In this document: positions 1-64,000 of the stretch, in pieces
Position numbering within the stretch: the first letter of the stretch is position 1
How the letters are laid out: each line of letters opens with the position of its first letter
Source of the DNA: Diplonema papillatum
Taxonomy: Eukaryota > Euglenozoa > Diplonemea > Diplonemida > Diplonemidae
DNA length: 64,000 nucleotides
Direction of reading: 5' to 3'
NCBI GenBank assembly: GCA_030068145.1
Contig: JAPJBO010000077.1
Span: 186,001-250,000 of the forward strand
The notes under the pieces: model-generated
Seen by the model: only the letters and a program-made list of their open reading frames with translations
Database searches by the model: none
What the model was told of the DNA's origin: nothing
Translations under genes and position numbers: made by a program

Positions 1-105
1 CGCGGGCTCATGTCGTCAGACGCAACGATTACCTACTACCCGTCTCGAAACAGGGACCAAGGAGTCTCACACGTGTGCGAAGCTTAGGGTGTCAAACCTA
101 CGCTC
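1..105 (+). pseudogene. Fragment of eukaryotic large-subunit rRNA (domain II)
   Basis: The sequence from about position 16 (GCAACGATTACCTACTACCC) through the CCAAGGAGTCTCACACGTGT stretch follows the conserved eukaryotic LSU rRNA segment that precedes helices of domain II. Similarity fades near 105, so this is a fragment cut by the window edge and by divergence. Several changes from the universal core suggest a pseudogene, but an expressed diverged copy cannot be excluded. Two further LSU pieces lie at 10962 and 40151. Confidence 0.6.
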
Positions 106-1430
106 GAGATGTGTCAATCCTTGAGGACACAGCACAGCCCGCTCCAGTTTTAAGCCGGTCCACCCACCATGCCCCGGAAACTGCATCGAAGTGCCTGCCG
201 CTGTTAATCACGGTGCGCCACGGTCTATCAGGTCTATCCCTATTTCCTGGAGCTACGTAGATTGCCTGGTGCTGTCTATCACGGTGGTCAAACTATCACG
301 GTGTGCCACAGTCTACAGGGAATGGGTGGACCGGCTTTAAAATTACTGGAAAGAGAGTTGGTAAGGGAATCCTTCCGGATGTGTTCCCGGGACACTTTGC
401 TTTTTTTTAATAAAAAACAAAGGGGGTTGGGAGGGAGAAAGCAAAACACACCCGCGAAACACACGGAAGAAACAAATGCGCGTCGATTCGTCTCCGGTGC
501 CGCGTTCGTGGCTAGCGCGTGGAAAAGAAATGTCGTTTTCCCCCTTTTTAGTTTGTGTTGCCGGCGATCAACCGAGGTTGGTACGCAGTCTGGTGCCTTT
601 CGACCTTTTTTGTGCTTTTTTTCCCCCGACGACAGCAAGTGTCAGACTAGCTCACCCGAAGGCAGATTTTCTTTAGGCAGGGTTTCTTGCGTCTTTTTTT
701 TACTCTTCTAAGTTGCACTGTGCACATTTTCTTTGGTCAATTTCTTGTTGTTGACTGAACATTGACTAGGCTACCAAGGGGGGGTAACCGTCGCGACAAG
801 TCAGAAAATGCAGCATCGCCCACGCGACGATCGAAGATGGTTTTTTGCGCGTGCAGGGGGGTGTCGAGACCTGAGAAGCAGCTGGAGCGAATTCGCCGCC
901 CTGAACAGAGCTCTGTACGGCTCATGGGGCAGGAAAACTCTCTGTTCAAGGCAGGGTCGTTGAACTGTTCACTGGCCGCTGGTCGGCTGTTAGCCGTAGC
1001 CAGGCAAGCCGGTCGAGACGTCCCCGTTGGTGGACCTGTATTTGCCGTTCATAACACTCTCCCCCTCGCAACCATTCGCTGCTTCGTTTGCTGGTGCGCG
1101 ATGCAAAGACGGATGATGCAAAACAAACGTCGAACCCGCAAGCCACGAACGTCGTGACGCCTCAGGACACTGGACGAAGCTCCGCGCCAGGTTTGCCTGG
1201 CAGAACCCTTGTCGTGTCACCCCGAGAGCCATTGTTTTCTTGCTTGCGATTTCCAGACCGCTCGTGCAGCAGAACAACGGTTCGCTCGGCAAAATATAAA
1301 AAAGAAATAACTATTGGGTTGTTTGGGTTTATTTATTTTATTTTCTCTGATGTCCGGAGTGATGCGAGTCTGCAGGGCTGCAGATTCAAGCACCACCACG
1401 AGGTCTGCACGGTGGAGTTCAGCCTCAGAC
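106..1430. other. No gene recognised; T-rich repeats
   Basis: No open frame here resembles a protein. The stretch holds one copy of the dispersed GTCAGACTAG repeat (623-692), oligo-T runs and unassigned sequence. Confidence 0.5.
623..692 (+). repeat. Dispersed repeat family with GTCAGACTAG core
   Basis: A T-rich tract is followed by CCCGACGACA, then GTGTCAGACTAG, CCACCCGAAGG and TTTAGGCAGGGTTTC. Further copies lie near 33945-34010, 34296-34340, 36525-36575, 47425-47490, 48575-48625 and 52215-52290. All are on the plus strand. No coding capacity or terminal repeats are visible, so the mobile class is unknown. Confidence 0.7.
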
Positions 1431-1572
1431 GCTGGAGTCAAAGCTGGAGTCAGAGCTGGAGATAGAAAAGCGGGTGTCACACCCGCTTTTCGGGTGTGGA
1501 TTTACACACGTTTTGGTTGTAGCACACCCGCTTTTCGAGTGTGGCTCGGGCTCCCTCTTTAGCTCCAGCTTC
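1431..1572. mobile_element. MITE-like palindromic element, copy 1
   Basis: The ends read GCTGGAGTC... and ...TTTAGCTCCAGC, an imperfect terminal inverted repeat. The interior is built from inverted GGGTGTCACACCCGC and ACCCGCTTTTCGGGTGTG modules. A second copy with the same order is at 57542-57688. No transposase is encoded, so this would be a non-autonomous DNA element. Confidence 0.6.
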
Positions 1573-1682
1573 TGGGGCCGGACCTCACCGTGTGGCGCGC
1601 TCGCTCAGGAGGGGGGGTCACGTGTCCGTGCTCAACTACCCCGCTCCTGAGTGCTCTGCACCTCCAGTCCAGCCTTCTCCCC

Positions 1683-1902
1683 CCTAGGCATAGTGGTACG
1701 ATTCGCATTATTGCATATTATCGCATTTGGGGGTTTGGCGCCAATTATCGCATTTTCATTCGCATTATCGCACGCTTAAAACCTGGGCAAATACAGTAGT
1801 ATGGACTATCGCATATTATCGCACGCCGATTATATGCAATAACTTTGTGCGATAATGCGATAATTATTATCGCAAGCGAATCGTTTGACCACTATGCCTA
1901 GG
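1683..1902. mobile_element. MITE-like element with CCTAGGCATAGTGGT termini
   Basis: A perfect 15-bp inverted repeat, CCTAGGCATAGTGGT, bounds a 220-bp AT-rich interior made of many ATTATCGCA/TGCGATAAT modules in both orientations. The size, perfect termini and hairpin-rich interior fit a MITE. A flanking target duplication is not clear. No other copy is seen in the window. Confidence 0.65.
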
Positions 1903-2221
1903 CAGCTCCTCTGGACGCCAAGCCGACGAGTCTGTCGAAGTGACGCCGGCCAGTAGGCAACCTTTGGGGGAGGTACATTGCCGGAGTCAGGGCTCAAAGG
2001 GATAACGAAGGAACGTGACGATCAGCGGCAACTTACCGAAGGTGATGAAAAATTACGAGGTCAAAGTTTCTTGTGCATGGGGCACAAAAACCCTTCCTCT
2101 ACGAGTACGAGCACTTTTTACAGAGTTGTTCGCTTGGAATTCCGTTATTATAGCTAGCCATGTCCGGGACTGTTTTCAAGAGTTAAACGGGACTGTTTTC
2201 GTCGGCTTCGTTTTTCTCTAA

Positions 2222-2609
2222 TACAACTACAAAGTGGGTCGTTTTTGTTGAATGCTCACGCCGCCACTAAACCCAGATTTGCCTGTGTTCCGTGGGCTAC
2301 GGCACATTTCTCTTCTTTGAGAATCCGCAACTGGCAGCCTCCAAGGTTTCAAGTATGTCCTGCAAAGCAGGTGCGTACACCCGAAAATACTCGAGGGACT
2401 GCCTTGTGCTCATTTCGAAGGAGGCTAGAGGGGGGGAGAAAACAATACAACTACAAAGTGGGTCTTTTTTGTTGAACGCTTACGCCCGCCACTGAACCAG
2501 ATTTACCTGTGTTTCGTGTGGGCTACAGCACATTTACCTCCTTTGATCTATCGCAACTGGCAGTCTCCTCAAGTATTTCCTACAAAGCAGGTGCTTATAC
2601 AAAAAAAAG
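2222..2609 (+). repeat. SINE-like repeat family S1, two tandem units
   Basis: Each unit of about 225 bp runs from AATACTCGAGGGRCTGCC through GGAGGCTAGAGGGGG, CAACTACAAAGTGGGTC, CGCCACTAAACCCAGATT and CAACTGGCAGCCTCCTCAAG to GCAGGTGCTTATACAAAAA. The A-rich 3' end and short length are SINE-like, but no Pol III boxes were identified. Other copies: 9632-9982, 11672-11898, 16393-16607, 19770-19845 (partial), 28625-28860 (minus) and 60373-60590. Confidence 0.75.
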
Positions 2610-3084
2610 AAAGCGGCGAGGCGTGAGGGCCCAGGAGAGGGCTTTTTAGCGGGCAAGGGGCCACCTCGCGGGAGTGAACAATGGATAGGCAAAATTTTGG
2701 CTAGGTTGCTCCCCAGTGTGAGGCGCACGGTGGAGGTTCCGGGTAGTTCCCTTCTGCCGGTCGGGAGAAAACCCGGCGAGAAGGGCAAAAAAAAAACAGC
2801 ATAAAGAAAAAGGGTACGCGAGAGTTCTGCTGTGGGAGTGCATTGAAAAATTGCTCTCCGCGCGCACTGTTGTCTGGCCTGCCCTGGTTCGAGCGGTTGC
2901 AATGGGGCATTCGGGGGGAAGAGCGTGTTGCCATGCGGCATCGGCTCGAACCAGGACGGCCGCATGGGGGTTGCGAGCGCAACGGGCCGGCGGCTGCGAG
3001 CAGGGTATTGCGGTTTGGCAGACCCATTCCCAGCCTCGGCCGGCCGCCGGGCCGGACCCCACACCGCCTGCGGTGGCAGCACGG
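2610..3084. other. GC-rich stretch, no gene assigned
   Basis: The segment is GC-rich at 2850-3080 and open in several frames on both strands. None of the translations shows a domain or a convincing start and stop context. Confidence 0.4.
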
Positions 3085-3094
3085 TGCACTAGCC

Positions 3095-3375
3095 ATTTGA
3101 AAAACAGCGTGACTCGTCACATTACTACTGAAAAGTGTTTACTACTGATTTGACGTGACTAGCCATGTTACTACTGAAGAGTGCTTACTACTGTATATGC
3201 AGTAGTCATTCTTACTGAAGTGCTTTTTTTTTCACTGTTTCTTACTGCATTTTGTGAACAACACTTTACAAGGCGTACTTCTTCTTCCCACAAAAGTGGA
3301 CTCATTCACTTGCAAGAACTACTACTGACAGACTAGTAAGATTTATGACTGGTAAGTATCAGTAGTAAGTGACTA
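3095..3375. repeat. Degenerate TTACTACTG/AGTAGTAA repeat tract
   Basis: Short motifs such as TTACTACTGAA, AGTAGTAA and GACTAGT recur irregularly in both orientations. No coding capacity is seen. Confidence 0.55.
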
Positions 3376-3855
3376 GTGCACCGTGAGGGGAGCGAGGGGG
3401 TCACAGTACCCGTTCTGTCCGCAACGTCGTCGGTTTCGTTGACATGCACCCGGGATGTAAGTGCGGTGGACTTGAGCCAGCCCGAAGCAACTGCGGAAAG
3501 GATGCAGTACTTCGGACTGCATCTATCCGCGCTTGTCGACGCGGATAGTTTTTTCTACGCGGTTTCTATTATTAACTCTTCAAAAAGGCCCGAAGGAGGG
3601 TTAGCTTCTTTTAAGTTTCCAGCACTCCTGCTACTTTGCTCCAACCTTCGAGAGTACTTGGAGCCCCGTAACGTAGATTTGGTACGGAAACTGCAGATCT
3701 TTTCGGGCCGATCTATTCGCAAAACAGTCACAGATTCTCTGAGTCACCTCTTGGGAGATTGCAGCATCTGGCGACGCGTTTCAAAAAAAAAAAGACGTGG
3801 TGTGAATGAAGGGCCGGGCCGTACAGGTCGAATGGCCTTTTTCTACGAGAGCTAG
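3376..3855 (+). other. Unresolved open frame of 159 codons
   Basis: A leucine- and serine-rich translation with mixed polarity runs from an ATG to a stop. It is not recognised, has no motif, and its start lies inside low-complexity sequence. It could be a chance frame or an exon of an unidentified gene. Confidence 0.2.
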
Positions 3856-4189
3856 CTAGCTTCTACCGGGTCACGGGATAGCTTCCCGGCTTTCGCGGCG
3901 TTTGGAACAAAAGTATTCTTCACAGACTTTCGGACAAAGAATTCACAGTTGTGATCAGGTGCGTGTGAGCACCCAGGTCGTTCGACAGAATAGATTGGTT
4001 GCCCGCGATAGAGCTGCATGTGGGAGCAAGTGCGGGATCTTTCACTGAAGGCTTCGTTTCAATTACTACTTGCGCACGGCATTTGCGTTTCATTTTTCGT
4101 ATATTATTTGCGCTTCTGGCAGCAACTGGCAGACTGATCCGCCTCCGACTGTCCGTACTGTCTTTTGGCTAAAAATACTTGACGTAGCC

Positions 4190-4470
4190 GCTTTGACTCC
4201 GAATGGAAGGAGGAGATATGGAGGTAGAGGGGCACGCAATACAAACACGATCTGCTTTGTTCTTCGCTTCCACCACCGTGTGTGATTTTTTTTTTCACTC
4301 AGGACTTTTGACCTGTTGTGTTTGTGTGTCTTGTCGTGTAGGGGGGCCGCATGACCTCACGTCCGTTGAACACGTGGTTCGATAGTTTCGGTAGCTACAG
4401 CACTTGGGATCCCTTCGGTTCTTGGTCTGGCAGCTTCGTCAAGCATTTTTCCAAGCTGGCGCTTATGTTA
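4190..4470 (+). repeat. Dispersed repeat family S2
   Basis: Landmarks are GACTCCGAATGGAAGG, AATACAAACACRRTCTG, CATGACCTCACGTCCGTT, CACTTGGGATCCCTTC and TTCCAAGCTGGCGCTTA. A near-full copy is at 8415-8670. The 3' half recurs at 25150-25320 (duplicated) and 39340-39435. Confidence 0.7.
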
Positions 4471-5064
4471 TGTTGTACGTGCCGGGGGAGGATTAGCCTG
4501 CTAGTGAATGATAGCGAGTGAATATGATCGTTAGGCCAATCTTCTCCCAACCAGCTGCCAGCATGCTCTCTCGTGTTTACAATGCATTGTTACTACGAAA
4601 AGAAACTGCGTGGTTTTGTTGAACCGGTGTGTGTTCTCGCCATCAAAAATGTCCGTAGGCCCCGCGTTTCTTTTCCTCGTAGTTGGAGAACCCATTCTAT
4701 CCTTCGGTTTCCCCTCGTGGATGGGAGGGAGGGGGGGGGGAGGGGGGCAGTATCTCCACGGACGGAAGAAGGGTGGGCAAGCGATGGGGACTATACGCTG
4801 TTTCCTCGGGTTAGCAACGGGAAAAAAACGTTGCACACATATACTAAGATGATGTAGGGCTAAAACAAAACAAAAAGAACTGATGCGACTATACGAACAG
4901 AGTAGGATGCCGCAGGCTCGTGCGTGCCACCGTTTTCGGGTTCCTTGCGCTGAACTTTGTTGCAGGCTAGATGCAGATGACATTGCTCGGCACAGACGCA
5001 TATTCGCAAAGCACGCGTTCCCGTGATGGGTGGTCCTGTCAACAAAAGGAGGTTTTCACAAGAC

Positions 5065-5230
5065 TAGAAAAAGACAGGCGCTTCGTTTTGTTTGTGCGTG
5101 CCGGTTGATCGTTGTCCCACTGTGCCATTTTCAGGTGAGGAACTCTGATCAGTCACCAAAACACGCTGCCTACGTCTTTTTAGCCTGCACGACACGTTAA
5201 AGGGCAACCAGCAAGATTGCTTGTACTAAG
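5065..5230 (+). repeat. Dispersed repeat family S3
   Basis: The unit contains GACAGGCGCTTCGTTTTGTT, GCCGGTTGATCG, GATCARYCACCAAAAC and TAGCCTGCACGACACATTGA, followed by GGGCAACCCGCAAGATT. Further copies lie at 25683-25795, 26683-26825, about 37746-37870 and 38995-39050 (partial), and reversed near 24895-25040 and 14570-14700. Confidence 0.65.
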
Positions 5231-5299
5231 AATAAGACGGGCCACTGGCCAATCACGGTTTTGAAATCCGGAAGATGATGAAGGGAGGGAACTGTTTTT

Positions 5300-5415
5300 C
5301 GTTGAACGCGTTGCCCTGGACGTTTGTTTCTTAGTACGGGGCGCAAGGAAACGCCGTGGATGGCCTGTGACACATTCTTATTTCTAGCGTTATTATTATT
5401 ATTTCCTCCAACATT
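5300..5415 (+). repeat. Dispersed repeat with GGAAACGCCGTGGATGGCC core
   Basis: GGACGTTTGTTTCTTAGTAC, GGGGCGCAAGGAAACGCC and GTGGATGGCCTGTGAC recur nearly unchanged at 27025-27125. The nature of the family is unknown. Confidence 0.6.
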
Positions 5416-5419
5416 AAAA

Positions 5420-6300
5420 AAGAAATCACTCTCCTTGGTGCGTTTGATTGCCTGCACGCTGACACGGCACGATTGTTACCGAAGTAAGAGGTGATTTCGC
5501 ATGGTGTGTTGACAACATGTTTAGTGAAACTCCGCTTGAAACTCCGGGCTTCTAGAATATCCGGACGTCCAAGGACTATCCTTTATACACAGCGTGTTCT
5601 TACATGAGCCTGGTGGCAAATATGCGGGTTCATCCCCAAGGGAACTCGACTTTTTGCAAAGAGGCGCTACATCCAGAAGAGGAGCGACAAATGCGTAGTT
5701 TTGTTTTGGAAAAATGAAAACTCTTCAGTTTTCTTCATTTTGAACTTCCGGCAAACGCGTGGAAGACAATCGACTGCGGGTTGTTGCGACCAAACTCGTT
5801 TCGTTGTGGCCAAAGGTGGCTTTTGTTTTCCCCCTTGCACCTTTCGGAAGTTGTGCAGTGATATCGACAGAGGAACAAATACTTTCCAGGCTACTAGCTC
5901 TCTAGAACTCTACCCCAGAGCGGGGAAACTGGACACCTGGTTGCATGAAGCTGACCAACCCCGAAGCGCTTTCCCCTCTTCTCTACTGCCATCCATTGCC
6001 AAGCCAAGGGCACTGAGCTTCGCCAGCTGGGAAGAGGACAAAGAGAGCGTGCCCGCAACATGCGGCAGGTCTTTGTGAAGGAACCCCCAGTTCTGCGCTG
6101 TGCGTTCGCCTCATAAGGAATGTATTGTTCCTCCCGGCTCAAAGAGACTCGATAACCTGCGGATACTGAGGCATTGCATCACTCCAGCGGCCTCTGGCGC
6201 AGATTGTTCCAGGCTTGTTCGACATCCGCTCTGTCTTCAGCAGAAGAAGTCACCCCCTGACGGGAACGTTTCCAGAGTTGGGCGAAGCTCGGACGAACAG
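5420..6300. other. No gene recognised
   Basis: The segment includes one copy of a GCTTGAAACTCCGGG motif near 5535. A 125-codon plus-strand frame (5701-6078) has no recognisable domain. Confidence 0.4.
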
Positions 6301-6317
6301 CATCAGCTGATCGATGA

Positions 6318-7154
6318 TGGGGGGGGGGGGGGGGGGGGGGGTTCAGCGCTCTTGTTAAGGATCAGCCACTTTGGCCGGATGGCCGGATAAACCAGACCCC
6401 TCCCCCCCCCTCCTCTACAGTGCAGTTGCCCTGGAGGCTGGGTGGTCAAATTCTCTAAGGTGAAATGGTCAAAATTCCCTGCCAAAAGTGGGCCCACAAA
6501 AATTTTCCGAAGTGTGGTATTTGGGGTATTTGGGGCAAAAAAAAAATTTTTTTTTCTGACCGCCCACCGTGGTGACCACCTTGGAGTGTGACAGGTAGCG
6601 TCTCCCCCCTCCACAGTGAAAATAGCCTATGAGGGGGGGGGGGGGGGGGGTCAGCCGGCTGATGGATGGATGGATGGTTCTTAACAAGATGCCTGGGGGG
6701 GTTGCAAGAACGTGCTTGGAATGGGTATGTGCTCAACACCGCACTGGTCCCGTCTGCACCGTGTTTCGATCCTTTAAGCCACGGACACATAAGGCGGACC
6801 ATCATCAGCGCGGAACCTGAGTGTCTGCAGACAGGTGTGAGTCCGGTGTGTCAGGCGGCTGTTCGTAGCTCGTCACAGCCAGGACCACCCGGGCTACTAG
6901 AGCACAGGCGAATCCGTCACGGGGAGAAGGCCCCTACAACCGTGTCTGAGCAATCAGTTAAAAAACTCAGGGCACTCGCCCTGATTGTGACTGCGACTCG
7001 CTAGGCAGCACTGACTTGTCTTCTTTTTACGGTGGCAATCTGCGAAGTAAACTCCGCAGAGCACAGTGGACATGGGGTTGCCGTGTGCAGCACCAATGGT
7101 TGAAGTACCAAAAGGAAAACGAGAGATGGGAGGGGGGGGGGGGGGGGGGGGGGG
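6318..7154 (+). repeat. Cluster of three long poly(G) tracts
   Basis: Guanine runs of roughly 20 or more bases occur at 6318-6341, 6631-6650 and 7130-7154 on the same strand within 850 bp. Such tracts can form quadruplexes and are prone to length error in assemblies. No gene is supported across them. Confidence 0.7.
6692..6915 (+). repeat. Dispersed repeat family S5
   Basis: GTGCTCAACACCGCACTGGT, ACATAAGGCGGACCATCAT, GCGCGGAACCTGAGT and GTAGCTCGTCACAGCCAGG recur in order at 39065-39290. No protein or RNA class was identified. Confidence 0.65.
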
Positions 7155-7159
7155 CAGTC

Positions 7160-8410
7160 TGCCTGCTCCTCGCCGCAGGTCTCGCGGCAGCTCTGTTGGC
7201 CGCCCACCAGGGTTTCTTCGCGGGGCCTTCCTCAGCTGCACCTTTGGCGCGGCGGGTTTCTTGATGACATGCGGTGCCTCCGCTCTCTCCCTGTGGGCGT
7301 GCCGACCGTACCGCTTGATTCAGGCTCGGATGCTCTGCAGACTCTTTTCAGTCACTTCCGCACAAAAATGTCAGGGTAGTGCCTGCCGGTGTGGGATGCC
7401 CTGAGTCGAAAATCTTCGCCACTGGGACCACGAAGGCAGGCTGGTGAGGCCGCCATGCTTCTTTAGATAGCGTGTTGGATAGATAGCGCGGGGAAGGGGA
7501 GCTGTTTTGAGCTACCTACAATTATATATTTTGCTTTGGGGAGTGTGCTTTTTTTTTTTTTTTTTTTTTTCGTTCCTTTCTTGGCGTTGGACCGGAGGGA
7601 TGGTGTTTGATTCGTTACGCGCTTAATCAGGGCATTACACAGCAGAGCCGAGCCCGTGATGTCAACGTCTCTTCTTTCATTAGCCCGCACTCAGCAACAT
7701 ACTCTCCGGAACCAAACAACGCTCTGCTTCCGCCTGACTTGGCCACGTTCGCACATTCCCACGAGGAACAATTTTCCGTATGTGCCTCGGTTCAAAGAAA
7801 GAGAGAGCGAGAGACGAATTGAAGTGCAGGTGGCATCTCCTCACGTATTCGTACTTCTACTGGCCGCTAGCCGTGGGGCGTGTTGCGCGGCAGCTGTGGC
7901 ACGGTTGGTAACAGTGCCGTACCCTTTGCGCGTACAGGGGGGGAAGATCTTAGTAGTAGAATGGGCTGAATCCTGCCCATTCTTAATACCCCAGATGTAT
8001 GAATAGTGTATGTTTGATGCTAGCATCAAGTCTTCTTCGCGGGTATGCAGAGTTTTTTTGCGTTCGCTTGGCAATGCGCCTTACGGGACTAGTCCCCGCG
8101 GGAAATATTCCTCGGCTTTTGCTAGGAAATATGCTCTCAGCGCAACCTTTCTAGCAATTCTTTCGGAAATCTTCTGAATTTTTGGGTCCTCCACAAACTC
8201 TGAGCCCAAATTCTGGGTCCAAATGCTGGGCCGAACGGTTCGCTTTCTTTTTTTTTTTTTCCACGTTTTCCTTTCGTTGTCGACAACTGCTTTCTTTACC
8301 CTGGTGATGCTGGACTTTGTGGTGGGGAAGGAGGGTTATCCAGGCGCAGCGGGCCTTCTGGGGAAACTCGTCAAACATAAGAGTTGCATGCCTCCAAAAA
8401 AAAAAATACT
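7160..8410. other. No gene recognised
   Basis: The stretch carries a poly(T) tract near 7550-7570 and the palindrome GATGCTAGCATC at 8015, which recurs near 40985. No ORF shows homology. Confidence 0.4.
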
Positions 8411-8414
8411 CGAC

Positions 8415-8670
8415 GTTTTGCTGCCTTGACTCCGAATGGAAGGGAGGAAATACAGAGGTAGAGGGGCAAATACAATACAAACACAGTCTGATTCGTTCTT
8501 CGCTCACAACATTTTTCACCCGGGAACTTTTTGACCTATTGTGTGAAGACCCGCATGACCTCACGTCCGTTCAACACGTGGTTCGCTAGTTTCAGCACTT
8601 GGGATCCCTTCTGTTCTTTGTCTGGCAGCTTCGTCGAGCATTTCCTTCCAAGCTGGCGCTTAAATAAAAA
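8415..8670 (+). repeat. Dispersed repeat family S2, second copy
   Basis: Same landmarks and order as the copy at 4190-4470, with GACTCCGAATGGAAGG near the start and TTCCAAGCTGGCGCTTAA at the end. Confidence 0.7.
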
Positions 8671-9631
8671 ATGGAGAACCTGGTACTCCTTGGACAGGTT
8701 TTGTAGCGACCTTTTTCGCAGCAGCGTATATTCAGTGAATTCTGCCAGCGGTTCCTGTATTTGCAGACCGTGACCGTTTATAGGAGAAGGTCTCGAAGGT
8801 GCGTTTTCATTGCTGTCGCTGTCGTTGCGGTGCCTCGGGCGGTGCTGACACCTCCGCAACTGTAGCTAGGGCCCGGGATAGTATCGCACGGGAGCGCCTC
8901 TGCCTTCCAGCGCCCGCGGCGCACCGTTTTGACCACCCTCCACCTGTCTTTGCTGAGAACGCTGATTGTGTTGCCGACGGTATGTCAGGGGTTCCTGATT
9001 TTGTGTTTTCCGGCAAACCCTCCTTTTTTCCCCCCCGGCCGACCCCGGTTTACGTCGGTCTAAACGGTTGCAACGTAAAATAGTCCCCTCGAGACATTCG
9101 TTGATCCTCTTTGTCGTGTCCGAACAGCCAGAGGCATCCGAGGCAGGCGGCCGCGTCTGACTCGCGATCGCCGCCTCGCTTTGCTACGGTCCTCCTCATC
9201 TTGTCTACGGCACGGCCTTTGTTTGTGCGCACTAGCGGAACTCACCTGCTTTGGCAAGTTTCACGTAGTATGCAGCCAGCTACTAATTCTTAGTACCAAC
9301 AATGCATTGCGTAACACATAAGAATACTATAAACGACCCCCCTCCCTCGCATACCGGGTCCACAATTATTCCACTATTTATTTTGCCCATGGGGCTCCGT
9401 TGTGGCAGAGCAGCGTGAAGGATAGCCGTGTTGCTTTGCGACAGTCGTATTTTCAGTTCCGCTATGACTATCCGTAAAGGAACCCCCCTCCTGCATTGTG
9501 AGATGACGGTCGAAAGCAAGGTAGAGATGCAATGAGCAGGAGCGAGTGTGTTCGCTGCATCCTTACCTGATTTTTTTGTTTCGTTGGCTGGCTCGTGTGC
9601 CGAAAGAGAATTCGGTGTAGCGCATTACTTT

Positions 9632-9982
9632 CGTTGAACGCTTACGCCCGCCACTAAACCCAGATTTACCTGTGTTTCGTGTGGGGTACAGCACATTTAC
9701 CTCCTTTGATCTATCGCAACTGGCAGTCTCCTCAAGCATTTCCTACAAAGCGGGTGCTCATACAAAAATACTCGAGGGACTGCCTTGTGTTCATTTCAAA
9801 GGAGGCTAGAGGGGGAGAAAGAAGGCAACTACAAAGTGGATCTTTTTTGTTGAACGCTTACGCCCGCCACTAAACCCAGATTTACCTGTGTTTCGTGTGA
9901 GCTACAGCACATTTACCTCCTTTGATCTATCGCAACTGGCAGTCTCCTCAAGCATTTCCGACAAAGCAGGTGCTTATACAAA
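9632..9982 (+). repeat. SINE-like repeat S1, two units
   Basis: A partial unit is followed by a full unit, ending in an oligo-A run near 9978-9988. Sequence agreement with the unit at 2383-2609 is high by eye. Confidence 0.75.
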
Positions 9983-10825
9983 AAAAAAAAGAATACGTCA
10001 GAAGGTCGTTGAAAGAACTCCGAGAAAGGGCGCGGATCTCATATTTAGAGAGTGCAAGTTTCGCTTGAAAACCCGGGGTTCCCGGGTGTTCGGCAAAGGC
10101 AAGTGAGTTTTTTTTTATTTTACTCAAATTATAGTGATGTTATGATAGTGCGTTTGTTACGTGACATGGCATGAGATCGCGTGTCATGGTTTCAACTGTA
10201 TTATGCGGCCATGCCATGTATTTTCACGTATTATGCCACATCTAGTATACGTGCGGCGTGTGATACCCCGCAACAGCTGGATTGTGTACAGCTTCAGGCT
10301 ACGAAATCCAACCATTAACGGCGTGAGACGCGTTTCGACGTGTCTCTTGCTTGCCCAAACACACATGTATGACAAGCGAAACACTCTCTGGGTCCCCGCG
10401 CGAGAGAAGGAGAGGCCCCGCAATGGGACTGTGATAGCCCACGATGCATGCATGGCCTGCGCATTCAGGTTCGCGTGTCGATATCCCCTCTTCAAGAGAG
10501 AGTTCATGCCGACAGATCTTCATTCTTTGCCCCCCCCCGCCCCCCCACTTCCTCCTTTATCCCAACAACAAGTGTCAGCCCGCCGTGAGGCGGTTGCTTT
10601 CTAGCAGGTTCTCGACCGGCGACAAAAGTGCTTGAGATTTGATGTGTTGAAGTAAATTAGCATGACTTTCTTTTTCTCTTTTTCGGTCCTTTTCGATCAA
10701 AAAACTACTCTTTTCGTCTTTCCACCCTCTCTCTACTCATTCAGATTCCTGGGGTGCTGCTCTTTCATCTGTACTCCCTTCAGTTCGTTTGAAGGTAGCG
10801 GGATTCAACAAATTCTGGCTCTCTT

Positions 10826-10882
10826 CTACGCGCTGCACTTGAAAAGCGCTTGGCTTAGCACACCCAGCGAGCCCTCTGTTTC
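10826..10882 (-). CDS. Kinase gene exon 8, tentative last exon
   Basis: Acceptor CTAAACACAG precedes GAAACAGAG. The frame is phase 0, matching exon 7, and gives ETEGSLGVLSQALFKCSA followed by TAG. Joined to exon 7 it extends a heptad-like pattern. Another exon could replace it; the evidence is one acceptor and phase agreement. Confidence 0.45.
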   Translation of the reverse strand, partial: ETEGSLGVLSQALFKCSA

Positions 10883-13800
10883 CTGTGTTTAGTGGGGTTT
10901 TCGAATGCTGCGCGTGCTGGTAAAGAAATGCCTCCAACAGTTTGCTTTACCTGGCGTAACTGCTAGCTATCCTGGGGGAAACTTCGGGGGTGAACCAGCT
11001 ACTGGATAATTTGAGGGTCTTTCGCCCCTATACCCAGCTTTGACGAACGATTTGCACGTCAACACCGCAACGGACCTCCGCCAGGGGTTCCCCCGGCTTC
11101 GTCCTATCAGGCGTATTAGGGCTGAATACCAAGCCTTTTGTGTCGTCATGGGCTACGCCCCACTTAATAAGGTAGCTAAATCCCGGATGCGAGATGAGCC
11201 GAGAGCTGATTTCGATGTCTGCGATCATGGCCGAATGCGCCCCGAAGTAGATGACGCTCACGTGAACCAACCGAAGTGACAGCTCGCTTGAGGAAGACTG
11301 TTTCAAATGGGTCGACAGGACGCAGAGCGAAGAACGTCTGGGGAACTCATTTCGTCATCAATTCACGTTGGTTGATCACTGGCCAGGCAGCGGTAGACCA
11401 CGTCTGCGATGCCCAACCGAAAACCTTCTCCTTGCGCTCCTTAGACGGTCGCGCCAGCGACCTAGCGGCGTACGCGCCCGCACACGCGCCCGCTGTGCTC
11501 AACTTGCCAGCCGCTTCTGCCTGGGAATGTCAGTAGAGGGGACGGGGGGGTTGTACGTGCCGGGGGAGGATTAGCCTGTTGATTGATAGTGAGTGAATAT
11601 GATCGCTAGGCCAATCTTCTCCCAAACACGCTGCCGGCGTTCTCTTTCGTGTTTACAAAGCATTGTTACAACGAAAATACTCGAGGGGCTGCCTTGTGCT
11701 TACTTCGAAGGAGGCTAGAGGGGGAGAAACAATACAACTACAAAATGGGTCTTTTTTGTTGAACGCTTACGCCCGCCACTAAACCCGGATTTACCTGTGT
11801 TTCGTGTGGGCTACAGCACATTTACCTCCTTTGATCTTTTGCAGTTGGCAGCCTCCTCAAGTATTTCCTACAAAGCAGGTGCTTATACAAAAAAAAAAAA
11901 GCCGAACCCTAAGAGGGGAAAGCGTACCTGGATGGAGTCCACGTTTGTGTGGAAGCTGTGCAGGACATAATTCAAGGAGTCGGTGTCTTGGTAGACCTCT
12001 TCCAACGTCGTCATCAACTGTGTGTGGTGGTTTTGGCAGCTAAGTTGCGCGCAAAAGCCAGGAACAGGTAGACATGTGCTTGGGCGCGTTCCATATGAAG
12101 ACAACCCTTTGAGCCCCCCAGCACTACGTTCGGACCCGGCGTCAGTACTCCCGCTAATCCCACGGCCGCTAGGAAAGAAAAAGCTGAGGTTCGGTGAATT
12201 CGCGCTACACCGACATGACCCTCGTGAGAGGCGCAAGATAAAGGCGCTGTTCAGAGAGCACATCTGCCACAGCTGACGGTTCTTCCCGTTTTAACGTTTC
12301 TTCCGTATACTGTCTTCCAAACGCTCAAACCTCTCAGAGAGTAGCCTTACCCGTGCGACGAAGGAAAAAGCGAACTGGATAATGCCCTTGTAGAAAGAGG
12401 CTGCCAGTTCGTGATGAACTGGGTGCGAAGGCAATCTTCAGGGTGCTGCACGCAAATGAAAAGAAATGTGAAGCCCGGGGTTTTGCCTGGAGGCTTTTCT
12501 TCTCGTTGGAAGGAAGTGAAAGTGCGGGGAAAAGGACGTGTGCGACTCCTCCGCAAATCGGATTATGAAACGTTGAGGGACTGGCCCTCTGTGGGGGGTC
12601 GTTGTTATTGGTGCCGGTTTTGAGGGAGAAAAGGTAAGAAATATGCTTTGCGGTGGCCTCCGCTGGTCTGGCAGTCTGTGCTACCTCCATTCTTTTACAC
12701 TCGTTCTCTTCTCTACTCACTACTGTACGTACTCTTTCACTTTTTTTACTGCCTGTCACCTGACTTTTCTGCATCCTTGAGAGCTACTTTTCTTACACGC
12801 ATAGCTACTTTTCTTGCACGCATAACTACTTTTCTTGCACGCATAACTACTTTTCTTGCACGCATAACTACTTTTCTTGCACGCATAGCAGTTTTGGTTT
12901 CCAGGTGCTTTTGTGGGCAATACAGGTGCATTCGTGGGCAATCCGGTGTCTTCGTGGGCAATTCAGGTGCATTCCTGTGGAAGTCACAGTGCCAAAGAAC
13001 AGCAAGGGACAAGGTTGACGCGCATGATCTGACACTACTGAGCGAACGGAAGAATGATTCGAATGGCAGGACCAGCTCATTCGTTGCAGGATGCGGAGCA
13101 GGAGTCGGAGACCGCCAGTGCCATGGAAACTTGGGATGCTGACGTGCAGCGTACACTGTGTGAGCCGACTGTGCTGTTGTACACGACAGGAACTTGGCCA
13201 GTAGCTGGTGTGTGGCACGCCATCTTTCTTGGCCTTCGGCGTCTCCCACACCCTGTGCGTAGCTCTCTCGGACGCAGAAAAGTCAGGTGATGCGGCAGTA
13301 AAGCAATCTTCTTACCTCGAGACGTCGTTTTCTTGCACTCGGTTTTCCAGATTGCCACTCGAGCCCTGCGGGCTCTCGTGGCAATCTGGAAAACCTCGTG
13401 CAAGAAAACGACTTTTCTCTCGGTGAATAAATAGCTATTACTGCCTGTCACCTGACTTTTCTGCATCCTTGAGAGCTACTTTTCTTACACGCATAGCTAC
13501 TTTTCTTGCACGCATAACTACTTTTCTTGCACGCATAACTACTTTTCTTGCGCTCATAACTACTTTTCTTGCACGCATAGCAGTTTTGGTTTCCAGGTGC
13601 ATTTGTGGGCAATACAGGTGCATTCGTGGGCAATCCGGTGTCTTCGTGGGCAATTCAGGTGCTTTCCTGTGGAAGTCACAGTGCCAAAGAACAGCAAGGG
13701 ACAAGGTTGACGCGCATGATCTGACACTACTGAGCGAACGGAAGAATGATTCGAATGCCAGGACCAGCTCATTCGTTGCAGGATGCGGAGCAGGAGTCGG

Positions 13801-16800
13801 AGACCGCCAGTGCCATGGAAACTTGGGAAGCTGACGTGCAGCGAACATTGTGTGAGCCGACTGTGCTGTTATACACGACAGGAACTTGGCCAGTAGCTGG
13901 TGTGTGGCACGCCATCTTTCTTGGCCTTCGGCGTCCCCCACACCCTGTGCGTAGCTCTCTCGGACGCAGAAAAGTCAGGTGATGCGGCAGTAAAGCAACT
14001 TACCTTACCTCGAGACGTCGTTGTCTTGCACTCGGTTTTTTCCAGATTGCCACTCGAGCCTTGCGGGCTCGAGTGGCAATCTGGAAAACCTCGTGCAAGA
14101 AAACGACTTTTCTCTCGGTGAATAAATAGCTATTTCTTTCTTTGGCTGGCCAAAAAGACGTGGCTTTATGTTGAGTCTGTGGGGGAGAGACACACCGGAT
14201 GGTAGTATTTTTCGGAGTCCCTTGGCGACGTGGTGGTTGACATAAAGGACTTGACTGTGCCATCGAAGTCCGATTCATCGTCGTTGTCGCTGAAGCATCG
14301 ATTAATCGTGTGAGACAACCCGTCAACCCAGAATGCCCACTGCAGGCCGTATAGGATGTTGATGAAGAAAGACGCTACAATCTTGTCTGTGTTTGCCAAC
14401 TCGATGACGAACAAGTGCGGCGACTGCACGCCTGTGAATGACAGCGGCGCGAAGTCCAGCAGCGTGGCCGCCAGCTCTGCGCTGTCTACCTTCACCCGCA
14501 ACTCGGGACCTGAAATTTTTTGCGTTGATTTGATATTATGCCGGCGAAGCTTTGCCCGGGAAACGCCCTGCAATGCATTGCGCGGGCTAAAAAGACGTGG
14601 GCGTGTTTCGGTAGATCAAAATTCCGAACCTGAAAATGAAACAAGTGGGGAACGAGCAAACTTTCGGCTGGTAGGCGACACAAGGGGAGAACCCAATACA
14701 ACTACAAACTGGTCTTGTTTGTTGAGTACTTAAATGGCGCATTCCTCCTTTGAGATTTGGACTCGTGTTGCAATAGAGTCCAAGAGTTTGAGATTTGCAA
14801 CTGGCAACCTGCTCAAGCAGGTGCACACGCAAAGAAAAAGCTGGAGACCTCAAAACGGCGTGGTCTCGCAGCAGTCTTGCGTGCCATACCTAAGGTCTGC
14901 CAGGAAGACAGCAGAGTCGGGTCGTCAAGGCATCGCCGGTGGATGTTGTCGTAGAGAGCGTGCTTCTCCTGCGTCGCGCAGGCGCTCGAAATGTAGATGG
15001 TGTCGCCCGGCATTTTCCGCGCGAAGATGTCGGTGACGATGGCGGGAACGATCCCCGCCCCCGTGTCGGAGCCGACGGTGAACGTGTTCTCGTCCGTGTA
15101 CGGCATGGCGGTGAGGGTCAGGCTCATCAGCCGCGCGGGCAGCCCCCGGGTGGGCGAAGACTTAGACATGTAGCTCGAACCTGAGGGGTTAGCCGAGGTC
15201 CATCTTAGTTAGTTTCCCCCTTTAAGGGCAGGTGACCTATATGTTCAACTGCTTCGAGTTCTAAGGGTCCGTGTTTTGTATTGAATCGCGAACGATCCCT
15301 TCCGTGGAATGTAAACACCGCCATTTGAGATTCTCGAGACGAGGTCATGCCAGATTAGCTAGCTATGTCACTAGAGCGGAGTGCTGCTCCGATTCAGAAT
15401 GTGATTGACTCACTCTAGTGATTAGCGCTCTTGCCTTATACATACCGGTCTCTTTCATTTGCCAGTCTTTGATTTTCATTCAGATACCGTCGGAGTCCAC
15501 TGCTGTAAACGATGCCGTCTCAGGATCGAGGGAAGTCTTTTTGGCTCCCATGGCACTCCCCGAACAAGAAATCAAAGATTATGGGTCCGCTGGCACTTAA
15601 AGGAAATGACGGAACGACACCAACAGGCGTGGAGTAAGCGGCTTAATTTGATTTCATGCGTGGTTGACGTCTACAGTCGACAGTCAAGGCGGGTTGGGGT
15701 TCTTTCTTCGGTACCTGTTAGTTCGTTGCAGCTGTGTCTTCCATGTCTTTACTCCCGCTTTTGCAAGTGCGCTCTCGTTCCTTGTTTGCTAGCATCGTGC
15801 GCCCATGTCGAAAAAAGCAGAACCGTCAAGGAGAGCCATGCTTGCTGCTGTGAACAGATGCGCTACAAACCCTTTCCAGGGAGCCCCAGGTTCCCCATTT
15901 TAGGCTGAAAACAAGCACGCTTTTTAAGGAGGCGGTTACTGGTAATCGCAAAAAAGACTTCTGGGGGAGGGCATACTCCTGCGGCGCATCGGCGCATATG
16001 TGCTTTGATCAGCGAGGAACACGCGGAGCAACGGCTTGACGATGCAGGTGTAGATTGTGCTCTGCCGAGATTCTGTATGGGTGTGCTTGTATGAAGTATG
16101 AACCTGGCGCGAGTACCCAACTCTTGCAACCGTCACACGGTGGGTTTGATCTAGATTGTTTGCCTCTGATTAGAACGTAAAGGATAGATCTGCATCGACG
16201 ATGACGAGATTCATGAGGAGACTGTGGTGTTGCATCACCGTGGTCCTTTATCTGCATCGTGCAACGAAAGGCCCCGCACAGCTTCGAGCGAGTGTGGTTC
16301 GGTCCCTGACCACCGGTGTTCCAGTTCCCGTGATAAACAGGCACGCAACATGCTCTTTGTCCTGCTCACTGACGGAGGCATGTTCTCGTCGGCAAAATGC
16401 TCGAGGGGCTGCCATGTGCTTACTTCGAAGGCAGGGGAGAAACAATACAACTATAAGGTGGGTCTTTTTTGCTGAAATCTTACGCTCGCCACTGAACCCA
16501 GATTCGCCTGTGTTTCGTGTGGGCTACAGCACACTTACCTCCTTTGAATCTTTCGCAACTGGCAGCCTCCTCAGGCATTTCCTTACAAAATAGGTGCTTC
16601 TACAAAACAGAATCGGACGCACACCTTCGTTGAAGAACATGTCGAACTTGAATTGCAGGGCGCTGTCGCTGTCGTCGTCGTCGTCGCTCTGCCCCTGCGT
16701 CGAGTTCGACAGCAGATCCGCGTCGGCAGCGTGGGGGGGAGGGTGCGGCACGTTGAAGCTCAGCTTCCGCATGTCGCGCTGGTGGGGGGGGCTCCCTTGG

Positions 16801-19800
16801 CCGACGCGGCGCGTGCCGTCTGAGAGCGACATCGCCATTTTGTCCGTATCCGACGAGTTCGACGTCGACAGCTCGCACTGCTGCGCGGCAATCGTCGACG
16901 GAGACGTGACGCACGTCGTGAACAACGCCGGGCTCCGCTCCTCCAGCTGCGGCTTCAGCAGGTCGTTCTTGCGGAGGGTAATCAGCCCGTCGGCGGCCCC
17001 GGTGCAGGTGACGACTTCGGACTGGTCCGGCAGGGCGTGTGTGGCCGGCACGAAATTGCGCGGCGTGCCCGTCAGGTCGTTGTTGTTCGGCGTCAGCGGC
17101 GTCGTCGAAGGCGACCGGCGCCGCGGCGTGAACGAGTACGGCGAGCCTTGCTTCTCCTCGACGACCGTGTTCGAAATTTGCCAGTTGGTGAGACGCACGG
17201 CGATGAACACTCCTGTGTGAGCGGTTCGGAACTGTTGAGACCGAAAGCTAGAGACTTGAGACCAGTTGGACCTACACAGCTCTTCTACTGAACCTGAGAC
17301 TAGTAGGACCTACATAGCTCTTCTACTGAACCTGAGACTAGTAGGACCTACATAGCTCTTCTACTGAACCTGAGATTTTAGGACCTACATAGCTCTTCTA
17401 CTGACCCTGAGACTAGTAGGACCTACTTAGCTCTTCTACTAAACCTGAGACCAGTTGTACTTACATAGCTCTTCTGAGATGAGTAGGACCTACGAACCTC
17501 GCTTCTTCGTAACACATACGGAGAAGAGAGGGACAGACATGAGGGTTTGGATAGAATGAGAGCTTGGTTAGAGTGCAAAAAAAAAAAATAATCTGTGGCG
17601 TGGAGGAGTGCGGAGCGTCGGGGCCCTACACCGGGATGCGAAGGAAGCAGAAGGTCCTGAAGGCTGGTAGCTTGTATAAGAGACCGACGTTCTCAGGCAC
17701 ACCGCCTGCTGCTTGCCGCTGCAGGGGGATTCGTTTGCAACAATAAAACCCTCGGGGAGAAAAAGACTGCGGGGGTCTCTCAGTCGAAAAAGGAATGCGT
17801 AGTTTTGCTTCGTTATGGTACTCGTTCGTTGTCGACAACATAATATATTATCCCCGAGTGCCATCTGACTGCAGATCTGAAGCCGCCCACGTCCGGAGAA
17901 AAGCACACACCCCTGAGGTCGTATCCTTGCTTGTCATCATCTACCGGGCTCACGACCAGGTCCGCGGATACGGACCGTCGCGAGCCACTCGGCGGAAGAA
18001 GCGTCAGGCACGGCGTCGTGAACTTTTCCCGCTTGCTCGCCCCGTCGGTGTCGAAGCTCTCCGCTTTGACGAGATGCTGCTCCGCTCCTTCCTCCGCGTC
18101 CCCCTGCCCCTGCTCTTCTCCCTGCTCCTCTTCCTGCTCCGGAGCCCGCGGCTTTCTTTCCATGGCCCTTTCCGCACGGAAACCAGGCGGGCCCGCGTCG
18201 ACGGGCGAGAGAACCTTCGGCGGTGTCACGAGGCCGGCGGTGTGCGTGCTGTACATGCCGCCGGGCTGCGGCGCCTCTGGTTCGGGGTCAGCGGGTCCGG
18301 TCGACAGCGACGTGTAGTCCGTCGAGCCGTAGAAGCAGCTTTGCAGCCGGTCCATGTTGCCGAAGTCGACGACTTCTTCGGTCAGGAACGGGTGCTCCCG
18401 CAGGGCCCGCAGCGTGCTCCGGTCGCCCGGGTCGCGGAGGGTGCAGCAGTCAAGGAAGTGGATGAACTCGGGACTGAACCGGTCGTCGGGCGGCAGCTTG
18501 GGGCGGTACGCTTTCGCGCCGTCGGACAGCTTCATCATGAAGTCGATCGCTCCCTCGTACTCGATGACTCCTTTCCACGGTGAGACACCGGTTGCCAGCT
18601 CGGCGATCGTGATGCCTGTGTGAGTGAGAACGTGGCTTGACAGCTCAGGACGTCGCGGAATGCATTCCTTCCATCGCGACAGTAATAGGAACTAAAGGAT
18701 AATGCGTGAAGTGTAGCGTCATGCAGCTTCAGATCCGTGGTCAGTCTTCTCTCGACTAAAAAAAACTACTTTGCGAATCAAAGTCATAATATTCCCACTG
18801 AACCGGCAATGGTATCTGCTTGCTTGTCGTGCACTACTGGAATCGTCGTTCAACAGAGCGGACCGATGCGTCTCATCTCGCCGTAGTAGTAGGGCTCCTG
18901 TGTACACTGCTGTAACGCGAACAAACTTCCCATCGCACTTGGCTGAAGTTGGAAAACCTTGCAGCTTCGGAGAAGCGGCATACCCATGGACCAGATGTCG
19001 CTGGCAAAGCTGTGCACGCCGCGAATGGCTTCAGGAGACGTGTACGCGGGGGTTCCGACGAACTCTTTGTCGGAAACCGTCTCGACTTGCGTGGCCAGCT
19101 CGTGGCTGGTGCCGAAGTCAGTCAGCTTGACAATGCCGTCCGTTGAGACGAGCAGGTTGGCGGGCTTGATGTCTCTGTGGAGTACGCGGCGCTTGTGCAG
19201 GTAATCGAGTCCCTCGACGATCTGCCGTGTGTAGTTCATGAGCACCGGCTCGGGAAACTTGCCGAATTGCGCCAACAGGTCGCTCAGGGACCCGCCGTCC
19301 ACCAACTCCAGGTACACCTGCAACGAACCATTTCGCATCACTTCAAAATCGTAGTACCGGACGATGTTCGGGTGGTCCAGCTTCTGCAGAAGGCCGAACT
19401 CGTCTTTGACCTGCTTGTAGTACGATGCCTTCACGTGCTTGATGGCGACGAACATTCCTGTTTGGGGTCGGTGGCGCGTTCAGATCAGCCTTGCAGGCAA
19501 GAACATTTCCGGAGTCGGGGCTTGCTCTGATAAATGAAGCAACGGACGATCAGTATCAACTGACTAAAGGTGATGAAAATGATAAGGCAAAATATTCTTG
19601 TTCTTCGCGTGTACACGGTATAAACCTCTCTGGGGAGGTCTCCTGTATTAGCACTTTTTCGATGGCTTCGTTTTCTAGAGTGAAAGTTCGCTTGACACTC
19701 CGGGGGTTTTCTCTTTCATGTGCAACCGTTGCTCCGGAAATCTTCCCGTCAGTACAGATGTACTATTGAAAATACTCGAGGGGCTGCCTTGTGCTTACTT

Positions 19801-22581
19801 CGAAGGAGGCTAGAGGGGGAGGAACAATACAACTACAAAGTGGGTAAACCTCTCTGGGGGGAAAATGTTTCATGGGTTTGAAGAGCGCGTGGTGCTTGCA
19901 CCACTGAGGCCAGGTTATTTAACCGCGGATTTAGTGAAGGATTGTTCAGGAAACGGTCGCGAGCGAAACCCGAAAAGGTAACGACCATTTCATTGTCTTC
20001 TTTGTTTTGTGATGCGAACATCACGAGGTGCTGTCCGAAGACGCCGCCCACGTGAGCACTGTTAAGCATTGAGTTCTTTTAAGTACATGAACCACATGGA
20101 TTAGCACGCACTGTGTCGCCGCTTAAGGTTACTTTATGACGTCGTCGCCTGTCATTGCGTCGTCAAGGTCGAGTACTTGTGGCGCCAGGGGCGCTGGGCT
20201 TTCTTGCGGTTCCGGGGATTGCGTGGGGGGGCACAGGTGCGCACAGGTGCGCACAGGCTTGCACGTTTTTCACTCTCGAGGGCACTGGAGTGCTTGGGGA
20301 CGTCGGACGTTTCTGGTAGCTGCTTGCTTTAAGGGCCTTCCTCTTTCTTCGTTGCACCCCTGACTCGGGTGTGGTCGCCTTCGCCTTCTTCCGCTTGCGG
20401 CCGGCGATCGGGCTCTCCTTCGGGGTGCCGAGCACCCTCTTTTTCACCGCTGGTCGTTCGCCGGTCCCTGGCGTTGGCGGCGGCCTCTTGGCTGCCCGTC
20501 CGGTCGTCGCCGTCTTCTGCTTCGCTACGGCGGGCGGCGCCTGCGCCGCGCGCTTTCCCGCCGGCGTTTCTCGTTGTACGCCCACCTGGGTGGGTGAGAG
20601 GGGTCTCTTCTTCTTTTTGCTGTGTCCGGGGGTTGCCGGGGCGTTCGGTTCGTTGGGTTGGTGGTGGCCGCGGCGGCAGCACGCTGCCGGTCTCCTCTGC
20701 GTCAACGTAGGGAGCCTCCTGCATTCTTGGCAGGTTCCTCTGCCATGCGTGCGGCAGGCATGATGCCCGCTGCGGCAGCACGCCGCCGCCGTCTGTTAAG
20801 CAGCGGTTGCCAGATACTCCCGTAGCGTGGGGGGGGGGGGTCGTTGTATAATGGTTTAGCTTGAAGGGAATTGGAAAGGTTGAAAAAGGTTTTGGGGGTC
20901 ACCGTCGGTTTGTGTTTTTATTTTTTTCTGTTTATATTTTTTTGGGGTAATTATCTGGGGGGGTCGTTGTATAATGGGTGGGGGGGTTTCCTGTATTAGC
21001 ACTTTTTCGTAGTACAGATGTATATACGTAAGATTGACAGGTCGCGCAGAGTACGTGCAGAGCCGTACCCTTACGAATCTGCGCGAAGTTCACACAGCTG
21101 GTGGGAGCGATCTTGACTGTGCCGATAGTCTGCGGATTTTCAACGGGATTGAGGGAGATGATGTCAAGCTGCTGGTAGTTAACGGCGAACAGAACGTCCG
21201 CATCATGTTGCGAAGGCTGTACAGCCCAGTAGTTAAGCGCACCCGTATCGACATGGGCTACAGTGGCGAAGCCTGTGGAATGCTTCGCTCGAAGGATCGC
21301 AAGCCCAACTGATGTGGCAACTACCACGTCGTTGCTATCCTTTCCGAGCACAGCCACGTTAGTAGCTCTAGCACTCCCCGGCATCACATCCCTCGCGTGA
21401 ACCTCCAAGTACGTCGTCAAAGGAGGTGGCGTGCCGCAAATGATGCCGTTAATATTGTTGGTGCCGGTATACGTCCTGAATGAGCACGAAGTCGATAACT
21501 TGTATAGCTGGGAGATAGCGGAACAGCGGAGAACGGAACCACAAGCGTGCTCCCGATTACTCAGGAATAGCGAAGAACCAGAAGGGATGCCAACACACAT
21601 ACATACACACACAAACACACATCGTGAAGGAGATGGCCTGAGGCCGCGGATGCAAATACTGCACAGCCCACAGATCAGAGCGCTGCGGCGATTGTGAAGC
21701 TGACAACGGAGGGATCCCGAAGTGCTGCACGGGCACCACTCCAGTTGAACACGGACCCCTACTCGCAACCCGCGGGAGCATCCGAAGTGGGAAGCGTGCG
21801 CCTCTCGCACAGGAAGGCACCACGCTGAGACGGGTCCACAACACACAAACAAACACGCCGAGAAGCTGGTCGGGGCGCACAGGGGTAGCAGTCGTCAGCA
21901 TTGCTGCGACAAGTGATTCGCGCCACTTCCCCGTGCGAGCGAGTGTCGGAACAGGACTCAAAACTGTGACCCAGGTGGCCGACCATGACGGGTGCTTGCA
22001 CCAGGAGCTTGGAACAGCTAGTCAGGCCAAAACTCATTGCACAGAGAGAGCTTGCCATATCCTCGGGTGAGATGTGCCGCCAGCGTAAATGACACTCAGC
22101 TGTTGCACGGGGCCGAAAACCCCGTGCAGCTAACACCGCAAGATGAAAACAAAAGTCTTGAGCCGAGTGCCGGATGGAGAAGCTGACAGCCCCCCGCGCT
22201 CTATCCGTTCCCCGAAGGATCCCACCCACCCACTTTTCGGAGAGGAGTCACAGGACCCAAAAACAGCGTGTCGGAAACTCAAAGCCGACTGGTGAAAGTG
22301 ACAAGTGGGCTATACTTCGATTCAGACGTTACCCACTCAAAGCCCTGAACCTAAACACAAACACACACACCGAGAAGCTGGTCGATGCCTTGGTACACGG
22401 TACCCGTGGCGCCTTCTCCAAGCTTTTTGCCGCGCCTGTACCGGCCGTGGGCCCGGCTCCTCTTTTTCCGCCTCTGCGTGTTGCGGCGGAAGTCGGTCGC
22501 GAAGGTGGGAGCCACGGTGGTCGTGTGCGGCTCCGACTCTTGAAACGCGGTGAAGTAGCTGCTTTTGGCGACAAGCAGGCT
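10826..22581 (-). CDS. STE/MAP3K-like protein kinase, eight exons (spliced gene model)
   Basis: Exons, in minus-strand order: 22581-22371, 19457-18984, 18615-17911, 17212-16625, 15180-14890, 14509-14196, 12017-11928 and 10882-10826. All inferred introns are GT-AG and all phases agree, giving 909 codons plus TAG. The kinase domain has every essential motif: glycine loop GEGATGTVYQG, VAIK lysine, HRDIKPANLL, TDFGTSHEL and GTPAYTSPE, then SDIWSMGITIAELATG across the exon 2/3 join. This fits a cytosolic serine/threonine kinase of the STE group. Exons 3-6 encode a long tail: an acidic Glu/Gln-rich stretch, a Ser/Thr/Pro-rich region, then a region of unknown fold. Exons 7-8 look coiled-coil-like. 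The N-terminus upstream of exon 1 is unresolved because a 186-bp repeat array lies there. Substrate and pathway cannot be told. Confidence 0.8.
10962..11110 (-). pseudogene. LSU rRNA fragment (domain II), reverse orientation
   Basis: Read on the minus strand it contains GGTGTTGACGTGCAAATCG, GGGTATAGGGGCGAAAGAC, AGTAGCTGGTTCACCCCCGA and GTTTCCCCCAGGATAGCTAG, the universally conserved LSU segment. Only about 150 bp match, so this is a displaced piece of rDNA. The same segment occurs on the plus strand at 40151-40320. Confidence 0.75.
11672..11898 (+). repeat. SINE-like repeat S1 beside an exon
   Basis: A full unit ends in oligo-A at 11889-11900. Its end lies about 30 bases from the 5' splice site of kinase exon 7 (donor at 11927), so on the gene strand the repeat sits almost at the start of that intron. 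Confidence 0.75.
11928..12017 (-). CDS. Kinase gene exon 7
   Basis: Ninety bases between acceptor CACCACACACAG and donor GTACGC, phase 0 at both ends. The translation starts LMTTLEEVYQDTDSLNYVLH and ends SFHTNVDSIQ, which looks helical. An alternative acceptor 21 bases upstream (AACTTAG) would add seven codons. Confidence 0.65.
13324..13412. repeat. Long inverted repeat (hairpin) in duplication unit 1
   Basis: Two arms of about 42 bases, one starting GTCGTTTTCTTGCACTCGG and the other ending CGTGCAAGAAAACGAC, flank a loop of about four bases. Mismatches are few. The arms contain the AGATTGCCACTCGAGCC module. Confidence 0.8.
14017..14107. repeat. Long inverted repeat (hairpin) in duplication unit 2
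   Basis: This is the homologous hairpin. The inner arms CCACTCGAGCC/GGCTCGAGTGG now pair without mismatch. Unit 1 and unit 2 thus carry different substitutions while the stem is kept. Confidence 0.8.
14196..14509 (-). CDS. Kinase gene exon 6
   Basis: Acceptor AAAATTTCAG, donor GTGTGTCTCT; phase 1 in, phase 0 out. The translation opens GPELRVKVDSAELAATLLDF, has a hydrophobic segment around FFINILYGLQWAFWVDGL, and ends SPRDSEKYYHP with acidic SDNDDESDFD before it. The fold is not recognised. Confidence 0.75.
14890..15180 (-). CDS. Kinase gene exon 5
   Basis: Acceptor AACCCCTCAG, donor GTATGGCACG; phase 1 in and out. The translation reads SSYMSKSSPTRGLPARLMSL at the start and LDDPTLLSSWQTL at the end. 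It is unlike any family I recognise. Sequence like repeat S1 lies 50-100 bases inside the following intron. Confidence 0.75.
15190..16390. other. Intron sequence with repeat remnants
   Basis: This part of the intron between kinase exons 4 and 5 has a diverged copy of the 47.6-kb tandem unit near 15795-15905 (ATGTCGAAAAA, CCTTTCCAGGGAGCCCCAGG). No further exon is apparent. Confidence 0.5.
16393..16607 (+). repeat. SINE-like repeat S1 beside an exon
   Basis: The copy ends 17 bases from the donor of kinase exon 4 (16624). As at 11672-11898, on the gene strand it occupies the start of the intron. Confidence 0.75.
16625..17212 (-). CDS. Kinase gene exon 4
   Basis: Acceptor CGCTCACACAG, donor GTGTGCGTCC; phase 1 in and out. 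The translation begins GVFIAVRLTNWQISNTVVEE after joining exon 3, continues Ser/Thr/Pro-rich with many SP and TP sites, and ends with an acidic run (SDDDDDSDSALQFKFDMFF). It probably includes a disordered, phosphorylatable region. Confidence 0.75.
17240..17500. repeat. Minisatellite, unit about 42 bp
   Basis: CCTGAGACTAGTAGGACCTA followed by CATAGCTCTTCTACTGAA is repeated about six times with small changes. It lies at the 3' end of the intron before kinase exon 4. Confidence 0.8.
17911..18615 (-). CDS. Kinase gene exon 3 (C-lobe end and acidic tail)
   Basis: Acceptor ACTCACACAG, donor GTGTGTGCTT; phase 1 in and out. It starts GITIAELATGVSPWKGVIEY, completing the kinase C-lobe, with LRDPGDRSTLRALREHPFLT as the terminal subdomain XI arginine segment. 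It then runs into a Glu/Gln-rich stretch (EQEEEQGEEQGQGDAEEGAE) and Ser-rich sequence. Strong third-position GC supports coding. Confidence 0.85.
18984..19457 (-). CDS. Kinase gene exon 2 (catalytic core)
   Basis: Acceptor CCCCAAACAG, donor GTATGCCGCT; phase 1 in and out. It contains FVAIKHVKASYYKQ, HPNIVRYYDF, LELVDGGSL, HRDIKPANLLVS, LTDFGTSHEL and GTPAYTSPEAIRG. The exon breaks inside SDIWSMG, exactly where exon 3 resumes with ITIAELATG. Confidence 0.9.
19770..19845 (+). repeat. Partial SINE-like repeat S1
   Basis: Only the 5' part is present (AATACTCGAGGGGCTGCC to CAACTACAAAGTGGGT). It lies in the intron between kinase exons 1 and 2. Confidence 0.7.
20059..20802 (-). mobile_element. 5'-truncated LINE, family 2, copy 1
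   Basis: A direct repeat TGCTTAACAG (minus strand) at 20793-20802 and 20059-20068 flanks 724 bp of element. The element encodes the end of the family-2 protein: the basic Lys/Arg/Pro-rich tail (about 20710-20160) after a CCRRGHH motif. It then has an untranslated 3' end finishing ATGTACTTAAAAGAACTCA without poly(A). It is 5'-truncated and inactive. It sits in the intron between kinase exons 1 and 2. Confidence 0.85.
21028..21475 (-). CDS. Candidate exon: beta-propeller-like blades, nested in kinase intron
   Basis: After an acceptor CTCATTCAG the frame stays open for about 148 codons. Three blocks of 40-45 residues end in alternating hydrophobic strands: NVAVLGKDSNDVVVATSVGL, VQPSQHDADVLFAVNYQQLD and FAQIRKGTALHVLCATCQSY. 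This resembles blades of a YVTN/WD-type propeller. A donor GTATAT follows at 21027. Phases do not fit between kinase exons 1 and 2. It is therefore either an exon of another gene interleaved here, a relic, or an alternative exon. A possible continuation lies near 20034-19940. Confidence 0.4.
22371..22581 (-). CDS. Kinase gene exon 1 as resolved (glycine loop)
   Basis: Acceptor CTCCGACCAACCTGCAG (pyrimidine-rich upstream) precedes AGCCTGCTTGTC. The donor is GTGTGTGTGT. The exon encodes SLLVAKSSYF, an Arg/Lys-rich linker (RRNTQRRKKRSRAHGRYRR) and GKKLGEGATGTVYQGIDQLL, the nucleotide-binding loop. Without splicing at this acceptor the frame runs on upstream through the 186-bp repeats, so the true 5' boundary is uncertain. 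Confidence 0.7.
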
Positions 22582-22679
22582 CTGCAGGTTGGTCGGAGTT
22601 GGACAGGAAGAGATGTCCCACGTGCTCGAGGGGTACGAAGGGGGGCAAACAAGGCCCGCGATGGACATGTACTCTAACA

Positions 22680-24380
22680 CGCCGCTATTATTCCTCGGGG
22701 GTGCCGCGCAACCCGGCAAGACGAGATGCGCGTCATGACGCTTCATGTACGCTTGCGCGCTGACACCACCCGCGGTGCGGTTCTCCTTTTCTTGTGCTTC
22801 CGACGATCCCGGGCTGGCGTACGGATCGGCTTTATGTTGCCCCGTGTTCGCTGTGTATTCGACGGCCGCGGCGCCGGGCTGCGGCAGGTTCAGGTGTCTT
22901 TCCACTCTCCCCGTTTTGCTTCCGTATTCCTTTTTTTCTTCCGAGTCGGAAGAGGGCCCGTTTGCACGCGTCCGTTGTTTCCCCCCTTTTTTTGTGGCGG
23001 TTATTTTGGTTTCTGGGTGTGTTGAAGGTTGTGAATTAAGGCCCGCGATGGACATGTATTCTAACACGGGCTGCGGCAGGTTCAGGTGTCTTTCGACTCT
23101 CCCCGTTTTGCTTCCGTATTCCTTTTTTTCTTCCGAGTCGGAAGAGGGCCCGTTTGCACGCGTCCGTTGTTTCCCCCCTTTTTTTGTGGCGGTTATTTTG
23201 GTTTCTGGGTGTGTTGAAGGTTGTGAATTAAGGCCCGCGATGGACATGTATTCTAACACGGGCTGCGGCAGGTTCAGGTGTCTTTCGACTCTCCCCGTTT
23301 TGCTTCCGTATTCCTTTTTTTCTTCCGAGTCGGAAGAGGGCCCGTTTGCACGCGTCCGTTGTTTCCCCCCTTTTTTTGTGGCGGTTATTTTGGTTTCTGG
23401 GTGTGTTGAAGGTTGTGAATTAAGGCCCGCGATGGACATGTATTCTAACACGGGCTGCGGCAGGTTCAGGTGTCTTTCGACTCTCCCCGTTTTGCTTCCG
23501 TATTCCTTTTTTTCTTCCGAGTCGGAAGAGGGCCCGTTTGCACGCGTCCGTTGTTTCCCCCCTTTTTTTGTGGCGGTTATTTTGGTTTCTGGGTGTGTTG
23601 AAGGTTGTGAATTAAGGCCCGCGATGGACATGTATTCTAACACGCCGCTATTCTTCCTCGGGGGTGCCGCACAACCCGGCAAGACGAGATGCGCATCATG
23701 ACGCTTCAGTACGCTTGCGCGTCGACACCACCCGCGGTGCGGTTCTCCTTTTCTTGTACTTCCGATGATCCCGGGCGGGCGTACGGATCGGCCTGAAGTT
23801 GCCCCGTGTTCGCTGTGTATTCGACGGCCGCGGCGCCGGGCTGCGGCAGGTTCAGGTGTCTTTCCACTCTCCCCGTTTTGCTTCCGTATTCCTTTTTTTC
23901 TTCCGAGTCGGAAGAGGGCTCGTTTGCACGCGTCCGTTGTTTCCCCCCCTTTTTTTTGTGGCGTTTATTTTGGGTTTCTGGGTGTGTTGAAGGTTGTGAA
24001 TTAAGGCCCGCGATGGACATGTATTCTAACGCGCCGCCGATATTCTTCCTCGGGGGTGCCGCGCAACCCGGCAAGACGAGATGCGCGTCATGACGCTTCA
24101 TGTACGCTTGCGCGTCGACACCACCTGCGACGCGGTTCTCCTTTTCTAGTACTTCCGATGATCCCGGGCGGGTGTACGGATCGGCCTGAAGTTGCCCCGT
24201 TCGCTGTGTATTCGACGGCCGCGGCGCCGGGCTGCGGCAGATTCAGGTGTCTTTCGACTCTCCCCGTTTTGCTTCCGTATTTTCCTTTTTTTCTTCCGAG
24301 TCGGAAGAGGGCCCGTTTGCACGCGTCCGTTGTTTCCCCCCTTTTTTTGTGGCGTTCGGTTTGGGTGTGTTGAAGGTTGT
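22680..24380 (-). repeat. Nested tandem repeats, 186-bp and about 390-bp units
   Basis: A 186-bp (62-codon) unit starting CGGGCTGCGGCAGGTTCAGG on the plus strand is repeated four times between about 22880 and 23640. A larger unit of about 390 bp, containing one 186-bp unit plus GTACGCTTGCGCG...GGTGCCGCGCAACCCGG, is repeated three times over 22680-24380. On the minus strand the 186-bp array is open and reads EYMSIAGLNSQPSTHPETK then KKGGKQRTRANGPSSDSEEK. A one-base deletion near 23710 breaks the frame between large units. It may be an N-terminal extension of the kinase or an intron satellite. Confidence 0.8.
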
Positions 24381-24449
24381 AAATTACGGGTTTACGGAGC
24401 TGGGTGTGAGCGGCAACGGTGTGGCAGTCGCTCGAGTCTAACTCGCAAC

Positions 24450-25110
24450 GGCGTATCCGAGTTCGATCCGGTTGATCGTCCCACTTGTATTTACCCTGTG
24501 TGGTGTTGGAGCACGGGCAGTCGAATTGCACGATGCACTCCTCGAGTCAGATGGGAACCGATCGGGTCGTGCTTTGAGTCTTGTATGAGCATTCACATAT
24601 GCAAGCCGGGGTGAAAATCTTAGTTTAGCGGGGTGGGGAAAATCTGCGCGAAGAGAGCTCACCCACACCGACTGGGCTTTACTCCGCGTCAGGTGTTACC
24701 CGTCATTGAATTCCACTCCGTTGGACGTTATCCACTTGAAGCCTTGCACTTTAGCACACATCGGGAATCAGTATCGGCCATCCTCGTTTGGGCGTCTCTG
24801 CAGCTCTGCGGTACTCGTTCGTGATTTGGTGCAACATTGAAAGGAGGGGAAGGAAGAACTCCGAACGAGCGGGGTGCTAGGACCCACCCCTTGCGAGCCT
24901 AGAGGAAACTCGTTGCTCAGGGCCGGGTTTTTAGCACCAACAATCTCTTGCGGGCTGCCCTTCAATGTTGTCGTGCAGGCTAAAAAGACGTAGGCAGCGT
25001 GTGTTGGTGGTTGATCCGCATTTCTAGCCTGAAAATGACCCAGGTTTGCCCAGCGCACCCGGAGACTTCGCAGAAAGTCGCCGTTGTACAACGTTCGCAG
25101 GGTTGCCGTG
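24450..25110. other. No gene recognised
   Basis: This stretch contains a reversed partial S3 repeat near 24895-25040 and no supported ORF. Confidence 0.4.
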
Positions 25111-25120
25111 ATGTCGAGCG

Positions 25121-25304
25121 AGCTGGCGCAGCCACCCACCGTATAACGCAGTTACAGCACTAGGGATCCCTTCGGTTCTTTGTCTGGCAGCATCGTCGAG
25201 CATTTCCTTCCAAGCTGGCGCAGCCACCCACCGTATAACGCAGTTATAGCACTAGGGATCCCTTCGGTTCTTTGTCTGGCAGCATCGTCGAGCATTTCCT
25301 TCCA
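25121..25304 (+). repeat. 92-bp direct duplication of part of S2
   Basis: AGCTGGCGCAGCCACCCACC through GGGATCCCTTCGGTTC to TTCCTTCCA occurs twice in tandem (starts 25121 and 25213) with one visible substitution. The unit carries the 3' end of repeat S2. Confidence 0.85.
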
Positions 25305-25682
25305 AGCTGGCGCTTATGTAAAACTAGAGGAAACGAGGAAGGTAGAAACATGGCGAGTCGCACTGCCACCGGAGCACGTTGACCTGGTGAAGGGTGTCAA
25401 TCACAGGCAAGGAAGACACAGTAAGAAAGGTAGCGTTCCTTGTCCTTGGCGGACCTGGAAACTTCTGACTTCTGGAAGCTTTCGGCCCAGCGAACGGAGA
25501 CGCCGTCGAAGCAGAGTTCTTTTAGAGCGAGAAGAAGGGGAGACCGAGTGCGTGAAGAGTCTATCTTCGCGACTCGACCACCGGCGCGCTTGCTTTCAGC
25601 CACGGATCCCTGGGGTAAAAGATCGGTGAGCAAACGCGAAAGGAGGAATAGCTGAGTCGCAGCTCTTGACGAAACAGACAGA

Positions 25683-25795
25683 AAGAAAAAGACTGGCGCT
25701 TCGTTTTGTTTGTGCTGCCGGTTGATCGTTTTCCCACATGTATTTAGCCTGCACGACACATTGAAGGGCAACCCGCAAGATTGTTGGTACAAGAG
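25683..25795 (+). repeat. Dispersed repeat S3 copy
   Basis: Contains GACTGGCGCTTCGTTTTG, GCCGGTTGATCG and TAGCCTGCACGACACATTGA, matching the copy at 5065. Confidence 0.6.
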
Positions 25796-26347
25796 GCGGT
25801 GGCTCTTTAGTGCGCACAGCCGTGCGCCCTTGTGTAGTCTGTCAACCGTCTCCTTTATACATCGACAAAACGCGTTTGTCAACCCAAACGCGTTTGTGGA
25901 AGCGCTTTTACACTTCGTAATTTCTCGCGAAAGCAGGGGCCCGGTCCTGTTATAGGTTACGTTGAAGCTTCCGACTTGTGCAATAGTAAGCAGCACAAAC
26001 TCAAGAGGTCTTGTCAACTATTCCCGCAGGATTCGCATACTTTCAAGAAAAGAACAGGATTCGAAAAGAAGAGGAAAGTAGAAAGAAAAAACACAAAGAG
26101 GCTATGCGGAAGTCAGAGAAGAGAGAGGAAAAAGACGCAGCGAGGAGAGGACCCCAGCTCCCTGGTGAGGCCGTGAGAAGGCCCCGCGCACGGGCCATGA
26201 AACAACCAGCGTTTTCAAACTGCCTCGGGTAACGATGATACGCCATCGGCTAGCTTTATAGCGCTATTTGCGGAGAAGTTGTTGATGTTGGATTCAAGGT
26301 TGCGGCCCGCAGGGACAAACTGCCGGATAATGAGGAAGACTTCTCAA

Positions 26348-26500
26348 CTGTCTGGCCAAAAACACCGACGGACATACAGGAAGTTTGAAGGTCCGGTGCT
26401 TTAGAGTTTCCGGTGTACCGTTGCTGTCTGGCCAAAAACACCGACGGACATACAGGAAGTTTGAAGGTCCGGTGCTTTAGAGTTTCCGGTGTACCGTTGA
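26348..26500 (+). repeat. 76-bp tandem direct repeat
   Basis: TGTCTGGCCAAAAACACCGA...GGTGTACCGTTG is present twice back to back. Copies look identical, suggesting a recent duplication. Confidence 0.85.
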
Positions 26501-26682
26501 GTAGTGGAAGGGATGTAGACATATTTGCAGACTTTTCTTTTAAAATTGTGTGCGGGGGTTTGCTTTCAACACCGACGGATCCATTGTCCATCATTTCGCG
26601 CGACTCTTCAAAAACTGTGGGGTACACCGTCTCCTGTAGCAATTTGGCAGTCATGAGGCGGCGGCATCTCCTCGAACAAAGA

Positions 26683-26825
26683 CAGGCGCTCCATTTTGTT
26701 TGTGCGTGCCGGTTGATCGGTTTCCTACTTGTATTTACCCTGCGTCATTTCCGGGTAAGGAATTCTGATCAACCACCAAAACATGCTGCCTACGTCGTTT
26801 TAGCCTGCACAATACCTTGAACGCT
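26683..26825 (+). repeat. Dispersed repeat S3 copy
   Basis: Contains GACAGGCGCTCCATTTTGTT, GCCGGTTGATCGG, CAACCACCAAAACATGCTGC and TAGCCTGCACAATACCTTGA in the S3 order. Confidence 0.6.
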
Positions 26826-27136
26826 GGGAGGCGACCGAGTAGCCGCATTGGGCTCAAGGCTAGATTTAGAATGGCTCCCTCGAATGGCCCGCTGCACAGG
26901 CGCGATAGAGTAAGCCTTATCAGTGGGCCGGGATCCGGGAGTCCGGGTGACTTCTAGTCCGACTGAGTTGGTACCGAGCTTGTACCAAGATTCCTCGCCA
27001 ATCATCCGCCACAGCTTAGCTCTTCGTTGAACGCTTTGCGCTGGACGTTTGTTTCTTAGTACGGGGCGCAAGGAAACGCCGTGGATGGCCTGTGACGCGT
27101 TCTTGTTTCCTCCGACATTGCATGTTTGGTAAAAAC

Positions 27137-27310
27137 CGTACACGGCGAGAGTAGGAGAAAGTAGAAAGGGAAACTAGAGTTTTCGTTGACCGCACTACCC
27201 TGAGCCCAAATCCTGGACGTGGTTTCAGGTGGCAAATTTGGCGAATGATCAAGATCAGAAGGTCCTACTTGGGCTGTTCAGTTTCCTCACACATTGCATG
27301 TGGCTAAAAA
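27137..27310 (+). repeat. Dispersed repeat family S4
   Basis: From ACCGTACACGGCGAGAGTAG through CCCAAATCCTGGACGTGG to ACATTGCATGTGGCTAAAAA, this is almost identical to 38590-38765. A more diverged piece is at 57930-58000. Confidence 0.8.
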
Positions 27311-27370
27311 GATTTTATTTCCCTTCACTGGGATGGCTGCCGTGACGAACCTAGCTTCTTCGTATCACAT

Positions 27371-27413
27371 GCGGAGAGAGAGAGAGAGAGAGAGAGAGTG
27401 GAGAGAAGCGACA

Positions 27414-27461
<48 letters not shown>
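27371..27461. repeat. (GA)n then (TC)n microsatellite pair
   Basis: A GA run of about 25 bases and a CT run of about 45 bases are separated by a short non-repeat spacer, so the two can pair as a hairpin. Confidence 0.9.
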
Positions 27462-27465
<4 letters not shown>

Positions 27466-27785
27466 TTGGAGGAGGACGCGGCGTGCGTCGGGGCCCGTGA
27501 GGAAGCACCGGCCACCTGGCTAGATAAAACCTGCCTTGGAAGAGGCACCTATTACTCGCGGGGGTAGGCACCCCTGCGGAGGCCCTCTTCCGTGTGCCTC
27601 CACGCGGAAGGAACACTAGACTTTTCAAAGGCCGCGGAGGTCAGCGGACCGGAGCTACCGGAGAGGGTGTATGTGCGTTGTGTGGTAACCTGATACGTGT
27701 GTGTGCGATGATGTGGGTTTGTGTGGCAGCCTGATAGCCTGATACGTGTGCGCTGGCTGTTACACGAGCTTGATGCTCCGCATGG

Positions 27786-27860
27786 ATGCTTGGTGCCCTC
27801 AAGGCAGTGCATGCTAATCCATGTGGTTCATGTACTTAAAAGAACTCAATGCTTGGTGCC
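27786..27860 (+). mobile_element. 51-bp LINE family-2 tail with target duplication
   Basis: ATGCTTGGTGCC is repeated at 27786-27797 and 27849-27860. The 51 bp between end with GTACTTAAAAGAACTCA and from CAGTGCATGCTAATCC onward match the last 44 or so bases of the LINE copies at 20069 and 60672. This is an extreme 5' truncation of the same family. Confidence 0.8.
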
Positions 27861-28299
27861 GTGTGCCGTGGGCACCGCCCGCTGCACACGGGGATTCGTT
27901 TGCGACAATAAAACCTCGGAGGGAAAAAGACTGCGTGTTTATCCCACTCAAGAAAAAAAAAGGATGAATCAATTTCGTGAAACCGCAGCACGTTTTACCG
28001 TTTTTGAACTTCTTCTCGCTTGCGTGCACCTGGTTGTCTTTCCAAACGGGTTGGAGAGGGATGATGAGAAAGAGGGGAGATGGTCGGTTGCTGGGTTTGC
28101 GGAACAATTGCCTTTTGTTGAGCTGAGCAGGGCTTACTCCGTTTTCGGTTCCAGAGAAAATACGTGTGGTCCGTGGTGGGCGCTTAAAGTTCGAGGGGGA
28201 AAAAAACCTTTCCCCTCATGTGCGACGGCAAAAGAAATAGCGTCGCTACTGGACTTGGCGACACCTGGCTGTGCGGCCTTGACCGCTAGTGGGCCTAGA

Positions 28300-28430
28300 C
28301 TCCCCTGCATGTGGACCAATAAATCAAAATCCACATGTGGTACCTGTGGATCCACACGTGGGGGAACAAAATTCAAAAAGAATTAACGTGTGGAAATCCA
28401 CACGTTCCACACGTGGAGCGTAAGCCCCGG
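28300..28430. repeat. Palindrome-rich CCACACGTGG tract
   Basis: CCACATGTGG, CCACACGTGG, ACGTGTGG and CCACACGT modules occur in both orientations over about 100 bases. It may be a small MITE remnant. Confidence 0.4.
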
Positions 28431-28624
28431 CTGAGTGCAGCGGGTTCGAGAGACGCAAAAAAAAGCGGAGGAAATGAACCGGCGCGGTTTTCTTACTTCC
28501 GCGTCCTCCTGTAAGACCAAGCACGCGACGGCGGAACCTCTCGACCAGCCGGCCTGTAGCCCACTTAGAGATGTCCACGAGGGTTTCACTGCACGGAGTG
28601 CTTTTTGGGATGGGACTTTCTTTT

Positions 28625-28860
28625 TCAGAGAGATGCAGAAGTTTTGTAGGAAATACTTGAGGAGGCTGCCAGTGAAATCTCGAACGAGGTATGGTGTGGT
28701 GATCGCAAGAGACTCAAAGGAGGTAAATGTGCTGTAGCCCACATAGAACACGGCTAAATCTGGGTGTAGTGGCGGGTGCATGCGTCAGCAAAAAGGACCC
28801 ATGTTGCGTTTGGATCGTGTTTTCTCCTCCAGCCTCCGTCGAAATAAGCACAAGGCAGTC
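28625..28860 (-). repeat. SINE-like repeat S1, reverse copy
   Basis: Read on the minus strand this gives the S1 order, ending in GTAGGAAATACTTGAGGAGG on the plus strand. It is the only S1 copy in this orientation in the window. Confidence 0.7.
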
Positions 28861-28869
28861 CCACGAGTT

Positions 28870-30515
28870 TTTCTCTCGATTGCTTTTTTTTTCGTTTATG
28901 TTTTTCTTCTTCATTTTCTTTTCTCGCCCTCCCCCCAATACTTGAATCGACAGATCTCTTTGTCGCAGGAGGAATACTCGTACACGTCACTGAACACACA
29001 AAAACGAAGTACCAAAGGCGCCAGGGCCCAGCCCGCCGTCGGTGGTCGCTACTTCCATGAGCCTGAAAAATGGGATCGAGGCGGGGCTGGTTCTGGCGTC
29101 AGGAGAGAAGTGGAAGAAAAAAAAAAGGAAGCGTGAGCGTTCACCTTTTTTCGCAGAGGGGTGTGGCCGGCATCGCTTTTTTTTAGTTGAGTTAAAGTTC
29201 ACTTGAAATTCGCGTTTCCATTTTGGAAGGAAAGTGCGAGATTCACAAACGAACAGGCTCTTAACGAACATTCCGTCCGCCTTGCAGTTGCGGTTGTGGC
29301 ACGCTTGCTCTTGCGTGGGCCGGTGCACCACTCCTACTCCTCCTTACTGATGTAGCAAGAGCAGCGCGGCACAATGCCAGACTAGCGCCTGACGAGAACG
29401 ATCGTGTAACATCCGTTCTCGTTTCCTCCAATGTACCATTTCCTAAACAATGCTGGCCAACCCATTGTCTATTGAGACTGCACTTTTCGATCTGTTTCGC
29501 ACTGGAGAAAGAGGGAGAATGACGAATGTGCAGTGTGGTGAACAGCCGTCGAGCAAACGAGCAAACACAAGTGCTGTTGCGCATCTTTCCGTACAATGAA
29601 CTCCCAAGAAGGCAAGAGGGCAGAGAAAATACTGTGATGAAAACGTGATGTGAGGAACGCAGAGAGTCTTGTCGACTCCTGAGACCGTTTCGCGGGGGCG
29701 GGGAGGCGCCTGGTCGCCTTTACGAGAGCACTTTCTGTTCTTTTCTTTAACTACTTACCCGTCAGGACACCGTGCACCCAGAGCCGAGCCGTCACAATTA
29801 TGCACGGCTGGGCTACTAAGCCGGTCCCTATCACTGCGTCGACATGCCGCTGTTTAGCATATTGTTTACACCACCTGGTGTGCCCAGGTAGCTAATGCAG
29901 ACCATCGCCAGATTTTGTGCAACGTAACCTCAAACGCAAATGACACCGTCACCAGCAAGGAAGGCATCGGCGCCGATGGCGACCTCCCAACGGAAGAAGA
30001 AGTGTTCAGCGCAAGAAGGCGAAGGTAGAGATCGCAGCCTATTAATACAGAGCACCTAGTGACCAATGCAGGCCATAGCTACAGATACTCATTACGCATT
30101 CTAACCTCAACGACTGCACGGTGCATCGCACGTACAGCGCAATCAGAAAGGTTCATCCTATCCCCTGGAGCTGCGAACATTGCCTAGAGCTGCCATTTAC
30201 GGTACACCAGCCGGCTTTACTACGACCGCAACGTCGGTAGCCCATTTTGCTGGAATGCATGGGATCGCCAGCAATAATTGTCCCCAGTCGAGCACGTGGG
30301 TGTCAGGTGTTTCTAAGTCCGCGGTTCGGCCGTAGAGGCTGATGGGTGGGTGGAGAGGCTAGGGTGAGATGGAAAGAAATGGAGAGCATTGCTCGTTTCG
30401 GGTGTCCGATAACATGGGGGAGGGGGTACCTTAGTTTCATGTTAAGGCAGCACACTCCTCTCGTGCATGATGTTTAATGCCGGCGTCAGTGAAAATGTTG
30501 GAGGGAAGAAAAAAG
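28870..30515. other. No gene recognised
   Basis: Several open frames exist but none shows a family motif or plausible splice context. Near 29200 there is one copy of the AAAGTTCRCTTGAAA motif. Confidence 0.4.
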
Positions 30516-30519
30516 AAGA

Positions 30520-30740
30520 AGAAAAAGGCCGCTCCTGGTCCAGGAACGTGACGGTCAACCACAGCTTGCAAAGCTTGAGTCGGAGGCAGCACAGTGCCAC
30601 AACCCCCGCGAGCGCCAAGCCCCAAGGTGCGCCAAGCCTTGATGCTTTAGTTTGGGAAATCGCGCGGCTCTGCAGTACCGCCGAACACGTGAAGCTTGGC
30701 TCCCGTGTAGCAGGCTTTCCCTGGTACCTTGTTGGAGGGA
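30520..30740 (+). repeat. Dispersed repeat S6, uninterrupted copy
   Basis: GGTCCAGGAACGTGACGGTC, CAAAGCTTGAGTCGGAGGC, GCGCCAAGCCCCAAGGTGCG and GTGTAGCAGGCTTTCCCTGG occur in order. The reverse-orientation copy at 36195-36470 has two extra segments. Confidence 0.75.
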
Positions 30741-31799
30741 AAAAAGGAAAGAGGGAGCACAAGGCTCCGTAAGTAAGGTTTGGCACCGTGAGGGACTGGG
30801 GAATAGGTCAACGGTTCTCCATCATGATAAAGTACCCATGGTGGATACTCCAGCGCTAACCCCACCCTGGGGACGGTTGATTCCCTTCGGCAGCTTCTCT
30901 ACCGAACTTGCTTGGATTCTGATCATAAATGTAGCTACTCGTCTTGGGTTGCCATTCTTTTTGTTACTAACGAGCAACTAGTTGAGGTGCTGCCTTTCGA
31001 CTTCGTTTCCTGTGCCGGTTTCAAAATCTGTTCGTTTTGGTGCTGTTTTGGTGTGGACGTTTATGGGGGGTTTATTTTGTGTCCGACAATCAACCGGGGT
31101 TGATGTGCAGTCTGGTGTCTTTCGACCTTTCTTTTTTTTTTTCTTTTGCAAGTGGCTTTTCTTATGATGCGCAAGGAATCAACGAACTCCGCGTGAATGA
31201 CTTACGCCCTGTCGTTTAAGGCCCCGTCTTCTGGGTTTTACAGTGAAGTTCGTGAGAATCCGAGGTGTTTCAGGGTGCTGTTGGCACCGGTAAACCATGT
31301 CAGTAAAAGGAAGGGCTATAGGGCCCTCAGATGCCCAACCACAACAGGACGCAAGATCGGAGTCATACAGGCGCGGGGCAGTGAACGAATCTCGAAGCCA
31401 TCAATTACGTGAATGAAATGCGTGAAAAAAAAAAAGGGTGCTTTGATTGCACTCTTTGGTGTGGTCGGTATAGCCGAGGGGAACTACGGGGAACTGACCT
31501 TGGGGTGCCCCTTTTTTTGTAGGGGAATTTTTCCACGCACCGGCCCAAAACCCGGAGCTTTGGAGTGAGCAAAACGGTTCCTCTTGCTTGGGCCTTCCAC
31601 AAAAGGGCCAAGCCTTTTGAAAAATGGAGCCGGTGGACAGGGGGCGTCGGGGGTGGTGCTTTCGTGCCGCCGTGGAATGCGCATGAAGGAGTTGTTGAAA
31701 AAGACTCGAACGCTATCGCAGGACTCGCAGAAGTCGGTTGGCTCACGCTTGCAGGAACCTAAGTAAAGCTCGCTACCGGCCCTTCAACGTTCGCCAGGA

Positions 31800-32290
31800 G
31801 GACTGAAGGAAAAGCTCAGTTACGACCATTGCGTGCTTGTACAGATCCTTGAAATAATCGCGTTATCGTGACGGACGGCAGAGGCCTGACCGACTGCAGA
31901 TATCTTGGAAAGCCCACAGGTAAAATTGGCCGGCAGCACGCAATCAAGAGTCCCGTGGTGATTTGATGTGGACAGTGATGTGCTTGCTCAGCAAGCTGAG
32001 TCCAACTTGTGTCTGCATGGAAGGGAAGCTGATACTTCTTGATAAGCTGCATGCCCTCACCCGAAGCATGCGATTCAAAGCTAATGTTGTTGTCGGCAAA
32101 CTGCTCTACGATCTCTGGAACAGAAGGATGCAGAGCCCGAAGAACCCAAGGCTTTGCCGCGTCCGAATTCTCCCTCCCGCCAGCGAAAGGAGCAAACAAG
32201 CCAAGAGCCTCTCCTTGCGCGCCATTCCGCCTCTCCAATCCCTCTTGGGTTTGCGCAATCACGTTCAGAGGCTCAGGTGGTGTTTGCTTC
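31800..32290 (-). CDS. Candidate exon, unknown protein
   Basis: After a pyrimidine-rich acceptor (GGTTTCTCTTAG near 32301) the minus strand is open for more than 120 codons. The translation includes LKQTPPEPLNVIAQTQEGLE, VPEIVEQFADNNISFESHAS and MQLIKKYQLPFHADTSWTQL. The composition is protein-like. No family is recognised and the donor is not clear. It lies directly downstream of a degenerate LINE. Confidence 0.35.
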
Positions 32291-32297
32291 AGCTCCT

Positions 32298-33483
32298 CTA
32301 CTCTAAGAGAAACCGGAAGCTCTCTGGGGTCGTCTGCCCGCTCGGCTCCTTCGCTTGCGCTTCGATGCGTCCTTTACGCCTTTTGCTACCGGCTCCGCCG
32401 CGGAGTCCGATTGCCGCTTCTTCGCTCGCGTTGGCGCCATCTTCTCGACCTTCACTCTCGGTGGCATGAGGTTTCCCGCTCTTCGGTCCCATCTTCTCCC
32501 GCTGTTTCTGGCCAGCACCACCTCTTCGCTACCTTCGGTGCAGACACGGGGCTCTCCGCCTTCCTTTTCTATGCTGTCTTCTCCTCTCGCCACGGCCGGT
32601 GGTGCCCCTTCCGACAACACATTTTGGGCCTTCGACTTCGCAAGTCCGCGAGCCGGCTGCAGTGCGCACACGTCGGCATGCCATGGCCAGGTGTCCGTTG
32701 CGGAAGCACTCTGCTATCGTCTTACACGTCGCGCATTGCGTCATGCGGTGTTGCCGGCAGAAATTCACCGCTAGGCCGTCGGCATCCTTGTGATGGGCCT
32801 CACAGCACCACGCCACCGACTTGCCCCGGCGCTTTCACACGCCGCACTTCACTTTCTGGTGCTCGTGGCACACCAGCTCACTCCACTTTTCGTGTATCGT
32901 AGCGTCGTTGAACACCGCCCATCTCGCCGCACGCTCCGCCCTTCCACCTCCGTACGTCGGGAAAAGATCCATCCCCCGCGCCTCGCCGCTGAACTCAGCT
33001 GTGTCTCGAGCACTTCCATAGTCTCCGTACCACCACGGAAGATCGGCCTCGTCTCGTACCCCGTGAGGCACGGCGGGGCTCCACCGTTCTCAGCGACCCT
33101 ATCTTCTCCAGTTTCCTGCCTGGCAGAAGCGGTCCGTCGCCGTTTTGCTCCAGCGCATCCCCGACGGTTTTTAAAAATTTTGTGAGTACCCTCGCACGCA
33201 TGCTCAACGGTGTCCCGTCCGTCGTCGCTACGACACTGCCCGGAAGATCCAGTCCGGTGCACACTTCAAAGTCGACGGCGAGCTCTGCCGTCGAGACGTT
33301 ACCCGCCACCGACCAGCACTTATCATCCAGCCAATACTGCAGCGCCCGGAACCACCTCCTCCTCCGACCGTCGCGAAGGTCTCCGGTCCCGCGATCGCTT
33401 CGAAACCCGGCCGGCGCGGGGCCTCTGATAGAACCGTTCCTGCTCTCCTTTTTGCCGCAGCTGATCCTGTCACTACCTGTCAA
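32298..33483 (-). pseudogene. Degenerate LINE family-2 3' region, copy 4
   Basis: Minus-strand frames give, in order: a segment like ELAVDFEVCTGLDLPGS (compare ELAIDFELFSGLSIPL in copy 2), AERAARWAVF, CHEHQKVKC, a cysteine/histidine block WCCEAHHKDADGL...CATC and a basic tail. These parts sit in different frames with a stop between, so the copy is dead. It is the most diverged of the four copies and marks an older insertion. Confidence 0.7.
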
Positions 33484-33489
33484 ACCGTG

Positions 33490-34890
33490 GCTACCAGTCT
33501 GTCCTTCCTTCTCATCCTATTCGTTCCTCTTCGGGGCACGCATGGCACAGGGCCGCTCTGCGCAAGTTGGACCGTAATACTGCACCGTTGCAGCTCTTCC
33601 GTTCCACCTTCCAGGGCCGACTGCAGGGGAAGTGGTCGCTACAAAGGAATTCCCCCCCCCCCCGAAATTCACCGATTTTGGCCTGGACCAGGTGGCTTGT
33701 CTCCTGGGGTTTCTGATCTTGAGACGCTCGAATTACCCGAAATTGTCCATATTTTGTGACGAAAAGGTGCAAGGTAGCTTAGAAATGCTCTCCAGGACCC
33801 AAGGCTGCATCCCTGAAGCATTCAGCAAAGAAACAAAAAACGGAAGAAAAAGAAACCCCCCCCCTCGTGTTGAACTACGGGGGACTGCGGGGAACTGGCC
33901 CACCGACCACACCAACTCTTTGTGCTTTTTGTGTTTTTTTTTTTTTTCCCCCTGTTGACAACTTGTGTCAGACTAGCCCACCCGGGGGTGGTTGATTCCT
34001 TCAGGCAGAGTCTCCCCGTCCTGAGCTTTGTTTGGGTCCAAGATGATGGGCGCCCTTCGGCTATTTATTTCTCTTTCCCTCTTTCTCATACTTTTCATTT
34101 TATTGGGTTGCGTCTTCCCTCACTCTTAGCGTCTTAAAAGGTCCTTTTTTTTAGCGTTTATTGTGGTTTAGAGGTTCGGTGTTTTAGGGTCTCCGGTTGA
34201 CCATTGAGGCTGTGAGGCGGGTTTTTTTAAAAGGTTTTTTAAAAAGGACCTTTTAAGCTTTTAGCGTCTTAAAAGGTTTTTTTTTTTTTTTTTCCCCGAC
34301 GACAACTAGTGTCAGACTAGCCTACCCGAAGGCTTTTTTCTCTTTTGCTTGCCCCCCAACTCCGAGGAGGCTCTTGCCGAATCGATCTTCGTTTCCTGTT
34401 TTCGTCTGATCATTCTCGTGCTGCGTAAGAAGCTGTGCTAGCGGCACCAGCGGCCACGGCTGGTCAAGTGGTCCGGGGGGGGGGAATCTTAGTTTAGTGT
34501 TTGGGGCAGAGGGAAGGGGGAATTTTAGTCACCCCTTACAGACGGGGGACGAGCGTGACGAATATGGGTGAAAAGGTAAAATAGGGCACACGGGTGCCCC
34601 AGGAAGGTAATTTATGCCGAGAACGTCTGAACCCGACTACTAACAATGCATTGTTAACACAAATGAGGGGGGGGTGTGGTTGCTCAACACGTAAAATACG
34701 ACGCTGCGAGGGGCTGGGGGCCCGTTGGCTTCTTCTTTGGCGATGTTGCTTGCTTCTTTTTTGCTTGGGCACGGCATTGGGGTGTCTCGCGCAGAGGGGG
34801 GAAAAAGAGGGTAAGGGTTCCTTTGCGTTGGTCCGAAGCAGGGGCTCGAGAGTTTCGCTTTTTTTCTAGAGTGCAAAGTTCTGTAAAGAG
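33490..34890. other. T-rich repeat region, no gene
   Basis: It holds two GTCAGACTAG-family copies (33945-34010, 34296-34340), the GTCTCCGGTTGACC repeat near 34190, and TTAAAAGGTCCTTTTTT palindromic runs. No gene is supported. Confidence 0.5.
34150..34215 (+). repeat. Dispersed GTCTCCGGTTGACCGT repeat family
   Basis: AGAGGTTCGGTGTTTTAGGG followed by TCTCCGGTTGACC and GAGGCTTG recurs near 35760-35815, 36705-36745, 39785-39815, 45245-45300, 46130-46170 and 48520-48545. Where the upstream part is preserved it begins AAAGTTCGCTTGAAACTCC (for example 36110 and 39775). All copies are on the plus strand. Confidence 0.65.
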
Positions 34891-34954
34891 GGGGGGAGGG
34901 GTCGAATAATAACACCTGTGTTATTAGAATGAAAGTTATTATTCGATTAGTCTG

Positions 34955-35178
34955 TACCTACCCCCCCCCCGTGTTAGTGTCGCCTCCGTTTAGCCCTTGT
35001 CAGTGTCGCCTTTTTGCCTGAAAACGCGAGGCGACACTAACACGGGAAGACAGTTCTCAATAGGGCTCCCTGTATTTGCATGAAGAATGTCTCATCCTCA
35101 CCAACGGCTTCCCGTGTTAGTGTCGCCTTTTAGGAAAAGGTGCCTTTAGGTAGGCGACACTAACACGGGGGGGAGTAG
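34955..35178. mobile_element. MITE-like element with CCCGTGTTAGTGTCGCC termini
   Basis: Inverted repeats of about 30 bases (ACCTAC, a C run, then GTGTTAGTGTCGCCT) bound 224 bp. Inside are two more inverted copies of the same terminus, at 35030-35046 and 35111-35127, so two small hairpins (34968-35046 and 35111-35169) sit nose to tail. This may be a MITE that inserted into or duplicated within itself. Confidence 0.7.
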
Positions 35179-35329
35179 GTAGGTGCTTTTCGGCGGGCGC
35201 GCACTGGACTTGCGGATCTCTTTGCAGGCGCGCCGCCTGGGCGGCGCTGTGGTTCTCGTGGCGTCGGGACCCGGCAGCCAGTGCCAGCTTCCGGCCAAAC
35301 CAGTGAACACGCGCGTGACGGTTGCACCA

Positions 35330-35400
35330 TCAGCATCAGCAAACACAAGCGCAAGCGCACGGCGCGCCGTGCGCAAGCGCACGGCGCGCCGCTTCACGCC
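35330..35400 (+). repeat. GCGCACGGCGCGCCGTGCGC palindromic tandem
   Basis: The 18-bp unit CAAGCGCACGGCGCGCCG is repeated twice and is self-complementary over most of its length. Confidence 0.7.
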
Positions 35401-36194
35401 GCTTCTGCAAGCATACAGCGCGGAATGGCGGACTAGAGCGACCGGCACTGCCAGACGAGTGCGGAATTTATGATCGGTGCAAGATTTAAGCCAGTCTTAG
35501 AAGATTAATACTCAACCGACGAAGAACAAAACCCCGCTGCAAAGGGTCGTTTTCGCGGTTGACATGCGAAGAAACCTTTTCATATATTCGGCATTTCTGT
35601 CTTCAACCTGCCGCTGTCTAACGCGGTGAACCACGCTACACCTACCACATGCGGCCGTGCACAAGAGCCTGGCCCCCGTGCTGTTATCCAATGAGTGCCC
35701 GCGTTAATAGCGCCCTCACGCCTGCAAACGCCCGGAAACAACTTCCTAGCGTTATTTGTGGATTAGAAGGTCGGTGTTTTAAAGTCTCCGGTTGACCGTA
35801 GAGGCTTGAGTATGGCGGGGGATTGAGAAAAGTGAGAGGGTGCAGCTCGTTTCGGGTGTTGTGTCACTCCGTTGTGAAACCTTGTGAAGTCCCCTAACGC
35901 GCGTGCTTGGGATTGGGTAGGGTGTGGTCGTTCTGCTACGGCGTGAAAAGCCAGGAGTTTCGACGCTAATCTTCGACTCTTGATTAAGTTCACCGGGTTG
36001 CGTGCTCGTCAGGAAGATCCCGGTGCCTGGCTTTTCTTCTGGGTGGTTTCGTGTTGCTCGTTCCTCTTCGCCTTCTTTTTTTAACGTCGATTTTCCAGTC
36101 CTTTTAGAGTGCAAGTTCGCTTGAAACTCCGGGGTTTTAAAGTCTCTTTTTGAAAGGCTTTTTTTTATTTTTTTCTTTTTCTCGTTTAAAACGA

Positions 36195-36470
36195 CAGGTA
36201 CCAGGGAAAGCCTGCTACACGGGAGCCAAGCTTCACGTGGTCGGCGGTACTGCAGAGCCACGGGCCTACGGGTCAAGTGGCTACCGATTTCCCAAACTAA
36301 AGCATCGAGGCTTGGCGCACCTTGGGGCTTGGCGCTCGCGCTGAACACAAGCTCGTTGAGACGGTCAGCCGCAGGGCAGAGCGGACGGGGTTGTGGCACT
36401 GTGCTGCCTCCGACTCAAGCTTTGCAAGCTGTGGTTGACCGTCACGTTCCTGGACCAGGAGCGGCCTTTT
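36195..36470 (-). repeat. Dispersed repeat S6, copy with extra segments
   Basis: This is the reverse complement of 30520-30740 with insertions of 46 bp (36351-36396 region) and 22 bp (about 36262-36285). Removing the 46 bp restores exact agreement at the joint with the other copy. On the minus strand the 46 bp start GTCCGC and end TTCAG. Confidence 0.75.
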
Positions 36471-38589
36471 TCTTTTTTTTCTTTTTTCTCTCTTTTCTTC
36501 TTTTTAGAGTTTTTTTTTCTTTTATTTCTCCCCGACAGCTAGGTGTCAGACTAGCCCACTTGATTCCGTAGGGTTTTCCTACTGCCAGCCGGGGAGTGAT
36601 TGATATGATTGAGATGAGATTTTTCTTCTTTTCCTCTCAACAACGCTGAAAATGATCGTTTCGCACGGGCGGATGTGTGTTTTAGAAGTGTTCTTCATGG
36701 TTTTGAAAGGCCGGTCTGTGAAGGTCTCCGGTTGACCGGACGGGCTCGTGTGGGGCGGGAGGTGGAGATGTTTTGGGGAGAAGAAAAGGGAGCTGGTACT
36801 GCCGAACCGATCGATTCGCACTAGGTGACGGTGTTTTATTTTTTTCTTCTTCGCCGTACTATGTACTAAAGGGAACACATCTCCGGAACAGCGGCTGCAC
36901 GCGATGGGTGCGGAGTGCTTGCGTAGTTTGTTACTTCAGTTTTCGGGGGTACCCCAATGCTTGCCTGAGGGCCGGGTAGAAATCCCCCAGTCGTCGTGAC
37001 ACCGTATAGCGTGTCTTGTGCGGAGGCGCCTCAATCCGGTTTCGGGGTGCGGATGACAGCTAATAATATGCTACCTTCGCATTTTCATATCATGGGATCA
37101 TCCGTCGATGCAGACAGCCCTGCTGCAAGCCGTGGCCGGAGATGGTCCTTTTTGGTACGACTTTTTTTTTTTTTTTTTGTTCAACTTTTTCATCAGTTTG
37201 CCGAATGGAGAGATGCGTTGGCTCGGTGATTCACGTCGCAGATGGGGATGAGGGCCTGAAGGGGGAAGAAACTGCTTTCATGCGGATAGCGCGTGGTGCT
37301 TGCACCACTGGAGGCTATGGTTTGTTTTCAAACCGCGGGTTTGGAAACAAGTGGCAGCGCTCGTTGGGATAGTTCGATCGTCCTTCTTTGCCATGATCTT
37401 TTCGAGGGCCGGTGGGTGAGCGCGCGTGTCGGCGAGTGCCTTGTTCGGTTGCGGTTTCAGTTCGCATTATCCACGTACCTATACGATACCATACGAATCC
37501 AGATTGAGAATGTAGAGCAACCTACTAACCTTTCAAAACTTTGTTTTCCAATTTTCGACTTTAGGGTCTCCGGAAGACACACCTTCGTCAATATGTAATG
37601 AAGACTTAGCATGACACGCATGGTACCGCTATATATAAGTATCGTTGTGCCGCAGCTCGCTTTGACAGGCAGAAAGTCAGAAGGGTAAGATGACAACTAT
37701 TCTTGCAGTCTTTGCATACTTTCAAAAAAAGAAGGGGGAAAACGACAGGCGCTTCGTTTCTTGTTTGTTTTGTGGCGGTTGATCGACTGCGCGGTTGCTT
37801 TCCCATCCTGGTTTCTGTTTCACGGACCTTTGCAACAGCCACCAAAAACAGCCACCCACGTCCTTTCTTTCCTTTTTTTTTAAACTGTTTTTTCTTTTGC
37901 TTTTCCGGGTCTTTGTTTTATCGATCTAGACTGTTTTTATCTCTTCTGGAAATGTGGGTTGCTGCTTCTCCCTTTTCGCACTTTCCAAGGAGTACCAATC
38001 CAACAAACATAGAGGTGAAAGCCGGGAGGCTAACGAGGAGATCGCTACTGCGTGGAACTGGAAGTCAAAAAAAAATGAGAAGGTCTCAAAGGAAAGGACT
38101 TTCTTTTGCCGCAGGTGGCAAGTTACATAAGCCCTGTCAGGACCGTTTAGACACTCAGTTAGACACGAGCTGCACGTGGAGTATCAAATTGTAGCCCTAC
38201 CCCGCATTGCGTAGTTCTCGCGTACTTCGTTACCTCAGTTTTCGGGGTACCAAAAGAGCGAAAATGTACGTACAAACGTGTGGGTAAAGGCAGAGAAAAG
38301 ACAGCTGCAAAGACAACCCAACAACAGACGAACTATCAAGTACCAGCTATACCCAAGGAAAGAACACCAACCCGCCTTGACTGTCGACTGGCGACTCAAA
38401 ACACGGATCCTTATAACTCGAAGCAGTCTAAAAAGATACGTCGTCGCTCTTTCGTCATCCTTTACCCAAAAACCTGCGTTGACGCATCCATCTTCTGCTC
38501 AGATGTCTGTGCGCAAAGTGCTCCTTCGTGTCGCTTACTTGGATGTGTCCGTTGAAGATGAAGATGCCAGAAGGCCTAACACGGGAGGA

Positions 38590-38765
38590 AACCGTACACG
38601 GCGAGAGTAGGAGAAAGTAGAAAGGGAAACTAGAGTTTTCGTTGACCGCACTACCCTGAGCCCAAATCCTGGACGTGGTTTCAGGTGGCGAATTTGGCAA
38701 ATGATCATGATCAGAAGGTCCTACTTGGGCGGTTCAGTTTCCTCACACATTGCATGTGGCTAAAA
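38590..38765 (+). repeat. Dispersed repeat S4, second copy
   Basis: Almost the same sequence as 27137-27310, including TTTTCGTTGACCGCACTACC and CACACATTGCATGTGG. Confidence 0.8.
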
Positions 38766-39064
38766 ATCTTAGTTCAATGTTTAGGCAGTACTACCTTTCA
38801 TGCATGCTTGCGAGCATCGAGGCATCTTCGGAATGATGAGAGAAAAAGAGGAAAAAAGGGGAGGGCATGAAGGAAGGGAGCGCATGACTCCTTCTTTTGG
38901 GATGAACCCATGGGGTAGGCCCCTCTCTTTTTGCGCCGCGGTGTTGTGCACACCCCGTTCTTCTGCTTGTGCTTCACTCATGATCGCCAGGGTTTTTTTT
39001 AGCGTGCCCAATGCATTGAAGGGCAACCCGCAAGATAGCTAGTACTAAAAAAAACAGAGCTACA

Positions 39065-39290
39065 GGGGGGAGGTTGCAAAAACGTGCTTGGAATGGATAT
39101 GTGCTCAACACCGCACTGGTCCCGTCTGCGCCGCGTTTCGGTCCTTGAAGTCACGGACATAAGGCGGACCATCATGAGCGCGGAACCTGAGTTTCTGCAG
39201 ACAGGACAGCGGTACGAGTCTGGTTGGTCAGGCGGCTGTTCGTAGCTCGTCACAGCCAGGACCACCCGTGCTACTAGAGCACAGCCACGG
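39065..39290 (+). repeat. Dispersed repeat S5, second copy
   Basis: Same order of landmarks as 6692-6915, with small insertions around 39205-39225. Confidence 0.65.
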
Positions 39291-39339
39291 GCCAACACAA
39301 TCGGAGCTCAACAGACGCCGCCAGGTTCCGTGTGCTTAC

Positions 39340-39435
39340 GTTCAACACGTGGTTCGGTAGCTACAGCACTTGGGATCCCTTCGGCTTATTTGTCTGGCAG
39401 CTTCGTCGAGCATTTCCTTCAAAGCTGGCGCTTAA
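39340..39435 (+). repeat. Dispersed repeat S2, 3' half
   Basis: TTCAACACGTGGTTCGGTAG through CACTTGGGATCCCTTCGG to AGCTGGCGCTTAAG matches the ends of the S2 copies at 4190 and 8415. Confidence 0.65.
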
Positions 39436-40150
39436 GCAAAAAAGAAGATTGTTTCTGGACACGTGGCACCCGTGCTTCACACATTTCGAAAGACAACAGC
39501 ATCGCAACACGTTTTAGAGAGCAACTGCCCGCGCTTCCTCGGAAAAAAGGTCCTGGGCCTTTGCGTTGTTTGGGGGTAGAAGCCTCGCAGAAGGCAGCGC
39601 ATGTAAAATAATAAGAGCAAACGGTGGAAAGAGAGGCCGTTGGATCGCATATAGCGTCGCGCCCAACTTGCTTCGGTCGTCTTTTTTTTTGTGCCGGCAA
39701 GGCGACAGTGCGGTCGCAGCGACGAGCGAGCATCCTTCACGTGTTGCTGTGTGCGACCTTCTTTCAAAGTTGAAGTTCGCTTGAGATTCCGTGATGTTAG
39801 AGTCTCCGGGCGACCGTTTTCGAATGGGTTCTCTTAGAGCAAGCAAGGGCTATGTGGGTGCGGGTTGTTTCTTTGGTGCGCCCTTTCATTATGAGTAATG
39901 GCTAGCCCGACACCAAGTACATTCCTTCGAGGGATGTAGTCTTGGGCCTTCCACGTTCTACATGTGTTGAGCTTTTAGTTGGTTGTCCCCCCCTCCTGTC
40001 TTCTTTCTTTTTTGCTCCTGAGGTCAGTCTGTGCCCCGTTCGTCCACTTTCTAACGCTACACGGTGGCACGACCGTGGCAGCATTATTGACACGCGAGAC
40101 TTTTTAAAGACCGGATTTACTGGAAACGGATTTGAGGTTGAGTACACTTG

Positions 40151-40320
40151 TTGGATCCCGAAAGATGGTGAACTGTGCCTGGATGGGACGAACCCGGGGG
40201 AAACCCTGGTGGAGGTCCGTTGCGGTGTTGACGTGCAAATCGCTCGTCAAAGCTGCGTATAGGGGCCCATCGAATCATCTGGTAGCTGGTTCACTCCGAA
40301 GTTTCCCCCAGGATAGCTAG
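40151..40320 (+). pseudogene. LSU rRNA fragment (domain II)
   Basis: TTGGATCCCGAAAGATGGTG, AACTGTGCCTGGATGGGACG, GGTGGAGGTCC, GGTGTTGACGTGCAAATCG and GGTAGCTGGTTCACTCCGAA follow the conserved eukaryotic LSU order. The GGGGCGAAAGAC box is damaged here (GGGGCCCATCGAATC), so it is a pseudogene fragment. It overlaps the LSU segment found at 10962-11110. Confidence 0.75.
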
Positions 40321-41414
40321 AACCAAAACAGGAGTTACGCCCAAACCCGGGCTTGAAGACCGGCTTAACTTCAACCCTCACGGGCGCGGTCGGTCGTTTC
40401 ATGGAGAAACGGTGGAAAAATGTCCGAAAGCCTAGTGGCGGAAAGATGCTGCTACTTCGAAAGTTTAGCTCCACAGGGGCACTGCACGAAGACTGACCCC
40501 CCCCCCGCCCCCTCTTGCGGGGTTACCCTCCGCCCCGCCGGGGCTAGAAGCTCCGGCAAAAGGCGCGTGAAGGCACGAGTGTGAAATCTGCTCTACGCAC
40601 TGGCTACCCTCGCTTTCCCAGTAGGAGCACCTCGTGTGCTTTTCGATCGAGTATTCGATACGCCGTAGTAGGGCCGCTCGTCGCGAGACTTCTTCTCCGA
40701 TGACTTGAGCCGTGATGGGTCGTTCTTTCTTTCCGTTTCTTCGGGCTTCCGGCAATATTCGTTCAGTCAGTTGCCTTCACGTTTTCTTTATTTCTTCCCA
40801 TGGGGTGGGTTTTTTGAAAAGAACCTTTCCGTTCCCGTGGATCCCGAGGGAACGATCAGTTTCGTTTGTTTTGTGGTTCCGACCAGGGCTTCAGTTAGGA
40901 TTTTCTTCAAGGTTTTCCAGGTAGGTAAAGGGGGGAAAATCTTAGTGTAATGTTTAGGCAGAGCACTGCCTCTCATGCATGGTTGATGCTAGCATCAAGT
41001 CTTCTTCGAGGAAGATGTCGTCTAGGAAAGGGATGCAAAATCGAAAATAGAAAGTTGTAAAGAGGGGAGTGTATGGCGATTCAGCGTGCACGTATGCCTG
41101 TTGCTTACAATAATGAGATTCGGTCTGTGAACGGAAGGGTGGGTGCCTTGCGTGGGAGTCGAGTTTTGAGTGCGTGAACCCATCCGGAGAAGGTCCATCA
41201 CACTACGCAAGACTAATTCGCCAAGATCTCTGGGTCTGCGTCAGCGTTCTTCTTGGTCGTCTGGGTTTGTACTCATTCAGTAGGCGGAGCAGGACCGGCG
41301 AGACCACCTTCTTCGCTCGTCGAACCCCATACAGTGGGCCTTTTGCTTGAACTCCAGTGTGCAAAAACCGTGTTACTTGGATTGGTCGGTACGGAGGGTT
41401 TTGCTCACGTAACT

Positions 41415-42773
<1,359 letters not shown>

Positions 42774-43074
42774 AATCCCTTTCTTTCCGTTTCTGGTCCT
42801 TCGAGCTTCTGGACCGCTTGTGGCATGGTTCGCAGTCAGGACTAAAAGGCGGGAAAAGGATAAAGCACCGTTATCGAGGAAAAGCGGCCGGCCGGCAATA
42901 CAAGGAGAAGAGGGCCGCGTGGGCGGCACACGGAAAAGGGGGAAGGGGGAGTACAAACAGCGGAGAGGGAAACGGCCTCGATGTTTGCGTAATACTACCC
43001 CTGTCCAACCTCTTAGAGAGTGGAAATAGGAGGCATCGCGTACGTCAAATGGTGGAAACGGAAATGAGATTCCA

Positions 43075-43131
43075 CTAGACGCGCCTTCGGCGCTCAAGCA
43101 AGCTTGCTAGTATGTGTGTGTGTGTGTGTGT
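43075..43131 (+). repeat. TG-associated 45-bp motif
   Basis: ACTAGACGCGCCTTCGGCGC, TCAAGCAAGCTTGCTAGTA, then TG. The same motif precedes TG runs at 42145, 42615 and, slightly changed, at 44670. GCGCCTTCGGCGC can form a short hairpin. Confidence 0.8.
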
Positions 43132-43139
43132 TCTTCCTG

Positions 43140-44040
43140 CAGGTGGTCGTCACACTCCGGGATGCGCGTACCAACCTAGTTTTTTTTGTTTTCCAAAGCC
43201 CTTTCTGTTGTCGTGGGTCTCTTGCTTGAAAGCAGGTGTTCAAAAAGCGTGTCATTTGGAGTGGTACGTAACTTGCTATGTTGCAGGGAGTCGCCACAAA
43301 CTGGGACTGCGTGGTATCAACCTAGGTCTTGTTTCCAGAAACCCTTGCATTTTGAACGGGGGTTTCCTGAAGTCCTGGGCTCAAAACACGTGATACAGTG
43401 TGGCTATGATTGTTATCGGCGTATTGACCGCGGTATTTGTTTCCGTCGCCTGGCTGGAACCTACGATCCGAAAAAGACGCAACCCTGTCCTCGTGAAGCG
43501 TTGCACGGAAGAGACGACTGCATCAACCGAGGTCCGTGGTCAACAAGATCGCCATGTTGGCAGGGTGACTTCTAGTCAGCAACCCAACGATCGGTGGTCA
43601 ATGAGATTACCCAGAAGAGCTATGAACCAGGCGCTAATTGAGGGAAATAAAAGACTGCCGGCCAGTGGTTACATTTTCTCGGCAGACCTTCCAAGCATCG
43701 ATCGTTGGCCGGTCGGGCTTTCCTTCTTTTTGTGTTTCCGACGATCCCGTATGGGCGTACTGGTTGGTGTCTTTCGACCTTTCTTTTTGGGGGTTCACAG
43801 GTTGGGCGCGTTCTGTGGGGGTTCTATTCGCGTCGGCCGCTCGGACCCTTCGTTTCTGACTCAACGCCGATCTCGGGAGGCAAACTCTCGGTGGCTTTTG
43901 CGAAGATCTCTTTGCTTGCTTGCTCCAGTTTCATAGTAGTAACGTTTCGCATCTAAAAGGGCCGGTGGTCTATCTGTCTCCTCCGGGCGTCCAAAGGGGT
44001 AGAGCGGGATCGTTGTGTTGTGGGGAACGGTGCGTACCTT
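43140..44040. other. No gene recognised
   Basis: A 178-codon plus-strand frame (43400-43936) starts with a hydrophobic stretch (MAMIVIGVLTAVFVSVAWLE) but lacks any other protein-like feature or homology that I can see. I do not call it a gene. Confidence 0.35.
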
Positions 44041-44049
44041 CCCTCCTCC

Positions 44050-44204
44050 ACATGAGAAAACATGTGTGTGTGTGTGAGTGTGTTTGTCTGTGTTGCAACC
44101 CGTTTTAACGTGGCGACCCTCTTAGCGAGAGCATGTCCACGCGAAGAGTGTGTGTGTGCTATGACCTGTTTTTACGAGGTGCCTTCACGGGAGTACGACC
44201 ACGC

Positions 44205-44281
<77 letters not shown>

Positions 44282-44500
44282 GCGGACTTGTTTTAACACG
44301 GCGCCCCCCGTAGCGAGAGTGTGTCCACGCATGGTTCCCTTCTAGGTTACGGCTGATGCCCTCCCCCCCGGCTGCTGGTGGGCGCCTGGCGTGTGTGTGT
44401 GTGCGTGTGTGTGTGTGTGTCGCGGACCCGTTTTAACGTGGTGCCTCCCTTCACGAAAGTACGACCACGCTGTGTGTGTACGTGTGTGTGTGGAATCTTA
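44050..44500 (+). repeat. Four 60-bp units alternating with (TG)n
   Basis: Units near 44093, 44160, 44281 and 44420 share CCCGTTTTAACGTGGCGCC and AGAGTACGACCACGC, each followed by a TG run (longest 44205-44280). It is a second TG-associated satellite type, next to the first. Confidence 0.75.
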
Positions 44501-44719
44501 TAACTTGTCCTAAGGACACGCTCGTTTTCGGGGCAATGGGGAGATGCAAACAAGCATAGGTGTTCGGGAGCACAGCCTGTTTGCACATATGTGACTACCT
44601 CTTTTCCAACCACGGTTTGAGTGATATTGGTGAGGAGGCATCGCTGTCTCTGAACAAGATAAAATTTCACAGACGCGCCTTCGGCGCTCAAGCAAGTTTG
44701 CTGATATGTGTGTGTGTGT

Positions 44720-47560
44720 TCAAGACTTCAATTCGCGCTGGGCGGGTGTTTGTCTTTTCCTTGTTCATGCCACAGGAATGAGGCGCGTAAGACGGTGGAT
44801 TGAGATGAAAAGCAGACGCGGAATGCAGGCGAAACTTGCAGGTTTGTTGGTACGCAGGCATTTCAAAGTATTCGACGTACTTACAAAAGGCTGGCTGGAA
44901 AACATGGCCAACATCGTGTTGCCGACAAACAACCGAGGCTGGTGAATTTCAAGATGGGGTATTTATCCTGTCAGTTTTCGTACTCGACTCTTACAAGCGA
45001 ACGGTTCCGGAACAACAGATGCGCGTTGAACAAAATCAACGAAAAAGTGCGTGGACACGCTAAGTGCACGACAATGCTGTTTCAACACTCAAGTATAGGA
45101 CAGTCAGCATCGTTGATAACAATGATTATATATGGGTCCTCTACGCGTACTGTACCCCGCATGCGCAGCATTGTACTCTGCCAGAATATTGCTGCCCCTC
45201 CCCCCTTTTGGCATCATCTCATATGCTTCGCGTTATTTGCGGATAAAAGGGTCATTCTAAATGGTCGGCATTTCAAAGTCTCCGGGTGACTGCCGAGGCT
45301 TGGGAAAATAATGAAAGAACATGGAGGGTCTTATTGGGGTTGTCCTCATTCACTTCATGCTCAGAGGAAGGAAGCAGTGCTTGACATGGTTTGACCAGAA
45401 AAAGAGGGACGTCTTCAGGATTCGCTTGTTCTCACGAAGAGAGGAAAGGGTCGGTCCTGTTGTACTCTACGTTTGGTGTTCCGACTTCCGCAATCGTGAG
45501 CGGCCCAAAACTCAAGTGGTCTAGCCAACTGTTCCCTGCAGTATTTGCATACTTCACATAGGAGGGGGGCGGGGGGGGCAGAATAGAACGAAAAAGAAAG
45601 GAAAAGACAAACCTGAAACGGACCCACCCCCCGACCCCCCAGAGGGGAAAGGGGAACCAGGCAACGGCGAAAAATAACAGCAGAATTCCGCTGCGGCCGT
45701 TTGATAGAAAACCAAAACGAAATTTGAAGAACAAAAAAAAAAAAAAAATCGGTTGCTTGGTTCTGGGCCATCTGCGCACCAGCTTTCCTCCGCTTCGCCT
45801 TTGTTCTAACGCAATATCTTCCCCTCGGAGTTCTCCTGTACAACTCCGGCAGGAGTCCGCGGGCGGCACTAACGTGGTTGGTTGCTCGGCTTTAGGGCGA
45901 TGGGGTCTCATCCTTCGCAGAAGCCAGCATCTGGCTCAGGGCCGGTAAGCTACCCGATGGTCGTCGGCGCACTTTCTAAGCGGGCAGCAGCCAAAACAGT
46001 CAGTAGTTGATTCTGCGACCGAAGATGGCACGTTGGATGCCGTCACAGAGCAGTTGAAACCTTGTCCACTTTTCGCAATCGTGTAATCAATTTATGCAGA
46101 TTTGACAACACAGAACCCAGCTCGTCTCGGTATTAAAAAGTCACCGGTTGACCGTAGAGGCCTGTGATGTTAAATCTAGACTCGAGATGTATTCGCAACC
46201 CGTATGAAGAAAATGAGAGAGTGGCGAGCGCGGCGGGGGTCCGAGTCAGACGGCCGTCTGACTTTTTTCTGACTCGGAAAGAAGTACGAAAACACCGGTC
46301 CGAGTCGGTCTGAGTTAGACCGACTGCGAAGTATGAAATGCTGCTCGAAATCTGCTCCCTCTGTACGGGGGCACGGAAACCCACGGTTGATTAGCATGGA
46401 AAAACAGTTGTATCCCAAGACAGTTGTATTCGAAGACCACGTTCTGCCGCGAACCTGCATTTTGAGCTTGACGCTTTGAATACAACGGGCGCTCGTTGTA
46501 TTTAGCCCCCCCCTGTAGCCTGTTCTCTCACCAACCGTGGCTATCTCGGGGGGGTTACCCCGACGGAAGTGATTTCTCCCCTTTTCCCCTTTGTCCTGAG
46601 CTGGAAAGACAGAAGCATGTGTCCATGCCTGAGTGAGTAGCCGGCGGAGAATTCTTGCGATCCATCGTGGGAATTCCACATAGGCAAACGAACGCTCTCC
46701 AGGAATATATCGGTTGGCCGGGTAGGAATTTAGAAGGAGGGCTCACCGGGTTCCAGCAAAGTTTGCTGAGCCGGACGTCCAGTAGCTGTACCCCCTTCTG
46801 CAATCATATGCCTCTTCTGTGATGTCATCTGCCTCGCACGTGGGGGCCTCATAGCACCCACATGTTAAATTACCTCCCTCGAGATGGGTCACTCGGAGCC
46901 GTGGTTCCCTTCTCATTCCGCTAATTTAACGTATGTTTAATGCGCTCTTCCGACAAACAGTTCTCTAACGGTTACGGCCCTTAACTGGCCCACCAAGCTA
47001 TGGGACAGAGCCGACCGGCAACGCTCCTCTTCGGATCTGCGGTCGTAACGTCGCAACAAAAGTAAAGCCACATCAAAAAAGCCCGCAATGGAGAGTCCGT
47101 GTTCGAACACGTTCACACATTGGTGCTGACCTGCATGCATATTGGCAGCCCCACAACCTTGGTGAGCAGAATATATATTGACTGTGGATCCCGTATCACT
47201 GTCCGGATGTGGTTTAGATTCCTGCAGGCAAGATCTCAACCAGCAGGTGTTGCTTGAGTTCGGGAATTTTTCCTTTTTCCTTTTTTTCTGTGTGTGCGTG
47301 CACGAACGACAAGCCTCTTCTATAGGAGCTCGGCCTTGATAACGGAGAGGCCCGAGAGAAAGGGGGGGGAATAGGTGTCGGCAACTGTCGCATGCAGGTC
47401 TCTTCCATGTTCCGTTTATTTCAGTTTTGTATGACAACAGCAAGTGTCAGACTAGTCCACCCAAAGGGTGTGGCTTGCTCATTCCCGGCAGGGCTTCTGC
47501 CATTCTGGATGTTCCTTGATCGCTGGTTTTCGTTTATTTCGCATTATCAATAAACCCTTT
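44720..47560. other. No gene recognised
   Basis: The stretch contains GTCTCCGG repeats (45245, 46130), a palindrome GTCAGACGGCCGTCTGAC near 46245 and a GTCAGACTAG repeat near 47440. Frames of 140-168 codons on the minus strand show no domains. Confidence 0.4.
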
Positions 47561-47568
47561 ACGGACAA

Positions 47569-47913
47569 GCGACATGTACGTATGTCGAAAAAGCCAAAAC
47601 CCGTACTGGAGTTCGGACACTGGGCCTTCTGAGTGCTGTGAAAAGGTGTGTTACGAAACCTTTCCAAGGAGCACCAGGTTTCCCATTTTGGAGTCGCAAA
47701 CACTCTCAAGTTTGACCCATAGATTCCCGGGAAGGCTTTCTGCGACACGTACGTATGTCGAAAAAGCCAAAACCCGTACTGGAGTTCGGACACTGGGCCT
47801 TCTGAGTGCTGTGAAGAGGTGCTCCGAAACCTTTCCAAGGAGCACCAGGTTTCCCATTTTGGAGTCGCAAACACTCTCGAGTTTGACCCATAGATTCCCT
47901 GGAAGGCTTTCTG
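47569..47913 (+). repeat. Tandem duplication, unit about 173 bp
   Basis: GTACGTATGTCGAAAAAGCC through CAGGTTTCCCATTTTGGAG to GAAGGCTTTCTGCG is present twice (starts 47569 and 47742). A diverged single copy lies at 15795-15905. Confidence 0.85.
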
Positions 47914-48657
47914 CGCGATGGACAGCCTACCTCCCCCGCATGGGGATAATTGTAATCCGAAAGAGAACGCTGGCGGCGGGTAAGCCTAACAATCACTTAC
48001 CTACAGCTGACTTCCCCCGGCACGTACAAACAAAAAAAAACACAGCACTTACGCGAACTGACGTTCTCGCCTCTGACGTTGAGTGTAGAGTTATTGTTGC
48101 CACGCCGGGGGGTGTTCGATGAGGCCGAAAGCGAATGTACACTCGCAGCGTGCGACACAACGCACACGCCCGACGGCTCCGGCATCTCGAGGTTTTCCTC
48201 TTGCGGATACGTAGCATCTGCAGGATGGGTATCCAACCTGCTAGGACCGGACGCCGCTTGTTTCCAATTGCCGTTCTTAAAAGTGGGTGGGGTAAAAGTG
48301 GGCGCAGCCCCCCCAGTTTCCGACAAAAAGAATCTGCGTCTTGTTTTGAACTGGACGCTGAGTAGTGTGGGTCAGTTGTAGCCAAATGCCTCATCTTCTG
48401 ATCAAAACGCGACCGGACGTTCCCATCTACCTACAGATTCTCGGGTAGTAGGAACCGTGCTGCAACCACAACACAAGTGTCTGTTAGTTGAATGCATTTT
48501 ATTTTTAGCGTTTGTTGTGGTTTAGAGGTTCGGTGTTTTCGGGTCTTTTTCTTAGATTGTTTGGGTCACCTTCTCCCTTTTTTCCGACGGACAGCAAGCA
48601 TCAGGCAACCTCACGCGAAGGTAGTTGACCTGTTACCAGTACTGTGCACCTACAAAT

Positions 48658-48835
48658 CCCCCACGATGTGGTCAGAATAGCCACTTGAAATTCCGTCGAC
48701 ACAAACCTTTTCCCACGTATCATGCGACGAAGGACCCATATTTTCCCTGGGTCATGGGGGAAAAAAGATTCTGGCCGCGATACCCACATTGTAATTGTGG
48801 GTACAAGTTGTGGCTATTCTGACCACATTGTGGGA
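48658..48835. mobile_element. MITE-like element, 25-bp inverted termini
   Basis: The left end CCCACGATGTGGTCAGAATA and the right end TATTCTGACCACATTGTGGG are inverted repeats with one mismatch around a 178-bp element. A second short inverted pair, ACCCACATTGTAATTGTGGGT, lies inside near 48782. No transposase. Confidence 0.65.
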
Positions 48836-48839
48836 AAGT

Positions 48840-50980
48840 TGCGCAGTACAGCTGTTTCAGGGGTTTACCGACGGGAGCTGGCTCGGGGCAGCGCTTTCAG
48901 AGTGAAGGGTCACTTGCCGTCTGGCTGGGGGGAGGGTGGCTAGAAGCACCTGCTGCATGATGGTAAGAGGCCTAGAGGGGCGAGGGGGAGAATTTGGGCA
49001 GAACAATTCACTCAAAGTATGATGCTGTGCATGTGGGGTATGCGACCTGTACCCGTATTCTGCTACCGAAGAAGGGTCATATCCACCCGGCAAGCCTTCT
49101 CCTGGGCACAGAACTCCGTTTCTCTGGGTTTAAAGGACCCTGTTGACTGCAGGGCGCATACCCCATCATACTTTGCCGGCATCTCTCTGCCCATCCCCTT
49201 CCCCTCCTGCAAGCAATACTTCCGTTTTGAGGAACTCTGCCCCTCTTCCCCTTCACTCGTCAGTGCGTGCTGGTTGATCGAACGTATGATTACACCCTGT
49301 TTGTTTCTCGGGGTAAGAGTTGGTCAACGTCTGAGCCACGCTTGCCTACGTCGGGTTCTCAAGCTTTTCTGGTTTCTCGATAATACTTTTCCCACGTGTT
49401 TTGACGGGGTGCGAGGTGGCCCATGTAAAAGAGAAGAATAGAAAGGGATGCGTAGATTTTGTTGTGAAGAAAATAGGTTGTGCGCACTGGGCTGCCTTGC
49501 ACATGTATTTAGGAAGCCACGGAGAGCACATTTCTTCTTGGTTGGGTACGTTCCCGCCGTGTGCTATGGGTTTTGGCTTCTCTTGAACTGTTTCGAGTGT
49601 TCTTCTTACCTTTTTTTGGAGCGAAACCACGAGTCCGCCCTTCCTAAACCGCGGACAGCCATGCTGCTACGCATTCCGAACGGATGCGCTGATGATGGTG
49701 CCCGCATGAACGCGTTGCTCATATGAAGTACCAGATTCGCTGCTTCGATCACGCCTGGTGACCTTGCTTCGATTGCGGACGGTGTCCTTTGGTCTCTAGC
49801 TTACACACCGGTGAAAAACCATTTGCCCCGAAAAGTTCGAACTCCTAATTATATAGACTGTTTCGTGTTCCAAGAAGCCAGTTTTTGATAGTCTACGGTT
49901 GATAGTATCGTTTTTGCAGAGAGAAAGTTCGCTGGCGACGCCGGGATTTTTTTAAGTTTTAAAGTCTTCTTTTTTTGTGGTTGCTTGTCCCCCCCCCCCA
50001 TGTCCTCCTCCCCATCACTTTTATTTTTCGCCTGGGGGAGAGAGAAGAGTGATGATGCCGAGGATCTCCTTGGTTCGCCTTGATGGTTTTCGGCTCTGTC
50101 GGACAGTCACACACCCATGAAGATAACCTCACGGGGGTGCGCTGCAAAAAACAAACCGTCGGTCACAGTGGGGAAATAGCAAGAGATGTCCCGTAAACCG
50201 TCTACTCCGCAGACCCGTTTTCGCACGAAGGCCGCGGGGCCCACAGCGACAAAGAGGGTCTGCTGGGGGCTTCCTGTCTACCAATTCAAACTAAGCAAGC
50301 TGTGGACGCCGTGGAACCTCAAAAGATACCCAAAAAAGAGCATCGGTAAGGACGGGGGTTTGTTTGCAGTTTTGACCCGCCGTGGCCCGGCTCGCTGTCA
50401 CGCCACAATGTTCTTCGACGATCCGACTCGGTTTCAAGCTCGGCACTTCTTTTGCATTGCCGACAATCAACCGAGGTCGATGCACAGTATGGTGTCTTCC
50501 GACTTTCCTTTGTTGCTAGTATCCTTCCTTCGGGGAGTTCGGCCTGATCAACCCACTTGTTAGGCTTTCGCAAAAAAAAATCAAAAACTGTTGCGTTGAC
50601 GCATCCACACATGTCTTCTTGAGTTAGGGATCTCCATGTGAAGCACGGACATGTAAACTGTGACAGTGACATGAATCTTCAGTTTGGTGTTAGTTCGCTC
50701 ATTGCTCAGGCTTACATTTTTGGAACACATTGCAATATCTCGAGAAAAAAAAAAGCCTGCGCGTCGACTTCTTGTTTCCTGGCCCCCACCAGGAGGTCGG
50801 GTTGCAAACCACCATTTCTTTTTTTGCGCAACGTACACTCGGATTCCGTCTCAGGGCACGACGAGGAAGCACGGCTTGGCGCCAGTTCCCGTTTTGCGGA
50901 ACGCGGATGCAGTTGCGCGAAAAGGCCGCGGTGTTACTTTCCGACGCTGTCACTGGTATGAAACCGGGTGTCCATAGTAG
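48840..50980. other. No gene recognised
   Basis: Open frames up to about 140 codons lack domains. One AAAGTTCGCTGG motif is at 49925. Confidence 0.4.
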
Positions 50981-50985
50981 TTGTC

Positions 50986-52089
50986 TCAAACACTGAGGAC
51001 CGGTGGTGTGAGCATGGCCGATAGTTCGTCTTCGGAGTGTACGTCGAAGAAACTGGTGTCCGAGAAGGAAAGTCCCGTGACGGCAGTCTGCGTGCTGCTG
51101 AGGATGGGCTCGAGGTCAATTAGGTTGCCCTCCTTGTCCAGCAGCTCGTGGGGGGGCGCCGCCACGTTGGCGCCGGCGGCCTTCGGCGTCTTGGGCGACG
51201 AGTTCAGCCGCTTCCTGAGGGCGGCGGGCGGCGTGAAGGACTGGATGAACCGGCTCCGATCAGCGTCCGGAGTCACTACCGCGCCGCACAGAGCTGGCTG
51301 GGGAGGCGTAGTCACCGGGGAAGGGGTCAAAACAGGCGACGTGATGATAGGGGTTCCCACGCACGACGGCTCTTCGGTCGAGCAGAAGTCGGTGATGGTC
51401 ATGTCCTCCGTTTCGGGGAGGCTGGTGGCGGAGTCGACGGACCCGCACTCGGAGATGTTCGAGAGGGCGCGCGGGCTGCGGATTTCTGGGACGATCTTGT
51501 CGTTGAAGAACTCGGTCGTGCGGACCATCTCGATTTTGAACGTGTACAGCGCCTCCGCCAGCGACGCGCACGTCGCCGGGGAGTACTGCGAGAACGTCTT
51601 CAAAGCGGGGTGGACGACCATGGTGGGCGCCGTGATGCAACCCTGGGAGAGGACCACTCTGAACGGCTCGGCGGCGCGGGAGCAGTCGTAGAGGAGGTTT
51701 CCAATGATCTCGACCGCGCCGACGTCCTTCCGGTTGATGACCAACGAGGCTTGGAGGAGAACCATAACCTCGCAGCTGACCGTTGCCTCCAAGTCGTCTG
51801 TGGCCCGGCGGCGGATGTTGAACCGGGTCCTCTGCGGCGACCGGAACGCGCATCCAACCCCGTACCACGACGGCTTCCCGCTCTCTTCACCGTGGTTCGC
51901 GTCCTCACACGCCTTCACCGCTTCCTTGATACTCACAACGACCTCCTTCCACTCTCCCGGCACGCCCTTCGAGTCCAGTTCATCGATCTCTTGGAGGTCG
52001 AGATTCACCGACACGCTCTCGTCCACGCCGCACGTCATGCGCAAGGTTTCCTTGATCACATGGATGGCCTGGAGCAGGGAGACTTCCAT
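50986..52089 (-). CDS. Hypothetical protein, 367 residues, single exon
   Basis: A clean GC-rich frame runs from ATG at 52089 to TGA at 50986 with strong third-position GC, unlike the flanking DNA, which supports a real gene. The first 200 residues are mixed alpha/beta (MEVSLLQAIHVIKETLRMTC, SWYGVGCAFRSP, VEIIGNLLYDCSRAAEPFRV, CASLAEALYTFKIEMVRTTE). The last 150 are rich in Ser, Thr and Pro with many TP and SP sites (SPVLTPSPVTTPPQP, LNSSPKTPKAAG), likely disordered and possibly phosphorylated. No family is recognised. An AG (CGAACTTTTAG) 14 bases before the ATG could be a trans-splice acceptor. There is no neighbour on the same strand within 400 bp except the LINE. Confidence 0.7.
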   Translation of the reverse strand: MEVSLLQAIHVIKETLRMTCGVDESVSVNLDLQEIDELDSKGVPGEWKEVVVSIKEAVKACEDANHGEESGKPSWYGVGCAFRSPQRTRFNIRRRATDDLEATVSCEVMVLLQASLVINRKDVGAVEIIGNLLYDCSRAAEPFRVVLSQGCITAPTMVVHPALKTFSQYSPATCASLAEALYTFKIEMVRTTEFFNDKIVPEIRSPRALSNISECGSVDSATSLPETEDMTITDFCSTEEPSCVGTPIITSPVLTPSPVTTPPQPALCGAVVTPDADRSRFIQSFTPPAALRKRLNSSPKTPKAAGANVAAPPHELLDKEGNLIDLEPILSSTQTAVTGLSFSDTSFFDVHSEDELSAMLTPPVLSV

Positions 52090-52312
52090 TTTTTAGAGAG
52101 CTAAAAGTTCGCTTGTTGTTGCCGTTTCCTTCTTTCTTGTTGGCGTTTCCTTCTTTCTTGTTGGCGTTTGTGTTCTTTTAGTTTCTTTCTTTCTTTTGCT
52201 TTTCTTTTTTTTTTTTTTTTCCCGACGACAACTCGTGTCAGACTAGCCTACCCGAAGGCAGTTGTTTTCTTTAGGCAAGGTTTCTCTGCCGGCGGAAGTT
52301 GTTTGGGTTAGC

Positions 52313-52315
<3 letters not shown>

Positions 52316-52349
<34 letters not shown>
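52316..52349 (-). other. Poly(A) tail of LINE family 1
   Basis: An unbroken T run on the plus strand abuts the target duplication. It is the 3' tail of the inserted cDNA. Confidence 0.95.
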
Positions 52350-52350
<1 letters not shown>

Positions 52351-52430
52351 TCGGCCGCCCAATGTCCACTCTCCTTACTGTCTTTCTCCTTTCCGCTAGT
52401 CGCCTTTTTCACTGTCAAATCAAGCATGCA

Positions 52431-55400
52431 CTAATCGAGATATCTCAAAACGAGGGATGACCAACGAGCCGCGAGCGGGTCGTCACATAGCGCTTTCACG
52501 CGCCTGGCCACGTGGCGGATTGTGGGCCTTCGTCTTGTCGCAAAGTCTTCGAGGAGTCGCCTCAGATGTGGTCGGTCTTGTGGGTATGCTTCCATGATAT
52601 CAGACACATCATTGTGCGTCGCGTCGTCTGCCAGCAGTACATGCTGGGCGGTTGCCATCTCCGCGCACCGTATACAGTTGACCTTTGTGCCTCGAGGCAT
52701 TACCGCACGCCGCACGATGGACTGCAGGAGGTCTGCCGCCCCGGGTATGGTCTCGAGGGAGCCGAGGGTGCTTCCCTTTGTCGTCTTTGCCGATGCCAGC
52801 TCTCGGATACTCCTCATGGCCGTCTTCGTGCGGCGGTGACGCCAGACGCGCCGCACGAAACGGATGGGGCTCTCCAGCATCGGGAACTCCTCAGCCACGA
52901 GACAGCACACAGACTTCACCCCGTTTAAAAGGTGGAGCAACTCCATGCTTAGACCCGGTCCTCTGTCCCGGAGTGCCTGGGTCGCCGCCTCGTCCGCCCG
53001 GTTGATGAAGGCGTTGTCGGCGTGCCCCTTACTCCATCGAAGGCACTGCGCGTACTCGCCTACTGCGTTGGCGACGGGGTCGCCGGGCTCTCCGCGGCGG
53101 ACACGCAAGATTGCGGCCTCGCTGTCGCTGTACCACGTGACACGGTCGGGTGCGACTTCACGCCGCCGTAATGTCGTCGCTAACAGGTAGATGGCGGCCA
53201 ACTCGGTCTCCGTACTCGATGTCACCGTGCCCCTCACCATGCAGCCGAACGACGTCGTGCCAATTGACACCCCGGCGGACCCGCGTGATTCGTCTTCCAG
53301 GAACCCCCCGTCGGTCGCCACCACCATTTCCCGCGGCTCCGAGAATTCATCCGTCCCCAGTAGCGCGTCTAACCGTTCCAAAACGTCCTCTCCCTCGACC
53401 GTCGGGTGTGGCGGCCTTCGCCGGAATCCTTCGACCGGCAGTGCGCTTTTCGCCTCGTCAGGTCGATGAGCCAGTACCGCCCGCGTTCGTTGTAGCGCCG
53501 CATATGTCTCGACATTTTGGCAGGCAAAGCCGTCTTTGCACCACGCGAAATCCTTTATCCCCCTGCTGTGGCGATGCTTGGGAAAGAGACTCGCGTGGGC
53601 TGCAACGAGCTTCGGCGCCCGCGGGTCGAAGCAAGACGAAAGACAGTGCATCGATACGATGGGGAGCACGTGGCTGCTGAAAAAGGCGCATTTTCGCCTT
53701 GTGGAGCGGTGCACGTGGGAGTTTGTGAAGTCGACGAGGCGCGCCAGCCTTTCCATGCACTTGGCGTCATTGTCGCACCCACTCAGTCGTCCGCCCGCAT
53801 GGATACACACGCCCAGCAGTCTTGCCCGGTTGGTGGTTTCACGGATGGGATCCGAGCTCCATGCGAAGGAAGACCTCGCCAGTACAACCGTCTTTTCCTC
53901 AGCCAACTCCAGGTCTTTCGATGTCGCCCACTTCTTTAGGGCCCTGTACGTTCCTTGGAGTCTTGATCTCGTCGTACGTGCAACCAGGTCATCGACGTAT
54001 GCCCGTGTTTCATCCTCGGGGGGAGGCTCGCAGGTATACAAGATGTACAGCAGCACGCTGAGGGGTGATCCCTGGAGAACGCCGCGTTTCATGCCAACCG
54101 GCGGGGTGAAACCGTCATAGTGCACAATCGACACTTCCTGATCCTCGATGACCCTCGCTATCGTCCTCGCCCACTCGGGACCAAGCAACCTCTCGACCGT
54201 CCGAACCAGCTTTTCATGCGGTATCGTGTCAAATGCCGCGAGAACGTCGACTAGCAGCAGCAGGTGTTCATCGTCGGGCTCCGTGCCTGAACCCGATTCC
54301 AGCCATTCCTTCGCATAAAGCACTACCTGTGCTGCCCCGCTCCGGCTGCCGCACCCGAACTGGAATTTGTACCTGAGGACCACCGATTGCACGAGCGGCT
54401 TCATCTTCTGGTACAGCGTCGAGTGCAAAAGCTTTGCGAATAGGGGCATTATGGCGATCGGGCGATACCCCCTCGGCTCCGACCTTCGCAGCGCCTTTCC
54501 CTTCCAAAACAAGAAAATCCACGACAACCGCTGACGCGCCGGGACGCCTTCACGAACCCATCTATTCAGCTCATCCGTTGTTGATTGTACGGCTTCTTCA
54601 GACATAACTCTTAGAAACTTCGGTGAAAAATCTGCCGTTCTCGCGGTGGGCCGGATGGCTTCGATTGCCGTCCTGAGGTCTTCGGTTGTCAATGCGACTG
54701 CTTCGGTGTCCGGGGGTATGATTATCGGGGGACTGGGCGTGTCGGATTTATACTTGTTTCGGAGGAAAGCTGTAAAGGCGTCGGGATTTTCCAGCAACGG
54801 AGGCTGGTACGGAGTCGTCAGGTTGGGCGGCCTCTGCTTCATCGCGACCACGTCCAACTTCTTCCGTACAGATCGTATCTCGGCGTTCAACAACTTCTTT
54901 TGCTCCGGGCCGGCCGCGCTTCGGAGAAGGATCCGTCGGTAGAGAGCGTCCTGCAGCCTCGCCACCTTCGTGCTTCTGGGTCGCGGTGGGGGGCTTGCAC
55001 CCGTTTCATCCAGTGTGTTCAGCAAATCGGAAAAGGCCGTCTGGTCGAGGACTTGTCGCTTCGATGGGTAGATCATGGCCGGAGGCTTCTTCAGGAATTT
55101 GTCGAATCGGAGGATTAGTACGGCGTGATCGCTTCCACCGGTGAACCGTATTCTGTCCAAGCTCCAGCGCGAACTTCTCGGTACAAACGCCCTATCCAGG
55201 GATGACGCGGCGTTGGACCTCGCGAACGTGGTTTGCGACCGAACCAGCTCCTGCAGATTTTCCCTCCGTACTCGAATCTCTACTTGGGGGGTTGTCCGCG
55301 GATTAAAATCCCCGACAACTGCAACATCAGTCACACAGTCCCGAGCACGCGACGCTATCCAGTCTCCAAGTCGATCCGTCAGGGCATCACGTTTGTGGCA

Positions 55401-55943
55401 CGGAACGTATACACTTACCACTCGCAATGTCTCGCCAGCCACCTGCAGATCCGCGCTGCACGCCCCGTACCCCGAATAGCACTGTGATAGCGTAATCAGG
55501 GATTGCTTCTTTATCAGTATCGCCGTTCGGGCCAGGGGGCGCCCGTTCGCGTAGGGGCACGTACCCACTACGACGACACTCCATCCAGCACGCTTCGCGT
55601 ATTCGCGGAAATTTGTGGGCTCACGACCAATCTCGTTCACCGCCAGGATATCGCCGGCGGGTAGGCGAGCGAAAAATCTCTCAAGACACATCTTCGAGGA
55701 GGCATTGCACGACAGTAGGACTAGGCTTCTTTCGGAAGGGAGAAAAAGGCGGACGTTTGTGGACGGTATGATCAGAGGAGGCCGTGGACGTAAGGGACCG
55801 GTTGTTTCGGTTGGTTGTTGTGACAGGGAGGGATTGACTGATGGGCTGGGTGATATTTCGAGGGAGGAATTGACTGATAAGGTTGACCTGACGTTGTTGG
55901 GGTTGTTTGTTTCCGTCTTATAGACCGTGGCTAATAGGAGCCC
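52431..55943 (-). CDS. LINE ORF2: endonuclease, reverse transcriptase, RNase H
   Basis: Domains in order. First an APE-like endonuclease (LLSCNASSK, DILAVNEIG, VSVYVPCHK, VAVVGDFNP, GGSDHAVLIL). Then reverse transcriptase with catalytic aspartates in LLLLVDVLAAFDTI and AYVDDLVA, plus KRGVLQGSPLSVLLYILY. Then RNase H (VVATDGGFLEDES, TETELAAIYLL, WYSDSEAAIL, KGHADNAFINRADEAA). The C-terminus has CIRCAEMATAQHVL. This layout fits I/ingi/L1Tc-like LINEs. The first in-frame ATG (55691) falls after the first endonuclease motif. The frame stays open without ATG back through the intergenic spacer and overlaps the end of ORF1 in the -1 frame. Translation may thus need frameshifting or reinitiation. Confidence 0.93.
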   Translation of the reverse strand, partial: GLLLATVYKTETNNPNNVRSTLSVNSSLEISPSPSVNPSLSQQPTETTGPLRPRPPLIIPSTNVRLFLPSERSLVLLSCNASSKMCLERFFARLPAGDILAVNEIGREPTNFREYAKRAGWSVVVVGTCPYANGRPLARTAILIKKQSLITLSQCYSGYGACSADLQVAGETLRVVSVYVPCHKRDALTDRLGDWIASRARDCVTDVAVVGDFNPRTTPQVEIRVRRENLQELVRSQTTFARSNAASSLDRAFVPRSSRWSLDRIRFTGGSDHAVLILRFDKFLKKPPAMIYPSKRQVLDQTAFSDLLNTLDETGASPPPRPRSTKVARLQDALYRRILLRSAAGPEQKKLLNAEIRSVRKKLDVVAMKQRPPNLTTPYQPPLLENPDAFTAFLRNKYKSDTPSPPIIIPPDTEAVALTTEDLRTAIEAIRPTARTADFSPKFLRVMSEEAVQSTTDELNRWVREGVPARQRLSWIFLFWKGKALRRSEPRGYRPIAIMPLFAKLLHSTLYQKMKPLVQSVVLRYKFQFGCGSRSGAAQVVLYAKEWLESGSGTEPDDEHLLLLVDVLAAFDTIPHEKLVRTVERLLGPEWARTIARVIEDQEVSIVHYDGFTPPVGMKRGVLQGSPLSVLLYILYTCEPPPEDETRAYVDDLVARTTRSRLQGTYRALKKWATSKDLELAEEKTVVLARSSFAWSSDPIRETTNRARLLGVCIHAGGRLSGCDNDAKCMERLARLVDFTNSHVHRSTRRKCAFFSSHVLPIVSMHCLSSCFDPRAPKLVAAHASLFPKHRHSRGIKDFAWCKDGFACQNVETYAALQRTRAVLAHRPDEAKSALPVEGFRRRPPHPTVEGEDVLERLDALLGTDEFSEPREMVVATDGGFLEDESRGSAGVSIGTTSFGCMVRGTVTSSTETELAAIYLLATTLRRREVAPDRVTWYSDSEAAILRVRRGEPGDPVANAVGEYAQCLRWSKGHADNAFINRADEAATQALRDRGPGLSMELLHLLNGVKSVCCLVAEEFPMLESPIRFVRRVWRHRRTKTAMRSIRELASAKTTKGSTLGSLETIPGAADLLQSIVRRAVMPRGTKVNCIRCAEMATAQHVLLADDATHNDVSDIMEAYPQDRPHLRRLLEDFATRRRPTIRHVARRVKALCDDPLAARWSSLVLRYLD

Positions 55944-57151
55944 ATCGGGTCGTCCCCGGGGCGCGGGTTTTCAAGCGGTGACGTCCCCCCGCCGCCTTCT
56001 CCAACCCGCTCCCCAGGCTTGCTCTTTGCCGGTGGCGACACCGACATCTCGCCCTCTCGTTCTAGACCCCTCTTCGCTCCAACTGCGTCCTCTTTCTCCG
56101 CCCTTGCCTTTGCGCCTGTCTTCTCCTTCTCCCCTTTTCCCTTCTTGCCGGCTCCTCGCCCTTTCGGCGCGCCTCCCTTCCCTTTTTCGGTTACCTGCAC
56201 TCCCTGTGGCCTGCATTCCTGGTCATTTCCGCTCTTCGACCGTTCGTCCGCTGCCTCGTCATCGGATGCGCTCGTCTCTCCGCGACTCGCTGCTCGGGCG
56301 TACGTTCTGGGGGTCCGCGGGGCGCCCGTCTCTCCCTCCACCAAAACGCCCAGTTCCCCGAAGCGTAGCTCCCTGGCTCCAATCTTGATCTGCAGACTCT
56401 GCAGTAGGGCCTCCTCTTCCTCCTCCAGCCCTTTCACCGCAAAGGTCGTCGTTGCCCGCGTTAGACCGTACGCCGGAATCAGTTCGAATCCGCTTGTCAC
56501 CCCAGCGTGGTTCAGGGCTAACTGGACTTCGTAGTCTGCCAGCGTCCTACTGAGTCCCACCACCCCGAATTCTCCCTTAAGCCTCTCTCTGTACGCCTCC
56601 TTGTCCCTCGCCGCCTGCTCTTTCGATTTAACGAAAACCCCATCCCGCTTTACCGCCATCCCTGCCGCGTCCAAACGCTCTGCGAAGGCGCTAATCTTCC
56701 CCTCTGACTCCCTGTCCGCGAATACTCGATACCCGGTGGCCGAGTGGCGCATAATCGCTGCCCGCATGCCTACCTTCTCCATGGCCTCGATGATGTCCTT
56801 GGGGGGGTTCGAAAACGGGTCCTCTCGCGCGGTTCGTCTCTGAAAAGCCTCCAATTCGATGCCGGGAGGGGGCGTGATGATCCATGCCGCGGGGTTGATT
56901 GAGAAACGATGTTCAGCGGCCACTCTCGCAAGCAGGTCCAGGTCGCACCCGTCCTCCATCTCCAGCAGCTTGACCACGTTTCCTTTGTAGTATCCACCGG
57001 CGCTACGCACCTTCGACACTCCGGCCACCCTTCCAATGCTCTCCATGACCTTCCCAACATCCCCCACCTCGCCGCATAGTGAATACACCTTCGCCAACGC
57101 CTCATGCAGCTCGTCGTCTCCTATCAGCAGTACCTCCCCGTCGCTCGGCAT
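55931..57151 (-). CDS. LINE ORF1 protein
   Basis: The ATG at 57151 (MPSDGEVLLIGDDELHEALA) follows the A tract and leader. The frame runs 406 codons to TAG at 55931. The body is mixed alpha/beta with two repeats of a pattern like GYRVFADRESEGKISAFAER and GVFVKSKEQAARDKEAYRER, which could be an RNA-binding fold. No CCHC knuckle is visible. The C-terminal 120 residues are Lys/Arg/Gly-rich and low complexity (EKGKGGAPKGRGAGKKGKGE), suited to nucleic-acid binding. The role in RNP formation is inferred from position. An upstream TTG in the SL-derived leader is not a likely start. Confidence 0.8.
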   Translation of the reverse strand: MPSDGEVLLIGDDELHEALAKVYSLCGEVGDVGKVMESIGRVAGVSKVRSAGGYYKGNVVKLLEMEDGCDLDLLARVAAEHRFSINPAAWIITPPPGIELEAFQRRTAREDPFSNPPKDIIEAMEKVGMRAAIMRHSATGYRVFADRESEGKISAFAERLDAAGMAVKRDGVFVKSKEQAARDKEAYRERLKGEFGVVGLSRTLADYEVQLALNHAGVTSGFELIPAYGLTRATTTFAVKGLEEEEEALLQSLQIKIGARELRFGELGVLVEGETGAPRTPRTYARAASRGETSASDDEAADERSKSGNDQECRPQGVQVTEKGKGGAPKGRGAGKKGKGEKEKTGAKARAEKEDAVGAKRGLEREGEMSVSPPAKSKPGERVGEGGGGTSPLENPRPGDDPMGSY

Positions 57152-57541
57152 GTTCTTGTCGGAGTTTTTTTTTTTTTTTTTTTTTGGCAATAAAGTACGG
57201 CGGAAGTTGTTTGGGTTAGCGTTCTTTTTTTTTATTTTTCTTTGAAGAGTGAAAGTTAGCTTCGTTTGGTGACGCGGCGGCTTGGCGCACGTGTTAACCT
57301 TATGTCTTTTTGTGTGGGGCTGGGGGATGTGTGTACGAAGATCTTTCGCTGTTGTTGCTTTGGTTCTGGGTTTCCTTTTCCGGTTTGAGAGGTGGAGGGG
57401 GGGGTGTTCTCCTGCGTGTGTGAATTCGTGTTTCGCGGCAGTCGTGGTGTCTTCGTGCAGGAATCGCTGGGTTCACTTGCAGCCGGATGCGTGATCCTCT
57501 TGGCCGTCTGCCCTGTTGCTGCCATCTGCACCGCGGTTTCT

Positions 57542-57688
57542 GCTGGAGTCAAGGTTGGAGGCTAGAGCTGGAGCTACGAAGTGGGTGTCACGCGCGCTTT
57601 TCGGGTGTACATTTACACCCGTTTTTTCGGGTGTGACGCCTGTTCGGGGTACACCTCTTTAACTCCAGCTCCTGAGGCTGGAGCTCCA
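57542..57688. mobile_element. MITE-like palindromic element, copy 2
   Basis: GCTGGAGTCAAGG... to ...TTTAACTCCAGC, with GGGTGTCAC, CGCTTTTCGGGTGTACATTT and ACCCGTTTTTTCGGGTGTGA modules inside. It is the partner of the copy at 1431-1572. Confidence 0.6.
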
Positions 57689-57699
57689 CCGTGCAGGGA

Positions 57700-58560
57700 C
57701 GCATGCGATGCTTCTGAGCCTGGACGCGTATTCGACCTTTGCATTCTTCTCCACCCTCGGTAGACGTTCGAGGCGTTTGAGTGAGTCACGTCATCATAGC
57801 CGGAAGAATATGGCGGGAATGGCCTCGAAAAGAGATCCGAACTTTTATGTGCCTGGTCTTCGCTGACCACCTGGCGTGGGATTAGAACGGCTCTGGATGG
57901 CTTGACTTCTTCGGTGGACGCGCTTCACGTGGCAATTGATCATGATCAGAGGGTCCCACTCGGGCGCGCTAAGCATCCTCCGGCATTGTTTATGGCTGAA
58001 AAGAAAACGTTAAGAGCAACGGGGGAGAGAAAAAAAAAAAAAGCTTCACACGTTGAGACATCCTTTTGAAACAACGGTCTCGCATCGTGGAACTCGCACA
58101 AAATCTTGCGTGCCTGTAATTCTGCAGGTTGTGAGGACGCGTAGCGTGACAAAAAAGCATTCTGTTTCCAAACCGCAGGAACAGCGCAGCAGACGTTGTG
58201 GAGTACTTTTTCAAAGAGCACGAGCGCTCAAAGGGTGTTTTCCCATAGCGGACAACAAAGAGTTCGGCCGCAACAAGGCACCATGTCCCGGTGCACGGGA
58301 AAACAGACGAGGCTCCGGCTCTCGGAAGTTGATGGAAACGGTGGGACTGGCAAAAAAGAGGAAGGAGAGACGGCGTCCCCGGCCTTCCGTGGGGGTTTTC
58401 TTTCTTTCTTTTTTGATTCTCTCTCGTTTTTCGTTTTTTTCTTCTTCTTTCCTGTCGGCATCCGCCTTTTGGCCGCCTGGGGGGGCGCGACTAGTGGGGG
58501 CATTCACCCTCTTCTCAGAATAGTCTTCATGGATGTTCGTTTTGTGTTACCGATCGATCC
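57700..58560. other. No gene recognised; S4 remnant
   Basis: A diverged piece of repeat S4 (TTGATCATGATCAGAGGGTC) lies at 57935. Open frames here mostly run into the reverse strand of the next gene. Confidence 0.4.
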
Positions 58561-58635
58561 CAAGGGACGATCTTGTTTTTTTTTTTTTTTTTTGTTCTTT
58601 TTTTATAATCGTCCGCGGTTTCCGTGGGTAAACGA

Positions 58636-59415
58636 TCAGTCGATCGGCTTCAGAGAGCCGCAGTCCCTGCACGCGGAGCGAGAAGCGAACTGGAGCCCGT
58701 GCCCCCGCGGGCACATCCAATCGCCCTCTTGCATGTTCTGGGCTTCGGAGCCAGGCGGCTTCGGTTCTCCGCAGTTTCTGCACTGGGTCCGGCTGGCGAA
58801 CTGCAACCCGTGGCCGTTGGGGCACATCCAGTCGCCCGGCTTCTCGGTGCCGCCGCCGCCGCCGAAGGCGCCGCCGAAGCCGCCGGCAACGCCGGCATCG
58901 GCGGGCTTCGGCTCGCCGCACTCCGGGTTCCGGCAGTGCGTTCTGCTCGCGAACTGCAGCCCGTGGCCCTTCGGGCACATCCAGTCGCCCGGCTTCCCGT
59001 TTCCGCCGCCCCCGGACCCCCACGCGCCGCCGCCGCCGCCGCCGCCGCCGAACCCGCCGCCGGCGCTCGCGGCGTCGGCGGGCTTCGGCTCGCCGCAGTT
59101 CCGGCACTCGGTCCTGCTCGCGAACTGCAGCCCGTGCCCGTTGGGGCACATCCAGTCCCCCGGCTTCCCGCCCTTGCCGCCGCCGAACCCGCCGCCGCCC
59201 TTCCCGAAGCCGCCGCCGCCCTTCCCGAAGCCGCCGCCGAAGCCGCCGCCGCCCTTTCCGAAGCCGCCGCCGCCTCCGCCAAAACCACCGGGACCCCCGG
59301 CGAACGCGTCGGCGGCGTCCGCCGGCTTCAGCTCGCCGCAGTTCCTGCACTGCGTCCTGCTCGCGAACTGCAAGCCGTGCCCGTTCGGGCAGTGCCAGTC
59401 GCCAGGGCGGCTCAT
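58636..59415 (-). CDS. Glycine-rich protein with five RanBP2-type zinc fingers
   Basis: A complete intronless frame of 259 codons runs from ATG at 59415. Five modules of the form GDWxCPxGHGLQFASRxxCRxCG (about residues 5, 85, 142, 197 and 232) are separated by Gly-rich linkers (GGGFGKGGGGFGGGFGKGG). RanBP2 fingers bind zinc through four cysteines; those with GDW and FASR features usually bind single-stranded RNA. Here the second ligand position is histidine in all five. The third finger has four residues between its last two cysteines. A role in RNA binding is likely but not proven. Upstream CACGTCCACAG could be a trans-splice acceptor. An A-rich stretch with a run of 18 A lies 40-70 bases after the stop, so a retrogene origin is possible. 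Confidence 0.9.
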   Translation of the reverse strand: MSRPGDWHCPNGHGLQFASRTQCRNCGELKPADAADAFAGGPGGFGGGGGGFGKGGGGFGGGFGKGGGGFGKGGGGFGGGKGGKPGDWMCPNGHGLQFASRTECRNCGEPKPADAASAGGGFGGGGGGGGAWGSGGGGNGKPGDWMCPKGHGLQFASRTHCRNPECGEPKPADAGVAGGFGGAFGGGGGTEKPGDWMCPNGHGLQFASRTQCRNCGEPKPPGSEAQNMQEGDWMCPRGHGLQFASRSACRDCGSLKPID

Positions 59416-59499
59416 CCTTTCCCCAGGTGTTGTCGGTCGCTGTGGACGTGAGAACAGCTGTTTTTTTTTTTTTTTTTTTTTTTTTCCTTTTGTTTGCGC

Positions 59500-60370
59500 C
59501 TTTTTTTTTGTGTTCCTTCTACGATTTTTGTCGTATATAGTGCGGTGGTCACGTTCGTTAGCTGGCTGCTAGAGCTATGAGGCAGTGGCCGTTGCGAACA
59601 AGGGCGGTCTGTGGGGCAGCGACGGAAGCGGCGGGTGCGCAACCGGTAACCGCTAGGCTAACACGGAGGCGAGCAAGCGTGCGTTTGCTGGCCGGCCGCA
59701 CCATTCACATCACGCATCTCTTGGTTTGTCCCAACGGCTCGTATCCAAATCTACCTCGCACTCGAACGAAGAGTGGGGGGCAGCACTAGCCTCGTCGCTG
59801 CTCTTCCGTCGCAATGCCAGGGACGCATAAGCGCTGCCGGAAATAGTCAGTTGTCAGCCTATACCACCCACCACTCATCGGTTCCGGGGACTTTTAACCC
59901 TCTTTTCAAATTTCTGTGCATCTTCCCATCACGGTACTTGTTCGCTATTGGCCTCCGCAAGATATTTAGCCTTTAGCAGAGGGATACCTGCCGCTTAGCT
60001 CAGCATTCCCAAACTGAGCGACTCGTGCTGACCGAGAAATTAACCAACATGGCTCGTCGAAGAAATTCGCCAGTCCCGAAAAAGCGACAGAGCCGTCATT
60101 TCTCCTTTTCCCTGCAGATCAGGACGAACCTCTTTCACGTTCCCGTGCCTTTCGTGTGGTGAAAGAACGGGTCTCTCGGACGGCGATGGGAACGCAGCTA
60201 GGCATCTGCCCCGCTCAAGCGGGGCTCCATCTGGAAAGAGACAAGGCTACCGAGCCGAATCCAGGCCAGCGGCTTCCCCGGCCCGTCGACTTCTCAACGC
60301 GTAGTAAGGCAGCTAACGCCGAGTAAGTGGGGATACCACGGCAACCGCCTCTTTCAGCCGGAGGATGTTG
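59500..60370. other. No protein gene; unassigned GC-balanced block
   Basis: Between about 59960 and 60360 the sequence has short self-complementary blocks such as CCCCGCTCAAGCGGGG, CGAAGAAATTCG and TGGGAACG. It resembles structured RNA or rDNA more than coding DNA. I could not match it to a known rRNA region. Confidence 0.3.
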
Positions 60371-60372
60371 AA

Positions 60373-60590
60373 AATACTCGAGGGGCTGTCTTGTGCTTAC
60401 TTCGAAGGAGGCTAGAGGGGGGGTAACACTACAACTACAAAATGGGTCTTTTTTGTTGAACGCGTAGGCCCGCCACTATACCCAGATTCACCTGTGTTTC
60501 GTGGGGGGCTACAGCACATTTACCTCCTTTGATCTTTTGCAGCTGGCAGCCTCCTCAAATATTTCCTACAAAGCAGGTGCTTATACAAGA
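60373..60590 (+). repeat. SINE-like repeat S1
   Basis: A full unit from AATACTCGAGGGGCTGTC to GCAGGTGCTTATACAAGAG, with small differences from the other copies. Confidence 0.75.
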
Positions 60591-60731
60591 GAGTTGAAGT
60601 ATGGCTAAAGATAAAGTGGTGTCACCTGAGGGGGTAATCTCAGGGCCGCCCACGTGATAAGCCGTTAAGCATTGAGTTCTTTTAAGTACATGAACCACAT
60701 GGATTAGCATGCACTGTGTCGCCGCTTAAGG

Positions 60732-61490
60732 TTACTTTATGACGTCGTCACCTGTCATTGCGTCGTCAAGGTCGAGTACTTGTGGCGCCAGGGGCGCTGG
60801 GCTTTCTTGCGGTTCTGGAGATTGCGTGGGGGGGCACAGGTGCGGACAGGCTTGCACGTTTTTCACTCTCGAGGGCACTGGAGTGCTTGGGGACGTCGGA
60901 CGTTTCTGGTAGCCGCTTGCTTTAAGGGCCTTCCTCTTTTTTCGTTGCACCCCTGACTCGGGTGTGGTCGCCTTCGCCTTCTTCCGCTTGCGGCCGGCGA
61001 TCGGGCTCTCCTTCGGGGTGCCGAGCACCCTCTTCTTCAACGCTGGTCGTTCGCCGGTCCCTGGCGTTGGTGGCGGCCTCTTGGCCGCCCGTCCGGTCGT
61101 CGCCGTCTTCTGCTTCACCACGGCGGGCGGTGCCTGCGCCGCGCGCTTTCCCGCCGGTGTTTCTCGTTGTACGCCCACCTGGGTGGGTGAGAGGGGTCTC
61201 TTCTTCTTTTTGCTGTGTCCGGGGGTTGCCGGGGCGTTCGGTTCGTTGGGTTGGTGGTGGCCGCGGCGGCAGCACGCTGCCGGTCTCCTCTGCGCCAACG
61301 TAGGGAGCCTCCTACATTCCTGGCAGGTTCCTCTGCCATGCGTGCGGCAGGCATGATGCCCGCTGCGGCAGCACGCCGCCGCCGTCTTGCACTCGCCGCA
61401 TTTCGTCGTGCTGTGCTCAACGCACACCGCGATCGGCTGCCCATCGTCAGCGTGGTGATGGTGCCGACAGCACATCTCTACCGTGGGCAC
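60732..61490 (-). pseudogene. LINE family-2 Cys/His-rich and basic C-terminal part (copy 2)
   Basis: The frame opens just upstream with CEACRALVRRD and continues CCRHHHHADDGQP, CVEHSTTKCGECKTAAACC, RSGHHACRTHGRGTCQECRR and CCRRGHH: closely spaced Cys and His pairs that could bind several zinc ions. A long Lys/Arg/Pro tail follows, ending MTGDDVIK. The same order occurs in copies 3 and 4. It is shifted by one base relative to the upstream frame, probably by an indel at about 61520-61530. I do not know a named domain for this block. Confidence 0.75.
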
Positions 61491-61518
61491 GTCCCTTCGG
61501 ACGAGTGCACGACACGCC

Positions 61519-62736
61519 TCACACTGGTGGGGCAGGCAGGGCCCACCTCGCCGCTCTCTCGGCCGTCCAGTCCGGGTACGTCGGGCACTGCGTCCCTACA
61601 TCGCTTCCCTTCACCTGCTCTTCGAGGATCGTCCCCGTGTGTGCCTCGCGAAAGCGGGGCCTGGGCCGCACCCCCGATATCCCCGTGATGCCCATGAACG
61701 ACAGCGACGTCGTCGGGCATACTCTCTCGCCTCGCTCGCAACTCCCCAGCCCTTGCTGTGTCGCCAGCTTGTCCAACGCGCTGATCATGTAGCGCAGGAC
61801 GTTTCCTCGCTCCCTCACCCCCTTCGGTGCATTCTCGTGCAGCGGTATGCTGAGGCCTGAAAAGAGTTCAAAGTCGATGGCAAGCTCTAGCATTGACGCC
61901 TGCCCGTTCTCGGTCCACTCCATGTCTGACAGCCACGCTACCAACGCATAAAACGTCGGTAGCCCCCAGGCCTTGTTCCGCTCCCACGCCCATGCCGGGG
62001 CAATCCGCGCAAAGGGGTGGTCGAGCTTCTCGGCAGGCATCGCATCCGCTCTCGACCAGGGGGTCGTGGGGTTCCTGGCTACCCAGCCTCGTGCTTCGAG
62101 CCCTGCCCGCTCCGCAAGGATTTCAGCCATCATCTCCTGGAGCCGCCTCGAGAAGTGGGCATTCTCGGGTACTACCACTCCGTGTTCCAGCGTGCATCTG
62201 GGCCAGTCGGCGCGGTTGGCCGCCATCAGCTCGGCATGTGCCTCTCGTCGCCGTATGTGCGAGTACGCTCCGCAGTCCCAGAATACGTGTTTCTCGTCCT
62301 CGGTGTCGCCGCTTCCACAGTGCTTGCAGCTGGGCGCCTGCGGCTCAGCTCCGGCCTGTCTCATCCGCGACGTGAACTCAGCCGTGTTCACTCCTCCCGC
62401 CAACGCTACACGTATAAGCCTCGCGGTGTGCGCGGGACATTCACGCATCCTCCAGAAGGAGTTCGTCCGCTCCAAGTCGGCTCTCTGTACACCCTCAAAT
62501 CCCGGCCGCCTCGCTACCAGACGGGACCACGTCTTCGCCCTCAAATCCGCCCTCACTTCATGCCCCCTCTTCGAGGGTGTCGAGGCTATCGGGTCAAATA
62601 TTGCACCATTCTTCAGCGTGCGAGACAGGGGCCCTGGTCCCCATACGTGTCCACACTCCTCCATGCTCTTCATCGCCAGTCCAACTGGCCCCAGGGGTAG
62701 GTCCTCCTCGGCGTACCTTCCCCGGATGCTCTCCAT
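61519..62736 (-). pseudogene. LINE family-2 polyprotein fragment with RT-associated zinc motif (copy 2)
   Basis: The open frame of 405 codons contains CKHCGSGDTEDEKHVFWDC, the C-x2-C-x(8-9)-H-x4-C motif found after reverse transcriptases in LINEs (zf-RVT type). Then come ELAIDFELFSGLSIPL, MISALDKLATQQGLG and TAERAARWALP. The reverse transcriptase itself is missing because of 5' truncation. The final residues are out of frame with the next block, so this copy is inactive. Confidence 0.8.
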
Positions 62737-62758
62737 CAGAGGCAGAAGCCGTTAAGCA

Positions 62759-64000
62759 GTGTGAACTTGAAATGCAGGTACCACAGGGGTAAGCTTGCAT
62801 TTGTCATAGGCTAGGGTTATTTGAATACGTCGTCCGAGGACGATCTCAAAGCGGACGAGGACGGTGATAATAGGCTGGTGATATCCAGCTCCATTCTTCG
62901 TTTGTTGCGCTTTCGCGCCGGCTGTCCTGCCGAAGCAGTCGCTCGAGGGGGCGATCCTGACATGGATGAGAATGAAGTCGAGGTGGCAGGGCTGGTGATA
63001 TCCAGCTCCATTCTCGAAATGTTGCGCTTTCGCGCCGCGTGCTTTTTTCCGGGTTTTCCCGCCGGGTCATTCGGTGGTGTCGGGAGTCGGGCTCTTTTCT
63101 GCCCCTTTCTTGGTGGTGTCGCTCGGGCCGGCTCGGTCGGAGCGTGCTTTTTCGCCATCTTGGCCGCCTTTGGGGACGCTTGACGCGTCCTCTTCATGCG
63201 CGGTGGTGTCGTCGGCTTCTGTCGGCCCTTCTTCCGCGGCGTTGTTGGCTTCGGCTTAGCGGGGGCTGGCTTCGGGGGCGCTGGCACGTGGTGGCCCTTT
63301 TTGCAGCAGGCTGACGGCCGCCGTTCCGCTAGCGTCGGTAAGCCGCGGCAGTCGTCACACGGACCGCGGGCGTGTTCGCGGCAGTCATGGTGGCCGGCCT
63401 TGCAGCACGCTGTTGGCGTGTTGCACTCCACGCATCTCGTCATGCGGTGCCGGTCGCAGACGGCCGGAGGTAAGCCGTCGTTGTCGGCGTGGTGGTGTCG
63501 GCAACATGCCTCCACCGTAGGTGCCGAGTGCGCGACAGACTGCGCACTTCCCTTTGTGATGGGTAGCGCACTTGGGGGCATTCTTCGTCGCCTCCGGCAC
63601 TGCGTGTGGGAGGTGCAGGGGATCCGGGTTGGCCAGTGGCGCTCTGGGGATTACCCATCGCCGCGCTCTGTCCGTCCGCTCGGGCGGGTACGCCGGCGCT
63701 GTGCCGTAGCCGGTTTTCACCTGCTGCATGATGGTCGGCCCGGTTTCGGGCATGCGGTGGCGGGGCCGGGGCTGGAAGCCGGGTACGCTGCTCAGGCCTA
63801 TGAACGACAAGGCTGTCGTTTTCGACTTGAAGTCGCCAGGGAGGCACTTGCCGAGTTGTTGTTGCACGGCCAGCTTGTTGATTGCGCTCAACATGCAGCG
63901 CATCCCGTTGGCCTTCTCCCGATGCGTCTTGGCCGCCTTGCTAGGTGCCTTGATGTCGAGGCCCGAGAACAGCTCGAAGTCGATAGCTGCCTCTACCGCT
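62759..64000 (-). mobile_element. LINE family-2 copy 3, runs off the window
   Basis: It encodes MLSAINKLAVQQQLGKC, TDRARRWVIP and CATHHKGKCAVCRAL in one frame (from 63903). The Cys/His block CCRHHHADNDG...CCKKGHH and a basic tail ending SSSDDVFK follow in another (63581-62817). Protein similarity to copy 2 is clear but DNA identity is moderate and the 3' UTR differs. It ends at the TGCTTAACGGCTT site shared with copy 2. Its 5' end is outside the window. Confidence 0.8.

Follow-up and report, generated by a model that had tools for sequence, protein, structure and literature searches.

Spliced-leader remnants at the 5′ ends of LINE copies in Diplonema papillatum point to trans-splicing of the template before retroposition

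Introduction

With every cycle a LINE has to make the 5′ end of its RNA anew, and the known solutions are an internal promoter or co-transcription followed by ribozyme release; in R2-type elements, host co-transcription and a 5′ ribozyme together make the RNA 5′ end. The trypanosomatid elements L1Tc and ingi have a conserved 77-nt 5′ internal Pol II promoter, Pr77, and unspliced transcripts, and reporter RNAs derived from Pr77 are described as lacking the spliced leader (SL) in the partial text of PMC4748587. Release of L1Tc RNA by a ribozyme has also been described (PMC4035085, partial text). In dinoflagellates, retrogenes with DinoSL relicts arise when trans-spliced mRNAs are reverse transcribed and inserted with their 5′ SL (Slamovits and Keeling 2008, as cited in the partial texts of PMC6050394 and PMC12014239). 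Repeated rounds leave tandem SL relicts there, and a site inside the relict has been suggested as acceptor (PMC12014239, same portion). Six genome-encoded SL exons merged to transposable elements are reported in Schistosoma mansoni, with the suggestion that they are trans-spliced, retro-transcribed elements (PMC5832876, partial text), and about 30% of the transposable-element Iso-Seq reads of Hydra carry the SL (PMC12220107, partial text).

The genome of D. papillatum, of roughly 280 Mb, holds about 2500 retroelement gene models and an SL RNA-5S-U2 array, with 110 SL RNA genes, a 39-bp exon and a 75-nt intron; no mention of SL tags on the retroelement gene models was found in the partial text of that paper (PMC10161547). 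A literature search that covered few subscription papers found no description of SL-tagged LINE insertions in diplonemids or of an SL-dependent LINE 5′ end with leader turnover, the nearest case being that of S. mansoni in the portion of PMC5832876 available.

The LINE in the Window and Its Sister Copies

The window, the whole 64-kb stretch of D. papillatum DNA analysed here, carries on its minus strand a two-ORF LINE with an ORF1 of 406 aa and an ORF2 of 1086 aa that includes a reverse transcriptase. The minus-strand order upstream of ORF1 is CGCTAACCCAAACAACTTCCGCC, GTACTTTATTG, CC, A21, CTCCGACAAGAAC and the ATG (57151). The features are listed below.

52205..57221, minus strand: LINE family-1 insertion, including a 5′ module piece and the 3′ module with terminal A16; probable boundaries, from sister copies and an A-rich duplication candidate
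57222..57233, minus strand: 5′ copy of the low-complexity candidate AAAAAAAAAGAA for the true target duplication (compare the 14-bp duplication of L078)
57198..57223, minus strand: 26-nt AACGCTAACCCAAACAACTTCCGCCG, left copy of the repeat formerly taken as target duplication; from base 3 onward, identical to the start of the LINE's own 3′ module
57188..57198, minus strand: SL tail GTACTTTATTG, bases 29-39 of the 39-nt SL; its first G is common to the preceding CCG
57165..57187, minus strand: CC and A21 tract from the SL tail to the ORF1 leader, read as captured leader sequence
57152..57164, minus strand: CTCCGACAAGAAC, the last 13 nt of the leader; together with the ORF1 start, found elsewhere in L078 only
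55931..57151, minus strand: ORF1 from its ATG, 406 aa; no Pfam match
52431..55691, minus strand: ORF2 (1086 aa), with endonuclease-like motifs at its N terminus, a reverse transcriptase (RVT_1, E 1.7e-13) and a weak RNase H (E 0.034)
52314..52349, minus strand: internal A36 run, at the first 3′ end
52221..52313, minus strand: 3′ module CGCTAACCC...GTCGTCGGG, 93 nt; contains the right copy of the repeat formerly taken as target duplication
52205..52220, minus strand: terminal A16 tail
52202..52213, minus strand: 3′ copy of the low-complexity candidate AAAAAAAAAGAA for the true target duplication, overlapping the tail

The RVT_1 match identifies the ORF2 enzyme as a LINE-type reverse transcriptase, and the six PDB sequences matching ORF2 all come from a reverse transcriptase, from LINE-1 ORF2 or from R2 (best E 0.0013). 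At the ORF2 N terminus there is no Pfam endonuclease match; GDFN and SDH motifs align with the ORF2 endonuclease of L039 (E 6e-04), which itself matches Exo_endo_phos. Another SL-tagged LINE, of family A (L045:2548-8478, SL/GCTGCTCACGCGG, the slash marking the junction here and below), has an ORF2 of 1976 aa in which a 2OG-Fe(II) oxygenase domain (2OG-FeII_Oxy_2) precedes the endonuclease and reverse transcriptase. The window also contains three fragments of eukaryotic LSU rRNA (40157-40289, 11016-11116 and 59806-60114); about 3600 scattered 28S rRNA pieces are reported for this genome (PMC10161547, partial text).

Sister copies were chosen by an ORF1 protein search of the genome with the SL ignored, because choosing copies by their SL had to be avoided. 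Among at least 101 places found (100 of 200 candidates scored), 22 near-full copies are 97-100% identical and make up family 1; the others lie mainly near 75, 44, 41 and 29%. The 5′ ends of 62 copies were compared, comprising the window, the 21 other near-full family-1 copies, 20 of the 23 near-full copies at 74-76% and 20 copies at 28-45%.

The first-pass annotation had placed a 26-bp target duplication at 52290-52315 and 57198-57223. The repeat is real, but its right copy lies inside the LINE's own 93-nt 3′ module, and the repeat is therefore not a target duplication. When the 3′ ends of 21 family-1 copies were read (the window and 20 of the 21 others, not L080), 15 of them, the window included, had the module after an internal A-run, four were without the module and two had no recognisable end. 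The order in those 15 is the first 3′ A-run, CGCTAACCC...GTCGTCGGG and a second A-run. The module of the window carries the same alleles as the other family-1 modules read, and the AAAACAACTG variant is common to the window and L078 only among those read; genome-wide there are 31 exact 25-mers of this rarer variant vs 557 of the common form. A search for duplications between the 5′ and 3′ ends of the 21 family-1 copies gave a clear case in L078 only, a 14-bp duplication AAAAAAAAAGAAGA (A9GAAGA) directly before the outermost SL tail, and an automatic duplication search in the retrieved loci gave no result. In the window, A tails are present, and the 12-bp candidate AAAAAAAAAGAA, despite its low complexity, is a better candidate duplication than the 26-bp one.

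The Host Spliced Leader

In the same assembly, locus L047 holds U2, SL RNA, 5S and U2 genes in a row. The SL exon of this gene is AACCAACGATTTAAAAGCTACAGTTTCTGTACTTTATTG, 39 nt long and ending GTACTTTATTG / CAGTTTCTGTACTTTATTG, with the SL RNA intron read right after it (75 nt by the length given in PMC10161547, partial text). The U2-SL-5S-U2 arrangement matches that described in the same portion of the D. papillatum paper and supports the euglenozoan host proposed from the window alone. The exon ending CAGTTTCTGTACTTTATTG is the one that the first-pass annotation had expected, and its reading of the LINE 5′ end as an SL tail holds, with the 11 nt at 57188-57198 matching the end of the host SL RNA exon. 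It left unmentioned the 21-nt A-tract between the SL tail and ORF1.

Genome counts were made over the assembly of 271 Mb in 2910 contigs. GTACTTTATTG occurs in 1110 places, vs 36 for the pattern read backwards, and CAGTTTCTGTACTTTATTG in 628 places, vs 0 backwards. In the 64-kb window, the end of the host SL, TACTTTATTG, has a single occurrence, also when one mismatch is allowed. Shuffles of the window gave at least one match to this 10-mer, at up to one mismatch, in 84 of 100 cases; the 10-mer alone is thus not significant in 64 kb, and its weight rests on the genome counts and on the sister copies that bear the SL.

Among 78 SL junctions listed, starting with the lowest-numbered contigs so that SL RNA arrays are perhaps under-sampled, many different sequences stand downstream of the SL, some common to several loci (LINE-like families) and others found once. 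Three of the junctions (L032, L047 and L071) continue into the SL RNA intron, with L047 being the verified array gene. L032, in which the SL exon and about 44 nt of SL RNA intron are joined to sequence unrelated to them, is a piece of SL RNA that was either retroposed or rearranged. The locus L040 (G000:C91:16500-24000) contains four SL-like leaders with one base changed, spaced by about 2 kb, and three complete 491-aa ORFs, the single one tested being without a Pfam match. Some SL-tagged families have recurrent targets, such as a TAC microsatellite (L016, L017, L026), a ACTCGATTAC satellite (L035, L055, L064, L067) or a repeat ending AACTCAATGCTTAAC (L001, L004, L021). In family B (e.g., L006, L061 and L075; relatives L064, L067 and L002 listed alongside), the 5′UTR is GTGGCTTGCCGTGG, with 136 exact 27-mers in the genome; the relatives have their junction in common, and a hairpin may follow it. 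A pattern meant as a host retrocopy was found in 79 places in the genome, was classed as a repeat and was not used.

Spliced-Leader Remnants in Sister Copies

The end of the host SL exon stands at the 5′ junction of a reverse-transcribed copy in the window, the mark of an SL-tagged retrocopy. Among the 62 ORF1-anchored copies, 25 have at least 10 nt of the SL (8/22 in family 1, 9/20 in family 2 and 8/20 among more distant copies). The other 37 are without such a piece in the roughly 260-330 nt read, although three of them have 8-9 nt. Two or three SL pieces, the tandem relicts that repeated rounds leave, are present in 11 of the 62 copies, and the window copy has one. The copies contain 40 exact matches of at least 10 nt to the 114-nt SL RNA, 39 of which hold at least 10 nt of the SL itself, and all 40 stop at exon base 39 or run on to base 40 or 41 through a G or GT that follows by chance. 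Matches of at least 8 nt number 114, vs 17, 18 and 42 for the reversed, complement and reverse complement controls; 39 of the 114 arise because GTACTTTA within the SL itself also matches the start of the intron. Since the controls also give matches at this length, 8-nt matches alone mean little.

The longer SL pieces that had been proposed as a check were found in other copies, up to all 39 nt (L121 and L128). Two family-1 copies have a nearly full SL at the same place (37 nt in L088, 36 nt in L095), L140 has three SL tails, L145 has a 38-nt SL followed by two short ones, and L119, L120 and L122 have the inner SL in common and differ in their outer parts. The SL remnant in L119 (G000:C298) looks internally deleted, with bases 1-8 of the leader followed directly by bases 29-39. 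The stretch G000:C433:39337-54561 contains L098, L134 and L088 (families 1, 2 and 1), and each later SL starts in the A tail or the 3′ module of the preceding LINE. In L061, L065, L068 and L075, GTACT is repeated before the SL tail at the 5′ junction (in L075, TGTACTGTACTGTACTTTATTG), which suggests that the reverse transcriptase slipped on reaching the end of its template.

The remnants range from 10 to 39 nt in the ORF1-anchored set, with 11 nt as the commonest length (21/39). In a set chosen by a 19-nt SL pattern, 38 nt, with A1 missing, is commonest (22/47), and over all sets 39 nt was found in 9 cases vs 38 nt in 26, so that the 39-nt cases would fit chance extension; the length table leaves out L032, L047 and L071 (SL RNA gene or fragments) and L040 (tandem gene array). 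In trypanosomes, the first nucleotide of cap 4 is modified. The frequent loss of A1 would fit such a modified first cap nucleotide, as if nucleotide 1 could not be copied. Over all sets, an A precedes the 11-nt remnant in 16 of 23 cases, making a new AG.

Leader Turnover and Acceptor Sites

Comparison of 20 family-1 copies with an intact ORF1 start showed that no pair has more than 19 nt in common upstream of the ATG once A-runs are collapsed. The exceptions are L079, L080 and L082, a trio with a longer common stretch. As the ORF1 sequences of family 1 are 97-100% alike and the leaders are nearly unshared, this LINE would probably be without a 5′UTR promoter of its own. The window and L078 are identical over 354/354 nt from CTCCGACAAG into ORF1, and CTCCGACAAGAACATGCCGAGC occurs in these two places only. 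Upstream of this stretch, L078 reads TACTTTATTG-TGGGGGAAAA-GTACTTTATTG-AACGACGTATATCGTCGACCGCAC-A12, whereas the window there reads GTACTTTATTG-CC-A21. A constant, unrelated 5′UTR around TACTTTATTG, which had been named as the outcome that would overturn the SL reading, is absent in family 1, in which the surrounding sequence varies from copy to copy.

A-tracts are a regular part of these leaders. A scan of 90 nt, with its end at the ORF1 start or at most about 40 nt beyond, found at least 10 A in a row in 59 of the 62 copies; among 90-mers drawn at random from the window, 1.7% have such a run. A6 lies at most 12 nt upstream of 23 of 39 SL remnants. Several of the captured pieces start right after an AG and match stretches, the 3′ module among them, that elsewhere terminate in an A-run.

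To locate unspliced counterparts, the 13 nt following each of 73 distinct SL junctions were looked up in all retrieved sequence; the count leaves out 13-mers in which more than 9 letters are the same, as well as contexts that end in TATTG or have fewer than 20 nt upstream. An SL-free counterpart exists for 18 of the 73 junctions (55 have none), and the commonest context has AG in place of the SL, as the first-pass annotation had anticipated, in 14 of these 18 (binomial p 2.2e-14 at an AG frequency of 0.061, the junctions being assumed independent events). With one representative context for each, AG stands at the junction in 13/18 and at any other offset within 8 in 0-3/18. For instance, SL/AACGACGTATATC in L078 corresponds to CATCAG/AACGACGTATATC in L023, and SL/TCTCCTCAAGCAT in L137 to GGCAG/TCTCCTCAAGCAT in L154, L157 and the window; further counterparts with AG are CGGCAG/AGAAACCTTGCCT, ACAAAG/CAGGTGCTTATAC and GGTAG/GCTAGTCTGACAC. 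The four junctions without AG as commonest context are AAGAACATGCCGA, AGTACTTTATTGT, CTTACCGTGGTCA and GAAATCAACTGCC. TTTCTGTACTTTATTG follows the SL in L120 and L150, and the acceptor there would apparently be the ACAG inside a genomic SL copy (ACAG/TTTCTG). One of the 14 positives is such an SL-internal acceptor, whose counterparts are SL copies themselves. For the junction of the window, no donor with AG/CC-A(n) was found, its CTCCGACAAGAAC leader occurring otherwise in L078 only.

Origin of the Spliced-Leader Tails

The identity of the SL, the stops at the exon end and the AG before 14 of 18 junctions indicate trans-splicing followed by retroposition, and this order of events for the LINE template is strongly supported by the sequences compared. 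Together with the longer SL pieces, the same evidence bears out the proposal that a trans-spliced LINE mRNA was reverse transcribed, a central idea that was right and understated. The window insertion itself has, by its match to the exon, retained the last 10-11 nt of the 39-nt leader. We give a probability of roughly 0.85 to the reading that the window LINE is the cDNA of an SL-trans-spliced mRNA. Weighing against it are the four junctions that lack AG as commonest context, the 55 junctions without a counterpart, the 37 copies in which no SL of at least 10 nt was read, the single clear duplication among 21 copies, and family B (below).

In this mechanism, a LINE copy would be transcribed by read-through from host polycistronic units, and the acceptor would be an AG supplied by the flank, by an older leader or by a genomic SL copy itself (ACAG/TTTCTG). 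The trans-spliced SL would supply the cap to the LINE RNA, and target-primed reverse transcription into A-tracts would give a new copy. Each round could add one ring, consisting of an SL, captured flank and an A-tract, and the leader would become a partial record of earlier insertion sites. We lean, with less assurance than for the origin of the window copy, towards the wider proposal that read-through and SL trans-splicing rebuild the capped 5′ end of this lineage in every cycle, with the SL bringing its own acceptor and the leader keeping a partial insertion record. The promoterless reading concerns the 5′UTR, and a promoter inside ORF1 may still exist.

End-to-end template jumping is known for the R2 reverse transcriptase. 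Here the enzyme would, on reaching the 5′ end of the LINE RNA, continue on the poly(A) tail of a second trans-spliced RNA, and a ring would be a separate small mRNA joined within one insertion. Several arrangements agree with this, such as rings that look like SL-short-A(n) in L087 and L140, the piece of the LINE's own 3′ module that adjoins the window SL tail upstream, the 3′ module piece upstream of a 6-nt TTATTG in L090, and the head-to-tail order of family 1, family 2 and family 1 in C433. However, trans-spliced RNAs would still be required, and the A-rich duplication at the outer SL of L078 is as for ordinary insertion into A-tracts. Inner rings common to sister copies are allowed by accretion and template jumping alike. 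As a general account template jumping seems unlikely, and it may have made the module piece before the window SL tail and the similar piece in L090. A different alternative is that the SL piece is not added anew and has instead been passed on vertically as a frozen part of the 5′UTR, for example as a leader mimic or a sequence at the promoter start. The related 5′UTRs with a junction in common agree with such inheritance, as does family B, in which, within the range of the matches listed, GTACTTTATTG lies directly upstream in 14 of 15 copies and the longer CAGTTTCTGTACTTTATTG in only 1 of 39; the short remnant in 14 of 15 copies thus suggests inheritance in that family and not new addition in each round. 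In family 1, by contrast, the SL is flanked on either side by sequence that varies among copies, and the SL length (10 to 39 nt in the ORF1-anchored set) and the acceptors differ, making a frozen leader quite improbable.

An SL RNA-derived fragment such as that in L032 (exon and about 44 nt of intron) shows that SL RNA sequence exists elsewhere, which would agree with a reverse transcriptase that switched from LINE RNA to free SL RNA. Against such a chimera, the 40 matches in 62 copies stop right at the exon border or 1-2 bases beyond it, and AG acceptors are present; it was rejected for the precision of the junction and is given very little probability. Chance resemblance of the 10-11-mer, to which the matches in 84 of 100 window shuffles at up to one mismatch would point, was likewise rejected and is the least probable of these explanations, given genome counts of 628 vs 0 and 1110 vs 36 and sister copies with a full or nearly full SL.

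Overall, trans-splicing followed by retroposition is the preferred reading, and the observations indicate that SL trans-splicing would carry out the regeneration of the LINE 5′ end in this diplonemid. If true, this would be a third way to make a LINE 5′ end, beside internal promoters and self-cleaving ribozymes, and trans-splicing would let promoterless retroposons live in polycistronic genomes. The leaders could then be read as an insertion history, and retroposition events could be located and oriented across the genome by their SL tags, with a possible bearing on the repeat content of the D. papillatum genome.

Comparison with Known Systems

The diplonemid copies resemble the dinoflagellate retrogenes in the SL at the 5′ end of retrocopies, the tandem relicts and the suggested relict-internal acceptor (PMC12014239, partial text). 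In dinoflagellates, however, it is host genes that bear the tag, and the element behind them is not known according to the partial text of PMC6050394, whereas the unit here is a LINE with its own reverse transcriptase. In addition, the leaders of the diplonemid LINEs also capture upstream DNA, unlike the dinoflagellate tagged units. For the SL exons of S. mansoni an assembly chimera was not excluded, and an acceptor test, nesting and leader turnover are not given in the available portion of PMC5832876. The observation in Hydra is at the RNA level, with genomic SL-tagged insertions not described in the partial text of PMC12220107, whereas the insertions here are genomic.

Like L1Tc and ingi, the window LINE belongs to the LINEs of Euglenozoa that live in SL trans-splicing hosts. 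Those elements have the conserved Pr77 5′ end, whereas the window family is without a conserved 5′UTR: judged from the leader comparison, no 5′ hallmark of the Pr77 kind was found in 20 family-1 copies, which share at most 19 nt upstream of the ATG, one trio excepted. The SL found in genomic copies also argues against unspliced transcripts of the L1Tc kind. An Rfam search for HDV-like ribozymes gave none in 10 SL-tagged loci (none of them of the window's family) and no match in the window at the gathering threshold; the consensus fold of SL-tagged 5′UTRs has 10 pairs, one with a compensatory change, and shows no HDV-like ribozyme. The likeness to R2-type elements would lie in the combination of host transcription with an RNA-processing step that makes the 5′ end, a step that here would be performed by the SL trans-splicing of the host.
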